From Methylocapsa aurea (GTDB lineage: Bacteria > Pseudomonadota > Alphaproteobacteria > Rhizobiales > Beijerinckiaceae), in assembly GCF_000746085.1 (NCBI RefSeq), contig NZ_JQKO01000008.1, forward strand, positions 163,046-227,045: 64,000 nucleotides of DNA. The letters run 5' to 3'. The position numbers and the translations under genes are program-made. The notes beneath the pieces are model-generated. The model was not told where the DNA came from and made no database searches. It saw only the letters and a program-made list of their open reading frames with translations. How positions within the stretch are numbered: the first letter of the stretch is position 1; every line of letters begins with the position of its first letter. Positions 1 through 64,000 of the stretch are shown in pieces.

Positions 1-33
1 CGGCAAAATAGTGAGGACGAGGATTAAACGACC

Positions 34-273
34 ATGAGCGATGTCGCCGCGCGCGTAAAAAAGATTGTCATAGAGCATCTCGGTGTGGATGCGGATAAAG
101 TCGTCGATAACGCCAATTTCATTGAGGATCTCGGCGCCGATTCCCTCGACACCGTTGAACTCGTGATGGCTTTCGAGGAAGAATTCAGCGTTGAAATTCC
201 CGATGACGCCGCCGAGACCATCGTGACGGTTGGCGATGCCGTCACCTTTCTCGAGAAGGCGACAGCGGCTTGA
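34..273 (+). CDS. acpP: Acyl carrier protein
   Basis: Cytosolic carrier that holds growing fatty-acyl chains on a phosphopantetheine arm for type II fatty-acid synthesis. The 79-residue protein has the usual length and the invariant attachment motif [10 protein letters not shown], with Ser37 as the modified residue, in an acidic helical protein (EEDL, AFEEEF). It starts at the only sensible ATG near the left edge, with an AGGATT-type ribosome site 10 nt before it. fabF follows 119 nt downstream in the same direction, the classic acpP-fabF pair, and mltG comes next. Confidence 0.98.
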
Positions 274-392
274 GCTTTGGGCTCGGCCGGTCCGACGCAA
301 AAATCCATTCCAAAGCCAATGCTTTCGGTAAGCGCGAACGGGGCCGTCAAAGACGGCTTCGGCGCTGGGCGACATATTGACCAGGTCCTGAG

Positions 393-1655
393 ATGCGAAG
401 GGTAGTTGTTACCGGTCTCGGCATGGTTTCGCCGCTCGCTTGTGGAGTCGAGCCAACCTGGACCCGCCTGATCGCGGGTCACAGCGGCGCTCGTCTCATC
501 GATGGGTTCGACACATCCGATCTCGCCTGCAAGATCGCCGCGCCGATCCCGCGCGGCGATGGCAGCGATGCGACCTTTGATCCCGACCAATGGATGGAGC
601 CCAAAGAGCAGCGTAAGATTGACGATTTCATTCTTTACGCTGTCGCAGCGGCGACTCAGGCTCTCGCCGACGCGAGCTGGAAGCCGGTCGCCTACGAAGA
701 CCAGATCAGGACCGGCGTTCTGATCGGTTCAGGAATCGGCGGTCTTGGCGGCATCGCCGAGACATCGATCACTTTGCATGAGAAGGGCCCCCGAAGGGTC
801 TCGCCCTTTTTCATCCCTGGCCGCCTCATCAATCTTGCGGGAGGCTATGTCTCCATTCAGCATGGTCTTCGCGGTCCAAATCATGCGGTTGTCACCGCAT
901 GTTCGACGGGCGCTCATGCGATTGGCGACGCCGCCCGCCTGATCGCGCTCGATGACGCCGATGTCATGGTCGCCGGCGGCGCAGAATCCGCGATCAACCG
1001 GATCGGCATCGCCGGATTTGCCGCCTGCCGCGCCTTGTCCACCAATTTCAACGACCGGCCGACCCAGGCCTCGCGGCCCTACGACAAAGACCGCGACGGG
1101 TTCGTGATGGGAGAGGGCGCCGGTTGCGTCGTCCTTGAATCCTACGATCACGCCAAGGCGAGGGGCGCCAGGATCTATGCCGAGCTTGTCGGCTACGGCA
1201 TGTCCGGCGACGCCTATCATATCACCGCGCCGCAACCCAGCGGCGACGGCGCCTTCCGGGCCATGGCCTCCGCCGTCAAGCGGGCCGGCATCTCTCCATC
1301 CGACATCGATTATATCAACGCCCATGGCACCTCGACGCCGCTCGGCGACGAGATCGAACTCCAGGCGGTTCAAAGATTGGTCGGCAACGGGGTGAATTCG
1401 CTCTCGATGTCCTCCACCAAATCGGCGATTGGGCATCTGCTCGGCGCCGCGGGCGCGGTCGAGGCGATTTTTTCGATTCTGGCGATCAGGGACCAGATCG
1501 TGCCGCCAACGCTTAATCTTGATAATGTGTCGGTGGAGACAAGGATCGATCTGGTGCCGCACAAGGCGCGCGAGCGGAATGTGGAATTTGTCCTCTCCAA
1601 CTCTTTCGGTTTCGGCGGCACCAACGCCTGTTTGATTTTCAAGCGCGCGGAATGA
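393..1655 (+). CDS. fabF: 3-oxoacyl-[ACP] synthase II (KAS II)
   Basis: Condensing enzyme that extends acyl-ACP with malonyl-ACP in the cytosol. The 420-residue protein has normal KAS II length. It shows the nucleophile Cys170 in VVTACSTGAH, the first catalytic His311 in NAHGTSTPLGD, Lys343 and His348 in the STKSAIGHLLGAAG motif, and the C-terminal SFGFGGTNA glycine loop. It follows acpP and precedes mltG, an arrangement common in alphaproteobacteria. KAS II rather than KAS I is preferred because of the His-His-Cys triad context and the acpP neighbour. Nothing looks truncated. Confidence 0.97.
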   Translation: MRRVVVTGLGMVSPLACGVEPTWTRLIAGHSGARLIDGFDTSDLACKIAAPIPRGDGSDATFDPDQWMEPKEQRKIDDFILYAVAAATQALADASWKPVAYEDQIRTGVLIGSGIGGLGGIAETSITLHEKGPRRVSPFFIPGRLINLAGGYVSIQHGLRGPNHAVVTACSTGAHAIGDAARLIALDDADVMVAGGAESAINRIGIAGFAACRALSTNFNDRPTQASRPYDKDRDGFVMGEGAGCVVLESYDHAKARGARIYAELVGYGMSGDAYHITAPQPSGDGAFRAMASAVKRAGISPSDIDYINAHGTSTPLGDEIELQAVQRLVGNGVNSLSMSSTKSAIGHLLGAAGAVEAIFSILAIRDQIVPPTLNLDNVSVETRIDLVPHKARERNVEFVLSNSFGFGGTNACLIFKRAE

Positions 1656-1813
1656 GCGCGGGGATAAAATTGGCGCCGGATCGCATATAAGATCTCCGCG
1701 CGATCCCGAATTCGCCACATTTTTCCGGCCGGATGGATAATTAGCCGGAAAGGGCTTACCTCTTCAGCGCGTTTGGCGCAAAAGCCGAACCGCGATTTGG
1801 GGAATTCTAGGCA

Positions 1814-3646
1814 ATGGGCGGGATGCCTCCAGAAACCGACCGGAACAATGGCGCGGACGGATCCGATCGCTCCCGCGCGGGCGGCCGCTTTGCAGGCCAC
1901 AGAATGACGCCGCAAAGTCCGAACGAGGCGCTGCAGCCGGAAGCTGCGCCTCCGCCGCCTTCGATTCCGCCGAGCCGGCGCCGGCCGGTGCTCTCCGCCA
2001 TTAGCGGCTTTTTGTCGTTTCTTCTGATCGCCGCGATTGCCGGCATGTTCGGCCTCGTCTGGAGCCAGCAGCGGCTGCGCGCGCCGGGGCCGCTGGCCGC
2101 CGACAAGGTGCTCTATATTGCGCCGGGCTCCGAGGTGCCCGACATTATCGCGGAGCTCGATCGAGAAGGAATCATCGATAGCCCCTTCGCGCTCAATGTC
2201 GCCCTTGTGCTCGAAGGCAGCCGCTCCAAGGTCAAGGCTGGCGAATATCTCTTCAAGCAGAACGCCAGTTTGCGCGACGTGATGGATACGCTGGTCAATG
2301 GCAAGCAGATTCTCCACGCGATTACGATCCCCGAGGGGCTGACCAGCGAGCAGATCGTCGAGCGGTTGCGCGAAAGCGACGTCCTTCTCGGTGACATCAA
2401 GGATGTGCCGAAGGAAGGCAGTTTGCTGCCGGAAACCTATAAGGTCGCCCGCGGCGCCTTGCGGGCGGATTTGATCAAGAAAATGCAGGACGATCAAAAG
2501 AAAATCGTCGATCAAATCTGGTCGCGGCGGGCGAGCGACCTCCCGCTGCATTCGCCGCATGAACTTGTGACTTTGGCCTCGATCGTCGAAAAGGAAACCG
2601 GCAAAGCGGACGAGCGAACGCGCGTCGCCAGCGTTTTCATGAACCGGTTGCTCAAGCGGATGCGGCTTCAGTCCGACCCCACCATCGTTTACGGTCTTGT
2701 TGGCGGCAAGGGCCCGCTGGGCCGAGGGATCTCGCGGGCTGAACTCGAAAAGCCGACGCCCTACAATACCTATGCGATCGACGGTCTGCCGCCGGGGCCA
2801 ATCGCCAATCCGGGCCGCGCCGCGCTCGACGCTGTGGCCAATCCCTCTCGCACGCAAGACCTCTATTTCGTCGCCGATGGAACCGGGGGGCATGTCTTTG
2901 CCGAAACGCTGGATCAGCACAGCCGCAATGTGCAGAGGTGGCGCCAGATCGAGAAGGACGCCAAGGAGAAGCTAGAAAAACCGGCGTCCGACGTCGACAA
3001 GCCTGCGCCGGCCGCAGCGCCAGCCGGTCCGGCGCGCGACCAGAGGGGCGCTCTCGAAGCGCCGCCGGCTTCCGTCTACGGCGCCCTTCCGGCGTCGGTT
3101 GGACCAGCCGCCGCGCCGAACCTTCCGCCGCCTTCCCTTTCAAATAAGACGGCGGTTTCTGCGATCGCGAAGGCGGCGCCCTTGACCCCCGCCGCTGGTC
3201 AGGCCTCAGGCGGCAAAGGCAAGGCGGGCGAGGGCGCAAAGAAAGCGACCTCATCGCTTAGCGCTTTCACGATGGGACCGGGCCTCGAGGAGCTCGGCAT
3301 CACCGTGCAGGGGTTTCCTCCCGCGTCCGCCGCCGCGATGCTCGACGGGCCGATCGGCCAATCCGAGGACGACGAAGCGTCCGCAGGCTCCGCGACATTC
3401 GCGGTGTCGCCCAAGCGCCGCGCGGAACAGAATGCGCGCGCGGCGCGGCTCGGCCTCGCGGAGGGGGCTGGCGATCCGCAGCAAGAGTTCGACGATCCCG
3501 GAATGATTGGCGAGGCGCGGCCGCCGGCCATTCAGCACGCTGGGCCAGTGCGTATTTATGACGCATCGGAAGGCACGCCGCTCGATCCGCTTCGCGACAA
3601 AACCTATGATTTGAACTACCCGAAAACCGTGCCGGGGCTGAAATAA
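1814..3646 (+). CDS. mltG: Endolytic murein transglycosylase MltG with long C-terminal extension
   Basis: Inner-membrane lytic transglycosylase thought to cut nascent glycan strands and end their elongation. Of 610 residues, about 1-56 are cytosolic and proline-rich, 57-83 form a single membrane helix, and 98-380 carry the YceG-like domain. Visible motifs are SLLPETYK (about 203-210), catalytic Glu259 in LASIVEKETG, RVASVFMNRL and RLQSDPTIVYG. After about residue 385 there is an Ala/Pro-rich low-complexity tail of some 225 residues, so the protein is far longer than the usual 340-400. An in-frame Met at residue 31 is an alternative start. It follows fabF by 158 nt and converges with rimO. Confidence 0.93.
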   Translation: MGGMPPETDRNNGADGSDRSRAGGRFAGHRMTPQSPNEALQPEAAPPPPSIPPSRRRPVLSAISGFLSFLLIAAIAGMFGLVWSQQRLRAPGPLAADKVLYIAPGSEVPDIIAELDREGIIDSPFALNVALVLEGSRSKVKAGEYLFKQNASLRDVMDTLVNGKQILHAITIPEGLTSEQIVERLRESDVLLGDIKDVPKEGSLLPETYKVARGALRADLIKKMQDDQKKIVDQIWSRRASDLPLHSPHELVTLASIVEKETGKADERTRVASVFMNRLLKRMRLQSDPTIVYGLVGGKGPLGRGISRAELEKPTPYNTYAIDGLPPGPIANPGRAALDAVANPSRTQDLYFVADGTGGHVFAETLDQHSRNVQRWRQIEKDAKEKLEKPASDVDKPAPAAAPAGPARDQRGALEAPPASVYGALPASVGPAAAPNLPPPSLSNKTAVSAIAKAAPLTPAAGQASGGKGKAGEGAKKATSSLSAFTMGPGLEELGITVQGFPPASAAAMLDGPIGQSEDDEASAGSATFAVSPKRRAEQNARAARLGLAEGAGDPQQEFDDPGMIGEARPPAIQHAGPVRIYDASEGTPLDPLRDKTYDLNYPKTVPGLK

Positions 3647-3735
3647 GCCTCCGGATCGAAATCCGCGGGCGCGTTGGCGCAGGCCTGCTTCGCTGGGGCT
3701 AATCGCGAGAGGCGGCGCATCCATGCCGCCCTATG

Positions 3736-5100
3736 TCAGACCGCGGTCCCGTACAGATCATAGGCGCTGGCCTTTTCAATTTTCACGGTGACGATGTCGC
3801 CGACTCGCAATGGTCGCTTCGAGGCGATGTGAACCTTGCCGTCGATGTCCGGCGCATCGCCTTTCGTGCGTCCCTCGGCGGAGCGCGGGGTCGCCTGGTC
3901 GATGATGACAGGCAGGCGCTTGCCGACCTTTTCGTTCAGTTTGCGCGCGCTGATGGTCTGGCTATGCTCCATGAATCGCCGGTAGCGGCTCTCCTGAAGC
4001 TCTGGCGCGACAGGCTCCAACCCGAGCGAATTGGCGGCGGCGCCTTTCACTGGCTCATATTTGAAGGCGCCGACTCGGTCGAGCCGCGCTTGGCCAAGCC
4101 AATCCAGCAGGAATTTGAAGTCTTCTTCCGTCTCGCCGGGGAAGCCGAGGATGAAGGTCGAGCGAATCGTCAGATCGGGGCAGAGCGCGCGCCATTCGCG
4201 AATCCGCTCCAGCATCTTCTCCTGATCGCCGGGGCGCTTCATCGCCCGCAGGACGGTCGGGCTCGCGTGCTGAAAAGGGATGTCGAGATAAGGCAGAATC
4301 CTGCCCTCCGCCATCAGTTCGATGACCTCGTCGACATGGGGATAGGGATAGACATAGTGAAGCCGCACCCAGATTCCGAGCGATCCGAGCTCTCGCGCAA
4401 GATCGATGAATTTCGTCCGCACGGCGCGGTTGTGAAAAGTGCTTTCGGCATATCTGAGGTCCAGTCCATAGGCGCTGGTGTCCTGCGATATGACGAGGAG
4501 CTCCTTGACCCCGGCGGCGACAAGCGTTTCGGCCTCGCGCAACACTTCTCCGGCCGGCCGCGACACAAGGTCGCCGCGAAGTTTCGGAATGATGCAGAAC
4601 GAGCAGCGGTTGTTGCAGCCCTCGGAAATTTTCAAATAGGCGTAATGGCGCGGCGTGAGCTTGACGCCTTGGGCCGGCAGCAGATCAAGAAAGGGATCGT
4701 GCGGCGGGGCTATGGCGGCATGGACCGCCTGCATGACCGATTCGAAATCCTGTGGACCCGTGATCCGAAATAGGTCTGGAAACTTGGCGAGAATCGCGTC
4801 CGCTTCCGCGCCCATGCAGCCGGTGACAATGATTTTGCCATTTTCCGCCGCAGCCGCGCCGATCGCCGCGAGCGATTCGGCCTTGGCGCTGTCGAGAAAG
4901 CCGCAGGTGTTGACGATGACCGCAGCGGCGCCGCCATGCGTCCTGGTCAGTTCGTAGCCCTCCGCCCGCAGGCGGTTGAGTATCTGCTCGCTGTCGACCA
5001 GCGCTTTTGGACAGCCTAGCGACACAAATGAAATTTTCGGGGCCGGCGCGCCTTCGGCGGCGCTGGAAACGGGATCTGCGTGGGTCTGATCGAAGTTCAT
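3736..5100 (-). CDS. rimO: Ribosomal protein S12 methylthiotransferase RimO
   Basis: Radical-SAM enzyme that methylthiolates an aspartate of ribosomal protein S12. With the start at 5100 the protein is 454 residues, the family norm; the reading frame stays open 46 codons upstream, but that part has no RimO similarity. The N-terminal UPF0004 domain offers Cys30, Cys66 and Cys95 for the auxiliary cluster. The radical-SAM motif is [10 protein letters not shown], with Cys162, Cys166 and Cys169. The C-terminus, about 385-454, is a TRAM domain. The [12 protein letters not shown] signature separates RimO from MiaB. It converges with mltG; 89 nt lie between the stops. Confidence 0.96.
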
Positions 5101-5477
5101 GCGAGGTTGCTTGGCATGGGCGAGGGGCGCTATGCAAGCGAAAGCGAATCTCCCCTCATTGAGGGCGATGCCCCCCGGCCTCGCGTGACGTTTCAAAGTC
5201 TCAGCAGCCAAAAAGAGAGAGGCCATCTTCATCATCAAGAGTTTTTTTTCATCTGTCCGTTGCGGAAGTTGGGGGATGATACGCTATTGACAGGCTATTT
5301 AATCAGAACAACAATCAACACCGACTTGAAAGATGCATCCCATAGTTGAGGCTCTGGGATGCATCCTAGAGTCTTTAATAGGTGAGGTTGCGCCCGGCTC
5401 GATTTCAAAAAAATTGATGTTTAGACTATTGAAATTCTGGGCCGATGCTACAGACATCCACAAAATTGGAGGGCTAT
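5101..5477. promoter_or_regulatory. Upstream region of the protease gene: candidate promoter and hairpin
   Basis: The non-coding stretch between rimO and the protease holds a sigma70-like pair, TTGACA at 5287-5292 and AACAAT at 5310-5315, separated by 17 nt. Just downstream there is a perfect 11-bp inverted repeat, GATGCATCCCA at 5332-5342 against TGGGATGCATC at 5355-5365, with a 12-nt loop. The hairpin would lie in the leader of the protease mRNA or act as an operator; no T-tract follows it, so it is not an obvious terminator. Function is inferred from position only. Confidence 0.4.
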
Positions 5478-6608
5478 ATGAATAAAATTCTTTTTATAGG
5501 GGCTTTGGCGGTCACTAGTTGCGCCCTTGTAACGGGAGTTCAAGCGCAAGCGGTGCGGAGTTCGCCTCCGCAGACGCCGGCCGTTCTTGATTACGCCCAT
5601 GCAAAGCCCATGTCTCTGCCGAGGTCGAACCGCTCCCCCACTTCGCAGCAGGCGGCGAGTCCTACCGCCATTCAGAAGCTATTTTCGTCGCGTGGCGTCG
5701 TTCCAGGATCGGATTCCGGCGATGGCAAGCTAAGCCCAATCCAGCTGGTGCCGTCGGTCGTTTTGCCGACAGCAGGATCAGCGCTTGGGGGAGGCGTAAC
5801 TTCGCAGGAATATGGCACCTCCAACCACGTTTTCACGACATCGCGGGCCGACGCATTTTTTAACACGACTGCGTCCTTCTATCCCTATAGGGCCGCCGGC
5901 AAGCTGTTCTTCAAAGTTGGAGCGGGCACTTCCGTATGTTCGGCGTCCCTGATCAAGCCCGGCGTCATCGTCACCGCGGCGCATTGCGTCGCAAACTTCG
6001 GGATCGGCTTTTATTCGAACTGGGAATATGTTCCCGCCTATAGCAACGGTTCAGCGCCCTATGGGACGTGGACCGGCCTTACGGCCTTTGTCTTGGCGAG
6101 CTATCTGAATGGAACGGACACTTGCGCCGTTGCAGGCGTCGTTTGCCAGAATGACGTCGCGGTCATCGTGCTGAACAAGAAGAGCGGCGCTCTGCCTGGA
6201 ACCAGAACCGGGTGGCTCAGCTACGCATACGGCGGCTATAGCTTCAATCCGGCAGGGCAAGCGCTGATAACGCAGCTCGGCTATCCCGTTGCTCTCGACG
6301 CCGGCGCTCTGATGCAGCGAACTGATTCGCAAGGCTTCGTATCGGTCGCCGATGCTAACAACACCATCATCGGATCGCTTCAGACCGGAGGCTCCAGCGG
6401 AGGGCCGTGGGCGGTCAATCTTGGCTTGCCGCCAGTCCTCAATGGCACTGGGTTTGGAACGGACCCTGTGCATAACGTCGTCGTCGGCGTGACCAGCTGG
6501 GGGTATATCAACACCGCAATCAAGGAGCAGGGCGCTTCTCCATTCCTGTTCACAAACATTGGGGTTCTTGTCAACGCCGCATGCGCAGCCTATCCCGGAT
6601 GGTGCTAA
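5478..6608 (+). CDS. Secreted trypsin-like (S1) serine protease
   Basis: Exported endopeptidase of the chymotrypsin fold. The start at 5478 is chosen because GGAGGG lies 4 nt upstream and the protein then opens with a clean signal peptide (MNKILFIGALAV... ending near VQAQA). The mature protein has a long proline/serine-rich propeptide-like segment to about residue 125. The full triad is visible: His169 in VIVTAAHC, Asp226 in QNDVAVIVL and Ser307 in GGSSGGPW. Cysteines at 154, 170, 216, 223 and near the C-terminus suggest disulfides, fitting a periplasmic or extracellular location. It stands alone between rimO and terminators. Its substrate cannot be told. Confidence 0.9.
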   Translation: MNKILFIGALAVTSCALVTGVQAQAVRSSPPQTPAVLDYAHAKPMSLPRSNRSPTSQQAASPTAIQKLFSSRGVVPGSDSGDGKLSPIQLVPSVVLPTAGSALGGGVTSQEYGTSNHVFTTSRADAFFNTTASFYPYRAAGKLFFKVGAGTSVCSASLIKPGVIVTAAHCVANFGIGFYSNWEYVPAYSNGSAPYGTWTGLTAFVLASYLNGTDTCAVAGVVCQNDVAVIVLNKKSGALPGTRTGWLSYAYGGYSFNPAGQALITQLGYPVALDAGALMQRTDSQGFVSVADANNTIIGSLQTGGSSGGPWAVNLGLPPVLNGTGFGTDPVHNVVVGVTSWGYINTAIKEQGASPFLFTNIGVLVNAACAAYPGWC

Positions 6609-6684
6609 GCTGCTGCGCGCTGGTCGCGCGCCGCACATAGTGGTTTCAAACTCAATCCGCGAACATTGATTTGACTCACCTTGC

Positions 6685-6714
6685 AACCTGACGCTTGGCC
6701 CCAAGCGTCAGGTT
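6685..6714 (+). terminator. Hairpin terminator after the protease gene
   Basis: A 12-bp perfect stem AACCTGACGCTT/AAGCGTCAGGTT closes a GGCCCC loop 76 nt after the protease stop codon. Only a weak T-run (TTTGATTCT) follows, so termination is probable rather than certain. Confidence 0.55.
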
Positions 6715-6862
6715 TGATTCTGAGAGAGCTTAGAAACCGAGGCCTCTCCCTATCCCCTAATCTCCTCCCGCCATCTTTGCTACCTCAGCCATTTTTCGCC
6801 GTCAGCCTCCTTTTCACGAAAGGGTCGGCACAGCCGCGAACCTCGACGGGACTTGCGTTTCA

Positions 6863-6898
6863 GCTCCGGGTCTTGATCAAGACCCGGAGCTTTTTCTT
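6863..6898 (+). terminator. Strong Rho-independent terminator
   Basis: A fully palindromic 28-nt segment (GCTCCGGGTCTTG... mirrored, 6863-6890) is followed at once by TTTTTCTTT. This is a textbook plus-strand terminator. No convincing gene lies between it and the previous terminator 150 nt upstream, so it either backs up the protease terminator or ends a short untranslated RNA. Confidence 0.8.
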
Positions 6899-6944
6899 TG
6901 CGTCTAATCCTGATTGGACAACCTGCTTACGGCCGCCGCACAGC

Positions 6945-7072
6945 TAGAGCATGATGCCGAAAAGTGGAAACCGGTTTTCGGACGACATCATGCTCTACCT
7001 CTTTGAGGAGAGGCGGATTCAGACTTTGGACGAGATCGCGTTGCGATTCCGTCCAAAGTCATCCGGCTCTAG
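6945..7072 (+). repeat. Compound palindromic repeat, family A copy 1
   Basis: Two hairpins in tandem. The first spans 6946-6996 with arms AGAGCATGATG and CATCATGCTCT around a GAAAAGTGGAAACCGGTTTTC core. The second spans 7022-7060 with arms GACTTTGGAC and GTCCAAAGTC. The same two-part element occurs inverted at 28117-28240. Elements with this core are widespread in Hyphomicrobiales genomes. Confidence 0.85.
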
Positions 7073-7123
7073 CTGATTTAGGAGCCTGGCTATTTTCTTT
7101 CTTTGCAGGGGGTCCCGCGCGCC

Positions 7124-7164
7124 AAAAAAAGAACCCAGCCAAAAATTTGGCTGGGTTCCTTTTT
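7124..7164 (-). terminator. Terminator of the first porin-like gene (bidirectional)
   Basis: AACCCAGCC and GGCTGGGTT form a stem. Read on the minus strand the stem is followed by TTCTTTTTTT, and T-rich sequence also flanks it on the plus strand. It sits 47 nt downstream of the gene ending at 7211. Confidence 0.8.
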
Positions 7165-7210
7165 CTCTGTCTGCCTTGCCTCGCAAAAATTGAAGTCGAG
7201 AGTCTCGAAA

Positions 7211-8077
7211 TCAATATTTGGCGACGACTGGAGCGGGCTGGTAGGTGTCGAACTTGTAGCTGAAGCCGACCTGGACCCGGTTCTCGACAAGATGACGATT
7301 GACGGTGCCGGTAAGGTAGTCTCCGCCGAAGGTCGGATAGGCATTGACCAAGTAGTTGTGGGTGCGACCGAAATCGGTATAGCGATATTCGGCCCGGACC
7401 GACCAATTGTTGGTGACGGCATATTCGATGCCGCCGCCGGCGGTCCAGCCGACGCGCGTCTGCGAGAAGCTGTCGTGACCGTAGATGCTGTTGAAATAGA
7501 ACAAGCCGCCGCCATAGGCGGTGGTCACATCGCTCTTGAACCCACCGAAGGCGACGCCGCCTGTCCCGTAAAGCAGGACGCGGTCGAAGGCGATGCCGAC
7601 CCGGCCGCGGATCGAACCCTGAACGCCAAGGGTCGTGTGGACGGTGGTGGGAATATAGTCCAGATAGTAGTTGCTGTAGGGCGAGAGATTGACGGTCTTG
7701 CTCAGGCTGGAGCCGTCGACGTCGCCTTCGAGACCGACCACCCACTGGTTGAACTGCAGATTGTACCCGACATGCGCGCCGCCGATCACGCCATTGGCGT
7801 TGCTGCCGACGCGAAAGCTGTCGTAGATGAAGCCGGGGCCGCCGCCGAGTTGACCAAAGTTAACGCACGTAGCGCAAAATCCATTGGCATACAAAGTGGT
7901 GTTGTTGTTGGTCCAGGCGTAACCGATCTGGCCGCCGAGATAGATGCCGGTCCAGGTGAAGATCGGCGCGGGCGGCAGATAGACTGGCGGCGGAGCGCGG
8001 GAGGGGAGATCAGCCGCGAGGGCCGATCCGGCGAGAGCGACGGCACCAACCGACGCCATGAGAAGTTTGCGTAACAT
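7211..8077 (-). CDS. Omp25/31-type outer-membrane beta-barrel protein, paralogue 1
   Basis: Predicted eight-stranded outer-membrane barrel of the Omp25/Omp31 surface-antigen family. The start at 8077 has AAGGAG 8 nt before it and gives 288 residues. The signal peptide MLRKLLMASVGAVALAGSALA is followed by the family hallmark AADLPSRAPPP and FTWTGIYLGGQIGYAW. The barrel ends with the typical C-terminal strand VGFSYKF and terminal aromatic residue (VAKY). The sequence after the first strand, rich in Asn/Gly, differs completely from the two neighbouring paralogues. It has its own terminator and upstream element, so it is probably transcribed alone. Confidence 0.92.
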   Translation of the reverse strand: MLRKLLMASVGAVALAGSALAADLPSRAPPPVYLPPAPIFTWTGIYLGGQIGYAWTNNNTTLYANGFCATCVNFGQLGGGPGFIYDSFRVGSNANGVIGGAHVGYNLQFNQWVVGLEGDVDGSSLSKTVNLSPYSNYYLDYIPTTVHTTLGVQGSIRGRVGIAFDRVLLYGTGGVAFGGFKSDVTTAYGGGLFYFNSIYGHDSFSQTRVGWTAGGGIEYAVTNNWSVRAEYRYTDFGRTHNYLVNAYPTFGGDYLTGTVNRHLVENRVQVGFSYKFDTYQPAPVVAKY

Positions 8078-8188
8078 AGGCTTTCTCCTTTCCGGAAGCT
8101 GAAGCATCTTCAAGTTACCCCGTTTGGACCGGCCTGAGGAATGATATTGGGAGAAAGGTGGCAGCGGGAAGCCGCAATTCCGATCGCC

Positions 8189-8206
8189 GTGACCCTAATA
8201 CAACAC
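8189..8206 (-). promoter_or_regulatory. Conserved upstream element of porin paralogue 1
   Basis: On the minus strand this reads GTGTTGTATTAGGGTCAC, 112 nt before the start codon at 8077. The matching element lies at the same distance (111-112 nt) before paralogues 2 and 3. TTGTAT with AATTGC 18 nt further on could be -35/-10 boxes; the GGTCAC core may be an operator. Confidence 0.5.
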
Positions 8207-8287
8207 AGGGGGCAGACGATTAGCCGAAACGCATGGCCGGATCCAAATAACTCAGCGAAATTTCTTAACTCTTTTTTCGACTTTACA

Positions 8288-8312
8288 AGAACCCGGCCCT
8301 TGGCCGGGTTCT
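8288..8312 (-). terminator. Terminator of porin paralogue 2
   Basis: AGAACCCGGCC and GGCCGGGTTCT form an 11-bp stem with a 3-nt loop, 44 nt downstream of the gene ending at 8356. The T-run on the minus strand is weak (TTGTAAAG). Confidence 0.6.
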
Positions 8313-8355
8313 ATTTTGCGGCAAGCCGTCAAAATTGAAATCAAGAGGCTTGAAA

Positions 8356-9213
8356 TCAATATTTGGCGACGACCGGAGCGGGGTGGTAGGTGTCGAACTT
8401 GTAGCTGAACCCGACCTGGACCCGGTTTTCGGCAAGGTGATGGCGGACGTTGGAATAAATCGCTTCGCCGAAGAAGGGGGTGTAGGAATTGACGAGGTAG
8501 TTGGTGGTGCGGCCGAAATCGGTATAGCGATATTCCGCCCGAATCGACCAGTTGTTGGTCACGGCGTACTCGATGCCGCCGCCGGCGGTCCAGCCGACGC
8601 GGGTTGACGAGAAGCTGTCGTGGCCGCCGAAGTAATTCGGGTAGAGGATGTTGCCGCCGTAGGTGGTGTTGAGGCTGGTGTTGAACCCACCGAAGGCGAC
8701 GCCGCCTGTCCCGTAAAGCAGGACGCGGTCGAAGGCGATGCCGATGCGGCCGCGGATCGAACCCTGAACGCCCAGGCTCGTGTGGACGGATGTGGGGATG
8801 AAGTCCGCATAATAGGTGCTGTAGGGCGAGAAGTTGACGGTCTTGCTCAGGCTGGAGCCGTCGACGTCGCCTTCGAGACCCAACACCCACTGGTTGATCT
8901 GCAGATTGTACCCGACATGAGCGCCGCCGATCACGCCGCTGGCGTTCTGGTTGTGGTGATAGGCGTCGGCAAAATAGACCGGGCCTAGCTGCGCGATTGG
9001 GTCGAGATAGTAAAAGCCGTTGTGGTTGAAGTCGCTGTTGTGGTTCGTCCAACCGTAGCCAATCTGGCCGCCGAGATAGACGCCGGTCCAGGTGAAGATC
9101 GGCGCGGGCGGCAGATAGACTGGCGGCGGGGCGCGCGAGGGAAGATCAGCCGCGAGGGCCGATCCGGCGAGAGCGACGGCGCCAACCGACGCCATGAGAA
9201 GTTTACGAAGCAT
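8356..9213 (-). CDS. Omp25/31-type outer-membrane beta-barrel protein, paralogue 2
   Basis: 285-residue barrel protein, nearly identical to paralogue 1 in signal peptide, N-terminal strand, central segment (GSIRGRVGIAFDRVLLYGTGG) and C-terminal strand. They differ in the first exposed loop (here WTNHNSDFNHNGFYYLDP and so on) and in a later loop (NTTYGGNILYPNYFGG). The start at 9213 is preceded by the same AAGGAGAAAGCCT leader. The long stretches of shared DNA and conserved flanks point to a recent tandem duplication followed by divergence confined to loops. Confidence 0.92.
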   Translation of the reverse strand: MLRKLLMASVGAVALAGSALAADLPSRAPPPVYLPPAPIFTWTGVYLGGQIGYGWTNHNSDFNHNGFYYLDPIAQLGPVYFADAYHHNQNASGVIGGAHVGYNLQINQWVLGLEGDVDGSSLSKTVNFSPYSTYYADFIPTSVHTSLGVQGSIRGRIGIAFDRVLLYGTGGVAFGGFNTSLNTTYGGNILYPNYFGGHDSFSSTRVGWTAGGGIEYAVTNNWSIRAEYRYTDFGRTTNYLVNSYTPFFGEAIYSNVRHHLAENRVQVGFSYKFDTYHPAPVVAKY

Positions 9214-9323
9214 AGGCTTTCTCCTTTCCGGAAGCTGAAGCATCTGCAAATTACCCGGTTTGGATCGGCCTACAACTGATATTGGGCGAAAGTTGGCCCT
9301 GGAATGGCGCAATTCCGGCCTCT

Positions 9324-9341
9324 GTGACCTTGATACAACAC
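9324..9341 (-). promoter_or_regulatory. Conserved upstream element of porin paralogue 2
   Basis: Minus-strand reading GTGTTGTATCAAGGTCAC, 111 nt before the start at 9213. It matches the elements of paralogues 1 and 3 at the TTGYAT and GGTCAC blocks. Confidence 0.5.
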
Positions 9342-9424
9342 GAAGGGATTGGAGATTGGCCGAGGCGCCTGCGCGAGCGCCAACAAACCCTGCCAAATGC
9401 TTAACCAATCCGCTAGGACAACAA

Positions 9425-9453
9425 AAAACCCGGCCTTTTGAAGCCGGGTTTTC
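9425..9453 (-). terminator. Terminator of porin paralogue 3 (bidirectional)
   Basis: AAACCCGGC and GCCGGGTTT pair around an 8-nt loop, with TTTTTTGT following on the minus strand and TTCTTTG on the plus strand. It lies 39 nt beyond the stop of the gene ending at 9492. Confidence 0.8.
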
Positions 9454-9491
9454 TTTGTGTTTCGCTGAGCGAGTCGCTCGATCGCTTGATT

Positions 9492-10298
9492 TCAGTATTT
9501 GGCGACGACCGGAGCGGGAGCGAAAGAATCAAACTTGTAGCTGAACCCGATCTGAACCTGATTTTGGGTATAATGATGCTTCACGTTCGCGCCGGGGAAC
9601 AACAGGCTTGGGGCCGGGAACGAATTGATGAGATAATCCGTGTAGCGCCCAAAATCGGAATAGCGATATTCCGCCTGGATCGACCAATTGTTGGTGATGG
9701 CGTATTCGATGCCGCCGCCGACCGTCCAGCCGGCGCGCGTTCTCGAAAGGTTGTCATAGCCGAGGAACGTCGAATAGCTGGTTTCAAGGCCGGTGAAGGC
9801 GGCGCCGCCGGTGGCGAATAACAGGACCCGATCGAAGGCGATGCCGGCGCGCAGGCGGATCGATCCTTGAACGTTCGCGCGGGTCGTGAATGTGGAGCCG
9901 GTCAAGAAGCCAGCGCCGAAATTCTGGCTGATGCTTGTCCCGTTGACATCGCCTTCGAGGCCAGCGACCCATTGGCCGATCTGCAGATTGTAGCCAAGAT
10001 GCGCGCCGCCGATCACGCCGCCTGGGTTGAAGTTGATCGGAAAGCTCGTGGCCGGAATGCCGGGGATCACGCCTTGGTCGGGAATGATGATATCGGGCGT
10101 GCCGGGGTCAAACAATGTGGCGCTATCGCGGCCCCAGCCGTAACCGACCTGACCACCGATGTAGAGGCCGGTCCAGGTGAAAATCGGCGCGGGCGGCAGA
10201 TAGGGCGGCGGCGGGGCGCGGGAGGGGAGATCGGCCGCGACAGCGGATCCAGCGAGGGCAACGGCGCCAGCCGATGCCAAGAGAACTTTGCGTAACAT
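9492..10298 (-). CDS. Omp25/31-type outer-membrane beta-barrel protein, paralogue 3
   Basis: 268-residue barrel protein. The start at 10298 is chosen by alignment to paralogues 1 and 2 (MLRKVLLASAGAVALAGSAVAADLPSRAPPP). The reading frame is open much further upstream, but that part lacks any family similarity. Framework strands are conserved (FTWTGLYIGGQVGYGW, IRLRAGIAFDRVLLFATGGAAF, VGGGIEYAITNNWSIQAEYRYSDFG) and the loops are unique (GTPDIIIPDQGVIPGIP). More diverged from paralogues 1 and 2 than they are from each other, so the duplication is older. Confidence 0.92.
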   Translation of the reverse strand: MLRKVLLASAGAVALAGSAVAADLPSRAPPPPYLPPAPIFTWTGLYIGGQVGYGWGRDSATLFDPGTPDIIIPDQGVIPGIPATSFPINFNPGGVIGGAHLGYNLQIGQWVAGLEGDVNGTSISQNFGAGFLTGSTFTTRANVQGSIRLRAGIAFDRVLLFATGGAAFTGLETSYSTFLGYDNLSRTRAGWTVGGGIEYAITNNWSIQAEYRYSDFGRYTDYLINSFPAPSLLFPGANVKHHYTQNQVQIGFSYKFDSFAPAPVVAKY

Positions 10299-10409
10299 GG
10301 GCTGTCTCCTTCTTTGAAACCTCAAGCTCCGGCAAATTACGCCGTTTGGGCTTGTCAACAACCCTTGCGGGTGCAAAAGGGGCCCCGGATGCGCGCTATT
10401 TGGAAGGCT

Positions 10410-10427
10410 GTGACCAGAATGCAACGT
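10410..10427 (-). promoter_or_regulatory. Conserved upstream element of porin paralogue 3
   Basis: Minus-strand reading ACGTTGCATTCTGGTCAC, 112 nt before the start at 10298. It keeps TTGYAT and GGTCACAG although most surrounding sequence has diverged, which argues for function. Confidence 0.5.
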
Positions 10428-10557
10428 TACGGATGTTGCGGAGCCCGCGAATCGCCGCCTTGCGCCGCGGTTGAGCAAATTGCCGCGGTTGGGAGGCGCG
10501 GCTCTCATGGGGTGAGGATCCGATAAGCCAGAGCTTTGCCCCTCGATCGCTTCCGGC

Positions 10558-10590
10558 AAAAAAAAAGAACCCGGCCGAAAATGGCCGGGT
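10558..10590 (-). terminator. Terminator of porin paralogue 4
   Basis: ACCCGGCC and GGCCGGGT form the stem. On the minus strand it is followed by TCTTTTTTTTT, a strong T-run. It lies about 105 nt after the stop at 10695. Confidence 0.8.
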
Positions 10591-10694
10591 CTGGGAATCA
10601 TTGTGGAAGGGTGGAAGCGGCTGTCTCGGGGGCCGCCTTGAAAAAAGGCGCGTCAATTGCCTCCGGGCCCGCCAGGCCTATAAAGGCCCACTGC

Positions 10695-11417
10695 CTAATA
10701 TCTTGCCGTCGCCGGCCCGGCAAACGGATCGAACTTGTAGCTGAAGCCGGCCCGGATCGCGTTCTCGGTCTCCTTATGGCGCACAATGGCGCCGGGTGCA
10801 GAATTATAGGGATAGTCCTGGACGGAGCCATAATCGGTGTAGCGATATTCGGCCCGGACCGACCAATTGCCGGTGAGGGCATATTCGATTCCGCCGCCGA
10901 CGGTCCAGCCGGCGCGGGTTTTCGATAGCGTGTCGTAGCCGAGGAAGCTCGCATAAGTGTTCTTGAGGCTGGCGAATGCGCCGCCGGCCGTCGCGTAAAT
11001 CAGGGCGCGGTCCAAAGCCACGCCGACACGGGCGCGGATCGACCCCTGCACCGGGATTTCCGTTCCGTAGGCGATGAAATTCGAGTTGAAAGTTTTCTTG
11101 TAGCCCGAACCCTCGACGTCGCCTTCCAGCCCGACGACGATCTGGTTGAATTGGGCGTTATAGCCAACGTGGGCGCCGCCAATGATCCCCGACGGACCGA
11201 AATGGCTGGAGTAAATGGCGAACGGACTGGCGACGGTGTATTCGTCATTGCCCCACGCATAGCCGAGCTGACCGCCGAGGTAGAGGCCGGACCAGGTGAA
11301 AAGCGGAACCGGCGGCGTATAGACGGGCGGCGCGTCGCGGTACGGAAGGTCGGCCGCGAGGGCCGGCCCGGCGATAGCGGCGAGAGCGGTCGCCGCCAAA
11401 AGCAACCTTCGAATCAT
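10695..11417 (-). CDS. Omp25/31-type outer-membrane beta-barrel protein, paralogue 4
   Basis: 240-residue, most diverged member of the array. The signal peptide MIRRLLLAATALAAIAGPALA is followed by AADLPYRDAPPVY and FTWSGLYLGGQLGYAW, and the C-terminus VRAGFSYKF... TARY is typical of barrel proteins. AAAGGGGA precedes the ATG at 11417; a TTG six codons upstream is a weaker alternative. Shorter loops make it smaller than its neighbours. The upstream region does not show the element shared by the other three, so it may be regulated separately. Confidence 0.9.
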   Translation of the reverse strand: MIRRLLLAATALAAIAGPALAADLPYRDAPPVYTPPVPLFTWSGLYLGGQLGYAWGNDEYTVASPFAIYSSHFGPSGIIGGAHVGYNAQFNQIVVGLEGDVEGSGYKKTFNSNFIAYGTEIPVQGSIRARVGVALDRALIYATAGGAFASLKNTYASFLGYDTLSKTRAGWTVGGGIEYALTGNWSVRAEYRYTDYGSVQDYPYNSAPGAIVRHKETENAIRAGFSYKFDPFAGPATARY

Positions 11418-11818
11418 TGATTTGTCCCCTTTCAAAGGTTCTCAGTTGTCAGAAGAAACTGTTCCAATCCAGCGAGGCGCGACCTGGAAAGGGAGTAACT
11501 TGGACAAATTGTTCTTGTGTCCGAGCCAGTGTAGCAATCCTTCTGCGCTGCAATTCCAAGGTTTGAGCCGCAGCGGGATCGATCGATGCAACATTTAGAT
11601 TTCATTACGTAAATATGATGGAAACTCCTTACCAAACTGTCTCGAAAGTTGCTTACCGAAATTTCTTGAAATTGAACTTTGTCGATGGATCTGTTAGCAG
11701 TTGCGGCGGGATGGCGCCAAGCAAGCGTCACGCGGCCGGAAGCATGGTCTGGTGGGATAGGATTGGGGGTAGGCCGGGCGCCGGCCTCGGGCAAAGCGGA
11801 GGTCGGTTGGCGTTAGAA
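11418..11818. other. Non-coding region between porin array and repeat
   Basis: Contains the presumed promoter region of porin paralogue 4. A 120-codon frame on the minus strand (11432-11794) has no signal peptide, ribosome site or recognisable motif and is not called. Nothing else stands out. Confidence 0.4.
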
Positions 11819-11900
11819 GGCGCCAGTTCGCATTAAGAAAGTGCGCTAAGGCAAAATGTGAAAGCCGCTTTTTGATTTTCACGGAATCTGAAAGCGCTTT
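11819..11900 (+). repeat. Palindromic repeat, family C copy 1 (partial)
   Basis: Shares the blocks CGCCAGTTCGC-TTAAGAAA-TGCG and GGAATC-GAAAGCGCTTT with the element at 16733-16834 and, inverted, with those at 19153-19255 and 34189-34276. It abuts the 5' end of the tRNA-Ser gene. Confidence 0.7.
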
Positions 11901-11903
11901 GCT

Positions 11904-11993
11904 GGAAGGGTGGCCGAGTGGTTTAAGGCAGCGGTCTTGAAAACCGCCGTGGGTGCAAGCCCACCGTGGGTTCGAATCCCACCTCTTCCGCCA
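11904..11993 (+). tRNA. tRNA-Ser (anticodon UGA)
   Basis: 90-nt gene with encoded CCA. Acceptor arms GGAAGGG and CTCTTCC pair (one G-T), the D-arm has GGCCGAGTGG, the anticodon stem GCGGT/ACCGC closes the loop CTTGAAA (anticodon TGA, reading UCN serine codons). A long class II variable arm (GTGGGTGCAAGCCCAC) and the TTCGAAT T-loop follow. It reads serine codons UCA and wobble partners. It is not next to any integrase. Confidence 0.97.
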
Positions 11994-12429
11994 ATGTGCC
12001 CCGCTGACTAAGTGAAATCAGAGCGTGTTTTGAGGGGGCTGCGGCGGCCTTGCAACTTTGCGATTGGCCTGCCCTGGCGAGTCGGCGGGGAAAATCTCGG
12101 ACAATCTGCCGCAGTCGCCGACGGGCTCGCGCCCTGCGCCATCCCATCAATCTTATCCGGCCCGCATCCGCCGCGCGCATCCGGTCGCGGTCTCTGCGGC
12201 AGGGGCGGCCGATCCGGCGCCGAAACCGACGTCGCTCCGATCGATGTGGCGTTGGGGCGGGCTGCAGGGGCCGCCGCGCGCCGCAAACCGTGGGGGCCGA
12301 GCGCGGATCGTGACGAATAGGGTCATGATCGTTGGCGGGACATTCGGAAGAGGCGAAGCTTTCGCGATTTGCCAGGAAACCTCCGGCTCGCACGTCATTT
12401 CTTAAATCGATTGAGAGGGGGGGACGCCA
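11994..12429. other. Non-coding region between tRNA-Ser and the metal ATPase fusion
   Basis: 436 bases without a supportable gene. Short open frames on both strands (for example 12012-12320 plus) are compositionally driven and carry no motif. The last 15 bases hold the purine-rich ribosome site (GAGGGGGGG) of the next gene. Confidence 0.4.
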
Positions 12430-15400
12430 ATGTTCAATGAGCGGACCATCCGCCGCGCGCTCATCGTCGTCGCGTTGACGGGGCTCGTCGTCGGGCTCGC
12501 CGCCGCTTTCGCGGGACGCGGCGGGCTCGCGCGCTGGATTTGGGCCGCCGGCTCCATTCCCGTGGCCGGGGCGCTGGCCGTCTCGATCGCGCGCGACGTT
12601 TGGGCCGGCAGGGTTGGCGTCGACGCGGTCGCGCTCTTGTCGATGGCGGCCGCTTTGGCGCTCGGCGAAACGCTGGCTGGAGCGGTTGTCGCCGTTATGT
12701 ATGCCGGCGGCGCCGCGCTGGAGGATTTCGCGGTCGGACGCGCCGAGCGGGATCTGAAATCGCTCGTCGATCGCGCGCCCCGCATTGCGCATCGGCGGAT
12801 CGACGGATCGATCGAAGATGCGCCGGTCGAGCAGGTTTCGATCGGAGACGCCCTTCTGGTCCGGGCCGGCGAGGTGGTTCCCGTTGATGGCCTGATCGCC
12901 AGCCCCAGCGCCTCTCTCGACGAATCGGCGGTGACGGGAGAGCCGATCCCGGTCGCGCGGCGAGTTGGGGAGGCGGCGCGCAGCGGCGCGATCAATGCGG
13001 GCGAGACATTCGAGATGCGGGCGTTGGCGAGCGCTGGCGAAAGCACCTATGCCGGGATCGTCAAAATGGTGGCGGCGGCGCAGACCGCCAAGGCCCCCTT
13101 CATTCGGATGGCGGATCGCTATGCGCTGCTGCTTTTGCCCGTGACGCTTCTAACGGCGGGCGCGGCCTGGGCGCTTTCGCATGACCCTATTCGAGGGCTG
13201 GCGGTGCTTGTGGCGGCGACGCCTTGTCCGCTGATCCTGGCGGCGCCGGTGGCGTTCATCGCTGGCGCCGCCCAGGCCGCCCAGCGCGGCATCTTGATCA
13301 AAGGCGGCGGCCCGCTCGAGGCGCTCGCCCGCGCCCATACCGTGATGTTCGATAAGACCGGGACGCTCACCGTTGGCGGAGCCCGGCTGGTCGCCGTCGA
13401 GACCGCGCCAGGCCAAGACCCCAATGAGGCGCTGCGACTTGCAGCCTCGCTCGAGCAAGCCTCGCAGCATGTCGTGGCGGGCGCCATCGTCGCCGCCGCG
13501 CGTGGAAAGGGCTTGGCCCTGGAGATCCCGGAAATGGTGCGCGAGACAATGGGATCCGGACTCGAAGGCGTCGTCGGCGGGCGCAAGGTCCGGATCGGTT
13601 CGCATCAGCTTGTCCATGGCGGCGCGCAGCCGGAGGAGTGGGCGGGCCGGGCGCTCCGGCGGGCGTCCTGGCGCTCCGCCCTCAGCGTCTTCGTTTCCGT
13701 GGAGGGGCGCATAATCGGCGCCTTGCTGCTCGCGGACGAACTGCGGCGCGAGACGCCGCGGGCTGTCCAGGCGCTGCGGGCCGCCGGCGTGGCGCGGATC
13801 GTCATGGTGACGGGCGATCGGGCCGACGCGGCCGAAACGATCGGCGCCGCGCTCGATCTCGATGAAGTGCTCGCCGACCGCGTCCCGTCCGATAAGGTCG
13901 AAGCCGTCGCCATCGAGCAGCGGCGCAACCCGACGCTCATGGTCGGCGATGGCATCAATGACGCTCCAGCCCTGGCGGCGGCCGATGTCGGCATCGCCAT
14001 GGGCGCGCGCGGCGCGAGCGCATCGTCCGAGGCGGCCGATGTGGTGATCCTCGTCGATCGGATCGATCGCGTTTCGGATGCGGTCAAAATCGCGCGCCGC
14101 ACGCGCGCCATCGCCCTGCAGAGCATTGTCGTGGGGATGGGGCTTTCCGGAATCGCCATGGCCGCCGCCGCGGCGGGTTGGCTCACTCCGGTCGCCGGCG
14201 CCCTGATCCAGGAGGGCATAGACGTCGCCGTTATCCTCAATGCGTTGCGGGCGCTGAGCCCGCGCCGGGCCTCGCACCGGCCAGCGATGCCGGCCGCCGC
14301 CGCCGGGGTTCTTCGCGCCGATCACGAAAGGCTCGACGCAAGTCTCGACCGTCTGCGCCAGATCGCGGACGCCTTGGATGACGCCGAAGCCGAGGCCGCC
14401 GTGGCCTATATTGTCGAGGCCAATCGCATTATCGGAACGCAAATCGTCGAACACGAACGCGACGACGAAAGCTCTGTCTATCCCCGGCTCGCGGGCTTCC
14501 TCGCGGACGACCACGGCCTATCCGCCATGAGCCGCGCGCATCGCGAGATCCTTCACCTCGCCAAGCTCCTGACGCGGCTGACGGATGGGCTCCGCCCACA
14601 CGAAACGGACCGATACCTGATCCGGGATGCGCAGCGCATCGTCGAATCGATCGAATCCCTCGTGCGCATGCATAATGCGCAGGAAGAGGACATCTACCAA
14701 CATGCGATCGCCGATTGGGACGGCGAGGCGCAATCGGTCGAGGGCGCGCAACCCGGAGCGATCAGCGCTGCCGAGCCGCAAGTCGCCGCGAAAACCAGCC
14801 GGGGCTGGCGAACAGCGGTCGCCGCGCTCGCCCTGCTGGTCGCTGGAGGCGGGGCGCTCTATTGGTCTTTGCGCTACGACCACGGCGCTCGCTATATTAC
14901 GCAGAAGCTCGATCGGGGGCCGGTGGCGCCCACTGTCCTTGCGAGCGGCGCGGTCCAGCCGATTATCGCGGCGGAAGTCACATCCCATGTGTCCGGAGCG
15001 ATCGAGGTTCTCTCCTGCGACGCCGGCGCAAAGGTAAGAGCGGGCCAGCTTTGCGCCAAGATCGATCCGCGCCCCTATCAGGATTCCGTCGAGCGGGCCA
15101 AGGTCGATCTCGCCACCGCCAAGGCGCGGCTGGAAATCGACAAGGCCGCTCTCGTTCGGGCAAAAGCGGCCCTCGACCCTAACGAGGCCAAGGCAAAGCG
15201 CCGCACCGCTTCGCGAAAGGCGTTGGAGGCTTCGAGGAAAGCGTATGAGCAGGCCTTGGCGCGGACAAGCCTCGGCGAGGCGTCGATCGCAAGGAGTCAA
15301 GCAGCTCTGGAGGCGTCCCAGATCGACCTTGCGCATACTGATATTATCTCGCCCATCGATGGGACGGTGGTGTCTCGCGCCGCCGAAATCGGTCAGATGG

Positions 15401-15975
15401 TCGAGGCGAACGCGCGGGCCCCCCTCTTTGCGATCGCAGCGAATTTCGCCATTATGCAGGTCGGCGCCAAAGTTGGCGAAACCGACATCGGCAAGATCAA
15501 GCTTGGCGACAAGGCCCGATTCGCCATCCAGTCGTTGCCGGACCATTTTTTCGCCGGAGAGGTGACGCAAATCCGTCCCTCGGCGCCGACGGCTGAGTCG
15601 GGCGCGGCCTATGATGTCGTCATAGCCGCGCCCAATCCGGATCTCTTGCTTGAACCTGGGATGATGGCGGCAATCACAATTGTGGGCGAGCGGCGCGACA
15701 ACGTCCTTCGCGCGCCGGATCGGGCGCTGCGCTTCAAGCCCGAGGATGCGGCGCTTCCGAACGGCGCCGTTGGGCAAGCGCCGCCCCCGGAGGGCTGGTC
15801 GCGCGTCTGGATCCTGCGCGATGGAAAGGCGATGCCGGTTTCGGTCCAACTTGGCTTAAGCGATGGCGTCTACGCGGAAATCGTCAAGGGAGACGTGCGG
15901 CCGGGTGACCAGGCGATCCTGGAAATTGTCGATGAGAGGCCCGCGCCATCAGGCGGGGCTCCGTCGAATAGATAG
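12430..15975 (+). CDS. P1B-5-type metal ATPase fused to a hemerythrin-like domain and a periplasmic membrane-fusion (HlyD/MacA-type) domain
   Basis: A single 1181-codon ORF with three modules. Residues 1-610 are a heavy-metal P-type ATPase: TGE (169-171), the metal-site motif TPC (264-266), DKTGTLT with Asp308, TGD (461-463), GDGIND (506-511) and the terminal helix QEGIDVAVILNALR. There is no N-terminal metal-binding domain. Residues about 628-760 are a hemerythrin-like four-helix bundle with likely ligands His632, His675, His704, His748 and Glu752. Residues 796-815 form a membrane helix, followed by a periplasmic adaptor: beta-sandwich/lipoyl halves at about 838-880 and 972-1000, a coiled coil at about 885-970, then a beta-barrel. 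TPC plus hemerythrin defines P1B-5 pumps linked to Fe/Ni export. The C-terminal adaptor fusion is the oddity; no ABC or RND partner gene lies nearby. Confidence 0.9.
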   Translation: MFNERTIRRALIVVALTGLVVGLAAAFAGRGGLARWIWAAGSIPVAGALAVSIARDVWAGRVGVDAVALLSMAAALALGETLAGAVVAVMYAGGAALEDFAVGRAERDLKSLVDRAPRIAHRRIDGSIEDAPVEQVSIGDALLVRAGEVVPVDGLIASPSASLDESAVTGEPIPVARRVGEAARSGAINAGETFEMRALASAGESTYAGIVKMVAAAQTAKAPFIRMADRYALLLLPVTLLTAGAAWALSHDPIRGLAVLVAATPCPLILAAPVAFIAGAAQAAQRGILIKGGGPLEALARAHTVMFDKTGTLTVGGARLVAVETAPGQDPNEALRLAASLEQASQHVVAGAIVAAARGKGLALEIPEMVRETMGSGLEGVVGGRKVRIGSHQLVHGGAQPEEWAGRALRRASWRSALSVFVSVEGRIIGALLLADELRRETPRAVQALRAAGVARIVMVTGDRADAAETIGAALDLDEVLADRVPSDKVEAVAIEQRRNPTLMVGDGINDAPALAAADVGIAMGARGASASSEAADVVILVDRIDRVSDAVKIARRTRAIALQSIVVGMGLSGIAMAAAAAGWLTPVAGALIQEGIDVAVILNALRALSPRRASHRPAMPAAAAGVLRADHERLDASLDRLRQIADALDDAEAEAAVAYIVEANRIIGTQIVEHERDDESSVYPRLAGFLADDHGLSAMSRAHREILHLAKLLTRLTDGLRPHETDRYLIRDAQRIVESIESLVRMHNAQEEDIYQHAIADWDGEAQSVEGAQPGAISAAEPQVAAKTSRGWRTAVAALALLVAGGGALYWSLRYDHGARYITQKLDRGPVAPTVLASGAVQPIIAAEVTSHVSGAIEVLSCDAGAKVRAGQLCAKIDPRPYQDSVERAKVDLATAKARLEIDKAALVRAKAALDPNEAKAKRRTASRKALEASRKAYEQALARTSLGEASIARSQAALEASQIDLAHTDIISPIDGTVVSRAAEIGQMVEANARAPLFAIAANFAIMQVGAKVGETDIGKIKLGDKARFAIQSLPDHFFAGEVTQIRPSAPTAESGAAYDVVIAAPNPDLLLEPGMMAAITIVGERRDNVLRAPDRALRFKPEDAALPNGAVGQAPPPEGWSRVWILRDGKAMPVSVQLGLSDGVYAEIVKGDVRPGDQAILEIVDERPAPSGGAPSNR

Positions 15976-16354
15976 GACGCCCCGCGCGCCGGCGCGGATC
16001 TCAGCGCCTGTTGCAGTTTGACGCTTGATGATTGCCGAACGGCGATGCCGCTGGTCGAAGGGGCGATCGACTTTTTCGGAATACAAGGCGTCGAAGGCCA
16101 GCACACTTTGATGAGAAATGCAGATTCTCCAATATATTTTTTGCAATGAGCGTCGATGCATCAAGTAGAATTTATAAATAGTCCTTGTATTTTTGCGGAT
16201 GCAGGGCTATGTTAGCTAGGTCGATACACGGTTAGATGACTTAGCTTTGCGCCTCAAAATGGCGAAGCCGATAATATCCTTGCCTGAAAAATGCGATTTC
16301 GACGGCCAGCGGTTTCGCGGGCAAGCTTAAACTATGTTTGTGAAAGGGGTTTCC
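15976..16354. other. Non-coding region upstream of the cold-shock gene
   Basis: AT-richer than its surroundings and without an open frame worth calling. It probably contains the promoter and a long 5' leader of the cold-shock gene, as is usual for cspA-type mRNAs, but I cannot point to clear -35/-10 boxes. Confidence 0.4.
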
Positions 16355-16567
16355 ATGACTAAGGGAACCGTTAAGTGGTTCAATTTCCAGAAGGGCTTCG
16401 GCTTCATAGAGCCGGATGACGGCGGCAGCGATGCTTTCGTCCATATCAGCGCCGTGGAGCGCGCCGGCCTCAGCGACTTGTGCGAAGGTCAGAAGGTGGG
16501 CTTTGAGCTCGTCGCTGACCGGAAGAGCGGCAAGATGTCGGCCGATAGCCTCAAGGTTCTGGACTGA
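16355..16567 (+). CDS. cspA: Cold-shock protein (CspA family)
   Basis: 70-residue OB-fold RNA chaperone. The start at 16355 is preferred over an upstream in-frame ATG because AAAGGGG lies 5 nt before it and the protein then begins MTKGTVKWFN as in the family. RNP1 (KGFGFIEPDDG) and RNP2 (DAFVHISAVE) are intact. It binds single-stranded RNA/DNA and melts structure at low temperature. It is a lone gene followed by dispersed repeats. Confidence 0.96.
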   Translation: MTKGTVKWFNFQKGFGFIEPDDGGSDAFVHISAVERAGLSDLCEGQKVGFELVADRKSGKMSADSLKVLD

Positions 16568-16587
16568 TTGCGCTCTCGGCGGCTCTG

Positions 16588-16730
16588 GAGCGCTTCCCGA
16601 TCAGATGGGTTCATCTGATCGAAAAGGAATCGCTTAGAGTCAATAAGTTAGAGCATGTTCTTATGAGACATCGGATATATCCGATGTCTCAATATCGAAA
16701 AAGTCGATCAACTTTTTTAAGAACATGATC
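16588..16730 (+). repeat. Compound palindromic repeat, family B copy 1
   Basis: First hairpin GATCAGAT/ATCTGATC at 16600-16620 within a GAGCGCTTCCC... frame. Second, larger structure has outer arms GAGCATGTTCTTA (16651-16663) and TTAAGAACATGATC (16717-16730) around a perfect 26-nt palindrome centred on GGATATATCC (16665-16690). Related copies lie at 30065-30210 and 39241-39355. Confidence 0.85.
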
Positions 16731-16732
16731 CA

Positions 16733-16834
16733 GAGCATTTTTGAGTGAAGCGGACGCCAGTTCGCGTTAAGAAAATGCGATGAAACAAAGAGCTATAGCG
16801 GCTTTCTGATTCCGTGGAATCCGCAAGCGCTTTA
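16733..16834 (+). repeat. Palindromic repeat, family C copy 2
   Basis: GAGCATTTTTGAGTGAAG... through GATTCCGTGGAATC to AAGCGCTTTA. It follows family B copy 1 directly. It aligns in reverse with 19153-19255 and 34189-34276. Confidence 0.8.
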
Positions 16835-16856
16835 GGATCCCAGCGCCGCCGACATC

Positions 16857-16993
16857 CAGCATCGTCTCAGAGCATCCGACCACGGATGTACTGGCGGTTA
16901 GTTCGTGACGATGCTGTCGCATGATGCCCGATGAGGCGCCTGTCGCCTCATAGCCCCGCGCGCCCCATAAAGGTCGCGGGGCATTTTGTTTTT
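16857..16993 (+). ncRNA. Candidate structured small RNA ending in a Rho-independent terminator
   Basis: No open frame, but four nested or consecutive helices can be drawn by eye. The outer stem is CAGCATCGTC (16857-16866) with GACGATGCTG (16907-16916), enclosing hairpin CATCCG/CGGATG (16873-16888). Next is hairpin ATGAGGCG/CGCCTCAT (16931-16951). A terminator stem GCCCCGCG/CGCGGGGC (16953-16982) is followed by ATTTTGTTTTT. The plus-strand T-run has no protein gene upstream that it would serve, because the nearest one (cspA) ends about 390 nt earlier beyond repeats. The 5' end is not defined. It converges on ilvD, 36 nt away. I do not recognise the RNA family. Confidence 0.45.
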
Positions 16994-17028
16994 CCGACCA
17001 GATCGATAGATCAGGCGCGCGGCCAGAC

Positions 17029-18879
17029 TCACCTATTTAACTGGTCGACATCTCTAACCGCCCCCCGCGCGGCGCTGGTGGTCATGGCGGCATAGGCGCG
17101 AAGCGCGGTCGAGATTTTCCGCACTCGCTCCGCCGGCTTCCAAGCTTCTTTGCCTTTCGCCTCCATGTCCGCCCTGCGGCGGGCGAGTTCGCCGTCCGGC
17201 ACGGCGAGATGAATGCCGCGGTTCGGGATGTCGATTTCGATGAGGTCGCCTTCGCTGACGAGGCCGATGACGCCGCCCTCCGCCGCTTCGGGCGAGACAT
17301 GGCCGATCGAGAGGCCCGAGGTGCCGCCGGAAAAGCGGCCATCCGTGATCAGGGCGCAGGCTTTGCCAAGGCCCTTCGACTTCAGATAGCTCGTCGGATA
17401 AAGCATTTCCTGCATGCCCGGGCCGCCGCGCGGACCCTCATAGCGGATCACCAGGATGTCGCCAGGCTTGATCCTGTCGCCAAGGATGGCGTCCACCGCC
17501 GCATCCTGACTTTCGAAGATCCGGGCCGGGCCGGAAAAGGTCAGGATCGAGGCGTCGACCCCGGCCGTTTTCACGATGGAGCCATCTTCGGCGAGATTGC
17601 CGTAGAGCACCGCGAGGCCGCCGTCCTTGGAGAAGGCGTGCGCGGCGTCGCGGATCGCGCCGTGTTCGCGGTCGAGATCGATCTCGTCCCAGCGCCGGTT
17701 CTGGCTGAATGCCACTTGGGTCGGGACGCCGCCGGGGGCTGCTCTGAAAAACTCCGTGACCGAAGCGCTCGCCGTCCGGCGAATGTCCCACCGCTCCAAG
17801 GCGTCCGCGAGCGTCGGCGCGTGGACCGTCGGCAGATCGGCGTGGATCAGGCCCGCGCGCTCCAACTCGCCGAGGATCGCCATGACCCCGCCGGCGCGAT
17901 GCACGTCCTCAAGATGAACGTCCGCCACGGAAGGCGCCACTTTGCAGAGGACCGGCACCCGACGGGACAGGCGGTCGATGTCGGCCATCGTGAAGTCGAC
18001 CTCGGCTTCATAGGCGGCGGCGAGGAGATGCAGCACCGTATTGGTCGAGCCGCCCATCGAGATGTCGAGCGTCATGGCGTTTTCGAAAGCTTTGAAGCTC
18101 GCGACCGAGCGCGGCAGCACGGAAGCGTCGTTCTGCTCGTAGTAGCGGCGGGCGAGATCGACGATGAGATGCCCGGCTTCGACAAAGAGACGTTTGCGAT
18201 CTGCGTGCGTGGCGAGCAGCGAGCCATTGCCGGGAAGCGCGAGGCCGAGCGCCTCGGTGAGGCAATTCATCGAATTGGCGGTGAACATGCCCGAGCAGGA
18301 GCCGCAGGTCGGGCAGGCCGATCGCTCGATCACCGCTATGTCCGCGTCGGAAATTTTGTCGTCGGCCGCAGCCACCATGGCGTCGACGAGATCGAGCGCC
18401 TTGCTCTTGCCGCCGAGCAGCGCCTTGCCGGCCTCCATGGGCCCGCCGGAAACGAAAACGGCGGGAATATTGAGGCGCAGCGCGGCCATCAACATTCCGG
18501 GCGTGATCTTGTCGCAGTTGGAAATGCAGACCATCGCGTCGGCGCAATGGGCGTTCACCATGTACTCGACCGAGTCCGCGATGATCTCGCGCGAGGGGAG
18601 ACTATAGAGCATCCCGTCATGGCCCATCGCGATGCCGTCGTCGACGGCGATGGTGTTGAACTCCTTGGCGACGCCTCCCGCCGCCTCGATCTCGCGGGCG
18701 ACAAGCTGGCCAAGATCCTTTAGATGCACATGGCCCGGCACGAATTGGGTGAAGGAATTGACGACGGCGATGATCGGCTTGCCGAAATCGGCGTCCGTCA
18801 TGCCAGTGGCGCGCCAGAGGCCGCGCGCGCCCGCCATGTTGCGGCCATGCGTCGTGGTGCGGGAGCGATATTGGGGCAT
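17029..18879 (-). CDS. ilvD: Dihydroxy-acid dehydratase
   Basis: Fe-S dehydratase that makes the 2-keto acid precursors of valine, leucine and isoleucine. With the start at 18879 the protein is 616 residues, the family length; a 50-codon upstream extension of the frame lacks similarity. Cluster ligands are visible as Cys122 ([10 protein letters not shown]) and the Cys189/Cys192/Cys195 group in [13 protein letters not shown]. It begins [26 protein letters not shown] and includes [10 protein letters not shown] and [10 protein letters not shown], all characteristic. Single gene; the other ilv genes are not in the window. Confidence 0.97.
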
Positions 18880-19152
18880 GTGCTGATCCCAAATGTTAGA
18901 AAAACCGGCGGATGGAAAGGTCCATTCGCGAGGCCGCCCGCGGCGCCTGATCGACCTTAAGGATTGTCGCGCATTGAAGCGGCCCGCGCAAAGAGCGCTC
19001 CGCGACGGCGAGGCCCACGGTGCGATCAAGCCCTTGGGGCATGATTGCCGCTGTTGATGCCATTCATCGGTGGCGGCGGCAAGTCCCCGCGCCGCGTTTG
19101 ATCCAGGATCGAGCCGCCGGGAGAAATATTGCCGGCAGCGAGCGTCAGCGCT

Positions 19153-19255
19153 AAAGCGCTTTCAGCTTCGGCGGAATCAGAAAGCAGCTTTAGGTCCTTG
19201 TTTTGTCGCATTTTGTTAACGCGAACCGGCTTCCACTTCGCTCGAAAATGCTCTA
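19153..19255 (-). repeat. Palindromic repeat, family C copy 3
   Basis: AAAGCGCTTTC... GGAATCAGAAAGC... TTAGGTCCTTGTTTTGTCGCATTTTGTTAACGCGAACC... CACTTCGCTCGAAAATGCTCTA, given here in pieces. Same element as 34189-34276, and the reverse complement of 16733-16834. It occupies the gap between divergent ilvD and the asparaginase gene, 54 nt before the latter's start. Confidence 0.8.
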
Positions 19256-19309
19256 AAGGCGCCGCCGGGTTCTGGACTTTGCGTCTAATGGATCGGTAAG
19301 GAGCTCTCC

Positions 19310-20317
19310 ATGCCAAATCGTCCCGGCGATGCGTTTTCGAAGCCCTCGCGCCTGATCCTGCTTTCCACCGGCGGCACCATAGCCATGACCGCGGGCGCTG
19401 GGCTCGACGGCGCGGCGCTGAAGCTTCGCGCCGCCAGTCTCGCCGCCGCTGTTCCGCAGCTCGAGGGTCTCGCCGCGCTCGAAATGCGCGATGTCCTGGC
19501 CAAGCCCAGCGCCAGCTTTACCCTCGCCGACATTGCCGCAATTGCGCGGGCCGCCGAAGACGCCGCCAAGACCGCCGATGGCGTCGTGATCACGCATGGC
19601 ACCGACACGCTGGAGGAAACCGCCTTCGCACTCGCCATGCTCGCGCAAATCGAAACGCCCATTGTCTTGACGGCGGCAATGCGCCGGTCCGATCAGCCTG
19701 GCGCCGATGGTCCGGCCAATCTTCTGGCTGCGGCGCGGGTCGCCCTCTGTCCCGCCGCTCGAGGCAAGGGCGTCCTTGTCGTTGTCGACGATGAAATTCA
19801 CGCCGGCCCCTTAATCCGCAAGGCGCATAGCTTTCGTCCGCATGCCTTCTCGTCGCTTCCGTTCGGACCGATCGGCTATGTCGCGGAGGAGCGGGTCCGC
19901 TTCGCGTTGGCGCCGATCAGTCATTTGCCGAAATTGGCCTATGGAGGGCGTGCGCCGGTCACGCCGATCCTTGAAGCCGGCCCCGGCCTTGAACCGCGAA
20001 CGGTCGAAGCCTTGGCGGCCGGCGCCATTGACGCCCTGGTGCTGAGCCTTCCGGGGGCGGGACATGTCGCCGCCGACGTCGCGCCGGCCCTTGGCGTGCT
20101 GGCCGAGCGGATTCCAGTTGTTTTTGCCAGCCGCACGGGGGCCGGCGAGACGCTGCGCGCTTCCTACGGCTATCCTGGCGGAGAGATGGATCTCATTCGG
20201 CGCGGCCTCATCCCGGCGCAAGCGCTGGACGCCCGCAAGGCGCGGATCGCGCTGCAGCTCTTGTTGTCGGAAGGCGGGGACCTGGCGCGCATCCGCGCCG
20301 TCTTCGAACTCTTCTGA
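19310..20317 (+). CDS. Cytosolic L-asparaginase
   Basis: Hydrolyses asparagine to aspartate and ammonia. 335 residues, typical of the asparaginase/glutaminase family. The two threonine motifs are present: LLSTGGTIAM (Thr20) near the N-terminus and VITHGTDTLEET (Thr98/Asp99). No signal peptide precedes the first motif, which suggests the cytosolic type. AAGGAG lies 9 nt before the ATG. The ROK kinase gene begins 55 nt downstream, so they may be cotranscribed. Glutaminase activity cannot be excluded from sequence. Confidence 0.92.
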   Translation: MPNRPGDAFSKPSRLILLSTGGTIAMTAGAGLDGAALKLRAASLAAAVPQLEGLAALEMRDVLAKPSASFTLADIAAIARAAEDAAKTADGVVITHGTDTLEETAFALAMLAQIETPIVLTAAMRRSDQPGADGPANLLAAARVALCPAARGKGVLVVVDDEIHAGPLIRKAHSFRPHAFSSLPFGPIGYVAEERVRFALAPISHLPKLAYGGRAPVTPILEAGPGLEPRTVEALAAGAIDALVLSLPGAGHVAADVAPALGVLAERIPVVFASRTGAGETLRASYGYPGGEMDLIRRGLIPAQALDARKARIALQLLLSEGGDLARIRAVFELF

Positions 20318-20372
20318 GACGGGGCAATTAACCAACGCCTTGGCAATGCCCTTCGGACGATGGGAAGACGAC

Positions 20373-21275
20373 ATGCGCATCGGAATCGACCTCGGCGGGA
20401 CGAAGATCGAGGCCATCGCCCTCGATCGGGACGGAGCTGAATTGCTGCGCCGCCGGGTTCCCACGCCTCCTGGCGATTACGCGGGCGCCCTCCGCGCGAT
20501 CGCCAATCTCGTGGCTTTCCTCGAGGCGCAAATCGGGCGGCGGGGAACGGTTGGCGTCGCCGCGCCAGGGGCGATCTCGGCGCGGACCGGCCTGCTCAAG
20601 AATTCGAACAGCACGGCGCTGAACGGCGAGCCGCTGGACCGCGATCTGGCGGCGATCTTGGGCCGTCCCATCCGGCTCGAAAATGACGCCAATTGCTTTG
20701 CTCTGTCCGAAGCTATCGACGGGGCCGCGGCCGGCGCTGGCGTTGTCTTTGGCGTCATCCTTGGCACCGGGGTTGGCGGCGGTCTCGTCGTCGGCGGACG
20801 GATCATCGCGGGACGCAATGCAATCGCCGGAGAATGGGGCCACAATCCGTTGCCTTGGGCGCGCGACGATGAACGGCCGGGCGCTCCGTGCTATTGCGGC
20901 AAATCGGGCTGCATCGAGACATTTCTATCGGGGGCTGGTCCAGCGCGGGATTATCTTGCGCGCGCAGGCCGGCGCATGAGCGCATATGAGATCGCCCTTG
21001 CCGCTGCGTCCGGCGATCCGCATGCCGGCGACTGCCTGAGCCTCTATCGGGATCGGTTGGCGCGCGGGCTCGCCGCCCTCATCAATGTTATCGATCCCGA
21101 TGCGATCGTGCTCGGCGGCGGTCTCTCCAACATCGCGTCAATTTATGAGGGGCTTCCGGCGCTGGCGGCGCGGCATGTGTTTTCGGACGGCGTCGATACG
21201 CCAATTGTCCGCGCCGTCCATGGCGATTCCAGCGGCGTGCGCGGCGCGGCCTGGCTGTGGCCTGCGCCGCGCTGA
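20373..21275 (+). CDS. ROK-family sugar kinase (fructokinase or N-acetylglucosamine kinase type)
   Basis: 300-residue ATP-dependent hexose kinase. ATP-loop MRIGIDLGGTKIE at the N-terminus, catalytic Asp in ENDANCFALSEA, phosphate motif VILGTGVGGGLV and the ROK zinc signature GHNPLPW... CYCGKSGCIETFLSG are all intact. The start at 20373 gives the canonical N-terminus, whereas the frame runs open 103 codons further upstream into the asparaginase gene. The pattern EWGHNPLPW resembles fructokinase Mak, but substrate is not certain. Confidence 0.9.
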   Translation: MRIGIDLGGTKIEAIALDRDGAELLRRRVPTPPGDYAGALRAIANLVAFLEAQIGRRGTVGVAAPGAISARTGLLKNSNSTALNGEPLDRDLAAILGRPIRLENDANCFALSEAIDGAAAGAGVVFGVILGTGVGGGLVVGGRIIAGRNAIAGEWGHNPLPWARDDERPGAPCYCGKSGCIETFLSGAGPARDYLARAGRRMSAYEIALAAASGDPHAGDCLSLYRDRLARGLAALINVIDPDAIVLGGGLSNIASIYEGLPALAARHVFSDGVDTPIVRAVHGDSSGVRGAAWLWPAPR

Positions 21276-21288
21276 GCTTCGTTGAAGA

Positions 21289-22662
21289 TCAAGGACGCGG
21301 GCGGGCTCCAATCCCTCCCCACTCCAACAATTTGGAGGTGGCGCCGGTGATTGAATTCATCGTGTCCTCGATAAACGCCATCGGGCCATTTTGCGTCGGG
21401 CGGGGTTGAGGCGCGGGCGTTGCGGCCGGCGCCGGGATCTGCGCCTCGGCGATCTGTTCCGGCTTGGCTGCTGGGACGCTTGCAACTGGCTTCGCTTTGG
21501 CTGGCGTCGCGGCCTGCGCAGGCTGGCTGCGTCCACCGGCTTCGGCCGCGGCGGATTTGGGCGCTGGCGTCAGGTGCGCCGCTGGCTTCGGGGCCTGGGT
21601 TGTCGAGGGCTTGGCCGCCGCGGTTGGGCGCGGCGCGGGCAGGGGCGGCGCTGGGATCGAGGCTTGCGGCTGCGCATCGTGGGGGAGGAGCGAGCCGTCG
21701 GGCCGAACCGACGCGGTCTTCATCTTCTTTGCCGGCTCGACAGGCGCCGCCAGTCGTTGCGGTTCCACTTGTGTTGGAGTCTCCTCGGGCGGCGCCGGAG
21801 CCTTGGCGGCCTCGACCGTAAATCCGCTCGTCGACAGGGCGTCCGAGGGGCCAAGGCCGATGACGCGCGGCGCCTTATCCTGAGCCTGCGAGGGGGGGCT
21901 CAATTGCGCGGCGTTTTCGTCGGTCGCGGCCGGCCCGGAGGGCGGCGGCGCGAGAGAAAGGGAAGCGTCCAAAGAAGCCTCCTGGGCCGGGACGTCCATC
22001 CCGCCTATGGTGTCCGGCTGCGGCGCGAGCGGTGCGTTCTTCGCTTCGAGCGTCGCGACTTCCGGGCTGGAAACGCTGCTCTTGGATCCAAAGGTGACGG
22101 CAATGCCGGTCAGTCCAAGCAGGATGACCGCTCCTATGGCGTAGAGCGGAAACCGCGGCCTGACGTCCGCATCGGTCAATCCCGCCTGGCCCAAACCGGC
22201 TTGATGGGAAATCGCCGCGCCGTCCCGATAGAGCCGATAATCCGATCGGTCCTCCGAAATTGCGATAGTGGCGGCCAAGTCGGTTTCCGAAGGCGGCGCC
22301 TCGCGCCGCGCCCCGCCCAGCAAGCCCGCTTCAATCGCCGCGAAATCGCCGCTCAGGAAGACGTCGCGCGGGCCTCCCGCGGGGCACCCGGAATTTGTCT
22401 TCGTCGCCATTGCCGACTCGTCCCGCCGCGCAGCGCCGATCAGGCCAGATTCGATCGCGGCGAAGTCGCTGGCGAGGAAACGTTCTCCCGCATGCGGCGC
22501 TTTGAGTTGCTGCCCTTGCGGTTCGAGATCTGGCGGTTCGAGAGCTGGCGGCTCAGTGGAAAATGCGCCGGCCCATTGGTCCGTGGAGCGCTGGCGGCCA
22601 AGGCGCCTTTCAAACTCCTCCAGATCGATCATCGGGCGCCGTTTTGCGATAGGCTCAACCAT
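21289..22662 (-). CDS. Single-pass membrane protein with duplicated FAAIE motif and proline-rich tail
   Basis: Function unknown; 457 residues. The start at 22662 has AGGAG 9 nt upstream; two earlier in-frame ATGs lack a site. The N-terminal cytosolic part contains two copies of a motif of about 20 residues, FLASDFAAIESGLIGAARR (about 62-80) and FLSGDFAAIEAGLLGGARR (about 101-119). One membrane helix follows at about 175-195 (LYAIGAVILLGLTGIAV). The remaining 260 residues are Ala/Pro/Lys-rich and probably extend into the periplasm, ending in a short conserved-looking segment (AFIEDTMNSITGATSKLLEWGG). It converges with the ROK kinase, 13 nt away. It may be an envelope or polarity factor, but this is a guess. 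Confidence 0.75.
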   Translation of the reverse strand: MVEPIAKRRPMIDLEEFERRLGRQRSTDQWAGAFSTEPPALEPPDLEPQGQQLKAPHAGERFLASDFAAIESGLIGAARRDESAMATKTNSGCPAGGPRDVFLSGDFAAIEAGLLGGARREAPPSETDLAATIAISEDRSDYRLYRDGAAISHQAGLGQAGLTDADVRPRFPLYAIGAVILLGLTGIAVTFGSKSSVSSPEVATLEAKNAPLAPQPDTIGGMDVPAQEASLDASLSLAPPPSGPAATDENAAQLSPPSQAQDKAPRVIGLGPSDALSTSGFTVEAAKAPAPPEETPTQVEPQRLAAPVEPAKKMKTASVRPDGSLLPHDAQPQASIPAPPLPAPRPTAAAKPSTTQAPKPAAHLTPAPKSAAAEAGGRSQPAQAATPAKAKPVASVPAAKPEQIAEAQIPAPAATPAPQPRPTQNGPMAFIEDTMNSITGATSKLLEWGGIGARPRP

Positions 22663-22980
22663 GCTTCCGATCTCCTGTTGCTTCATGGGACAGGCCAAAC
22701 AGCCGCTTCAAGCTGTTGCGAACGCGCATCCCTTCCGAACCAACGCCAACCGCTTTAAGGCGCGGCGCCGGACTAAGACGCAAGAACCGTCATCAATGGC
22801 GCATTCAAAACGTGCGCCGCACAGCTCAAGCTGGCCTTTGTTTTTCCGGCGTCATTAAGAAATCGCAATTGTGGCTGATGTGTGCCGCCGCCAAAATCAG
22901 CCAATTAGAGCCTATCGCGTCGCTTATTTTTGGCTTTGACCGCGCCGCGTTTTGACCGGCGCCTTGTGTTGGCCGCAGTT
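22663..22980. other. Non-coding region
   Basis: 318 bases between two minus-strand genes. No convincing frame, hairpin with T-run or repeat was seen; it presumably carries the promoter of the FAAIE-motif gene. Confidence 0.35.
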
Positions 22981-23769
22981 TCATTCCGGCTTCAAGAAGC
23001 TTTCATAGACGAGCTGGAATGCTTCCGGTCCCACGCTGACCGCGCCGCGAAATGGATTATCCATCGCGGCGATGATGAAAATCACCGCGCCCAGAAAGCA
23101 TGCGAGAGCGCCGCCAAGGAGCACGTGGAGGTGGATCTCCATGTCGAGCATCCATATGAGACCGATATTGAGGAGCGAGCCAAGGGCGACCACCCACCAT
23201 AAAGCCGCGGGAATGCCGGAGCTGACATTGACCAGCCGGGCGCGGCGGATCTCAACGAAATTGTTGAATTGCCGCAAAGTCTCCGCATGGAGGATTTCTT
23301 CGCTTTTCTGGGTCGGCTGGAAAGTCATGAGCGTTGCGAAAAGCGCCGCCGCCTGATGCGATCCAGCTTTGGGCACGACGCCGCGCCGTTGTTGCGGCCA
23401 AGCCTCCTCGATGGTGACTCTGGCGTATTCGCGCAAATGATGCTCCAATTGTCGGCGGATCGGCTGGGGATAGCCGCTGACGTCTCGGTATAGCGCCGCG
23501 ACATTTGCCGCCTCCTTGTCGACGATGTCGGTCACGGTAGTATAGTTTTGATAGGAAGCGACGGCGAGCAGCCCGAGCAGAAGCCCATAGAGAACCGAAA
23601 AGCTCGAAAGCGCGAATCCCACCATGTCATTCGCGCGCTGATCGGTGTGAATCCACGAGCGGATAGTTGGGCGCAGAAGATATATTCCAAGCCAGGTGGC
23701 GGCGACGAAGGCGAAGGCGAAGAAGGCCGCCACGATGGCGGAGGGATAATCGTAGATCCAATAGAACAA
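22981..23769 (-). CDS. DUF4239 (bestrophin-like) integral membrane protein
   Basis: 262-residue inner-membrane protein with helices near 10-31, 48-70, 192-212 and 216-240. The layout and the segment FALSSFSVLYGLLLGLLAVASYQNY match the DUF4239 family, which resembles bestrophin anion channels. The start is taken as TTG at 23769 because AGGAGG sits exactly 7 nt upstream. An ATG 5 nt further upstream is in a different frame and only 2 nt from the AGGAGG. Function in cells is unknown. It is transcribed divergently from the small secreted protein. Confidence 0.8.
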   Translation of the reverse strand: MFYWIYDYPSAIVAAFFAFAFVAATWLGIYLLRPTIRSWIHTDQRANDMVGFALSSFSVLYGLLLGLLAVASYQNYTTVTDIVDKEAANVAALYRDVSGYPQPIRRQLEHHLREYARVTIEEAWPQQRRGVVPKAGSHQAAALFATLMTFQPTQKSEEILHAETLRQFNNFVEIRRARLVNVSSGIPAALWWVVALGSLLNIGLIWMLDMEIHLHVLLGGALACFLGAVIFIIAAMDNPFRGAVSVGPEAFQLVYESFLKPE

Positions 23770-23822
23770 GCCATGTCCTCCTGACCGGCGGCGTCTGATT
23801 CCGGCGCGTGCTTGTAAATGTT

Positions 23823-23893
23823 AAAGCATTTTCAGGCGAAGCGGCGACCGGTTTGTGACTTGGAGCTGCTTCGGCCTTTAAAAAAGATCTAGC
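23823..23893 (+). repeat. Degenerate palindromic repeat, family C copy 5
   Basis: AAAGCATTTTCAGGCGAAGCGG-GACCGGTTTGTG... GAGCTGCTT... AGATCTAG follows the order of family C blocks but with more mismatches than the other copies. It lies between divergent DUF4239 and the secreted hypothetical. Confidence 0.5.
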
Positions 23894-23942
23894 GGGCCGA
23901 TGGCCGGCGCATCGCGGCGCTCAGCCGCGTGAGGGGCCAAGA

Positions 23943-24386
23943 ATGAATCTGAACGGGAAATGCCTGATCGCTGGCGCGCTCGCGCTCGCCTTAGCGCCGC
24001 TGATGGACGCGAGGGGCCAGGTCGGCGGGCCTTGCGCTTATGATTCCTATCCGGGCGCCTGCACGATCGCGACCGTCTCGAAGACGGAAGCTTCGATCAG
24101 CCAGAAGTCCATCGCTGGAGGCCCCGGTTATGAAGGTTTCGAAATCACGTTCAGCTATGCTGGGGAGGCTCCCCAAGACAATCCCCTCGTGCGCCAGGCG
24201 CTTTCGAGGCGGCGCGATCTCCTCCTCGTCAACGGCTGGCGTCCTGGCCCGCGCTTTCTCGAAAAATATGCGATCGCGCCGGGCAAGGTCTTTCGCTGCG
24301 CCTTGGACGTGATCAAGAGCGGATCCTGCACTCCGACGCTCTTTCGCTTTCCTGCGATCGACCAGGCTGACTATTTCGAACGATAG
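23943..24386 (+). CDS. Small secreted hypothetical protein
   Basis: 147 residues with a signal peptide (MNLNGKCLIAGALALALAPLMDARGQ) and four cysteines in the mature part, likely two disulfides, so periplasmic or secreted. No catalytic motif recognised. The mature domain (ATVSKTEASISQ, EITFSYAGEAP, LLVNGWRPGPRFLEKYAI) looks like a small beta-rich fold. It has its own position between a repeat and the convergent DUF1192 gene. Confidence 0.7.
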   Translation: MNLNGKCLIAGALALALAPLMDARGQVGGPCAYDSYPGACTIATVSKTEASISQKSIAGGPGYEGFEITFSYAGEAPQDNPLVRQALSRRRDLLLVNGWRPGPRFLEKYAIAPGKVFRCALDVIKSGSCTPTLFRFPAIDQADYFER

Positions 24387-24419
24387 GCTGGAGTTCAGCC
24401 AGTCCCCTAAGCAACATGC

Positions 24420-24626
24420 CTAGACCTTAAAGAAAGCCGCGGCGGCGCTGAGAATTCCCTGTTTGACTTTTCGCGCCTCTTCGAGCCGCGCAATTTCCGC
24501 CTGCAGGCCGGCGATGCGCTCGTCGAGCTCCTGCACAGAAAGATCATCGAGAGCCTGCCCGATCTCGTGGGACGCCGCCGCCTTGCGGGGCGGGGCGCCG
24601 AAAATGTCTTCATTGTCGCTAGCCAT
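24420..24626 (-). CDS. DUF1192 family small protein
   Basis: 68 residues beginning MASDNEDIFGAPPRK. The C-terminal half is a predicted short coiled coil (LDDLSVQELDERIAGLQAEIARLEEARKVK), the hallmark of DUF1192, a family of small alphaproteobacterial proteins of unknown role. The frame is open well upstream, but the family begins at this Met. Confidence 0.85.
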   Translation of the reverse strand: MASDNEDIFGAPPRKAAASHEIGQALDDLSVQELDERIAGLQAEIARLEEARKVKQGILSAAAAFFKV

Positions 24627-24956
24627 GGGCCACCTCGTCGGCCTGCGAAAGCCATGAACTCCCGCATTTATACCGCTCCAATCACGGTCGCGCCATTTGC
24701 TTCTTGGGGTTCTGGGCGCGCTTGCTTTGGAACCTTGGCCGCTGGGCGTCATTCGGCGGGCCAAGGCGCGGGAGTCACCGAGCGCTTCTTTCAGGGGACG
24801 GCAGCGCCACGCGCGCATGCCGGCCCCGCTGCATCAAGCTTTTCCACGAGCCCACCTCCCCAGTTGGCTAGGTGTTTAGTCCTGGCATTTGATGGACGGC
24901 GCTATTCAACCGGCGCTGGCCACGCCGGGCGGTCAGGCAAAACGCTATTTGCTCGC
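24627..24956. other. Non-coding region
   Basis: 330 bases between two minus-strand genes. Frames present (for example 24567-25037 plus) overlap real genes and have no motif. I see no terminator with a T-run. Confidence 0.35.
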
Positions 24957-25460
24957 TCACGCCCCCGCGCAGAGTCGACATCGGCCCGCCACTTCCATCA
25001 CGGTCGCACGGGGCGCAAATTCGGCCCTTGCCGCTAGCTCCGCCAGACTGCCTCGCAAATCCTCCGAGGTCGCCTCCACGACATCGCCGCAGGTCTCGCA
25101 GATGAGGAACACGATCGGCTCCTCTGCCGCGTGGCCGTGGCCGCAGGCGAGATAGGCGTTGCAGGAGGCAAGCCGGTGGACGAGGCCGTTTTCGAGCAGA
25201 AAATCGAGCGCCCGATAGATCGAGATCGGGGCCGGGCGCTTGCCCGTCGTCTCAGCAACCCGGTCGATCATCTCATAGGCCCCGAGGGGGCGGCCCTCTA
25301 GGGCGAGAATTTCCAGAATCCGCCGCCGGCTTGGGGTCAGGGCGATCCCTTCCTGGCGGCAGAGCGCCAGCGCCGGGGCCAATGCGCGAGCCCCGGCTGC
25401 TTCATCGCGCTCGCCGCATTCGTTAGAGGCCTTCGGACGCGATTCGCGTGAAATTGTCAT
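24957..25460 (-). CDS. zur: Fur-family transcriptional regulator, zinc-sensing Zur type
   Basis: 167-residue DNA-binding repressor. The winged-helix part contains LTPSRRRILEILALEG and the recognition helix region PISIYRALDFLLENGLVHRL. The C-terminal part has the structural-zinc cysteines (ICETCGDV and CRLCAGA) and regulatory-site residues in SCNAYLACGHGH. The ISIYRAL and NAYLACGH patterns favour Zur over Fur. No znu transporter gene lies beside it. It is transcribed divergently from bdhA, so the 170-bp gap may contain regulatory sites. Confidence 0.85.
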   Translation of the reverse strand: MTISRESRPKASNECGERDEAAGARALAPALALCRQEGIALTPSRRRILEILALEGRPLGAYEMIDRVAETTGKRPAPISIYRALDFLLENGLVHRLASCNAYLACGHGHAAEEPIVFLICETCGDVVEATSEDLRGSLAELAARAEFAPRATVMEVAGRCRLCAGA

Positions 25461-25629
25461 GAAAAAAATATATCACAGCCGCGCGATCAAAGCGATTCTT
25501 GCAGCCTAGAGAGCTTGGCTTTGGCTTCATCTATTAACCGCTGCGTTGTAGTATAGTTTGGCGACCTGTAATTTCGCTGTCCGCCCAACATTCGTGCGCC
25601 GCAATTCGCTGTCCCGCCCAGGAGACCCC

Positions 25630-26415
25630 ATGACCCTCAACACGCGCAACGCCATCGTCACCGGCTCCACCAGCGGCATCGGCCTCGCCATCGCCAGAGC
25701 CTTGGCCAAGGAAGGCGTCAATGTCACCATTAATGGCTTTGGCAATGCGGCGGCGATCGAGACCGAGCGGGCCGGGATCGAGAAGGATTTCGGCGTCAAG
25801 GCCTATTACTCGGGCGCGGACATGACCAAGCCGGATGAGATCCGCGCCATGGTCAAAGAGGCCGAGGACAAGCACGGAACCCTCGATATTCTCGTCAATA
25901 ACGCAGGGATCCAGCATGTCGCCCCGATCGAGGAGTTTCCGCCCGAGACTTGGGACCTGATTCTCGCCATCAATCTCTCCGCCGCCTTCCATGCGATCGC
26001 CGCCGCGATCCCTGGCATGAAATCGCGCAAATGGGGCCGCATCGTCAGCACCGCCTCTGCCCATTCGCTTGTCGCCTCGCCGTTCAAATCCGCCTATGTC
26101 TCGGCCAAGCACGGTCTTGCCGGGCTGACCAAGACCGCGGCGCTCGAACTCGCCACCTTCGGCGTCACGGTCAATTGCATCTCGCCGGGCTATGTCTGGA
26201 CCCCGCTCGTCGAAAAGCAAATCCCCGATACGATGGAGGCGCGTCACTTGACGCGGGAGCAGGTCATCCAGGATGTGATCCTGGAGGCCCAGCCGACCAA
26301 GCAATTCGTGACCGCCGATCAGGTCGCCTCGCTCGCCGTCTATCTCTGCACCGATGCGGCGGCGCAGATCACCGGGGCCAACCTCTCGATCGACGGCGGC
26401 TGGACCGCCGAATAG
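25630..26415 (+). CDS. bdhA: 3-hydroxybutyrate dehydrogenase
   Basis: Short-chain dehydrogenase that interconverts 3-hydroxybutyrate and acetoacetate in PHB and ketone-body metabolism. 261 residues from the ATG at 25630, preceded by GGAGA. NAD loop TGSTSGIG, NNAG motif, and the catalytic Ser/Tyr/Lys in STASAHSLVASPFKSAYVSAKHG. ISPGYVWTPLVEKQIPD and the C-terminal LSIDGGWTAE are specific for this enzyme. The patatin gene begins 17 nt downstream, so they are likely cotranscribed. Confidence 0.93.
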   Translation: MTLNTRNAIVTGSTSGIGLAIARALAKEGVNVTINGFGNAAAIETERAGIEKDFGVKAYYSGADMTKPDEIRAMVKEAEDKHGTLDILVNNAGIQHVAPIEEFPPETWDLILAINLSAAFHAIAAAIPGMKSRKWGRIVSTASAHSLVASPFKSAYVSAKHGLAGLTKTAALELATFGVTVNCISPGYVWTPLVEKQIPDTMEARHLTREQVIQDVILEAQPTKQFVTADQVASLAVYLCTDAAAQITGANLSIDGGWTAE

Positions 26416-26432
26416 GTTTTTGACGCATAGCC

Positions 26433-27497
26433 ATGAGTAAGACGAGCGAGCCGATCGACTGGGACGGCCAGAAGAAAGTCAGCCTCGCCCTGCAGGGCGG
26501 CGGCTCGCATGGCGCTTTCACCTGGGGCGTGCTCGACTATCTGCTCGAAGATCAAAGGCTTGATTTCGAGGCGATCACCGGGACCAGCGCGGGGGCCATG
26601 AACGCCGTCGTGCTGGCCATGGGCTATCTCGAAGGCGGGCGCGAAGGCGCGCGCCGGACGCTCGCCAAATTCTGGCGCTCGATTAGCCATGAGGGTGGCT
26701 TTTCGCCCGATGGACGGCGGTTCCTGGACATTTTCTTCCAGGGCTGGGCGCCTCAGGCGGCGGTCGCCCAGTGGTGGACGGATTTTCTAACCCATTACTC
26801 TAGTCCCTATGATTTCAATCCCCTCAACATCAATCCCCTGCGCGACCAGCTCGAAAAAATCGTCGATTTTTCCAAGCTGCGCGCCCTGACCGAACTGAAG
26901 CTCTTCATCGCTGCGACTAATGTGCGAACCGGCAAGATCAAAGTGTTCGAGACATCTGAGCTGACAGTCGATCACGTCATGGCCTCGGCCTGTCTGCCCT
27001 ATTTGTTTCAGGCGGTTGAGATCGATGGCGCGTCCTATTGGGACGGCGGCTATATGGGCAATCCGGCGCTGTTTCCCTTGTTCTACAAGACCGCCAGTCC
27101 CGACATCGTCATCGTCCAGGTCAACCCGATCGAACGCGAAGAGACGCCGCGTTCGGCGCGCGACATTCAGGATCGGTTGAACGAGATCACTTTCAATGGC
27201 GCGCTGATGAGCGAGATGCGGGCGATAGACTTCGTCGACAGGCTCGTCGATTCGGGCAAACTCTCGCATTCCGATTACATGCGCCCGCTGGTGCACAGGA
27301 TCGACGGCGCGGGCTTCCTTGAAACCTTCCCGGCATCCTCGAAAGCGGATGCATCATGGCCCTTTATCAGCCGGTTGCATGACTTCGGGCGCAAGGCGGC
27401 AGAGCGTTGGCTCGATAGCCATTACGATTTAATCGGCAAGCAAGGCACGCTCGATCTGCGGATCGCCTTCGCAGAAATCGATAAGGTCAAGCGCTAA
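26433..27497 (+). CDS. Patatin-like phospholipase/esterase
   Basis: Ser-Asp dyad acyl hydrolase of 354 residues, without a signal peptide and therefore cytosolic. Oxyanion loop LALQGGGSHGAFTWG, nucleophile elbow GTSAG and catalytic Asp in WDGGYMGNP are all present. It lies 17 nt behind bdhA. In other Hyphomicrobiales a patatin next to bdhA is frequent, and a role in storage-polymer or lipid turnover is a reasonable inference. Confidence 0.9.
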   Translation: MSKTSEPIDWDGQKKVSLALQGGGSHGAFTWGVLDYLLEDQRLDFEAITGTSAGAMNAVVLAMGYLEGGREGARRTLAKFWRSISHEGGFSPDGRRFLDIFFQGWAPQAAVAQWWTDFLTHYSSPYDFNPLNINPLRDQLEKIVDFSKLRALTELKLFIAATNVRTGKIKVFETSELTVDHVMASACLPYLFQAVEIDGASYWDGGYMGNPALFPLFYKTASPDIVIVQVNPIEREETPRSARDIQDRLNEITFNGALMSEMRAIDFVDRLVDSGKLSHSDYMRPLVHRIDGAGFLETFPASSKADASWPFISRLHDFGRKAAERWLDSHYDLIGKQGTLDLRIAFAEIDKVKR

Positions 27498-27584
27498 GCG
27501 TCGCGATGGCGCCATTTGCGAAAGCGCGCTCCTAACTGCGCCATCATCCTTCGCTTTGATTGGCGCGTTGAACAGCGAGACTTT

Positions 27585-28106
27585 TTAAGCCCGCGTCGCC
27601 TCCGCAGCGATGCGCTCATAATAGAGGAGATCGAGTTCTGGCGCCGATCCCACGAGGCCGGTGAGCAGCGCATGAGCCTGGCCGCGATGATGTGTTTGAT
27701 GGTTGAAGAAATGGCTCAACGCCGGCCAAAGTTGCTGCTCAAAAAGTTCGGGCGCGCTGACGCGCCTATATGTGATCACGCCAGACAGGCGCGCATCGTC
27801 GAGACTTTCGACAAAGCCGATAATGCGTCGGTCCTCCGCCTCGCGCGCCTCCCGCAGCGGACCCAGCGCCTCGAACAGAATCGCGTCGAGGCGGTCCGGC
27901 GCCGAGCCTTCTCCAGTGAACCGCTGCAACCAGATGCGATCCGTCGCGAGCAGATGATTGAGCGTTCCATGCACGGATTTGAAAAAGGCGCCGCCGTCGG
28001 CCCGGTAGTCGGCGTCGCTGAGGGCGGCCGCCGAATCATAGAGCCTTTTATTGGCCCAGGCGTTGTATTTCGCAAACACTTGGAACTGGGCTCTCAGCAT
28101 GGGCAT
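27585..28106 (-). CDS. DinB-family metal-binding protein
   Basis: 173-residue four-helix bundle. Candidate metal ligands are His in SVHGTLNHLL and the pair in NHQTHHRGQAHAL, the DinB/YfiT pattern. FAKYNAWANKRLYDS at the N-terminus is typical. Some relatives are thiol-dependent S-transferases; the substrate here is unknown. An ATG two codons in is an equally possible start. A family A repeat begins 11 nt upstream of the start. Confidence 0.88.
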   Translation of the reverse strand: MPMLRAQFQVFAKYNAWANKRLYDSAAALSDADYRADGGAFFKSVHGTLNHLLATDRIWLQRFTGEGSAPDRLDAILFEALGPLREAREAEDRRIIGFVESLDDARLSGVITYRRVSAPELFEQQLWPALSHFFNHQTHHRGQAHALLTGLVGSAPELDLLYYERIAAEATRA

Positions 28107-28116
28107 GCCTTCTCGC

Positions 28117-28240
28117 TAGAGCCGGATGACTTTGGACGGAATCGCAACGCGATCTCGTCCAAAGTCATCCGGCTCTTATCAAAAAGTTAGAGAATAATGT
28201 CGTCCGAAAACCGGTTTCCACTTTTCGGCATCATGCTCTA
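28117..28240 (-). repeat. Compound palindromic repeat, family A copy 2
   Basis: Inverted counterpart of 6945-7072. Here the TTTGGAC hairpin is perfect over 19 bp (GAGCCGGATGACTTTGGAC against its complement, 28119-28175), while the outer arm of the GTGGAAACCGG hairpin has decayed (AGAATAATG instead of CATCATG). Confidence 0.85.
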
Positions 28241-28351
28241 AGTCCATTGTGGGCGTGCTCAGACGCGCCTGTCTCGCGGGCCCGGCGGCGAGATCTGGCG
28301 CTCCGCCGTCGCTCTTATGGGAGGGACGGCGGACTTATGAGGCCGTCCGCC

Positions 28352-29713
28352 CTATGCCGGATGGGCGGTGTCCTTGCCGCCCCGGCGCGGTTCGCCGAAA
28401 CGCGGCCGCTCCCGGCGGGCTCCGGAATTTTCATTTGGCGTGGCCGCGGTCCTTGCGCCGCGACGCTCCTGCGCGTGATGATGGCCGGGCGGATTGGGGA
28501 GGCGGCTTTGCGCTCCCGATCTCGCGCCGGCCTCGAGCCGCACGGGCGCGCGAATGTCGCGGGCGGGCTGAACGACAGCCGTTGGATCAGCGCGCCGATC
28601 GAGCGCCGGCAGCCGCAAGCGAGTCAGCTTCTCGATGTTGCGCAACAGGTCGCGCTCCGCGCCGTCGCAAAGCGAGATCGCGATTCCTTCGGCTCCTGCG
28701 CGCGCCGTGCGTCCAATCCGATGGACATAGGCTTCGGCCACTTCCGGAAGTTCGAAATTCACGACATGCGTCACGCCATCGATGTCGATGCCGCGCGCTG
28801 CGATGTCGGTCGCCACCAGGGCGCGGACGCGGCCGGCGCGGAAAGAGGCGAGCGACCGCTCGCGCTGGCTCTGGCTCTTATTGCCGTGAATCGCCACGGC
28901 GGCGATTCCCATGCTGTCGAGATGTTGGGTCACCTTGTCGGCACCGCGCTTGGTTCTGGTGAAAACGATGGCCCGGGTCATTTCGACATCGGCAAAGAGC
29001 TCGACGAGGATATCCCGCTTGCGGTGGGTCTCGACGAAGAGAACCTGCTGGTTGACGCGGTCGGCGGTCTTCGCGACCGGGGTGACGGACACCTGGACCG
29101 GATCGTTGAGAAGATCGCCGGCGAGCTTGGCGATTTCGGTTGGCATCGTCGCCGAGAAAAACAGGTTCTGGCGCTGTTTGGGGAGATCGCGCACGACGCG
29201 GCGGATCGCCTTGACGAAGCCAAGGTCGAGCATTTGATCGACCTCGTCGAGAACGAAAAATTCAGTCTTGCCGAGTTGGGCCGCGCGCGAGTCGAGATGG
29301 TCGACGAGACGCCCTGGCGTCGCCACAAGAACGTCGAGGCCGCGCGCGAGCGCCTTGATCTGCGCGCCATGCGGCACGCCGCCAAAGACCACCGCGACGG
29401 AAATTGAAAGGCCGGAGCCAAGCGTCCGGAAGCTCTCGGCGATCTGGCTCGCCAGTTCACGCGTTGGGCTCAGCACCAAGACGCGGCAGCCGCCGCGTGG
29501 AGCCGCTTGTTGATGGGTGGCGAGATAGTGAAGAATGGGGAGCGCGAAGGCGGCGGTCTTGCCGGTGCCGGTTTGGGCTATGCCGACGATGTCGCGGCCG
29601 GCCATGATGGCGGGGATGGCTTGCGCCTGGATCGGCGTCGGCGTGACATAGCCTTGTCGCGCCAGGGCATGGAGAAGCGGCGCGGCAAGGCCGAGGCCGG
29701 TAAAGTCTTGCAA
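28352..29713 (-). CDS. rhlE: DEAD-box RNA helicase, RhlE type
   Basis: ATP-dependent RNA helicase of 453 residues. Q motif (TPTPIQAQAIP), Walker A AQTGTGKT, PTRELA, TPGR, SAT, ARGID and HRIGRTAR are all present. Motif II reads DEVD (156-159), not the usual DEAD. After about residue 375 there is a basic Arg/Gly/Pro tail, as usual for RhlE. It probably acts in ribosome assembly or RNA decay at low temperature. It stands alone, with a family A repeat downstream. Confidence 0.93.
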   Translation of the reverse strand: MQDFTGLGLAAPLLHALARQGYVTPTPIQAQAIPAIMAGRDIVGIAQTGTGKTAAFALPILHYLATHQQAAPRGGCRVLVLSPTRELASQIAESFRTLGSGLSISVAVVFGGVPHGAQIKALARGLDVLVATPGRLVDHLDSRAAQLGKTEFFVLDEVDQMLDLGFVKAIRRVVRDLPKQRQNLFFSATMPTEIAKLAGDLLNDPVQVSVTPVAKTADRVNQQVLFVETHRKRDILVELFADVEMTRAIVFTRTKRGADKVTQHLDSMGIAAVAIHGNKSQSQRERSLASFRAGRVRALVATDIAARGIDIDGVTHVVNFELPEVAEAYVHRIGRTARAGAEGIAISLCDGAERDLLRNIEKLTRLRLPALDRRADPTAVVQPARDIRAPVRLEAGARSGAQSRLPNPPGHHHAQERRGARTAATPNENSGARRERPRFGEPRRGGKDTAHPA

Positions 29714-30064
29714 TGGGGGATCTTTCGATAAGCCGCGAGTCGTCGCCGGGAGATCCGGCGAGGCGGCTGGAGATTTATAAGGGTGACGCCCTGCGTGGCC
29801 TGGGCTGTCGAGCGGACGGATCGCTAATGCGCTCGACAGGAGGACGATGGAAATCGTCCTTCACGCAGCCGGAGCGCTAAGATCCACGTGAAGTGGATGA
29901 GGCTATGTCGCCGCTTTATAGAGAAAAGTCAAGCCGCATCGTTTTTACAGAACGTAGCTTCCGGACCGTCCTTGAACAATATGTGATCCAAAGCGGTTTA
30001 ATCGCGCCTGCGTTATCCGCGTCGCCGCCTGAATTGAATCCGGGCGCCTGAAGCTTTCGCTCTA
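29714..30064. other. Non-coding upstream region of the helicase gene
   Basis: Between divergent-facing intergenic blocks. It contains a small hairpin, AGGACGAT/ATCGTCCT at 29841-29860, about 130 nt upstream of the helicase start, which could lie in its leader. No gene seen. Confidence 0.35.
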
Positions 30065-30210
30065 GAGCGCTTCCCGATCAGATAGACTCATCTGATCGGA
30101 AGGGAGTCGCTCAGATGTAATGGACTGGAGTATATTCTTATGAGACATCGGATATATACGATGTCTAAATATCGAAAAAGTTTATTAACTTTATCGATTA
30201 GAGCATGTTC
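30065..30210 (+). repeat. Compound palindromic repeat, family B copy 2
   Basis: Same order as 16588-16730: GAGCGCTTCCCGATCAGAT, hairpin ATCTGATCGG, then TTCTTATGAGACATCGGATATA... and AATATCGAAAAAG. The central palindrome has one arm mutated (TATACGATGTCTAA). Confidence 0.85.
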
Positions 30211-30266
30211 CGAGATAATCTTTCTGAGGCCTGAAGCATCGAAGCTTTTACGTAGCCTGTAATAGT

Positions 30267-31157
30267 TTACCGAGGATAGGCTAATTGAAGCTTATGCAAT
30301 TTACTTTGCATCATCTCTAGAGCCTCTTCGATCTTTCGGTCCTCGCTCAGCGATGGCGGCATTTTAGCTATCTGTTGCAGGCGGCGCGCCGCGAGATGCG
30401 CCAGCACGCAATCTGCTCCCCAGCGGAGGGGAGGCGTGAAAGCCACGCCTCGCCTCATCCGCGACAGAAAGAATCTGCCCGCCACGGCGTGGTTTGACTC
30501 TTCAATAGTCGAAGGAAGGAGGCGATAGGGACGAAGATCAATATCGAGCGCTTCCGCCCAGTCCAACCATTTGTTCCGGTGCAGCGGATTTATCGGCGTC
30601 AGCGGCGCCCAGGGCGTTCTGAGAGCATCGGCTACGATCGCGCCATGCATGGCTTCCGCTATGACAAGACGTGACTGGAGCAACTCATCGATTACTTTGT
30701 CGACCGGTTGGCGCGGATCAATCAGATGTATTCCGGCGATGTCGCAGACGCGCCGCCAGTCGCCGACGTAGAAACTCTCCCAATGCGGCATGAAAGAAAT
30801 GTGCTTTGGGTCTTTGCGACTTAAATCGACGACCGAGCGCAAGAGGATCGCTCCGTCGCCGATGGCAAGCGAGGGACAGATATTGAGAGCCTTTGCCGTT
30901 CGCGGGCCGCGGACAAAGAAAATGTCCCATTTTCCGTCCGACAGATCCGGCGCTTGGTCATATTCAGACGCGAAGCCGGCGCCAAATACAATCTTCTTGG
31001 CGGCGGGATCGAATTTGGTGCCTATGATCGAGCCGATTCCGAGGAACAGACTGTCCGCCGCATCGTCGAAGAAATTGGGGAGGAGTTGGGGCCAGAGCCA
31101 CGCATTGAGTTCATCGCCGAAGTTTGGATGTTCGCCTCGATAATATGTCATTTTCAT
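30267..31157 (-). CDS. Polysaccharide pyruvyl transferase family protein (ExoV-like)
   Basis: 296-residue predicted transferase that adds pyruvyl ketals to surface-polysaccharide sugars. N-terminal YYRGEHPNFGDELNAWLWPQLLP and the conserved GAGF, VRGPRTAKAL and AEAMHGAIVADALRTPWAPL segments match the family and resemble ExoV of succinoglycan synthesis. No signal peptide. No other exopolysaccharide gene is close by, so its polymer is unknown. Confidence 0.85.
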   Translation of the reverse strand: MKMTYYRGEHPNFGDELNAWLWPQLLPNFFDDAADSLFLGIGSIIGTKFDPAAKKIVFGAGFASEYDQAPDLSDGKWDIFFVRGPRTAKALNICPSLAIGDGAILLRSVVDLSRKDPKHISFMPHWESFYVGDWRRVCDIAGIHLIDPRQPVDKVIDELLQSRLVIAEAMHGAIVADALRTPWAPLTPINPLHRNKWLDWAEALDIDLRPYRLLPSTIEESNHAVAGRFFLSRMRRGVAFTPPLRWGADCVLAHLAARRLQQIAKMPPSLSEDRKIEEALEMMQSKLHKLQLAYPR

Positions 31158-31624
31158 TGGCGTTCCCCCTTCGGCGCTTGGTGTTCTGCAACATCTTTCT
31201 ATTCACGCGCGCCCCTCGACGCGCGCATGCAAAAGCCATCGCGACAGATCTGCATCGCGGCTCAAGCGGCGTCCAAAGGCGCCTCTTAAGTCACGTATGA
31301 GAAGCGCGACCGACGTTCGAGGAAGGCGATCGATCCTCACGTGAAAAGGCGCGCGCGTGACGGCGTGGCCTGGGCGCAGCGAATGTGGGATATGCCGATC
31401 TCGGCAAGGACATGCCGTCGCCAGCGCGCTCGCCGGCAATCTGGCGGAATTTTCGGTGGCCACACTGCTTGACGCCTTGCAAACCGTACCCGTTGCCGCT
31501 GGCTGCCGCAACCTCGAAGGAAACGGGCAATAGAAAGCGCCACTCTAGCTATGGTCAAGCTTGGCGGTCAACCATTTGGTCGCGGCCGCGCTCGCGCGGC
31601 CGGCCATTCCATGTGCCGCTCGTC
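31158..31624. other. Non-coding region
   Basis: 467 bases upstream of the pyruvyl transferase and downstream of DUF2076. Several short frames exist on both strands, none with a ribosome site plus motif. Nothing else noted. Confidence 0.35.
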
Positions 31625-32398
31625 TCAGATGTCCGTGTTGTCGTCGTCTGAGCCGTAGTCAGAGTAATCGGCGGCGTCTTGAATATCGTCCTGATCCTGG
31701 TCGGCGTCCTGTCTGGCGTCTTGCGCGCGCAGGCTCGGATCGTCGGATCCATAGTAATTGTTGATGGTGGTGGTGTCGCCCAGGCCGCCGCCCAAGCCGG
31801 AGCCTAAGCCGCCGCCTGTGAATCCGGTTCCGATTCCCAGGGAGTTATTGTGGCCGCCAAAGAGGCCGCGAATGGAGTCGGCGAGAAGAACCCCGCCAGC
31901 GACGCCCGCCGCTGCGCCGAGCGCGCCCTTAAGGAAGCCGCCGCCCTGGCCAAAGCCTTGCCCAGGCGCTTGGCCGCCCCAAGGTCCGGGCTGCGGCGGC
32001 GGCGCATAGGACTGGCCATAGCCTTGCTGCGGCTCCCGCCAGCCGCTTTGCGGAGGTTGCTGTTCCCAGCGATTTCCGGCCGGAGGCGCGCCGCGTGGCG
32101 GCGCGGCGCCGCCGAACAGCGAGCCGAGCCCGCCGAGGAAGCCGCCTGTGCGCGGCTGGCTCGCCGCCTGCTGCTCCAAATCCCGCACTTTGCTTTCGAG
32201 CTCCTGCAGGCGGTCATTGGCGGCGCGCAAAGCCTGATCCTGGACGATGACGGTTTGGGCCAGGAGATAGGGCGCATAGGGCAAAGCCCGCGTCGCGTCG
32301 GCGATAAAGACCTCGGCTTCCTGGTCGCGCGGATTGCCGCCCGCGCCGCGAATGCGATCGAACAGATCCGTGAGCAATTGGCGCTCTTCGGGTGACAT
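31625..32398 (-). CDS. DUF2076 family protein
   Basis: 257 residues. The N-terminal about 75 residues (MSPEERQLLTDLFDRI... YLLAQTVIVQDQALRAANDRLQELE) are the DUF2076 domain, ending in a coiled coil. A Pro/Gly/Gln-rich linker follows, then a glycine-rich helix (FLKGALGAAAGVAGGVLLADSIRGLFGG) and a very acidic Asp-rich tail. The same layout occurs in many alphaproteobacteria; some members sit at the membrane or are called periplasmic ligand-binding sensors, but no function is established here. Confidence 0.85.
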   Translation of the reverse strand: MSPEERQLLTDLFDRIRGAGGNPRDQEAEVFIADATRALPYAPYLLAQTVIVQDQALRAANDRLQELESKVRDLEQQAASQPRTGGFLGGLGSLFGGAAPPRGAPPAGNRWEQQPPQSGWREPQQGYGQSYAPPPQPGPWGGQAPGQGFGQGGGFLKGALGAAAGVAGGVLLADSIRGLFGGHNNSLGIGTGFTGGGLGSGLGGGLGDTTTINNYYGSDDPSLRAQDARQDADQDQDDIQDAADYSDYGSDDDNTDI

Positions 32399-32606
32399 TG
32401 GATTCTCCCGTGCAAATCAGCGGATCTTCTGCCCGCCGCGCATAATATGGGCGCTTTTTGACGAGAACCAAGTGTCAAGTTCATGTGTCAAGTTTTTTGT
32501 GTAGCGCTCTCGAAAGGACCTTTGCCTGGGGCCGTTGGCGCGCGCGCTTGCCGCTTGCATCGAGGCCTCGTAAGAAGCCGGGAGGATTTTGAGGCTGTTT
32601 TTGAAA

Positions 32607-34190
32607 ATGGATGACCCTAAGAAAAATGCGCCGCGCGCGAGCGCCAGACTGCCGCGCGGGCTTTTGGATCGCGGCCCCGCCGAGATCGCCGCGACGGAAA
32701 AAATGCTCGCCGTCATAAGGGAGACCTATGAACTCTATGGGTTCGAGGCGGTCGAGACGCCTTTCATCGAGTTCACCGACGCGCTTGGCAAGTTTTTGCC
32801 CGATCTCGACCGGCCGAACGAAGGGGTTTTCTCCTTCAGGGACGATGACGAAAGCTGGCTGTCGCTGCGCTATGACCTGACCGCGCCGCTCGCCCGCTAT
32901 GTGGCGGAAAATTTCGATAAATTGCCAAAGCCCTATCGCAGCTACCGCGCCGGCTTTGTTTTCCGCAACGAGAAGCCGGGGCCGGGACGCTTCCGCCAAT
33001 TCATGCAATTCGACGCCGATACGGTGGGCGCGGCCTCGGTCGCCGCCGACGCCGAGATGTGCATGATGGCGGCCGATACATTGGAGCGGCTCGGGATCAA
33101 GCGCGGCGATTATGTGATTAAGGTGAATAACCGCAAAGTGCTCGATGGGCTGATGGAGGCGATCGGCCTCGGCGGCGAGGAAAATGTTGGGCGGCGGCTG
33201 ACGGTGTTGCGGGCGATCGATAAATTCGATCGTTTGGGCTGGGAGGGCGTTGAACTGCTCCTTGGACCGGGACGGAAAGACGAGAGCGGAGATTTCACTA
33301 AGGGCGCCAATCTATCTCCTAAGGACACACAGTTTATACAGGACGCCTCATTTGCCCTTGGGATGCAGAATTTTGCGCTTGTGGGTCATGGAAAATGCGT
33401 TCCGGAAGATGAGAGTCTTGAGACTCTTGAAGATAAGCAATATTATTATTCAAGCTTAAACACAATTACAGGTATTGAGCAATATCTTCAAGATAATGCA
33501 ATAGGAAAGGAGGCAATTAGCGAGCTTAGGCAGATGTTTGAGCTGTTATTTGGAGCTGGCTATGGTTCGCAGCGCATCCGTTTCGATCGGTCCGTCGTGC
33601 GCGGCCTCGAATATTACACCGGCCCCGTCTTCGAGGCCGAACTCACCTTCGAGATCGACGATGAAGACGGCCACCCGATCCGCTTCGGCTCGGTCGGCGG
33701 GGGAGGGCGCTATGACGGGCTCGTTGGCCGCTTTCGCGGCGAGAATGTTCCCGCGACTGGATTTTCCATCGGCGTCTCCCGGCTGTTTTCGGCGCTAAAG
33801 GCCATCCGCTCCCCCATCGTGGAAGGCGCCAAACAGCGCGGCCCGGTGGTGGTCCTCGTCCTCGACAAGGTGGAGATCGGCCGCTACCAGGGGTTCGTTA
33901 CCGCCCTCCACAACGCCGGCGTCAAGGCGGAGCTTTACCTCGGCTCCTCGGGCATGAACGCGCAGCTGAAATATGCCGACAAGCGCGGCTCGGCCTGCGC
34001 CATCATCCAGGGCTCGAACGAGCGCGAGAAAGGCGAGGTCGCGATTCGCGACCTTGTCCTTGGCGCGGAACTCGCCGCCTCGACCAAGGATCGCGCCGAT
34101 TATCTCGAGCTGCGCGCCAAGGCGCAATTCAGCGTTCCCGAGGCGGGGCTCGTCGCGGCGGTGAAAGAGGTGCTTGCGCGCCACAGCTAG
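32607..34190 (+). CDS. hisS: Histidyl-tRNA synthetase, alphaproteobacterial type, with internal AT-rich segment
   Basis: Class II aminoacyl-tRNA synthetase. The 527-residue protein has motif 2 region ([24 protein letters not shown]), the His-specific [17 protein letters not shown] and a C-terminal anticodon-binding domain. The start at 32607 is the first ATG; a TTG six codons upstream lies 3 nt from a GGGAGG and is less likely. Between about 33300 and 33560 base and codon use change abruptly: I count 70 G+C in the 180 bases 33361-33540 (39%), while 33601-33660 has 37 of 60 (62%). The protein segment there (residues about 232-318, with [18 protein letters not shown]) looks foreign. The frame is intact. 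hisZ follows after a family C repeat that starts at the hisS stop codon. Confidence 0.93.
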
Positions 34191-34276
34191 AGCGCTTTTA
34201 AAAAGCAGCTCTAGGTCTTTGTTTCATCGCATTTTCTTAACGCGAACCCGCATCTGCTTCGCTCGAAAATGCTCTA
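34189..34276 (-). repeat. Palindromic repeat, family C copy 4
   Basis: AGAGCGCTTTTAAAAAGCAGCTCTAGGTCTTTG... TTTCATCGCATTTTCTTAACGCG... CTTCGCTCGAAAATGCTCTA, given in pieces. The first bases overlap the TAG stop codon of hisS. Nearly the same as 19153-19255. Confidence 0.8.
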
Positions 34277-34376
34277 ACCGCTTCGCGTTCACCTTTTCCG
34301 GCAAAACCTGTCGCGGGCCGCGCCTCCGCTTGCTAAAGAGTGACTTCTTTCCGCGCCATTTGCGAGAGCTGCCCCT

Positions 34377-35507
34377 TTGTCCCTGGTCGATGACATCTCG
34401 CAAGCCATCGCGGCGCATCTCGTCAGCGCCGGCTATGCCCGCTGCGAGCCGCCGATTCTGCAACCGGCGTCGATCTTCTTCGACTCGGGCGAGGATCTTC
34501 GCGGTCAGCTCTATCTTACGGGCGATGTCTCGGGCGCCGATTATTGCTTGCGGCCCGAATATACGATCCCGGTCTCGATGGCCTATCTCGCCTCGGAGGC
34601 CGCCGGGGAAAGTGCCGCCTATTCCTATTGTGGGCCAGTGTTCCGCTTTCGCGCCGGGGACCGCAGCGAGTTCACGCAGGCCGGGATCGAGAGTTTCGGG
34701 CGTCTCGACCGCGAGGCCGCCGACGCTGAAATCCTGACCCTCGCGCTTGAGGCCGCGCGCGTGGGACAAGCTCCGGGCCTTCAAAATCTCAGCGTGCGGA
34801 TCGGCGACGCGGGACTCTTCTCGGGGCTTCTCGAAGCGCTCGACCTTGCGCCGCAATGGCGCCGCCGCATCGCGCGCGGCCATATGCAAGGCAAGTCGAT
34901 CGAGGCGATCCTCAAGGAGCCCTCGAACGCGACGAGCGGCGATCACAGCGGCGTGCTCGGGGTGCTCGAAGGGGCCGACAAGCAAGGCGCGCGCGCGCTC
35001 GTCGAGGACCTTCTTCGAATCGCCGGCATAACTTCGGTCGGCGGCCGCACGCCGGCCGAGATCGCCGATCGCTTCCTGGAGCAGGCCGCGCTGAAAACCG
35101 GCGCCGGAGTCTCCGCCGAGAAGCGCGCGATCATCGAGCGGTTCTTAAGCATCGAGGGCGATCCCGACCAGGCCTCGGCGCAGTTGCGAAAGCTCGCGGC
35201 GGAGGCCGGGCTGGATCTTGCCGGCCGCCTCGATCGATTCGATACGCGGCTTGGCTTCATCGCGGCGCTCGGGCTCGATGTGAAAGAGCTCGCCTTCGCG
35301 ACCAGCTTCACCCGCAATCTCGACTATTACACCGGCTTTGTCTTCGAGGCGCTGGACCCGGCTGGCCAAGGCGACAAGCCGGTCGCCGGCGGCGGCCGCT
35401 ATGATCAATTGCTGCAAACGCTCGGGGCGCAAGCCTCCATTCCAGCTGTTGGCGCCGCCATCTGGATCGATCGTTTGCGCGGGACCGGGCCCGGAGCGGC
35501 GGCATGA
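34377..35507 (+). CDS. hisZ: ATP phosphoribosyltransferase regulatory subunit
   Basis: HisRS-like protein without synthetase activity that assembles with HisG. 376 residues, matching HisZ. It has class II folds ([36 protein letters not shown]) and [13 protein letters not shown]. It lacks the anticodon domain. The start is a TTG at 34377, with GAGAG 8 nt upstream; no ATG fits. It overlaps hisG by 4 nt (ATGA), a sign of translational coupling. Confidence 0.93.
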
Positions 35508-36502
35508 ACGAAACCGCGTCAGAAAGACCCTTCGTGCTCGCGGTGCCCTCGAAAGGCCGGCTGCAGGAGAACGCCGCGGCCTTTTTCGCGCGGGCCGGTC
35601 TCGAACTCGTGCAGAGCCGCGGCTCGCGCGACTATCGCGGGGCGCTGGCCGGCATGGCGAATGTCGAGATCGCTTTTCTCTCGGCATCGGACATTGTCGC
35701 CCAACTCGCCCATGGCGGCGCCCATATGGGCGTCACCGGCGAGGATCTCATTCGCGAAACGATTCCCGACGCCGATGCAAAGGTGGCGCTGTTGACGCCG
35801 CTCGGTTTCGGCGGCGCCAATGTCGTCGTGGCCGCGCCGCAAGCCTGGATCGACGTGAAAACCATGGCCGATCTCGAGGATGTCGCGGCGGCTTTCCGGG
35901 CCCGGCGGGGCCAGCGGATGCGGGTCGCGACGAAATATGTCAATCTGACCCGGCGCTTTTTCGCGCAGCGGCATGTGAGCGATTACCGGATCGTCGAGAG
36001 TTCCGGCGCAACCGAAGGCGCGCCCGCCGCGGGCCAGGCGGAACTGATCGTCGACATTACGACGACAGGTTCGACGCTTCTCGCCAATGCGCTGAAAATT
36101 CTCGACGATGGCGTGATCTTGCGCTCGCAGGCCAATCTCGTCGCCTCGCTCCATGCCGATTGGACGCCCGGAACTCGGGAAAGCGCGCGCGTCATTCTCT
36201 CGCGGATCGCGGCGGAGGAGGAGGCGCGCATGACGCGCGAGGTCTCGACCGTCCTTGCCCGCCTGGACGATGATTTGCTCGCCGAGGCTGAGGCCGCCTT
36301 TTGCGCCCGTCTCCGCTCTCACGCGGGCGACGGCCGCCTGACCTTGAACTGCCCCAAGGACAGGGTCGCGCCGCTCGCGGATTGGTTGATCGCCCAAGGC
36401 GCCGAACATGTTGCCGTCGCGGCGCTCGACTATGTCTTTTCAGCGGCCAATCCGCTGTATGAGAAGCTGATCGCGCGGTTGCCCAAGACCGCGAGCCCAT
36501 GA
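35504..36502 (+). CDS. hisG: ATP phosphoribosyltransferase catalytic subunit
   Basis: First enzyme of histidine biosynthesis, joining ATP and PRPP. 332 residues. N-terminal [14 protein letters not shown] and the PRPP loop [12 protein letters not shown] (181-192) are present. After about residue 240 there is an extra domain of some 90 residues (ending [20 protein letters not shown]) that resembles the regulatory domain of long-form HisG, although short HisG forms are the ones usually paired with HisZ. It overlaps hisZ by 4 nt. Confidence 0.95.
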
Positions 36503-36591
36503 TGGCGGCAATGACGTCGGCGTCGCGCCGGCGCCACGGAGCAAGTTTAGAATAGGCCCAGCCGCAATTCCGGCGCAGCGGAGAAGCAGAA

Positions 36592-36909
36592 ATGTCAGCG
36601 CGAATGATCGTCGAATTGTCGGACGGGAATATCGTACTCTTCGGCGGCGGCCCGGTCGAAGGGGCGCCCGACGTGAGCATGGCCGATGATTTCACCCGAG
36701 CCAATGGTGAGGCGTTCAAGTCCGCGCTCGGCTCGCTTGCCGAATTCGTCAAGATTTTCGAGGAATCTGTCGCGGCGATGCCAAAGCGTCCGGAGAAAGT
36801 CGAGGTAGAGTTCGGCGTCACGCTCGGTAGGGAATGCGACCTGTGGATCGTTCCCGGCGATGCGGCGCCCGAATTCAAGGTTAAGCTGTCCTGGGGCAAG
36901 CTTTCCTGA
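36592..36909 (+). CDS. Trypsin-co-occurring domain 1 (CU044_2847 family) protein
   Basis: Stand-alone 105-residue protein. It matches the pattern of the CU044_2847/Trypco1 family: an N-terminal strand (MIVELSDGNIVLF), a helix (FKSALGSLAEFVKIFEESVAAM), then KVEVEFGVTLGRE... and the final strands FKVKLSWGKL. In other genomes such domains accompany trypsin-like proteases or effector domains in predicted conflict systems. Here the neighbours are hisG and an ABC exporter, and no protease is fused. The ATG has AGCAGAA-type purines before it. The assignment rests on pattern recognition only. Confidence 0.7.
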   Translation: MSARMIVELSDGNIVLFGGGPVEGAPDVSMADDFTRANGEAFKSALGSLAEFVKIFEESVAAMPKRPEKVEVEFGVTLGRECDLWIVPGDAAPEFKVKLSWGKLS

Positions 36910-36931
36910 AAAGGACGCAGCGGGACGAGGT

Positions 36932-39037
36932 CTATTCCGCCGCCTGCGCTCTGGCCTCGACCGGGGTGAAGATGCCGGCTCCGGCCGGCTGCATTTCAAG
37001 ATGGCGTTTGTGGAAATGCAGCAGGCTCGATCGATGCCCGATAGAGATGATGGTCGCGCCGGGCAGTTTCTTGAATAGGGTCTCGTAGATCTCGGCTTCC
37101 ATGGATTCGTCCATGGCGGCCGTCGCCTCATCGAGGAAGAGCCAGTCGGGCTTGGCGAGAAGCGCACGGGCGATCGCCAGCCGCTGCTGTTCGCCGCCGG
37201 AGAGACGCTGCGACCAAATATCCTCGACATGGAGTTGTCCGATCAGATCGGGGAGTTTTGCCGCCAGAAGCGCCGCGCGGACCGCCGCTTCGTCAAATTG
37301 TTCGGGCGGCGCCGGATAGGTTACGGCGGCCATGAGGCTGCCGATCGGGACATAGGGCTTTTGCGGCAGAAGCATCACCCGCGCGCCGGCCGGTAGATCG
37401 ATGGCGCCCTCGCCAAAGGGCCAAATGCCAGAGATGGCTCGAAACAAAGTGGATTTGCCGGACCCCGAAGGCCCGGTGAGCAGAACCGGCGCATTGGCGT
37501 CAAGTTTAACGTTCGCGTCCTTGATGATCTCACGTCCGTCAGGCAGGCGCAGCGTCAGCTCCTCGAGCTGGAGGTCCTCCGTCCTGCTTTTCTCTTGTCG
37601 GGGCGCGATGCCCAAGGCGATCGCCCGCTCGATCGAGGCGTCGAAGGAGATCAAGCGGTCGAGCACGGCTTTGAACTCGGCGAGCGAGACGTAATAGGTG
37701 ATGAAGAAGGTCAAGGCGCTGTCGACGGTGCCGAAGGCGCGCCCCGTTTGCGACATGACGCCGAGCTGGATCTTGCCCGCGAAGTAAAAGGGCGCCGTGA
37801 CGATATAAGGAATGATGGTGCTGAGCTGCCCGTAGGAGGCGGTGAAGGCGATCAGCTTCTTGCGGCAGTCGACAATCTCGAAATAGTTCTTGATGATCGC
37901 GGTAAAGCGCGTCCTGAGCGAGGCCTTTTCGGCGGGTTCGCCGGAGAGCAACGCCACTTGTTCGCCATATTCGCGCAGTCTTGCGAGCGAAAAGCGGAAA
38001 TCGGCCTCATAGCGCTGGCGCGCGAAGGACAGGTCGGCGAGCGGACGCCCGATGAGATGGGTCACGAGCGTGCCGATTCCCGCGTAGATCAGAGCCGCCC
38101 AGAACAGAAAACCGGGTATGGCGATCGTCGTGTGAGGGAGAGTGAGGCCCGCGGAGAGATCCCACAGAACAATCGCGAAGGAGACCAGCGAGCTCATGGT
38201 GGAAATCAACAGGATTGAGAAGGAGTAGATGCCGTAGCCGGTCTGACCGCCGTCGATGAAGCGGTTGACGTCCTCGGAAATGCGCTGATCCGGGTTGTCG
38301 GCGCCAGCGCCCGTCAGCGAGATGCGATAATGGGTGTGCGCGTCCAGCCAGCGCCCGACGTAGCTTTCAGTGAGCCAGCGGCGCCAGCGAATGATCAGGG
38401 TCGAGGTAATGATGAACTCGACGACGGCGGTCGCGATAAAGACGAAGACCCAGGGAAAGAAGACGGTGAGCAGCTGCGCCCAGAAGGCTGTCTCGTCCTT
38501 GTTTTGGATCGCGTTAAAAAAGTCCCGGTTGAAGAACGACAGCCGCACTTGCACGCCGACCTGGACCTGATTGATGACCACCAACACAATAACCATTGTG
38601 ATGGCCACCCATCGCTCAGGGGCGCCAAAGGAGGGAAACGGCCAGATGCGGGCCCTGGTCGGGTCGCTGGTATTGAAATAGCGGTCGGCGATGTAGGTCA
38701 TCGACCGCACTACGGGGATGAAGGAGATCGCGTAAACGAGAATGGCGAAGATCGCGACGGTCAGCGGCAGGCTGACCGGCAAGGCGTAATCCTCGAGCGA
38801 AGCCGGCCAGAACCCGACCTGAGCGACCAGGAAGATAGCGCCGAAGATGACGGTCTCGGTCGCGAATATGGCGGCGAAGATCCGCAGGAAACTCGAAATC
38901 GCCGGGGCTTTGTAGGTCGTGAAGGCGCAGAGCAGGCCGGTTCCGGCGAGCAATTGGACGGTATTTTCTCCGTTCGTCAGCCCAATAATGCCGGCGGCGA
39001 TTGAGAAAACAGCGACGATGGCGGCGAGAAACTGCAT
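36932..39037 (-). CDS. SbmA/BacA-type ABC transporter (membrane and ATPase domains fused)
   Basis: 701-residue half-transporter of the ABC_membrane_2/ABCD group. The start at 39037 has AAGG 8 nt upstream; a TTG 21 codons earlier is less likely. Helices near residues 1-90 precede an SbmA/BacA-like membrane domain (about 140-460, RLSFFNRDFFNAIQNKD, EDVNRFIDGGQTG). The ATPase domain shows Walker A GPSGSGKST, signature LSGGEQQR, Walker B WLFLDEATAAMD and switch His in SIGHR. Relatives import peptides or affect very-long-chain fatty acids and vitamin B12; the substrate here is open. It converges with the CU044_2847 gene, 22 nt apart. Confidence 0.9.
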   Translation of the reverse strand: MQFLAAIVAVFSIAAGIIGLTNGENTVQLLAGTGLLCAFTTYKAPAISSFLRIFAAIFATETVIFGAIFLVAQVGFWPASLEDYALPVSLPLTVAIFAILVYAISFIPVVRSMTYIADRYFNTSDPTRARIWPFPSFGAPERWVAITMVIVLVVINQVQVGVQVRLSFFNRDFFNAIQNKDETAFWAQLLTVFFPWVFVFIATAVVEFIITSTLIIRWRRWLTESYVGRWLDAHTHYRISLTGAGADNPDQRISEDVNRFIDGGQTGYGIYSFSILLISTMSSLVSFAIVLWDLSAGLTLPHTTIAIPGFLFWAALIYAGIGTLVTHLIGRPLADLSFARQRYEADFRFSLARLREYGEQVALLSGEPAEKASLRTRFTAIIKNYFEIVDCRKKLIAFTASYGQLSTIIPYIVTAPFYFAGKIQLGVMSQTGRAFGTVDSALTFFITYYVSLAEFKAVLDRLISFDASIERAIALGIAPRQEKSRTEDLQLEELTLRLPDGREIIKDANVKLDANAPVLLTGPSGSGKSTLFRAISGIWPFGEGAIDLPAGARVMLLPQKPYVPIGSLMAAVTYPAPPEQFDEAAVRAALLAAKLPDLIGQLHVEDIWSQRLSGGEQQRLAIARALLAKPDWLFLDEATAAMDESMEAEIYETLFKKLPGATIISIGHRSSLLHFHKRHLEMQPAGAGIFTPVEARAQAAE

Positions 39038-39240
39038 GATTTGCCTTGGGTGTCGGGGGCGAACGAGCGGTCCGATAGAAGGGTTTAACAGAACGGTCAA
39101 CGGACGCTGCAGCTAAACACTGCTAGCATCGACAAGACAGAGCTTGCAGCCTTGCCCAGGGCTCGAAAGCCTTGAAACATGTCGGAATCGAAAAAGTCGA
39201 GCGCCTTTTTTTAAGGGACGACTTTAACCAGCGTCTTCTA

Positions 39241-39355
39241 GAGCGCTTTCCGATCGAATGGAGTCATTCGATCGATCAGAAATCGCTCCAGTGTTAAAGA
39301 GTTTGAGCATATTCGCGTCGAACAGATTGAACCAATCTGTTCGGAATATGCTCTA
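39241..39355 (+). repeat. Compound palindromic repeat, family B copy 3
   Basis: GAGCGCTTTCCGATCGAAT with hairpin CGAAT/ATTCG, then outer arms GAGCATATTC (39305-39314) and GAATATGCTC (39344-39353) around AACAGATTgaaccAATCTGTT. Same two-hairpin plan as the other B copies, with compensating changes in the arms. An AAAAAGTCGAGCGCC block just before it (39190-39204) looks like a further fragment. Confidence 0.8.
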
Positions 39356-39452
39356 GCAAAGTCGCAAAGGCTTGGCGCATAGAAAATTGTTCGCCGTCAA
39401 GGCGTAAGCGGAGCCGCGCAGATTTCATCGGCCAGGACCCGGACTTGGCGCT

Positions 39453-39821
39453 TCAGTCTGGCGCGTCCGTTTCCGTCTCTTCCGCGATCGAAACGCCGTT
39501 GATCGCGGCGGAGAGAACCGGCGAAGGCTTGAAGGTGAGCACGCGGCGCGAGGAGATCGGCGCTTCGACGCCGGTTCGCGGATTGCGGCCGATGCGCTCG
39601 CGTTTGGCGCGAACCGAAAACAGGCCGAAAGAGCGCAGCTTGACGCTTTCTCCACGGACCAGCGCCTCGGAAATTTCTTCGAGCGCCATTTCGAAGATCT
39701 CCCTGGCTTGCGCGCGTGAAAGCGCCGGGCAGGCGCCATAAACGGCGTCCAGTAGATCGGCCCGCGTCGTGGTCTTCCGGGCGATGGTCGTATTGGAGCG
39801 TGGCTTGGACCCTGGACGCAC
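39453..39821 (-). CDS. ihfA: Integration host factor subunit alpha
   Basis: Histone-like DNA-bending protein of the HU/IHF family, partner of IhfB (not in the window). A GTG start at 39821 is chosen because GGGGAGG lies 9 nt upstream, giving 122 residues; the frame is open further but without family similarity. The core TTTRADLLDAVY... SRAQAREIFEMALEEISEALVRGESVKLRSFGLFSVR and the DNA-intercalating arm RIGRNPRTGVEAPISSRRVLTFKPS are typical of the alpha subunit. A basic stretch of about 20 residues precedes the core. Confidence 0.92.
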   Translation of the reverse strand: MRPGSKPRSNTTIARKTTTRADLLDAVYGACPALSRAQAREIFEMALEEISEALVRGESVKLRSFGLFSVRAKRERIGRNPRTGVEAPISSRRVLTFKPSPVLSAAINGVSIAEETETDAPD

Positions 39822-39942
39822 CTCGTTGGTCCTCCCCGACCTCGCGATTGACCGCGATCTTAGAGCATATTTTGAGCCATTGGAAACCGGATCGGCGGCG
39901 TTGGGCGCGAATGGGAGAGCGGCGCGCGGTTTCTGACATCTC

Positions 39943-39980
39943 GCGAAAAAAGAAAAAGGCCCCGGCAACATGCCGGGGCC
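39943..39980 (-). terminator. Terminator of the groESL operon
   Basis: GGCCCCGGCA and TGCCGGGGCC form a 10-bp stem with a short loop. On the minus strand it is followed by TTTTTCTTTTTT. It lies about 135 nt after the groEL stop and before ihfA. Confidence 0.88.
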
Positions 39981-40113
39981 TTCTGATGCAATTTAGCGGG
40001 CAGAGGGATTCATCTGAAGACTTATGAAACCGCTCGAACGCAATTTAACGCGCAGGACCTGATCGCAACGCCGGCATCCGCTCCTTAGCGGGCCGACGCA
40101 TGCCGATCTTGCT

Positions 40114-41787
<1,674 letters not shown>

Positions 41788-41811
41788 TTAAAGAGGCGAT
41801 CGACTGCGGTT

Positions 41812-42099
41812 TCAGCCGACGATGCCCAGAATGTCGCTTTCCTTCATGATCAGCAGATCCTGACCATCGATCTTGACCTCGGTGCCCGACCATTTGCCAA
41901 ACAGAACCTTGTCGCCGGCCTTCACATCGAGCGGCGTCAGCTTGCCGCTGTCGTCGCGCCCGCCCGGACCGACGGCGATGATCTCGCCTTCCTGCGGCTT
42001 CTCCTTGGCGGTGTCGGGGATGATGATCCCGCCTTTGGTCTTTTCTTCACCTTCGAGACGTTTGACCACGACGCGGTCGTGCAAAGGACGAAAGCTCAT
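41812..42099 (-). CDS. groS: Co-chaperonin GroES (10 kDa)
   Basis: Heptameric lid of GroEL, 95 residues. [34 protein letters not shown] includes the mobile loop, and the C-terminus [20 protein letters not shown] is typical. The start at 42099 is preceded by a purine-rich AAGGAACCAAGAG stretch. First gene of groESL; the CIRCE element begins 93 nt upstream. Confidence 0.98.
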
Positions 42100-42191
42100 G
42101 TCTCTTGGTTCCTTGGTGGGCCGCTGGAGGCGCGTCTTTCCAAGCTGGGAAGGCCTCTCAATGCGTGCGGCTGGTTTGAAACTGCGCCCTG

Positions 42192-42218
42192 TTAGCACTC
42201 TCAGTGGTTGAGTGCTAG
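42192..42218 (-). promoter_or_regulatory. CIRCE operator (HrcA-binding site) of groESL
   Basis: TTAGCACTC, nine bases, GAGTGCTAG: the CIRCE inverted repeat with a single mismatch in the last position. Its place just ahead of groES indicates HrcA heat-shock control. Confidence 0.93.
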
Positions 42219-42577
42219 AGGCAGCTCGTAAATAGGCAGATTGCCTTCTGCTGTCAAGCCGGCGGCCTATTATCGCGCCGCTTGTTCGGCTTCACGCGCC
42301 TTTCGATCGCACCAAAACAGAGGGCGAATGGAAGTCCGGTCAAGTCAAAGAGTTGGAACATCTCCTTGGCGAAAATGGCCTTTTGTCCATCGCTGCATAG
42401 GCGCGCTCGACGAGGCCTATGCGACATAATAAATATCTTATTTCAACAACTGACCGTCTCCGGCGGATGACTTGGTCCGCCGGAAAGAAGTGGGCGGACC
42501 AGATCGCCCTGCATTAACTGCTTAAGAAATAGGTGCCAAGGACGACTATGCGCCGCCACAAAGAAGGGGCGGGCGTT
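42219..42577. other. Non-coding region upstream of groESL
   Basis: 359 bases. It contains a 9-bp hairpin TGGTCCGCC/GGCGGACCA (42473-42501) about 77 nt after the LysM gene's stop; without a T-run it is only a possible terminator. The groESL promoter should lie at the left end. No gene seen. Confidence 0.4.
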
Positions 42578-43027
42578 TCAAGCTGGGAGAGGCGGGATCC
42601 GCAGCACCTGGCCGGGATAGATCTTGTCCGGATCGGACAGCAGGGGCTTATTGGCTTCAAAGATCACCGTGTATTTGGCGCCTTTGCCGTGGCCATATTC
42701 GGTTTCGGCGATTTTCCAGAGCGTGTCGCCGGATTTGACGGTGTAAAATTTCGAATCGGGCGCCGGCTTCTCCGCCTTCAGATCGTTCTGGACTTTGGCG
42801 ACGCCGACGGAGTTGCCGACCGCAAGCGCGATCTTCTCGGCTTCTTCGGTCGAGACGGCGCTTCCTGAAAGAATGACCTTATCGCCTTCGACCTTGATTT
42901 CGGTCTTCGACAGGTCGAGGCCGTGTTTTTCGGCCTCCTTTTTCAATTGGTCGGCTGGGGCGGGGGCGGCTTCGGTTCCGCCGAAAATCTTCGAGCCAAC
43001 CGATTTGGCAAAGCTTAATAAACCCAT
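42578..43027 (-). CDS. kbp: BON-LysM protein (Kbp/YgaU type)
   Basis: 149 residues from the ATG at 43027, which has AAGGAGG 8 nt upstream. The reading frame is open 143 codons further but without family similarity. A BON domain (about 25-85, GDKVILSGSAVSTEEAEKI) is followed by a LysM domain (about 97-147, YTVKSGDTLWKIAETEYG... YPGQVLRIPPL). No signal peptide, which fits the cytosolic E. coli K+-binding protein Kbp/YgaU that shares this architecture; a cell-wall role is the alternative. Confidence 0.88.
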   Translation of the reverse strand: MGLLSFAKSVGSKIFGGTEAAPAPADQLKKEAEKHGLDLSKTEIKVEGDKVILSGSAVSTEEAEKIALAVGNSVGVAKVQNDLKAEKPAPDSKFYTVKSGDTLWKIAETEYGHGKGAKYTVIFEANKPLLSDPDKIYPGQVLRIPPLPA

Positions 43028-43320
43028 TTCTGTACCCTCCTTGGTCAAGTTCCGCGGAAAAAGTCTTGGTGGGAATAGGATTCGGACAGCAGCGCATTTA
43101 ACCGACCGGAAGCGGCCGATTGCCAATGAGCTTAACAAACCAGCCAGGAATCGCCACAAGAAACGCCATCGAATTATATTCCGGATCCACTGTGCTTGGA
43201 CCGCGAAGGCCGCGCCTGATCCTGAATTTCTTCGGTTTGACAATGCATTGCTGGCGACTTGGCTTAAGCTTGCCTTATTTCTTAGGGATGGATCGGCGTC
43301 TTTGATTTGGGAATGATGGC

Positions 43321-44100
43321 ATGAGCGGTGGGTCGGGTGCTGAGATTTCCTCCGCTGTGGCGCTCGTGACAGGAGCGTCCAAACGGATCGGTCTGCGGAT
43401 CTGCGAACGTCTCGCGCTCGCTGGCTATTGCGTCGTCCTCCATTGCAGTCCCTCATCGCGCGCCGGGGCGGAGGCAGAGGCGGCGCGGATGAAGGCGCAA
43501 GGCGGCAAGGTTCGCGTTCTACCCCTCGATCTGCACGACGCCGGCGCCCTCGCGCGCTTGATCGAGGAGGCCGCAGCGCTGTTTGGGCCGCTCACGCTTC
43601 TCATCAACAACGCTGCAATTTTCGAGGAGGACGACGCGGCGGATTTCGATCTCGAACGGTGGGAGCGGCATTTTGCCGTGAACCTCCGGGCGCCGGCGGT
43701 CCTCTCGCGCGATTTCGCCCGGCAACTGCCAGCGGGCGCGGAAGGCGCCATCATCAACATCATCGATCAGCGGGTCTTGCGCCCGACGCCGCAATTTTTC
43801 TCCTATGCCTTGAGCAAGTCCGCGCTCTGGACCGCGACCCGCACGATGGCGCAGGCATTCGCGGCGCGGCGCATCCGGGTCAATGCCGTGGGCCCCGGGC
43901 CAGTCCTGCCCAATTGCAGCCAGGGCGAAGCCGCCTTCAAGCGGGAGGTCGAAGGCCTGCCGCTGCCGCGCGCGATCGAACTCGACGATATCGCCGACGC
44001 GGTCCTCTATCTCGCCGGGGCGCGCAATGTGACCGGCCAGATGATAGCCGTCGACGCCGGCCAGCATCTGGCCTGGCAAACGCCGGATATTGTCATTTAG
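43321..44100 (+). CDS. Short-chain dehydrogenase, pteridine reductase-like
   Basis: 259-residue NAD(P)-dependent oxidoreductase. Cofactor loop TGASKRIGL (Arg after Lys is common in pteridine reductases and FolM), NNAAIFEEDD, and the catalytic Tyr/Lys in FSYALSKSALW. The catalytic Ser position is changed: the strand reads IINIIDQRVLRPTPQ. This pattern resembles dihydromonapterin/pteridine reductases. It is divergent from the BON-LysM gene. The substrate remains a guess. Confidence 0.8.
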   Translation: MSGGSGAEISSAVALVTGASKRIGLRICERLALAGYCVVLHCSPSSRAGAEAEAARMKAQGGKVRVLPLDLHDAGALARLIEEAAALFGPLTLLINNAAIFEEDDAADFDLERWERHFAVNLRAPAVLSRDFARQLPAGAEGAIINIIDQRVLRPTPQFFSYALSKSALWTATRTMAQAFAARRIRVNAVGPGPVLPNCSQGEAAFKREVEGLPLPRAIELDDIADAVLYLAGARNVTGQMIAVDAGQHLAWQTPDIVI

Positions 44101-44123
44101 CGCCTGGGCTTGGCTCGTGCCGC

Positions 44124-44372
44124 TCAATCGGCGCTGGGCAGGCGCCGGATGGTGAACTCGATGCGGCCGTCGGCGAGTTCACGCCAGGATTCGATTTCCG
44201 TCATATAGGCGGCTTTCGGATATTTGTTGAACCATTCGAGAGCTTTGTCGCGCGCCTCGACGCGCGGCAGCGTATAGGTTTCGCGCCGCCAGGCGCCGGC
44301 GCCGGGCTGGGTGCGGGCGCGCTTGGCGAGCCGGCGCGCCAAGTCGGACGGTGTCTTGTGTTCCGCGCTCAT
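44124..44372 (-). CDS. Small conserved hypothetical protein
   Basis: 82 residues starting at the ATG with GGGAGG 7 nt upstream. Basic N-terminal helix (SDLARRLAKRART) followed by LPRVEARDKALEWFNKYPKAAYMTEIESW and a final strand (GRIEFTIRRL). No known motif. The good ribosome site and protein-like composition support a real gene. It converges with the SDR. Confidence 0.65.
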   Translation of the reverse strand: MSAEHKTPSDLARRLAKRARTQPGAGAWRRETYTLPRVEARDKALEWFNKYPKAAYMTEIESWRELADGRIEFTIRRLPSAD

Positions 44373-44697
44373 CGCACGCCTCCCGATCGCCACGGCGCAT
44401 CATAGCGCGGAGAACCGCCGGCAAAAACCTCGTTCAGGGCGCATTTTCCGGCGCTTCGGGCGCATGCGGCGACTATGCAAAAACGCTCGGCGCCGACGCT
44501 CGAGGGCGCAGTTTAAACCGCGCCTTCACCCAATATGGATCAATTCCATAATGAAAACGCGCGCCACAAGGCGCGGCCGCTAAATGGTTTTAAACGCAGT
44601 TAAGGGCGGCGTCCTGGCTTGCAACTTGCTTGACCGTCGCACGCTGGTTTGAGGCGACAAAGTCGTCCATGCCGATCGAAATGCAGGAGGCGTTTCC
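44373..44697. other. Non-coding region
   Basis: 325 bases between divergent small genes. It must contain the promoter of the Rieske protein; no clear boxes, repeats or hairpins were noticed. Confidence 0.35.
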
Positions 44698-45057
44698 ATG
44701 TTCCAAAAAGCTTGCGATCATTCCGAGTTGATCGAGGGAAAATACGATGTTGCGGTCGTAAACCGCACACTTTGTCTGATCATCTGGCCGCAAGGCGGCG
44801 AGCCGAGAGCTTTCCAGGGCATGTGCCCGCATGCGAAGGAGCCCCTCGCCGACGCCCGTTTCGACGGGAAGAACCTCGAGTGCCATCATCACGATTGGCT
44901 GTTCGACGGGACGACTGGAAAATGCCTCAAGGGCAAGCCCTGCACTCTTTCCGAATATCCCTTGAAGATCGAAGACGGCGCCGTGTTGATCGACGTCGAG
45001 GGCATTGAGCCGACCTATCTCGAAGGGCCGCCCAAGCAGCCCGGCATCATGCGGTAA
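44698..45057 (+). CDS. Rieske [2Fe-2S] ferredoxin-like protein (TmoC/IsoC type)
   Basis: 119-residue soluble electron-transfer protein. Rieske ligands Cys43-His45 (GMCPHAKEPL) and Cys62-His65 (LECHHHDWLFD) are intact. Size, MCPHAKEPLADARF and the C-terminal YPLKIEDGAVLIDVEGIEP resemble the ferredoxin subunits of multicomponent di-iron monooxygenases (toluene or isoprene monooxygenase C proteins). AGGAGG lies 7 nt before the ATG. No hydroxylase or reductase gene adjoins it, so the partner is elsewhere. Confidence 0.88.
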   Translation: MFQKACDHSELIEGKYDVAVVNRTLCLIIWPQGGEPRAFQGMCPHAKEPLADARFDGKNLECHHHDWLFDGTTGKCLKGKPCTLSEYPLKIEDGAVLIDVEGIEPTYLEGPPKQPGIMR

Positions 45058-45078
45058 GATTCGGCTGCTGATTGCGCG

Positions 45079-46347
45079 TCACTTTGCGGGGCCAAGGGTT
45101 TCGTCGAGCAGCCGCGCCACGCTTGCCGGGTCCTCCGGAAAGCCGGCGCCGATCCAGCGATCCTGCAAATCCTTCAAGGCTTCGCCGATGGCGCGGCCGG
45201 CGGGGACGCCGCGCGCGAGGAGATCTCCGCCCGAATACGGCAGACGCGGCTCGGGCGCATCGCGAAGGAAGGCGCGCGCGCATTGCCATTGCGCGTCGAC
45301 CGGGGCGCGGGCCTCGGCCTGCGCAAGGGTGAGCGCATCCAGCGCGGCTTGACGGCCGTGGCGGAAAAGCAAGACCCGCAAGTCATTTTGCGTCGGCGGG
45401 TCTTCACGCCCGTGCAACCCTAGCCGCACGATCGCTGCGCGTTCGAGCCGGTGAAATTCGGCGTTGGAGAGACGCAGGCGCTCGCGCAGACGCTCGGCGT
45501 CCTCGCGCGTTTCGAGGCAAAGCGCTGCGAGCGCGAGAAGGGGGTCCAGCGGCGCCGCCAAATCGATCGCCGCGGCGCGGCGCAGCCGGGTGGGATTGGG
45601 CGCGGCGGCGAGCAGCGGTCCAAGCAGTCCGGCATCCGACATGTCTTGTGTGACCTCGCCAGCGCGCCGCGCCGCGAAAAGCTTCAAGAGTTCAGTGCGC
45701 ACTCTTTCGCGCGATAAACTCGCGAGCCCGTCGCGTTCGCGCATGGACGCGACCAGTCCGGCGGGGTCGAGCGGACCTTCGCCGAAATCGGCCGAAAAGC
45801 GGAAGAAGCGCAGGATGCGCAAATAGTCTTCGCGGATGCGGCGCGCCGGTTCGCCGATGAAGCGCAGTTTTTTCGCCGCGATGTCTTTGAGGCCGCCGAC
45901 ATAGTCGAAAAGATCGCCGCCTTCGCTCATCGAAAGCGCGTTCATCGTGAAGTCGCGGCGCAGCGCGTCGGTCTCGAAATCGCGGCCAAACCTGACTTTG
46001 GCGCGTCGTCCGTCGGTCTCGACGTCTTCGCGCAGGCTGGTCACTTCGAACGTCCGGCCGTCGGCGAGAAGGGTCACCGTGCCATGTTCAATCCCGGTCG
46101 GAATGCAGCGCAGGCCTGAGGCGTCCGCCCGCGCCGTGATCACGTCGGGAGGCGCTGTGGTCGCAAGATCGATTTCATGCACGGGACGGCCGAATAGAGC
46201 GTTGCGCAGCGCCCCGCCGACGATCCGCGTTTCGTCGCCGTCCCGATCGAGCGCCGCGAAGATGCGCGCCACGACCGGGTCGCGCAACAGAATGGCGGCG
46301 GCCTCCGGCGCCTTCATGCCGGAGCGCGGGCGTTCGTCCGGGCTCAT
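45079..46347 (-). CDS. cca: CCA tRNA nucleotidyltransferase / poly(A) polymerase family
   Basis: Class II nucleotidyltransferase that adds or repairs the 3' CCA end of tRNAs. 422 residues from the ATG at 46347. Head-domain motifs RIVGGALRNALFGRPVHEIDLATTA and the RRDFTMNALSM motif, DYVGGLKDI and the REDYLRILRFFRFSADFG motif are intact. It overlaps the upstream DUF6111 gene by 4 nt. Last gene of the four-gene minus-strand operon DUF1285-NUDIX-DUF6111-cca. Confidence 0.93.
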   Translation of the reverse strand: MSPDERPRSGMKAPEAAAILLRDPVVARIFAALDRDGDETRIVGGALRNALFGRPVHEIDLATTAPPDVITARADASGLRCIPTGIEHGTVTLLADGRTFEVTSLREDVETDGRRAKVRFGRDFETDALRRDFTMNALSMSEGGDLFDYVGGLKDIAAKKLRFIGEPARRIREDYLRILRFFRFSADFGEGPLDPAGLVASMRERDGLASLSRERVRTELLKLFAARRAGEVTQDMSDAGLLGPLLAAAPNPTRLRRAAAIDLAAPLDPLLALAALCLETREDAERLRERLRLSNAEFHRLERAAIVRLGLHGREDPPTQNDLRVLLFRHGRQAALDALTLAQAEARAPVDAQWQCARAFLRDAPEPRLPYSGGDLLARGVPAGRAIGEALKDLQDRWIGAGFPEDPASVARLLDETLGPAK

Positions 46348-46604
46348 TGCAGGCGCCCGGGAACGAGCTTGCCATTTTCGATATGGGCCGGCGCATAGGC
46401 GCCTTGATGCCGCTCCGCGAAAATGCCGAAGGCGAGCATGCCGGCGACGGCGATCGCCAGCCCGGATAAGGTGAGGCTGGATACCGCGCCGCGGGTCCAG
46501 TGGCGGTTCGCGAAAGGAGAGGCCTGGCGCAAGGCGAGGTAGATCACATAGGCGACAAAGGGCGAGGCGAATAAGAGAGCCGGCTCGAGAATCGTGCGCC
46601 ACAT
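46344..46604 (-). CDS. DUF6111 small membrane protein
   Basis: 86 residues with two predicted membrane helices (LFASPFVAYVIYLAL and SGLAIAVAGMLAFGIF) and a short hydrophilic tail. It lies between the NUDIX and cca genes with 1-nt and 4-nt overlaps, the standard place for this alphaproteobacterial family of unknown function. Confidence 0.85.
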   Translation of the reverse strand: MWRTILEPALLFASPFVAYVIYLALRQASPFANRHWTRGAVSSLTLSGLAIAVAGMLAFGIFAERHQGAYAPAHIENGKLVPGRLQ

Positions 46605-47299
46605 CAGGAGTAAAGCCTTTCATAGAGGTTTCGCAGAATGCCGGCGGTGACGCCCCAGATATGGCGCTCGCCAAAGGGCATCGCATAGAATTGCCGCATC
46701 CTGCCCTCGAATTCTCGCGTCTCGAGCGCATGATTGGCGGCGTCCATGAGAAACGCGAAAGGCGCCTCGAACGCATCCTCGACCTCTTCGCGATTGAGTT
46801 CGAGGGCGAGCGGAGGCGAGACCCTGGCCACCACGGGGATGATGCAAAAGCCAGTGCCGGTCAGATAGGGATCGAGATAGCCGAGCGGCGCGACGCAGCT
46901 GCTTTCAAGGCCGATTTCCTCATGCGCTTCCCGTAAAGCCGCCGCCACCGGGCTCTCGTCATGCGCCTCGATCTTGCCGCCGGGAAAAGCGATTTGGCCG
47001 GAATGAACCCGCAAGGCCGCTGCTCTTTGGGTCAGGAGAACCTTGACCTCGCCCGGGTAGGCGACCAATCCGACCAGCACGGCCGCCGCCCGCGCCTCCG
47101 CGGCGAGCGCGGCCAAAGCGGCGGGCTCCATCGACAGGTGATCGCCGCTTGGCGGACCCGATCTAAGCGCCAGGGACAAGCGTGTCCCGATATGGGTAAA
47201 AACGCTCGCCGGCGAAAAGCGGCTCTCAAGGGGCGGCGGGGCCTGCAATGTCGCTGTCGCTTTGTCCGTTTGATGCAATCTTTTCGGCAGCTTCGACAT
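46604..47299 (-). CDS. NUDIX hydrolase, CoA pyrophosphatase type
   Basis: Predicted to split CoA derivatives or related nucleotides. The Nudix box GGKIEAHDESPVAAALREAHEEIGL (given here by its ends: GGK at about 143, REAHEEIGL at about 159) is intact and is preceded by HSGQIAFPG, the NuCoA signature. The start is uncertain: the ATG at 47299 overlaps the upstream DUF1285 gene by 74 nt, while a TTG at about 47250 would overlap by some 25 nt. In either case translation is probably coupled. Confidence 0.85.
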   Translation of the reverse strand: MSKLPKRLHQTDKATATLQAPPPLESRFSPASVFTHIGTRLSLALRSGPPSGDHLSMEPAALAALAAEARAAAVLVGLVAYPGEVKVLLTQRAAALRVHSGQIAFPGGKIEAHDESPVAAALREAHEEIGLESSCVAPLGYLDPYLTGTGFCIIPVVARVSPPLALELNREEVEDAFEAPFAFLMDAANHALETREFEGRMRQFYAMPFGERHIWGVTAGILRNLYERLYS

Positions 47300-47924
47300 C
47301 CTCCGCAGGGGCGATTGGAAAAAACGCTCCGGCCGACGCCACGCCGAAAACGCGTGCGCCCTCATGCTCCCGGATTTCGGCGAGCGCAACGAGATCCAGC
47401 GCCAAGCCGCGCTTGACGAGCGCCCAAAGGCCGCCGCGCACGCGGATATAGGGCTTGATCCCATCCGCCTCGGCAGTTTCGAAACGCAGCGGATGCGCGC
47501 CATCCGCCGTGACCCAGTCGCCGACATTGGTGCGAAACCGCAAGATTTGCCTCAAGACTTGGTCCGCTGTCTCCTTTGCCGCCGTCATTTCAACGGCGAC
47601 GAATGGCGCGTCCTCGACCGTGACGCCAACCCGCTCGACAGGGGTGACAAGCACGTAGCGATCCGGATCCTTGCGCAGGATCGTCGAGAATAGCTTGACC
47701 AGCGCCGGCCGGCCGATGGGCGTTCCCTGGTAATGCCAGGAGCCGTCGCGCGCAATGCGCATGTCGATGTCGCCGCAAAAGGGCGGACTCCACTGCTCCA
47801 CCGGGGGCAAGGCCTTTTGCGATGGCTCGGTTGCCCCTTGCGATTGGATCGCGGCGGTCAAGTCTTGCAGGTTTTTGCCGAGATTTGGGCGCGCGCCGCC
47901 CGGCCTGGAGACATCGTCCGCCAT
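47226..47924 (-). CDS. DUF1285 family protein
   Basis: 232 residues. The core PPVEQWSPPFCGDIDMRIARDGSWHYQGTPIGRPALVKLFSTILRKD (shown by its start and key WYHY-like positions) and YVLVTPVERVGVTVEDAPF are typical of DUF1285. It is a soluble beta-rich protein of unknown role, the first gene of the cca operon, and divergent from moxR by 163 nt. Confidence 0.88.
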   Translation of the reverse strand: MADDVSRPGGARPNLGKNLQDLTAAIQSQGATEPSQKALPPVEQWSPPFCGDIDMRIARDGSWHYQGTPIGRPALVKLFSTILRKDPDRYVLVTPVERVGVTVEDAPFVAVEMTAAKETADQVLRQILRFRTNVGDWVTADGAHPLRFETAEADGIKPYIRVRGGLWALVKRGLALDLVALAEIREHEGARVFGVASAGAFFPIAPAEDVEAAEKIASNGQSDSDIAGPAAP

Positions 47925-48087
47925 ATTCTGCTCCCCAACGCCGTGCGATCATCAAAAATAAGTCATGCTGGAGCGATCTTGCAGGCATCCTGATCGACAT
48001 TGCGATTTTGATGGCTAATCTAATTCACAATGACGAAGCGAATGCGATTTGCCGCGTTTCCGGCGACGATGCAAAGGGCGAGAACAT

Positions 48088-49089
48088 ATGGCGGAAACAA
48101 TCACGGCTTCGTTCGAAGCCGCAATGGAGCGCAGCGCCGAGGCCGCGTTGGAGCGGATTGCGGCGGCGCGCGCCTCGATCGAACAGGTCATCTTCGGTCA
48201 GAGCGAAGTGGTCGAGCAGGCCCTGGTGACGCTTCTTTCGGGCGGGCATGGACTGCTCGTCGGCGTGCCTGGCCTCGCCAAGACCAAGCTCGTCGAGACC
48301 TTGGGCGTGGTGCTCGGCCTGAACGCGCGGCGCGTGCAGTTCACGCCGGATCTGATGCCCGCCGATATTCTCGGCTCGGAGGTTCTGGAGGAGGCCGCCG
48401 ACCGGCGCCGCAGCTTCCGCTTCGTCCAAGGCCCGATCTTCACGCAATTGCTGATGGCCGACGAGATCAATCGGGCGAGCCCGCGGACTCAATCGGCGCT
48501 GCTTCAGGCGATGCAGGAATATCATGTTTCGGTCGCCGGGGAGCGGCATGACCTGCCGCGGCCGTTTCATGTCCTCGCGACGCAGAACCCGCTCGAACAG
48601 GAGGGCACCTATCCTCTGCCGGAGGCCCAGCTCGATCGCTTTCTCATGCAGATCGATGTCGGCTATCCAGATCGCGCGGCCGAGCGCCGGATTCTCATCG
48701 AAACCACCGGCGACGTCCAGGCCGAGGCTAAACGCGCGATCAGCGCGGACGAACTCATGGCGACGCAGCGCCTCGTGCGCCGGCTGCCGATCGGCGAAAG
48801 CGTCGTCGAAGCCATCCTCGACGTCGTCCGTTCGGCCCGTCCGGGCGAAGGCGATCCTTCGGTCACCCAGCACATCGCCTGGGGGCCGGGCCCGCGCGCT
48901 GCGCAAGCCCTGATGCTGGCGACCCGCGCCCGCGCTCTTTTGAGCGGCCGGCTGTCGCCGTCGATCGACGATGTCGCGGCGCTTGCCGTTCCCGTCCTGA
49001 AACATCGCATGGCGCTGACCTTTTCCGCCCGCGCCGAGGGCGCGACGGTCAGCGCTCTCGTGACCATGTTGACCGAGCGGCTCGGCTGA
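48088..49089 (+). CDS. MoxR-type AAA+ ATPase
   Basis: 333-residue chaperone-like ATPase. Walker A GVPGLAKTK, Walker B LLMADEINRASPRTQSALLQAMQE, sensor 1 ATQNPLEQEGTYPLPEAQLDRF are all present. The start at 48088 gives the usual N-terminus. MoxR proteins activate metal-containing or surface complexes together with DUF58/VWA proteins; DUF58 follows 2 nt downstream. Confidence 0.93.
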   Translation: MAETITASFEAAMERSAEAALERIAAARASIEQVIFGQSEVVEQALVTLLSGGHGLLVGVPGLAKTKLVETLGVVLGLNARRVQFTPDLMPADILGSEVLEEAADRRRSFRFVQGPIFTQLLMADEINRASPRTQSALLQAMQEYHVSVAGERHDLPRPFHVLATQNPLEQEGTYPLPEAQLDRFLMQIDVGYPDRAAERRILIETTGDVQAEAKRAISADELMATQRLVRRLPIGESVVEAILDVVRSARPGEGDPSVTQHIAWGPGPRAAQALMLATRARALLSGRLSPSIDDVAALAVPVLKHRMALTFSARAEGATVSALVTMLTERLG

Positions 49090-49091
49090 CC

Positions 49092-50018
49092 ATGGCTGAG
49101 GTCCGGCTTCTCGACAAAAATGAAAGCCGCGTCGGTCCCCGCCATCAGGATGATGCGCTCCTGCTCGCGCGGCGTTTCCCGCGCCTGCTCGTCGCCGCGC
49201 GCGAGGTCTCCTTGAGCGTCATGCATGGCGTGCATGGGCGAAGGCGCGCCGGCCATGGCGAGACCTTCTGGCAATTTCGTCCCTTTGTCGCGGGCGAGGC
49301 TTTGAACCGGATCGACTGGCGCCGCTCGGCCAGGGACGACCGCTACTATGTGCGCGAACGCGAATGGGAAGCGGCGCATACGGTGATGATCTGGATCGAT
49401 CGCTCCGCCTCCATGCGCTTTGCATCGAAGCTGGCGCTGCAGCCGAAGATCGATCGCGCGCTTGTCCTTGGCCTCGCCGCCGCCGATCTTCTGATCCGGG
49501 GCGGCGAACGCGTCGGTCTTCTGGGATTGACGCGCGCCCTTGCGGTCAGAAATATCGTCGAGCGTTTCGGCGAGGTCTTGCTGGCCGACGAACAAGCCGA
49601 AGGCTTCGCCCCGGCCGAACTTCCGCCAAACGAGAGTTTGACGCGCAACACGCAGGTGGTTTTGATCGGCGACTTCCTCAGCGACGCCGGCGAGATCGCG
49701 ACGATGATCGAGAGCGTGAGCGCGCGCGGCGCCCGCGGCCATCTCGTCATGATCGCGGACCCTGTCGAAGAGACCTTTCCGTTTTCCGGCCATATCGAAT
49801 TCATCGATTCCGATTCGCCGGCGCGATTGCGCGTCGGGCGGGCCGAAACATTCCGCGACGATTATATTTTGCGCCTCGGCGCGCATCGCGATCGGATCGA
49901 CGCCGCGACGCGTTCGCGCGGATGGACCCGCATGCTGCATCGGACTGACCGGCCGGCCTCCGAGGCCCTACTGGCCTTGCGGATGCAGCTCGAAGGCAAT
50001 CTCGAGATGGGCAGTTGA
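49092..50018 (+). CDS. DUF58 domain protein
   Basis: 308-residue protein. GHGETFWQFRPFVAGEALNRIDWRRSARDDRYYVRERE (key part: IDWRRSAR) is the DUF58 signature, followed by a degenerate VWA-like fold with the metal-site-like WIDRSASM. It lies between moxR and the DUF4159 gene with 2-nt spacing and overlapping ends, so it is in one operon. Likely acts with MoxR on an envelope target. Confidence 0.92.
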   Translation: MAEVRLLDKNESRVGPRHQDDALLLARRFPRLLVAAREVSLSVMHGVHGRRRAGHGETFWQFRPFVAGEALNRIDWRRSARDDRYYVREREWEAAHTVMIWIDRSASMRFASKLALQPKIDRALVLGLAAADLLIRGGERVGLLGLTRALAVRNIVERFGEVLLADEQAEGFAPAELPPNESLTRNTQVVLIGDFLSDAGEIATMIESVSARGARGHLVMIADPVEETFPFSGHIEFIDSDSPARLRVGRAETFRDDYILRLGAHRDRIDAATRSRGWTRMLHRTDRPASEALLALRMQLEGNLEMGS

Positions 50019-52816
50019 TGGTGTTCGGCCTGCCGCTCGCATTCACCGTTCCCCTGGCGCTCGGCGCGCTCGCCGGCCTGCCGCTGCTCTATTTCTTGCT
50101 GCGCATCGCGCCGCCGCGCCCAAGCCCGGCGCCGTTTCCACCGCTGCGGCTTTTTCTCGATCTTCGCCCGAGGGATGAAACGCCGCTTCGCACGCCCTGG
50201 CCGCTTCTCCTTTTGCGTCTGGCGATCGCCGCCTGCATCATTCTGGCCATGGCCGGACCGGTTTGGAATCCGCTGCCGGCGAGCGAAGCCGGGCAGGGGC
50301 CTTTGCTGATCGTCCTGGACGATGGCTGGCCCGCGGCGCCGACCTGGGACCGCAGGATCAAGGCCGTTACCCAACGGATCGAGGCGGCGGCGAGAGGATC
50401 GCGGCCGGTCGCCATCATGGCGACCTCTGAGGCGGGCCGCGACATTGGCCCGGTCGAGCCCGCCAAGGCGCTGGAGCGGGCGCGGGCGCTGAAACCTGCG
50501 CCCTTCGTCGCGGACCGGCTCCCGCTCGTCTCGGCAATCGAGCGATTTGTCGCCGCTCATCCCAAAACCTCGATTGTCTGGGTGGCCGACGGCGTCGAGC
50601 GCGGCCACGCGCGGGACTTTGCCGATAAGTTGAAAGCCCTTCCCGCGGAACTCTCCCTAGTCATCGACCCCAATCCGGTCTTGGGGCTGGCGGGGCCGCA
50701 AAATCTGGCCGGCGGCCTGGAGCTTCGGGTCCTGCGCTCAGCCCTTCACGGAGGCGGGCGGGGCGTCGTCCGGGCGCTCGATCTCAAGGGGCTCGCCATC
50801 GCCGCCGCGCCCTTCGATTTCGCCGGCATGAACGAGACGAAAGCCCGCTTTGAGATGCCGGTTGAGCTCCGCAACGACGTCGCCCTGCTCGAAATCGAAG
50901 AGGAGCATTCTGCGGCGGCGGTTTCGCTTCTCGACGAACGCTGGCGCCGCCGCCGCATCGGCCTCGTCAGCGGCGAGTCCGTCGACGTGTCGCAGCCGCT
51001 GTTGGCGCCCAATTATTACCTCACAAAGGCGCTGGCGCCCTTCGCCGACGTGCGCGAAGCGCGGCCGGGAGCCGTCGATCCCGTGCGCTCCCTGCTCGAG
51101 GATCGTCCGGCGATCATGATCCTGGCGGATGTCGGGACCGTCGCCGGACCCGCGCATGACGAGCTTCGACGCTTCGTTGAGGACGGCGGCGTCCTATTGC
51201 GCTTTGCCGGAACCCGACTCGCCGGCGCTTCGGACGATCTCGTTCCAGTCCGGCTGCGGCGCGGCGGGCGCGTTCTTGGCGGCTCGATGTCCTGGGACAC
51301 GCCAAAGATGCTTGCGCCTTTCGAGCGGCAAAGCCCATTTTTCGGCCTGCCGGTTCCGGCCGAAGTGACGATCACGCGTCAGGTTCTGGCGGAGCCAGAC
51401 CCCGGCCTCCCTGGCAAGACTTTTGCGCAATTGTCGGATGGGACGCCGCTCGTGACAGGGACGCGGATAGGCAAGGGAATGAGCATATTGTTCCATGTAA
51501 CGGCCGATACGACCTGGTCCAATCTGCCGCTATCGGGGTTATTCGTCGATATGTTGCGCAAGATCGTCGCCTTGTCGGGCGATGCCGCGAAGGAGGCCAT
51601 CGCCGGATCGGGCGCTGCAGCCGAGGCGGACCAGGCCAGCATGGTTCAACCGGCGCGGACCCTCGACGGCTTTGGCGTTCTTGGCCCACCGCCGTCCAAC
51701 GCCAAGCCGGTTCCCGCCGGCTTCGAAGGCATGGCCGACGCCGACCACCCGCCGGGACTCTATGGTCCGCCTAACGCCCTTCTCGCCGTCAACGCATTGG
51801 GTCCGCGAGAAACCATCGAGGCGGCCGATTTTTCCGATCTTGGCGTGACCGCCGAGCCTTTGCGCGAGGCGGATCCGATCGATCTGAAGCCCTGGCTGAT
51901 CGCCGCCGCCTTCTTGTTGTTTGGCGCCGACGCCCTGGCCGCGCTATGGCTTTCCGGCGGCCTTCGCCCTCAAGCGCGCGCGGCGGCGGGCCTTGCGCTT
52001 CTTATTCTTGCGTGCGGCGTTTTCGCGGCGCCGGTGCGGGTCGCGGCGGAGCCGGCCCCGCTTCTGTCCCAGCGCGACCTCGAGGCGGCGCTCACGACGC
52101 AACTCGCCTTTGTGGCGAGCGGCGACGCCAAGGTCGACGAAGCGAGCCGGCAGGGCCTCGCCAGTCTGTCGCGCGTGCTGGCGCAGCGCACTTCTCTGAC
52201 GCCCGGGGATCCGGTCGGCGTCGATCCGGCCCGCGATGAGCTAAGCTTTTATCCGCTTGTATATTGGCCGATCGTCGCAACGAAGGCGCAACCGCCGCAG
52301 GCGACGGTCGCCAAAATCAGCGCCTTCATGAAGCAAGGCGGCACGATCATTTTCGATACGCGAGACGCCCTCGCCATGCGCCCGGGCGGTCCGCCGACGC
52401 CGGAGGCAAGATGGCTGCGGCAATTGCTCGATGGCGTCGATGTGCCAGAACTGGAGCCTGTTCCCGCCGATCATGTCGTGACGAAAACCTTCTATCTCCT
52501 CGATGGATTCATCGGCCGCTATACGATCGGCGCGACTTGGATCGAGGCGTTGCCGCCGCCGCCCTCCGACGCCGACGCGCGTCCGGCGCGCTCGGGGGAC
52601 AGCGTTTCGCCGATCATCATAACGTCCAACGATCTCGCCGCCGGTTGGGCGAGCGACCCTGATGGCGAAAGTCTCTATTCTTTGACGCCGGGCGGGCGCC
52701 GGCAACATGAACTCGCGCTTCGCGGCGGGGTCAATCTGGTCATGTACACTTTGACTGGCAATTACAAATCGGATCAGGTCCATGTCCGCGATCTTTTGGA
52801 CCGGCTCGCCCATTAA
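50018..52816 (+). CDS. DUF4159 domain membrane protein with BatA-like N-terminus
   Basis: 932-residue inner-membrane protein. N-terminal helices (LPLAFTVPLALGALAGLPLLYFLLRI and LLLRLAIAACIILAMAGPVW) enclose the aerotolerance-type BatA start. A large periplasmic VWA/glutamine-amidotransferase-like region, a third helix near 625-645 and a fourth near 655-672 follow. The C-terminal DUF4159 domain (LSFYPLVYWPIVA... LLDGFIGRYTIGATWIEA) completes it. The ATG at 50018 overlaps the DUF58 stop (TGATG). The VWA/DUF7408-type gene that often follows in other genomes is absent; a convergent T2SS operon comes next. Confidence 0.88.
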   Translation: MVFGLPLAFTVPLALGALAGLPLLYFLLRIAPPRPSPAPFPPLRLFLDLRPRDETPLRTPWPLLLLRLAIAACIILAMAGPVWNPLPASEAGQGPLLIVLDDGWPAAPTWDRRIKAVTQRIEAAARGSRPVAIMATSEAGRDIGPVEPAKALERARALKPAPFVADRLPLVSAIERFVAAHPKTSIVWVADGVERGHARDFADKLKALPAELSLVIDPNPVLGLAGPQNLAGGLELRVLRSALHGGGRGVVRALDLKGLAIAAAPFDFAGMNETKARFEMPVELRNDVALLEIEEEHSAAAVSLLDERWRRRRIGLVSGESVDVSQPLLAPNYYLTKALAPFADVREARPGAVDPVRSLLEDRPAIMILADVGTVAGPAHDELRRFVEDGGVLLRFAGTRLAGASDDLVPVRLRRGGRVLGGSMSWDTPKMLAPFERQSPFFGLPVPAEVTITRQVLAEPDPGLPGKTFAQLSDGTPLVTGTRIGKGMSILFHVTADTTWSNLPLSGLFVDMLRKIVALSGDAAKEAIAGSGAAAEADQASMVQPARTLDGFGVLGPPPSNAKPVPAGFEGMADADHPPGLYGPPNALLAVNALGPRETIEAADFSDLGVTAEPLREADPIDLKPWLIAAAFLLFGADALAALWLSGGLRPQARAAAGLALLILACGVFAAPVRVAAEPAPLLSQRDLEAALTTQLAFVASGDAKVDEASRQGLASLSRVLAQRTSLTPGDPVGVDPARDELSFYPLVYWPIVATKAQPPQATVAKISAFMKQGGTIIFDTRDALAMRPGGPPTPEARWLRQLLDGVDVPELEPVPADHVVTKTFYLLDGFIGRYTIGATWIEALPPPPSDADARPARSGDSVSPIIITSNDLAAGWASDPDGESLYSLTPGGRRQHELALRGGVNLVMYTLTGNYKSDQVHVRDLLDRLAH

Positions 52817-52870
52817 GGAGTCGCCGGGGTCCGCGCGTTCTCAGCATCTTTCTGTTTCAACGCGTGATCG

Positions 52871-53461
52871 CTACTTGCCGTCCATTCCGGGCGGCGGCTG
52901 GAAACCGAGCGCGGGGATCGCTGGCTCCAGGTTGGGCGCTGGGAGCGCCAGGGTGACTTGCTGACGATTCTTTTCGAGCGTTGTCGTCCGCGCGTCCACC
53001 GAGCGAAGAACCCATCCGGCCTCGGCTTCGCCAACATGGAGACGGACGACCGAATTGGCGGCCTGGTCCATAAAAATGGCTTCAGGGTCGGTCTCGCCCA
53101 TGATCGTCCCGATGAGGGTGAAAACCGGACGCTCCGCCTCCCTTTGGGCGATGATCGGCGGCGGCGGCGGTTCGACTTCCGGCTCCGGCGCGACGGCTTG
53201 CGCCGGACGCCTGGAGGGTGAGAAGATCGGCCGTTCCTGCGTGACGGACAGTAGGGCGAGGGGAATGCCCCAAAGCGGATTGCCGTCTGAAGCCGCCTCC
53301 TGCCCTGCAATGTCCTTGGCGGCGATTGGCGGACGCCCCGGATCCGCGCCAATTAGGCGAGCGTCGCTTTCCTGAAGGCTCACGCCGATCACCGCCTGGG
53401 CGTTGGCCCCGTTCGAAGCGAGCAGGGCCGCTAATGTGATGCAAGCCGAAATCCGAATCAT
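52871..53461 (-). CDS. gspN: Type II secretion GspN/GspC-like protein
   Basis: 196 residues. Signal-anchor-like N-terminus (MIRISACITLAALLASNGANAQA), then PLWGIPLALLSVTQERPIFSPSRRP, a signature of the short GspN/GspC-like proteins in alphaproteobacterial T2SS loci, followed by an HR-like domain (FTLIGTIMGETDPEAIFMDQ... VRLHVGEAEAGWVL). It would link the inner-membrane platform to the secretin. Overlaps gspM by 4 nt; last gene of the operon. No separate gspC is present, so it may serve that role. Confidence 0.8.
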   Translation of the reverse strand: MIRISACITLAALLASNGANAQAVIGVSLQESDARLIGADPGRPPIAAKDIAGQEAASDGNPLWGIPLALLSVTQERPIFSPSRRPAQAVAPEPEVEPPPPPIIAQREAERPVFTLIGTIMGETDPEAIFMDQAANSVVRLHVGEAEAGWVLRSVDARTTTLEKNRQQVTLALPAPNLEPAIPALGFQPPPGMDGK

Positions 53462-54057
53462 TTTGTCACCTGCCATTGACCGGACACGTCGATCTGAACG
53501 CGCATCTTTCCGCCTGCGGTTCCGCTTAAGCCATCCGCGCCGCCGCCGCCCTCGGAGCCGGACTGGGGCGCCTGCACTACGAGCTGATCGACGAAGAGGA
53601 AAGGCATGCCAGCCTCGAGATCGTAGAGCAACTGCTGGAGGACGGTCTGATCGATTTCGCAATTTGCCGAAAGGCTAACGTAGCCCTCCTTGGATAATGT
53701 TCCCTGAAGCTCAATTTGTGAAGACAATACATTGCCGCCGACCGCATTGACCGCAGCCACGACCCGCTGCTGGAGCGCGGCGCCCGCCACGGTCACGGTC
53801 GGGCCCTCCAGAAACGGCGAACCGGCGGCGCCCGGTCCGGAACCGGCGGCCTGTGCGGTGGGTTTGCGGCCTTCGAGCCGGTCGAGCAGATCGGTGGCGG
53901 CCGCGTATTCGGCATAGTCGCTGGCGAGTCCGGCAAGCGCAAGCCAGGCGATAATGATCAAACCAGTCAGGGATGCGACATAGCCCAGCAGCGGGAGCGC
54001 GTGCGAGCGCGTGAACAGGCTTCGGATCGGATGGGGGGAGAGCGCGCGCGCGGTCAT
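53458..54057 (-). CDS. gspM: Type II secretion system protein M
   Basis: 199 residues: cytosolic N-terminus, one membrane helix at about 21-45 (LPLLGYVASLTGLIIIAWLALAG), a short coiled region and a PilO-like ferredoxin fold (VNAVGGNVLSSQIELQG, LLYDLEAGMPFLFVDQLVVQAP). The GspMb-type sequence is typical of this group. Overlaps gspL and gspN by 4 nt each. Inner-membrane platform component. Confidence 0.88.
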   Translation of the reverse strand: MTARALSPHPIRSLFTRSHALPLLGYVASLTGLIIIAWLALAGLASDYAEYAAATDLLDRLEGRKPTAQAAGSGPGAAGSPFLEGPTVTVAGAALQQRVVAAVNAVGGNVLSSQIELQGTLSKEGYVSLSANCEIDQTVLQQLLYDLEAGMPFLFVDQLVVQAPQSGSEGGGGADGLSGTAGGKMRVQIDVSGQWQVTK

Positions 54058-55130
54058 AGGCTTGGCTTATAAACTGGCTCGATGTGAACTTCGATGTAAA
54101 AATGTTCGCCGGCCTCGGACGGCGATCGCGTGGTTGGAGCGTAAAAAGTGGCGCTGGTGAAATGCGAGGTTTGTTCGATGAGGCGGATCAGCGATGGGGC
54201 GTCGCGCGTGAGGCCGACGATTTGCATTTTGTCGCCAAGAATTCGGAGTTCGCTGAGATAAGTGTCGTCCGGCAAGATCCGCGACAAGGCCTCGATGACG
54301 ATGACCGGGGAGGGCGTCTCGCGCTTGCGGCGCTCCAAAGCGCGCGCCGCCGCGCTCGACCAGTCTTGTCCGGGTTGGATCGCGGCTCGGCGCGCGGCGA
54401 TCCGCCGGGTCAGGTCTTCTCGTTGCGCTTGGAGGTTGTCCCCTAAGATCGTGCCGACAGTGAGCGAGGCGCCGGCAAGCGCGCCCGCGCCGGCGAGCAA
54501 ACCGATCAGAGCGCGGCGGACGCGCGGCGCCTCGACCTTGTCCCGGATCCTCTGCTCGAACACCTTGATCGCCGCGACTTCAGCCGTTTCATTTTGGGGG
54601 GCGGCCAAAACAGTGAGCGCATCGACGCCGAGGCTTGAAATCGCATTCGCAAACGGCGCGATAAGGCCTCGCGCGGTCGCCGCGATGATGACCACCATCC
54701 GCTCGCTGGAGCCCTCCTCCGGAGGCGTCCAGCCAAACGCTGCATCCGCCGCGCTCCACGGCGTCAGGCGGTCGATCTGGGCGCGGACGATGCCATCGAG
54801 AAAATCGGTCGCGCGGCGCGGCAGTTCGAGCGGCCGGTACATGAATCGTTTGGATTGCAGCACGAGTTCGACTTCGGCGCCGCGCAGGATCTCAGCCAAT
54901 TTCGGCGAGACTGCGGGATCGATCCGTCCCTCGACAATGGCGAATGGCGCGATCGCCATATCGGGGGGGAGCTTCTGCGCTGTTCCTTCCAGGACGAAAA
55001 GACCGTCCTTTCCCTCGACGAACCGCAGGTGGCGAGTCGCGCGGAACGAGTCCCAAGCCGAAAGAATGGTCGTCGCGACCCGATCGATCCAGCGGGAAAA
55101 GGCTTCGGCGATATCGCGGAAGGAGTTCAT
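54054..55130 (-). CDS. gspL: Type II secretion system protein L (PilN-like)
   Basis: 358 residues. A cytosolic domain to about residue 200 resembles the actin-like part of GspL/PilM, though shortened. A membrane helix lies at about 205-227 (ALIGLLAGAGALAGASLTVG), followed by a periplasmic PilN domain (RKRETPSPVIVIEALSRILPDDTYLSELRI). It couples GspE to GspM. Overlap of 4 nt with gspM; gspK ends 24 nt upstream. Confidence 0.85.
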   Translation of the reverse strand: MNSFRDIAEAFSRWIDRVATTILSAWDSFRATRHLRFVEGKDGLFVLEGTAQKLPPDMAIAPFAIVEGRIDPAVSPKLAEILRGAEVELVLQSKRFMYRPLELPRRATDFLDGIVRAQIDRLTPWSAADAAFGWTPPEEGSSERMVVIIAATARGLIAPFANAISSLGVDALTVLAAPQNETAEVAAIKVFEQRIRDKVEAPRVRRALIGLLAGAGALAGASLTVGTILGDNLQAQREDLTRRIAARRAAIQPGQDWSSAAARALERRKRETPSPVIVIEALSRILPDDTYLSELRILGDKMQIVGLTRDAPSLIRLIEQTSHFTSATFYAPTTRSPSEAGEHFYIEVHIEPVYKPSL

Positions 55131-55154
55131 TGCATCTCCATTCTGGGTCGGGGC

Positions 55155-56147
55155 TCAGACCGGGCCATCGAAATCGTCGCGCCACGACAAGATGCGATAA
55201 GGCTCGGCTCCGCCATCCATAATGAGAATGACGACATCGGCTTGCACAAGCCGGCCGGTTTCGAAAGCGACTTGGATGATGGCCCGCGCCGCATTTGCGC
55301 CTTCTGACGAAACGCTGGTGCGGGATTGACCAAGCAGAGGGATGACCGCCTTTGGATTTCGAGGATCGCGCTGTTGGAGAATCGCCGCGGCTATGTCGGC
55401 GGTCATGAAGGGCAGCGACGCGACGACTTCGGGAGCCGCCTCGTTGACGTCGATTTCCGGCTTGCCATTGAAAATCGTTACAAAGGGGAGCGCGCGCTCG
55501 GCAAGCGCCGGCGGCATTCCCAACACGAGCTTCAATTCAGCGACATTCTGAAACGGGGCCTGGCGCGGCGCATAATCCAAGCGGGCGGTCCGATACCGGT
55601 CGGCTTCTTCGTTCTGGCCGGTGAGCTCGCTCTTTTTGCGCCAGCCGATGATGCGCTCCGCGATAAAATCGGCGTCGTCCTTCTTGGCGCCGAGGGTCGC
55701 GAACAGCCCGGAAAGCATCGGCTTGGGCGCCAGGTTGAGATCGATCCGCGCCGCTTCCGTGCGAAACGCGACGCCGACCTGCGAACGGCCAAGTTGGAAT
55801 CTGAAGGCGCCCGATGTCGGACGCGACTTTTCATCCGGCGCCGCCAGTCGAAAGGCGGTGAGTTCGAGCCCGGCGTAGACCAAGGCCTCGACCTGAACTC
55901 TGTCATTGTTGACGCGCGCCGCGATCGCCGTATTGGCGACATAAGTCGCATAGACGCCGACGAGCGTCGCCAGCGCGGCGAGAATCCACAGCACCGCGAC
56001 GATGATGAAACCATTCGAATCCCGCGTGGGCGGCATTGCATCCGCATCTGCTGCGTCTTGGTGCATTGCTTGAACGCATATCTCCTGCCGCTGCGCCCAA
56101 AGCAGCTTCGCGATTGGCCGAGCGAATGTCCGGTTGAAGGCAAACAT
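55155..56147 (-). CDS. gspK: Type II secretion minor pseudopilin K
   Basis: Large minor pseudopilin that caps the pseudopilus. The prepilin-like segment NGFIIVAVLWILAALATLVGVYATYV lacks Glu at +5, as usual for GspK, and the long alpha domain and NVNEAAPEVVASLPFMTADIAAAI-like region (DVNEAAPEVVAS) are present. The start is uncertain: the outermost ATG (56147) gives 330 residues, while ATGs at 56066 and 56036 would give leaders of 19 and 9 residues, more normal for a prepilin. None has a good ribosome site. Confidence 0.85.
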   Translation of the reverse strand: MFAFNRTFARPIAKLLWAQRQEICVQAMHQDAADADAMPPTRDSNGFIIVAVLWILAALATLVGVYATYVANTAIAARVNNDRVQVEALVYAGLELTAFRLAAPDEKSRPTSGAFRFQLGRSQVGVAFRTEAARIDLNLAPKPMLSGLFATLGAKKDDADFIAERIIGWRKKSELTGQNEEADRYRTARLDYAPRQAPFQNVAELKLVLGMPPALAERALPFVTIFNGKPEIDVNEAAPEVVASLPFMTADIAAAILQQRDPRNPKAVIPLLGQSRTSVSSEGANAARAIIQVAFETGRLVQADVVILIMDGGAEPYRILSWRDDFDGPV

Positions 56148-56185
56148 CGGTTCTCTTGCGTCTCGTGGAAGCAGGTTCCTATGAA

Positions 56186-56923
56186 TCAGCGTTCTCTTTC
56201 CGCCGCGTTCCCGCCGCTTGGCTCCGGAATGCCGTTCTGATCAAGCGCCGAGACGCATCCCGATGCCGAACTGGCGCTCACGCAGAGAGCCGGCGCGGTT
56301 ACATGCAGCAAGGTCGCCGTCGTGTCGGCCAGGATCTGGTTCGTCCCGGCGTCGCGGACAATGACGCGGACCGCCTCCGGCAATCTTGCATTGTTGCTCC
56401 AGACATCGCGCCAAGCGCGATCGTGGCCTGCAAATGCAAAAGAAATCCGATAGGGAGCGCGCACCAGCGTAATCGCATCGGCGAAGGCGTCAGAATCTGG
56501 CGCTCCGCCGCCGAGCGGCGCGTAAGGGGCGCGGGCGCGCACCAGCGCGACGCCTCGAGTGTCGGAACTCTCGGCGAGCCGCACAATTTCGAGTCCGCCT
56601 GATGCATTGGGGCCGATCGCCGATCGTATGAATGTGACGGACGAAGACGTTCCATCGAAAAAGGGGCGCTTTTCGGCGGCGTTAGGCGAGATAAACTCTG
56701 CCGCGGCCAGATCGGCGACGATCCGTTCGAGGCCAAGACCAAGCAAATCGGTTCTTTGCACGCGAATGAAGCCGGCCTTCCAATTCGGCATCCATTGCGC
56801 CGTGACGGCGGCGAGCGTGGTGAGAATGAGTCCTGTCAAGGCGACTGCGATCAAGGCCTCGAAAAGCGTGAAGCCGACTTGTTCGCGCGCCAAGCGACAG
56901 GGAAAAAGGCGCGGGCGTTTCAT
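56186..56923 (-). CDS. gspJ: Type II secretion minor pseudopilin J
   Basis: 245 residues with the prepilin cleavage site QVG/FTLFEALIAVALTGLILTTLAAV and Glu at +5. It would form the pseudopilus tip with GspI and GspK. Overlaps gspI by 4 nt. A long C-terminal globular domain is consistent with GspJ; cysteines near the end may form a disulfide. Confidence 0.88.
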   Translation of the reverse strand: MKRPRLFPCRLAREQVGFTLFEALIAVALTGLILTTLAAVTAQWMPNWKAGFIRVQRTDLLGLGLERIVADLAAAEFISPNAAEKRPFFDGTSSSVTFIRSAIGPNASGGLEIVRLAESSDTRGVALVRARAPYAPLGGGAPDSDAFADAITLVRAPYRISFAFAGHDRAWRDVWSNNARLPEAVRVIVRDAGTNQILADTTATLLHVTAPALCVSASSASGCVSALDQNGIPEPSGGNAAERER

Positions 56924-57366
56924 TGATCGGTCCTGAGGCGCAGGCGAATGGTGTCGATTTCAAGCAGCGTTCCGGACGGCGATTGCACTTTAATGACGAC
57001 CGTTTGCGGCGTCCAGCGATTGGCGGCGCGGGGATCGACCAACTCGTTTGGAAAGGGCGAGACGTCGAGCGACCAAGCATGGCCCGCCATTTCGCCGGAA
57101 AGATTTCCGGGCGAAAGGCTGTTGCGATTGGGCAGGCCAGCCTCGATCGCCCGGGCGGTTTCGACAAGCCTGAGATGCGCTTCGATCCTTGCGGAGCCGC
57201 GAATATTGGCGGCCATCAATGATCCAATCGCGGTCAGCGAGACAGCGACGACGGCAAGCGCGACCAAGGCTTCGATGAGGGTGAATCCTGCCCTGGAATC
57301 TTGTTCGGCGCCGGCCTCGAGGTCGGCGCCGACGGGCCGGCGATCAAGAGGCTTTGATCGGAACAA
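56920..57366 (-). CDS. gspI: Type II secretion minor pseudopilin I
   Basis: 148 residues. A 27-residue leader ends at the prepilin site RAG/FTLIEALVALAVVAVSLTAIGSL, with Glu at +5. The order H-I-J-K identifies it as GspI. It overlaps gspH by 23 nt and gspJ by 4 nt. Confidence 0.88.
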   Translation of the reverse strand: MFRSKPLDRRPVGADLEAGAEQDSRAGFTLIEALVALAVVAVSLTAIGSLMAANIRGSARIEAHLRLVETARAIEAGLPNRNSLSPGNLSGEMAGHAWSLDVSPFPNELVDPRAANRWTPQTVVIKVQSPSGTLLEIDTIRLRLRTDQ

Positions 57367-57841
57367 TTTCTACGCCCCCGGTCAGCCAAGTAATGCGGAT
57401 TTCGTAGATCGCGCCGAGCCGCGAGAGGGTGATCGCGCCGCCGCAGGACATTCCCGACGGGAAGAAGGAGATGGTCGTTCCGGCGGTGCGCTGGCCGCAT
57501 TGCGTCGCCAGCAATGCGTTGAACGCGACGTCCTGGGGGAAGCGCACAAAGCGCGCGCTGGCGCCGGAGCGGATGGTGCGGGAGATCGAGCTGAGCTGTG
57601 TTGCGACCGGCGCGCCGCGCCGCATCGCCGCGTGGCGATCGGCTTTGAGCAGCGCCGCTGTCTCCAGCGCATAGGCCTCCAGCATTGCGCGCGAGGTGCC
57701 GCGTGGAAAAGCCGGCAGGGCAATAGCCGCGAGCAGGGCGATGATGGCGAGGACGCAGACGGTTTCGAGCAAGGTGAAGCCACCTTCGCCAGATCGCTCG
57801 TTCGTCGACGATTTCGTCGGCCCTGCTTTTGTCGCGCTCAT
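57344..57841 (-). CDS. gspH: Type II secretion minor pseudopilin H
   Basis: 165 residues from the ATG at 57841, which overlaps the gspG stop by 4 nt. Prepilin site EGG/FTLLETVCVLAIIALLAAIALP with Glu at +5. The globular part contains two cysteines (TQCGQRT and GMSCGG) that may form a disulfide, and a GspH-like FLPSG-type end (ISFFPSGMSCGGAITL). Confidence 0.88.
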   Translation of the reverse strand: MSATKAGPTKSSTNERSGEGGFTLLETVCVLAIIALLAAIALPAFPRGTSRAMLEAYALETAALLKADRHAAMRRGAPVATQLSSISRTIRSGASARFVRFPQDVAFNALLATQCGQRTAGTTISFFPSGMSCGGAITLSRLGAIYEIRITWLTGGVEIVPIKAS

Positions 57842-58335
57842 CGACGCTCCCAGCTGGTGACGTCGGCGGCGGTGCCTGTCCCGCCTTCCTGACCGTCCGA
57901 GCCTAGCGAATAGATATCGTAAGGCCCATGCGCGCCGGGCGCCTTGTACAGATAGGGATGTCCCCAAGGGTCGTTTGGCACGGCGCTGTTCTTCAAATAA
58001 GGGCCGTTCCAGGCCGAAGCCCCGCCGGGCCGCTGGACCAGGGCGGCGAGGCCCTGCGAGGTCGTCGGATAGCGGCCGAGATCGAGATAGTAAAGATCGA
58101 GCGAACTGGCCAAGCTTTGGATCTGAATGTTCGCGGCCTTGACTTTCGATTCGCTGAGATAATTGAGGACGCGCGGTCCGACCAGGCCCATGATGAGGCC
58201 GATGATGGTGATCACGACCAGGATCTCGACCAGGGTGAAGCCGGCTTCGCTGTCCCTCGGGGCGGTTGGCTTCAGCAGTTGATTCCTGCGCGGCCGCATC
58301 TTGAGTAAATTCATCGTGATCGTTTCCTGGTTCAT
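57838..58335 (-). CDS. gspG: Type II secretion major pseudopilin G
   Basis: 165 residues; the start at 58335 overlaps gspF by 4 nt. Prepilin site SEAG/FTLVEILVVITIIGLIMGLVGP with Glu at +5. The calcium-binding C-terminal part is typical (LGRYPTTSQGLAALVQRPGG, WNGPYLKNSAVPNDPWGHPYLY, YDIYSLGSDGQEGG). It polymerises into the pseudopilus. Confidence 0.95.
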   Translation of the reverse strand: MNQETITMNLLKMRPRRNQLLKPTAPRDSEAGFTLVEILVVITIIGLIMGLVGPRVLNYLSESKVKAANIQIQSLASSLDLYYLDLGRYPTTSQGLAALVQRPGGASAWNGPYLKNSAVPNDPWGHPYLYKAPGAHGPYDIYSLGSDGQEGGTGTAADVTSWERR

Positions 58336-59546
58336 CCGACGACTTGGCTGACTGACATAAGAGCGGTCATGACCGATACGATCAAGCCGCCGACGATAAT
58401 GCTGATGCCGACGATCGCCGCCGGTCCGACGATGCCGACCACCCGATCGAGGCTGCGTTGGAGCTTGGCTTCGTAAAATTCGGCGATTCGCTCCGCGAGC
58501 ATCGGCAATTGTCCCGACTCTTCGCCAAGCCGCAAGGTGCGGATCGCCATCGGCGGAATTGCCTGCGTCTCGGCCAGCGCATCGGATAATTTGCCGCCGT
58601 GGCGGACGAGATCGACCGTCCGGCTCCACGCCGCGGAGCGTCCGGTCGTCGCCATCATGTCGGCGAGAATGCGTAAAGTGGACGTCAGCGGCACGCCGCT
58701 TCCAAGCAGGACGCCGAGGTTGCGGCAGAACACCGAGGTCCGGTGAAAGCTCAAGATCCGGTTGACGATAGGCACATGGGCGATCGCTTCCATGATCCAT
58801 CCCCACACCTTGGGCTGGCGCAGGAGATACCAGCCGCCGCCAATGAGAATGACGAGCCCCGCCGCGAGCGCCGCCGTATGGTCCTTGAGCACATCGGACA
58901 GCGACAGGAAGGCGGCCAAGGCCGGATCGATCTTGGCGTTGAAGTCGCGCAGCACGTTGGCGAATTGAGGCAGCACGAAGACCAGAAAAAAGAGGAGGAC
59001 GGCGCTCGCCGCGCCCAAGACAAAGGCGGGGTAGCGCAAGGCGTCGCTGAGGCGTCGGCGCAGCGCCTCGGAGCGAACCCGCTCCGTCCCAAGCACTTCG
59101 AGAATATGGACCAGGGTGCTGGAGGCCTCGCCGACCCGCACCAGCGCGAGATACATTGGCGGAAACAGATCGGGATGGTGGCCGAGCGCGTCGGCGAAAC
59201 TTTCGCCAGCGAGAATGGAGGCCGTGATCTTGGACACGGTCGGGCGCAGCCGGTCGATGTCGGAATCGGCCGAGAATAATTCCAGGGCGTCGTTGATGCG
59301 GGCGCCGGTTTTCAGCAAAAGCGCGAGATCGCCGGTAAAGATGGTTACGTCCCCAGGACGTGCCCGGGACAGGAAGGAAAAGTCCCAGCTCACGCCGGGC
59401 TTGGCGGCTTCATCGCTGATGGTCTCGATCGGGATGAGGCCGAGATATTCGATGCGATGGGCGACTTCGGCCGCCGTCGGCGCCGAGATTGTTCCGCTCA
59501 CGACTTCGCCATTATGGGTCAGCGCTCGATAGCGGAAACTCGCCAT
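58332..59546 (-). CDS. gspF: Type II secretion inner-membrane platform protein F
   Basis: 404-residue polytopic protein with two GspF domains (about 70-195 and 270-395) and three membrane helices (about 170-190, 222-242, 375-398). FTGDLALLLKTGARINDALELF and FHRTSVFCRNLGVLLGSGVPLTSTL are the repeat motifs. 4 nt after gspE. It anchors the GspE ATPase. Confidence 0.95.
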   Translation of the reverse strand: MASFRYRALTHNGEVVSGTISAPTAAEVAHRIEYLGLIPIETISDEAAKPGVSWDFSFLSRARPGDVTIFTGDLALLLKTGARINDALELFSADSDIDRLRPTVSKITASILAGESFADALGHHPDLFPPMYLALVRVGEASSTLVHILEVLGTERVRSEALRRRLSDALRYPAFVLGAASAVLLFFLVFVLPQFANVLRDFNAKIDPALAAFLSLSDVLKDHTAALAAGLVILIGGGWYLLRQPKVWGWIMEAIAHVPIVNRILSFHRTSVFCRNLGVLLGSGVPLTSTLRILADMMATTGRSAAWSRTVDLVRHGGKLSDALAETQAIPPMAIRTLRLGEESGQLPMLAERIAEFYEAKLQRSLDRVVGIVGPAAIVGISIIVGGLIVSVMTALMSVSQVVG

Positions 59547-59550
59547 GGGA

Positions 59551-61236
59551 TCAGCGCACCGTCGTGACGCGAAGGACTTCGGCGGCTGAGGTGACGCCGG
59601 AGCGGCATTTGGCGATCGCGTCCTCGATCATGGTCGTCATTCCGGCCTTGCGCGCCGCGCGGTCGATCTCCCGCGCATCGGCATGCGGCCCGACGAGTTC
59701 ATAGACCTCATCCTTCAATTCAAGCGCCTCGAACACGCCATTGCGGCCTCGATAGCCGACGCCGCCGCAACGCTCGCAGCCGACCGGCTCGAAGACGCTG
59801 TCGCCCGCCTTCAGGCCGAGCGCGCCATAGCGATGGTCGGCGTCGACATCGGCGCAACTCAGGACTCGTTTCCGCTTGCAGCGATCGCAGAGAATGCGCA
59901 CCAGGCGCTGTGCGATCACCGCTCGCAAGACCGATTTCAGCAAGAAGCCCTCGACGCCGAGATCGAGCAGGCGGGGGACCGCCGCCGCGGCGTTTTCGGT
60001 ATGCAATGTGGTGAGCACGAGATGGCCGGTGAGGGCGGCGTTCACGGCGATATTCGCGGTTTCGGAGTCGCGCACTTCACCCACCATGATGACGTCTGGA
60101 TCCTGGCGCACGAAAGCTCGCATCGCAGTGGCGAAAGTAAGGCCGATCGAGGGCTTGACCTGCGACTGGTTCACGCCGGCAATTTCATATTCGACCGGAT
60201 CCTCGATCGTGAGAATTTTGCGCGAGGGGTCGTTCAGCATCGACAGCATGGTCGCCAGCGTCGTGGTCTTGCCGCTGCCGGTTGGCCCCGTCACGATGAT
60301 CAAGCCATGAGGGAGCGCCAGCAGCCGGTTCATGATGATTTCATCGGAACGCGACAGGCCGAGCTTGGCGACATCGAGGAGGCCGCGATCGCGCGGCAGC
60401 AGGCGGATGACGGCCGACTCGCCGTGCTGGGTCGGCATTGTGGCGACGCGAATGTCGATTTCCGTGCGGGCGACCCGCTGCCGCGCCGCGCCATCTTGCG
60501 GCAGCCGCCGTTCGGCGATGTTGAGGCCGGCGAGGATCTTGATGCGCGAGATCAGGGCTTGGGGCAGCGCATCGGTCGGCGCGGTGACCTGGCGTAGCAG
60601 TCCGTCGACCCGCATCCGCACCGAAAGGCCAGTGCGGAGCGGTTCGATATGGATATCGCTGGCGCGCAGCTCCATGGCTTTTTCGAGCATGTCGTTGACG
60701 GCGCGCACCACCGGGGCGCCGCTCGCCAGATCGCGCAGGCTTTCAATATCGTCATCGGCGCGGGCGCCTGTCGCGCCGCTGTCCTGCGCCGCCGTCTCCT
60801 CGCCGCCAAGCCGCTCGCCGAGGATCGTGGCGATGTCCTCGAAGGAGGCGACCTCGACCGCGATTGAACCGCCAAGAACGATTTCCGCGGCATGGACCGC
60901 GGCGAGGTCGCTTGGGTCGGCGACGGCGAGCTTGAAATGGCCTTTTGGCATTTCGAAGGGGAAGATCGCCGTCTCGCGCAGGAACCGCGGCGAAAACCGT
61001 TCGGTCAATGCTGGGACAGCGACAAGCTGCGGCAGGTTCAGGCGCTTCAGGCCATAAAAATGCGCGACTTCGTCGGCAAAACCATTGGCCGAGAGATCAG
61101 TCGATTCCCAAAGCTTTCGAAGCGAGCTTTCCCCGTTTGGGCCAGTCAAGCAAATGGAGTCGTCAATCGCGTCGGAAGCAAGATAGTTTTTTGCAATCAG
61201 ATGTCTTGCAAAATCTTCAATAACATTGGGAGTCAT
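59551..61236 (-). CDS. gspE: Type II secretion ATPase E
   Basis: 561-residue hexameric ATPase that powers secretion. N-terminal GspE_N domain (FADEVAHFYGLKRLNLPQL), then Walker A GPTGSGKTTTLA, the Asp box, Walker B MVGEVRDSETANIA and the zinc tetracysteine CDRC... CERC. The start at 61236 has AGAGAAG 6 nt upstream. First gene of the minus-strand operon E-F-G-H-I-J-K-L-M-N. gspO and a separate gspC are not in the window. Confidence 0.95.
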   Translation of the reverse strand: MTPNVIEDFARHLIAKNYLASDAIDDSICLTGPNGESSLRKLWESTDLSANGFADEVAHFYGLKRLNLPQLVAVPALTERFSPRFLRETAIFPFEMPKGHFKLAVADPSDLAAVHAAEIVLGGSIAVEVASFEDIATILGERLGGEETAAQDSGATGARADDDIESLRDLASGAPVVRAVNDMLEKAMELRASDIHIEPLRTGLSVRMRVDGLLRQVTAPTDALPQALISRIKILAGLNIAERRLPQDGAARQRVARTEIDIRVATMPTQHGESAVIRLLPRDRGLLDVAKLGLSRSDEIIMNRLLALPHGLIIVTGPTGSGKTTTLATMLSMLNDPSRKILTIEDPVEYEIAGVNQSQVKPSIGLTFATAMRAFVRQDPDVIMVGEVRDSETANIAVNAALTGHLVLTTLHTENAAAAVPRLLDLGVEGFLLKSVLRAVIAQRLVRILCDRCKRKRVLSCADVDADHRYGALGLKAGDSVFEPVGCERCGGVGYRGRNGVFEALELKDEVYELVGPHADAREIDRAARKAGMTTMIEDAIAKCRSGVTSAAEVLRVTTVR

Positions 61237-61549
61237 TGCCGCTTCTCTGGAATTCCGTGAGTATTCATGCTCTATGACAGCCCCATGAAAACCATGTATT
61301 AGTCACGGTAGTCTTGCTAATATAGCTTGATCTGTACATTAAATTTAGCCAAATTGAATTGCAGTGTCAAACTCAACGCTCCGCAGTCGATCAAAGCAAT
61401 TCGCATCCGCCCCGTCGTCTTCATTATCGCCGCCATCGTTAGCCATCCTGAGCGCTGCCCTAGATCGTCCGCTCGAGCCGCCTTACCCAAATGCACATTA
61501 GCAGGTAACATGCGCGGCGTCGGCGCTCATCAGCGGGAGCTTTTCTGTC
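61237..61549. other. Divergent promoter region between gspE and the phosphodiesterase gene
   Basis: 313 bases, AT-richer than average around 61300-61370. It must carry promoters in both directions, but I cannot name reliable boxes. No gene seen. Confidence 0.4.
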
Positions 61550-63106
61550 ATGGGGCGAATTGGGATTTTAGTGCGCGGGGCGGCCATAAGCTTTGCCGCC
61601 CTGGCCGCCGGCCACATCGCGCAAGCCGCGCAAACCCGGTATAACCGCGTGCTGCTGATTAGCGTCGATGGCTTGCATGCGGTCGACTTGCGCAATTATG
61701 TGGCGTCGCATCCGAACGGCGCGCTGGCCGCGCTCTCGAACCATGGCCTGACCTACGCGTATGCATCGACCTCGGCGCCCTCGGATTCGTTTCCCGGGCT
61801 GCTGGCCCAGGTCACCGGCGGCACCGCGAAATCGCACGGCGTATTCAACGACGCATCCTACGACCGCTCGCTATTCGCGCCGGGCTCGAATTGTCAGGGG
61901 CCGCCTGGCGCGGCGGTCTCGTTCGATGAAAGCATTGACAATGATCCAACGAGCTTAGCCGCCGGCGGGACGCTCGGTCAGCCCTTGACGCAGATCAACG
62001 CGGCGAAATTGCCGCTGGCATTGATAAATGGCGCTTGCGCTCCAGTCTATCCAAATGATTTCCTTAAAACAAATACGATTTTTGAGGTCATCCGCAGCCA
62101 CGGCGGCCGCACCGCCTGGTCGGACAAGCATCCCGCCTATGACATCGTCAACGGCCCGTCCGGCAAGGGCGTGCAGGACTTATTCACGCCGGAGGTCAAT
62201 TCGAACGATCCTTTGACCGGCCAGGATGCCGCCAAGGGTTTTCACAGCATTCAGCGCAACGACCTGCGCAAGGTCAACGCCCTCCTCAACCAGATCGCCG
62301 GAAAGGACAGCGCCGGCTTGGCAAAGGTCGGCGCGCCGATGATTTTCGGAATGAGTTTCCAGGCGGTCAGCGTCGGACAAAGGCTCGCCTTGGGAAACAA
62401 GAACGATCCGGCGGATGCGGGGCTGATCGGCGGCTATGCCGACGCCGCGGGCCTGCGCCCCAATAATGGCCTGCAATCCGAGCTGGACTTCGTCGATGCC
62501 CAACTCGGCGTTATTACCGCCGCGTTGAAGGCTGCTCATCTCGATCAAGGCACTTTGGTCATCGTCTCCGCCAAGCATGGCCAGTCGCCAATCAATCAGG
62601 CGCTGCGCAAGGCGGTCGATAGCGCGCCTTATGCAGAAACGCCGGGCATTGCGGCCTATACGGCCGACGACGCCGCTCTGATCTGGCTGGCGCCGGCGCA
62701 GCAATGGCAATCCTATCTGGCCGCGAAGGCCTACCTGGTCAGCCAATCCTCGGCCCTTGGCATCGTCAAAATATTGGACAAGGATGACCTTTCTCGGCTT
62801 TACCGAAACCCCTTCGTCGACAATCGCACGCCTGATTTCATCTTAATTACGACGCCGGGCTTGATCTATGCGGGCGGCGCTAAGCTTGCCGAGCACGGCG
62901 GGTTTGCAACCGACGATCGGAATGTCGCGCTGCTCGTGTCAAATCCATCGATCGCGGCGAGAACCATCAATGACGCGGTTGAGACGCGGCAGATCGCTCC
63001 CACCATTCTCCGTAGCCTCGGTCTTGATCCGAACGAGCTTAGATCCGTCATCGTCGAATCGACGAGCGAACTTCCCGGCCTGCGCGAGCCTGGGGGTTCC
63101 AGATAG
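61550..63106 (+). CDS. Exported phosphodiesterase/alkaline-phosphatase-superfamily enzyme, possible T2SS substrate
   Basis: 518-residue type I phosphodiesterase/nucleotide pyrophosphatase-like protein. A signal peptide (MGRIGILVRGAAISFAALAAGHIAQAA) precedes the catalytic fold. Metal Asp40 lies in LLISVDGLH, the likely nucleophile Ser80 in PSDSFPGLLAQVTGG (Ser instead of the usual Thr), then VSAKHGQSPI and EHGGF with metal-binding His residues. GGGAG lies before the ATG. It sits between the gspE operon and the probable gspD, which suggests that it is exported by this T2SS. Its phosphate-ester substrate is unknown. Confidence 0.88.
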   Translation: MGRIGILVRGAAISFAALAAGHIAQAAQTRYNRVLLISVDGLHAVDLRNYVASHPNGALAALSNHGLTYAYASTSAPSDSFPGLLAQVTGGTAKSHGVFNDASYDRSLFAPGSNCQGPPGAAVSFDESIDNDPTSLAAGGTLGQPLTQINAAKLPLALINGACAPVYPNDFLKTNTIFEVIRSHGGRTAWSDKHPAYDIVNGPSGKGVQDLFTPEVNSNDPLTGQDAAKGFHSIQRNDLRKVNALLNQIAGKDSAGLAKVGAPMIFGMSFQAVSVGQRLALGNKNDPADAGLIGGYADAAGLRPNNGLQSELDFVDAQLGVITAALKAAHLDQGTLVIVSAKHGQSPINQALRKAVDSAPYAETPGIAAYTADDAALIWLAPAQQWQSYLAAKAYLVSQSSALGIVKILDKDDLSRLYRNPFVDNRTPDFILITTPGLIYAGGAKLAEHGGFATDDRNVALLVSNPSIAARTINDAVETRQIAPTILRSLGLDPNELRSVIVESTSELPGLREPGGSR

Positions 63107-63702
63107 AGGATTTCGAGGGTCGGTCGCGCCTTGCTATTTTTGAGTTCTGGCCGGCGCGCCGGTAAGCTTGGCTCCTTTTTGCCATGATCAGATGGCCGCC
63201 GAGGGGGAGCTGGCGCCGCGGGAGCGCCAATTCTCAATTGTAAATTAGCCAAGCCTGAGCCCGACGGCGGCCATGGAGCATGAGGCCATAAAAATGCGCG
63301 ACTTGATCGTCATCACTGCACCAGCGATGCTCTTCGGCTGACGAAAATCTTGAGCAAGGGCGGAAAGGCCTCTGGCTTTTTTTGGACCGTTCATGCGTCA
63401 AGACCGAAGGCTTGGAGCGGGCGAAAGCTTTGCCGAGCGGGCTTGTGCGCTTAATTGTCCAGTCGCCTATTCGGCTTTGCCGATAAAGTAACAATAAGTA
63501 TCGAAGCATCGTTATAGCCTATAGTGTCCGTCTTAACTTTGGAGGGAGCGCGCTTTGATATGCCATTTCTATAATATGAGAGGGCTTTCCTTGACTCTGG
63601 CCGTCTGATTTGGCAAAGTTAAGCCCTGCGTCGCGATTTGGCGCTATTCGAGTTTTGTTTGCGGCTCCGGCGCATGGATCCGTATTGCTTTGGGTAGGAT
63701 TT
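63107..63702. other. Non-coding region with a possible gspE remnant
   Basis: 596 bases. A minus-strand frame (63234-63509) has no ribosome site or full domain, but it contains DDDQVAHFYGL, echoing ADEVAHFYGL of gspE. The DNA at 63281-63302 repeats 21 bases of gspE (61050-61070) exactly. It may be a decayed fragment of a gspE duplicate. The right part should hold the promoter of the next gene. Confidence 0.4.
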
Positions 63703-64000
63703 TTGTACAGCGTTTGGGGACGGTTTTGCGGATTGGGACGCGGCGTTTTGGCGGGCGCGTTATTTTCGTTTGGGTTGTTTCTGCTGCTGGCGGGGCTGTT
63801 GGGGGGGTGCGCGCCGACGTCTTTTGGGGTTGGCAGCGGAGGCACGGAGCTGCCGGACGCGATGGACCATGTGCGCGGCCTCGATCTGCAGCCGCGCGCG
63901 CCGCGGGCGGCGGAGGCCGTCAATGTCGAAACCGGGGTCGGGGACCGGCCGCAGGTCTATTATGGGGTCGGCGGCGCGTCGGCGGCGCGGCCGTTGGGCG
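63703..64000 (+). CDS. gspD: Start of a lipoprotein, probably secretin GspD (cut by window edge)
   Basis: Partial: about 99 codons run off the right end. After a hydrophobic stretch (GALFSFGLFLLLAGLLGGC) there is a lipobox (LLGGC, Cys at 63808-63810). The mature part includes LDLQPRAPRAAEA and RPQVYYGVGG, which resembles the N-terminal linker of lipoprotein-type GspD in Hyphomicrobiales. No ATG fits; TTG codons at 63685, 63703 and 63733 are possible starts, with AGGA just before the second. Its place beside the gsp operon that otherwise lacks a secretin supports GspD, but the diagnostic N0 and secretin domains lie outside. Confidence 0.5.
   Translation, partial: MYSVWGRFCGLGRGVLAGALFSFGLFLLLAGLLGGCAPTSFGVGSGGTELPDAMDHVRGLDLQPRAPRAAEAVNVETGVGDRPQVYYGVGGASAARPLG

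Follow-up and report, generated by a model that had tools for sequence, protein, structure and literature searches.

A pump, a hemerythrin-like domain and an adaptor in one frame

Within the window, by which we mean the whole 64,000-nucleotide stretch of Methylocapsa aurea DNA analysed here, a forward-strand reading frame opens with ATG at 12430, immediately downstream of the purine-rich GAGAGGGGGGGACGCC, and runs for 1181 codons with zero internal stops to a stop codon at 15973–15975. The initial annotation described it as a three-module fusion, and profile searches bear this out, placing the modules in the stated order: Pfam matches E1-E2_ATPase (residues 116–286), Hydrolase (304–519), Hemerythrin (627–756), HlyD_D23 (848–1080) and HlyD_3 (972–1077), and NCBIfam matches a heavy-metal P-type ATPase at 65–607 (505 bits) and an RND_mfp adaptor at 831–1164 (140 bits against a cut-off of 94.9). 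The NCBIfam MacA model also aligns over 793–1163 with 137 bits, short of its cut-off (342). The features are as follows.

12430–15975, + strand: fusion gene (P1B-type ATPase, hemerythrin domain, membrane helix and MacA-like adaptor tail), 1181 aa
12622–14250, + strand: P1B ATPase core, residues 65–607 (TIGR01525, 505 bits)
13219–13227, + strand: TPC motif, residues 264–266 (invariant in a 63-row alignment)
13351–13371, + strand: DKTGTLT phosphorylation motif, residues 308–314 (position in sequence)
14308–14697, + strand: hemerythrin-like domain, residues 627–756, with H632, H675, H704, E706, H748 and E753 (PF01814 and four model helices)
14815–14871, + strand: extra membrane helix predicted to take the tail into the periplasm, residues 796–814 (hydropathy; low-confidence model helix)
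14920–15921, + strand: MacA-like adaptor tail, residues 831–1164 (TIGR01730, 140 bits; 3fpp_A fold match)
15016–15054, + strand: conserved cysteines C863 and C875, a pair within the first lipoyl half (both present in 153/153 distinct fused tails)
15070–15333, + strand: coiled-coil hairpin, residues 881–968 (model helices 881–923 and 929–968)
15184–15225, + strand: basic hairpin tip EAKAKRRTASRKAL, residues 919–932, net charge +5 (sequence)

The same domain order recurs in homologues from other assemblies (P0003–P0006 and others, P0009 of Methylocapsa polymorpha and L094 of Methylocapsa acidiphila B2; relatives from the protein search were its best 120 matches), so the frame is neither a chance one nor an assembly artefact, and a frameshift as the source of the fusion is ruled out. 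The database search proposed with the initial annotation has thus found the architecture in other genomes, such as that of Methylocapsa acidiphila, and the counter-case raised there, an adaptor encoded separately in all homologues, is itself refuted by these fused proteins. Overall confidence in the AlphaFold model is low (mean pLDDT 65, pTM 0.36), too low to judge domain packing; among PDB entries it best matches P1B ATPases, followed by E. coli MacA (3fpp_A, TM 0.81 by target length over 267 columns).

Several features support the P1B-5-like identity first suggested for the ATPase. TPC (T264 P265 C266), the motif of the P1B-5 membrane metal-binding helix, is unvarying over 63 aligned proteins, and both it and DKTGTLT lie at exactly the residues originally given. 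P1B-5 ATPases also have a QE...D...NALR helix close to where the core ends, which QEGIDVAVILNALR at 594–607 matches, with Q594, E595, D598 and N604–R607 invariant in the 63-row alignment. The C-terminal hemerythrin-like domain of P1B-5 type is present (PF01814, 39.9 bits against a cut-off of 25.3), modelled as a four-helix bundle at 622–761 with pLDDT blocks of 58–92. When compared with the ligand pattern H-HxxxE-HxE-HxxxxD given in extracts of PMC9388753, the protein has H632, H675xxxD679 followed by E680, H704xE706 and H748xxxxE753; the histidines agree and two carboxylates are shifted or different. TPC, the P1B core and the C-terminal four-helix His/Glu domain are common to the hemerythrin P1B-5 ATPases in those extracts (cellulolyticus P1B-5 and S. 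meliloti Nia), but the scheme published there stops at the hemerythrin-like domain, whereas the fusion protein adds a membrane helix and a MacA-like adaptor. Tail-less relatives of about 765–800 aa exist, for example Methylocella tundrae P0121 (787 aa). The ATPase probably exports a transition metal from the cytosol, for instance Fe2+ or Ni2+, and the hemerythrin domain perhaps controls this transport.

The new membrane helix claimed ahead of the adaptor appears as a hydropathy peak at 796–814 and as a low-confidence model helix at 791–815 (pLDDT 36–56). What follows is, as the RND_mfp score and the 3fpp_A match indicate, the complete MacA-like adaptor that had been described: membrane helix, barrel-sandwich, coiled-coil hairpin, beta-barrel and membrane-proximal domain are all present, the hairpin helices modelled at pLDDT blocks of 75–93 and residues 1087–1181 below 50, and the membrane-proximal end is retained. 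The tail has domain order, fold, hairpin length and an N-terminal membrane helix in common with MacA of MacAB-TolC; unlike MacA, it is covalently joined to an ATPase, has no adjoining MacB, and bears a basic tip and a cysteine pair in the lipoyl half. The RxxxLxxxxxxS (RLS) motif at the hairpin tip has a role in TolC docking according to extracts of PMC3391258; here its positions are occupied by P917, K921 and S928, two of the three residues being changed and the full motif absent.

Apart from the fusion, none of the 424 frames of the window matches macB-permease, RND or outer-membrane-factor references, which rules out such an operon partner within the window. Neither a macB permease nor a MacB-like ATPase lies near 12430–15975, and the sole ABC match in the window, at 36935–39112, is distant from the fusion gene. 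Three loci in the genome have both halves of a TolC-family protein, none of them on the fusion gene's contig.

The same tail on other heads and its distribution

Sixty loci were picked from family matches, with long frames favoured and family names assigned to representatives; 54 have a head on the tail and six are without fusion. Seven kinds of head were found: P1B-5 ATPases with hemerythrin (11 loci), P2 (25) and P3A (3) ATPases, the F1 alpha subunit of an alternate F1Fo ATPase (2), CyoD (9), a four-helix membrane protein (2) and a soluble AHSA1 domain (2). Genes for CyoD with the tail lie within cyo operons (at L175, CyoB by Pfam, with CyoA and CyoC read from sequence), and the F1 alpha-tail gene of L208 is flanked by b-like and gamma-like genes, also read from sequence, so that both heads sit in working positions. 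A metal-specific system is ruled out because the tail is also found on heads that move no metal. Among the sequences read, a hydrophobic stretch precedes the tail in the P2, F1 alpha, four-helix and AHSA1 heads; the CyoD-tail protein of L100 has no such stretch, and the end of CyoD is periplasmic. The head–tail topology in these sequences is consistent with a periplasmic tail, and the placement of the adaptor in the periplasm by the initial annotation is supported.

In a scan of genome contigs, macB adjoins 71 of 72 standalone adaptors (68 from the neighbour search plus L051, L061 and L082 read at their loci) as against 0 of 7 fused tails, one of the seven fused loci having just 682 nt remaining on its contig. 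L034, an interrupted P3A-tail locus, is treated as fused in the tail statistics and falls in neither class of this count.

The fused tail is nearly restricted to pmoA-bearing genera in the genomes sampled. While pmoA occurs in 40 of 298 family genomes and in 3 of 43 genera, the fused tail was verified in at least 30 family genomes, 29 of the 40 with pmoA and 1 of the 258 without it; these counts span three genera only and are not phylogenetically independent, and the single pmoA-negative case is the number verified among the adaptor matches opened in those genomes. All five genomes of the named ATPase-tail loci (L032, L038, L094, L105 and L108) have pmoA, and 11 of the 40 pmoA-positive genomes have no verified fused tail among the matches listed. 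Genome G519 has three fused tails and neither a pmoA nor a pmoB match. Of the five pmoA-negative genomes of the window's own genus, three have no match and G444 and G331 have one each; the one opened, in G444, is a standalone adaptor with macB. Outside the pmoA genera, 20 loci were opened in search of tails on further heads (L231–L246 and L247–L250), chosen as long-frame or high-ranking matches of searches at family, order and phylum level; no reference head was matched at any of them, and macB lies beside each (that of L234 cut off by the contig start).

Tip, ends and evolution of the tail

After removal of repeated loci from 228 rows, 219 distinct tails were compared as ungapped sequences, those below 100 bits or matching fewer than 200 residues having been left out before counting. 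The hairpin is 98 residues long in 110 of 153 distinct fused tails, and the tip test used hairpins of this length only, excluding 43/153 fused and 16/66 standalone tails. Standalone tips have R and L in 50/50 each, the exact RLS in 42/50 and a mean charge of 0 (maximum +2), whereas fused tips have R in 82/110, L in 54/110, the exact RLS in 23/110 and a mean charge of +3.8, with the consensus KRRAISRK (86 distinct fused hairpins); the tips of two distinct tails on four-helix heads have a charge of just +1. The docking motif is therefore eroded in fused tails and a basic hairpin tip has been gained. RLS conservation is not absolute even among working adaptors, according to extracts of PMC4446572, so its loss is no proof of lost TolC docking.

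The cysteine pair occurs in 153/153 distinct fused tails and in 61/66 standalone adaptors, the latter frequency being biased upward because the scan pattern behind most of them contains the second cysteine; the organism's own MacA, on contig 1, is without the pair. The membrane-proximal end is retained in 62 of 64 standalone adaptors compared with 59 of 153 fused tails. Of the 153, 90 stop short of it, a count possibly inflated by proteins of the protein search cut at contig ends; when only loci and own proteins are counted, 43 of 56 tails are short.

One genome, assembled as a single contig, has a 1162-bp tail block in both a P1B and a P2 pump gene, 98% identical between the two and ending inside a stop codon, and thus the tail moves as a cassette. 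Tails evolve faster than heads (dN/dS of 0.29–0.68 in 11 tail pairs versus 0.09–0.28 in the 10 pairs with head divergence, some pairs sharing a sequence), and G483 has identical CyoD heads with tails at a dS of 0.5. Judged from these substitution rates, the tails are under constraint. A tail tree of 89 rows, leaving out two of three standalone rows and most proteins from the protein search, places all standalone adaptors on one side of a single branch (SH-aLRT 99) and needs 19 head changes against a minimum of 7 (17 changes and SH-aLRT 94 in a first tree). The tail likely originated when a P3A ATPase gene fused to the adaptor of a macA-macB pair just downstream, a layout still seen elsewhere (at L042 and L066 a P3A ATPase gene lies directly upstream of macA-macB, with gaps of 293 and 54 nt); recombination then likely transferred it onto other genes.

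Possible roles of the tail

We tentatively read the protein as a P1B-5-like ATPase extended by a hemerythrin domain and then a MacA-family tail, in which the tail, set on several different heads in pmoA methanotrophs, would serve as a periplasmic anchor and not as a link to TolC, and we give this reading slightly less than an even chance. The tail would probably keep MacA-like contacts between copies, and its basic tip would attach to an anionic surface on the far side of the periplasm, which may be peptidoglycan or, within the lumen of intracytoplasmic membranes, the opposite bilayer; the positions of pumps and oxidase would thereby be fixed. The tip could alternatively bind another protein. 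A broader proposal, which we consider rather unlikely, makes this mobile C-terminal cassette of pMMO methanotrophs a general periplasmic stalk, shuffled by recombination and with its docking tip rebuilt as a basic foot, that would tether a terminal oxidase, the alternate ATP synthase and pumps for metal, calcium and protons to a facing surface, perhaps keeping the stacks of intracytoplasmic membranes aligned and setting how energy-conserving complexes are arranged around methane oxidation.

The initial annotation had proposed instead that metal is handed straight from the pump to an outer-membrane channel; six fused chains would then form a MacA-like ring docked on a TolC-family channel, through which P1B metal would pass outside. 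The window's protein does have every part of an adaptor (lipoyl halves, hairpin, barrel and membrane-proximal end) and a MacA fold match, and the genome has its three TolC-family loci on other contigs, but RLS reads P-K-S in this protein and is exact in so few fused hairpins (23/110), macB permease, RND and outer-membrane factor are all absent from the window, most distinct fused tails (90/153) lack the membrane-proximal end, and a sealed export conduit is hard to reconcile with a tail also found on CyoD, F1 alpha, a proton pump and soluble AHSA1. The hand-over is unsupported as originally stated, and we regard trans-envelope export as decidedly unlikely. There is a slimmer chance that the tail is an oligomerisation module only, gathering pumps and oxidases into rings or patches by way of a hairpin whose tip has no partner; MacA forms hexamers (extracts of PMC3391258) and the hairpin length is retained in 110/153, yet a basic tip conserved in fused tails and lacking in standalone adaptors suggests selection on the tip itself.

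Lowest in our estimate, and level with each other, are two explanations that take the cassette or its cysteines as the key. A passive recombining cassette, spread by gene conversion and tolerated because it does little, would suit the 98% identical block ending inside a stop codon, the diverged tails on identical CyoD heads in G483, the many short ends and the faster evolution, but dN/dS stays below 0.7 in 11/11 pairs, and the invariant cysteine pair (153/153), common hairpin length, basic tip and near-restriction to pmoA genera all speak against it. Were the tail a periplasmic metal-handling domain, the cysteine pair would take the pump's metal and pass it to periplasmic methane-oxidation enzymes; every distinct fused tail has the pair, P1B-5 and P2 heads belong to families that transport metals or Ca2+, and pMMO is a copper enzyme (extracts of PMC7660913). 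Against this, the pair also occurs in 61/66 standalone adaptors, nearly all beside macB (though most came from a scan whose pattern includes one of the two cysteines), CyoD, F1 alpha and AHSA1 are not metal pumps, and both cysteines replace lipoyl-half residues and would suit a disulfide.

The claim that no P-type ATPase with a covalent adaptor has been described agrees with our search of the open-access literature, which found none, nor any paper on a periplasmic module common to such heads. To our knowledge, no described system matches a module found on three P-type ATPase classes, F1 alpha, a heme-copper oxidase subunit and a soluble domain. The fused dimeric adaptor DSY0927 (extracts of PMC4446572 and PMC4338810) is similar in having an adaptor and another domain in one chain, but it joins two adaptors, whereas here the adaptor sits on ion pumps, an oxidase subunit and a soluble domain. 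If the tail anchors energy-transducing proteins, it would offer a handle on methanotroph membrane layout and show an efflux adaptor put to new use as a scaffold; if it docks on TolC instead, machines spanning the envelope would gain P-type pumps as partners in the inner membrane. The 98% identical tail block also clearly records the passage of a protein domain from one gene to a different one within a single genome.

Architecture and recurrence of the fusion gene

The fusion gene joins a pump and hemerythrin portion, here called the head, to a C-terminal MacA-like adaptor, the tail.

Features of the fusion gene
12430-15975, +, fusion gene: open over 1181 codons, with an ATG start and a purine-rich stretch before the ATG
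residues 65-607, +, heavy-metal P-type ATPase (Pfam and NCBIfam)
residues 627-756, +, hemerythrin domain (Pfam and NCBIfam)
residues 796-814, +, extra helix between hemerythrin and adaptor (hydropathy peak; low-confidence modelled helix 791-815)
residues 831-1164, +, MacA/RND-type adaptor (Pfam and NCBIfam)

By family topology the P-type ATPase core ends in the cytosol, and because the extra helix would then cross the membrane, the adaptor is placed in the periplasm. The initial annotation had described P-type pump, hemerythrin-like domain and adaptor as one reading frame and had asked for a database search for this architecture; the description held, with all 1181 codons open and the same domain order recurring in other species. 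As a query, residues 600-1181 matched 2308 proteins at E <= 0.001, and many of the best 120 of these share the domain order at lengths of about 1060-1196 aa, those listed including proteins from Methylocapsa polymorpha, Methylosinus sporium and Methylocystis bryophila. Tail-less P1B-hemerythrin proteins occur too (e.g. Methylocella tundrae, 787 aa). M. polymorpha has a second, shortened P1B-hemerythrin-tail protein (P0002, 683 aa) starting inside the ATPase's MVGDGINDAPA segment, alongside the full-length P0009. In the open-access literature, we found no description of a periplasmic adaptor fused to a P-type ATPase, an oxidase subunit or an ATP-synthase subunit; database names giving both halves exist ('heavy metal translocating P-type ATPase/RND family efflux transporter MFP subunit'), so annotation pipelines have already encountered the fusion.

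The gene is isolated: by names read from sequence, its upstream neighbours are outer-membrane-protein-like and on the opposite strand, and a small cold-shock-like gene (16355-16567) lies downstream. References for macB-permease, RND and outer-membrane-factor proteins had no match among the window's frames. From the frame list, four adjoining genes at 7211-11435 (-) encode similar outer-membrane beta-barrel-like proteins, a paralogue array with related starts (AADLP[SY]R..PP). At 16732-16834, 19152-19255 and 34215-34276 lie three copies of a repeat some 60-100 bp long (77-87% alike), detected against one copy on contig 12 (L027:14910-15009).

Heads that carry the tail

The tail is not bound to metal pumps. 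Among the best 120 of the 2308 matches it also ends P3A proton-ATPase-like, P2 calcium-ATPase-like and F1-alpha-like proteins, and the window's own genome holds a second copy, 58% identical, at the end of a 1317-aa P2 ATPase (P0051). Sixty loci chosen from matches in genomes of the same family yielded 54 fused tails and 6 without fusion.

Heads among the 54 fused tails
P2, 25
P1B with hemerythrin, 11
CyoD, 9
P3A, 3
F1 alpha, 2
four-helix protein, 2
AHSA1, 2

Representative heads scored above family-model cut-offs for CyoD (TIGR02847), alternate F1 alpha (TIGR03324) and proton ATPase (TIGR01647), or matched Pfam models for AHSA1 (PF08327) and the P2 type (PF00689/PF00690); the four-helix head had no Pfam match. 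CyoD-tail genes come after the oxidase genes in cyo operons, and at L208 the F1alpha-tail gene lies between b-like and gamma-like genes. In L224:4347-5846 (G459) and L228:4094-5560 (G414), a soluble AHSA1-type domain stands before a membrane helix that leads into the same adaptor tail. In L199:4617-9503 and L108:6089-10888 a single frame about 1600 codons long encodes an AI-2E-type permease, P2 ATPase and tail; in L171, L181 and the window's genome the permease has its own gene, and the end of this gene overlaps the ATPase gene, by 4 nt for P0051 with its start judged by length.

Docking tip, distribution and proposed role of the tail

According to PMC3391258, the RLS motif (RxxxLxxxxxxS) touches TolC and changes in it impair binding, the serine being most permissive; its conservation is not absolute, according to a review (PMC4446572). 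Among distinct hairpins of equal length, the 50 standalone adaptors had R in 50/50, L in 50/50 and the exact RLS in 42/50, versus 82/110, 54/110 and 23/110 in fused tails. Fused tips are basic (consensus about KRRAISRK), with mean net charge +3.8 vs 0 in standalone; the window's tail reads EAKAKRRTASRKAL there, with charge +5, and has P-K-S in place of RLS. Both cysteines of the pair C863/C875 are present in 153/153 distinct fused tails and 61/66 standalone adaptors, and the membrane-proximal end, which the window's tail has, in 59/153 vs 62/64. With dN/dS of 0.29-0.68 for tails (11 pairs) and 0.09-0.28 for heads (10 pairs), tails are under constraint yet evolving faster than heads.

Among 298 sampled family genomes, pmoA was found in 40, limited to 3 of 43 genera, and verified fused tails in 30, all within those three genera and 29 with pmoA, counts that reflect few lineages and non-independent events. 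The exception, G519, matched neither pmoA nor pmoB. Within the genus of the window, a fused tail was found in 7 of 10 pmoA-positive genomes and in none of 5 pmoA-negative ones (one weak unopened match aside). The window's genome has pmoA, as do all genomes of the named ATPase-tail loci L032, L038, L094, L105 and L108 (the last from Hyphomicrobiales). A phylum sample gave matches in 52/398 genomes; inspection of all listed frames >600 codons outside the own genome found no such fusion.

The initial annotation had suggested that metal could pass from the pump straight to an outer-membrane channel. This reading is weakened: the RLS motif is mostly eroded, and the tail occurs on non-transporter heads. 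As a conduit to TolC the tail accounts for none of those heads, and such a role, which we consider improbable, predicts a retained RLS motif and a channel partner, against P-K-S in the window, 23/110 among fused hairpins and no outer-membrane-factor match in the window's frames. Still less probable are a tail serving oligomerisation only, a metal-handling domain or a passive cassette.

A common periplasmic anchor in pMMO methanotrophs has perhaps not quite an even chance of being right, and it would account for the varied heads, missing macB, rebuilt tip and near-restriction to pMMO methanotrophs. The tip would bind some partner, the tail may form rings, and the pumps might conceivably sit in intracytoplasmic membranes. 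According to PMC7660913, pMMO is membrane-bound and absent from Methylocella, and proteobacterial methanotrophs have classically been characterised by how their intracytoplasmic membranes are arranged.

Origin and movement of the tail

An adaptor scan of named genomes gave 80 loci, in which macB adjoins 71/72 standalone adaptors and 0/7 fused ones; one further locus (L034) has a P3A-tail frame broken by an N. A TolC-family gene also occurs in 21 of the stretches around standalone adaptors. At two loci from genomes lacking pmoA (L042:7188-11143, L066:7613-11119), macA-macB comes directly after a P3A ATPase gene, with gaps of 293 and 54 nt respectively, which suggests a route to the first fusion through a possible forerunner layout. 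One branch of a tree of 89 tails (SH-aLRT 99) separates the standalone adaptors on one side, and heads changed 19 times vs a minimum of 7.

In G508, 1162 bp are common to a P1B-tail gene (L180:5338-6499) and a P2-tail gene (L181:4946-6107) at 98.2%, the last ~900 being identical. The block starts just ahead of the tail's membrane helix and ends within the stop codon of the P2 gene, so that 19 further codons are read in the P1B copy; it marks a recent domain transfer between two different pump genes, and we infer the direction P2 to P1B. G483 has two cyo operons with identical CyoD heads and tails at dS 0.5. Given the common block in G508 and the identical heads with diverged tails in G483, the tail moves as a cassette. 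The G483 operons (L174:4511-5878, L175:4443-5807) are 94% identical across 4.5 kb, with strongly diverged tails.
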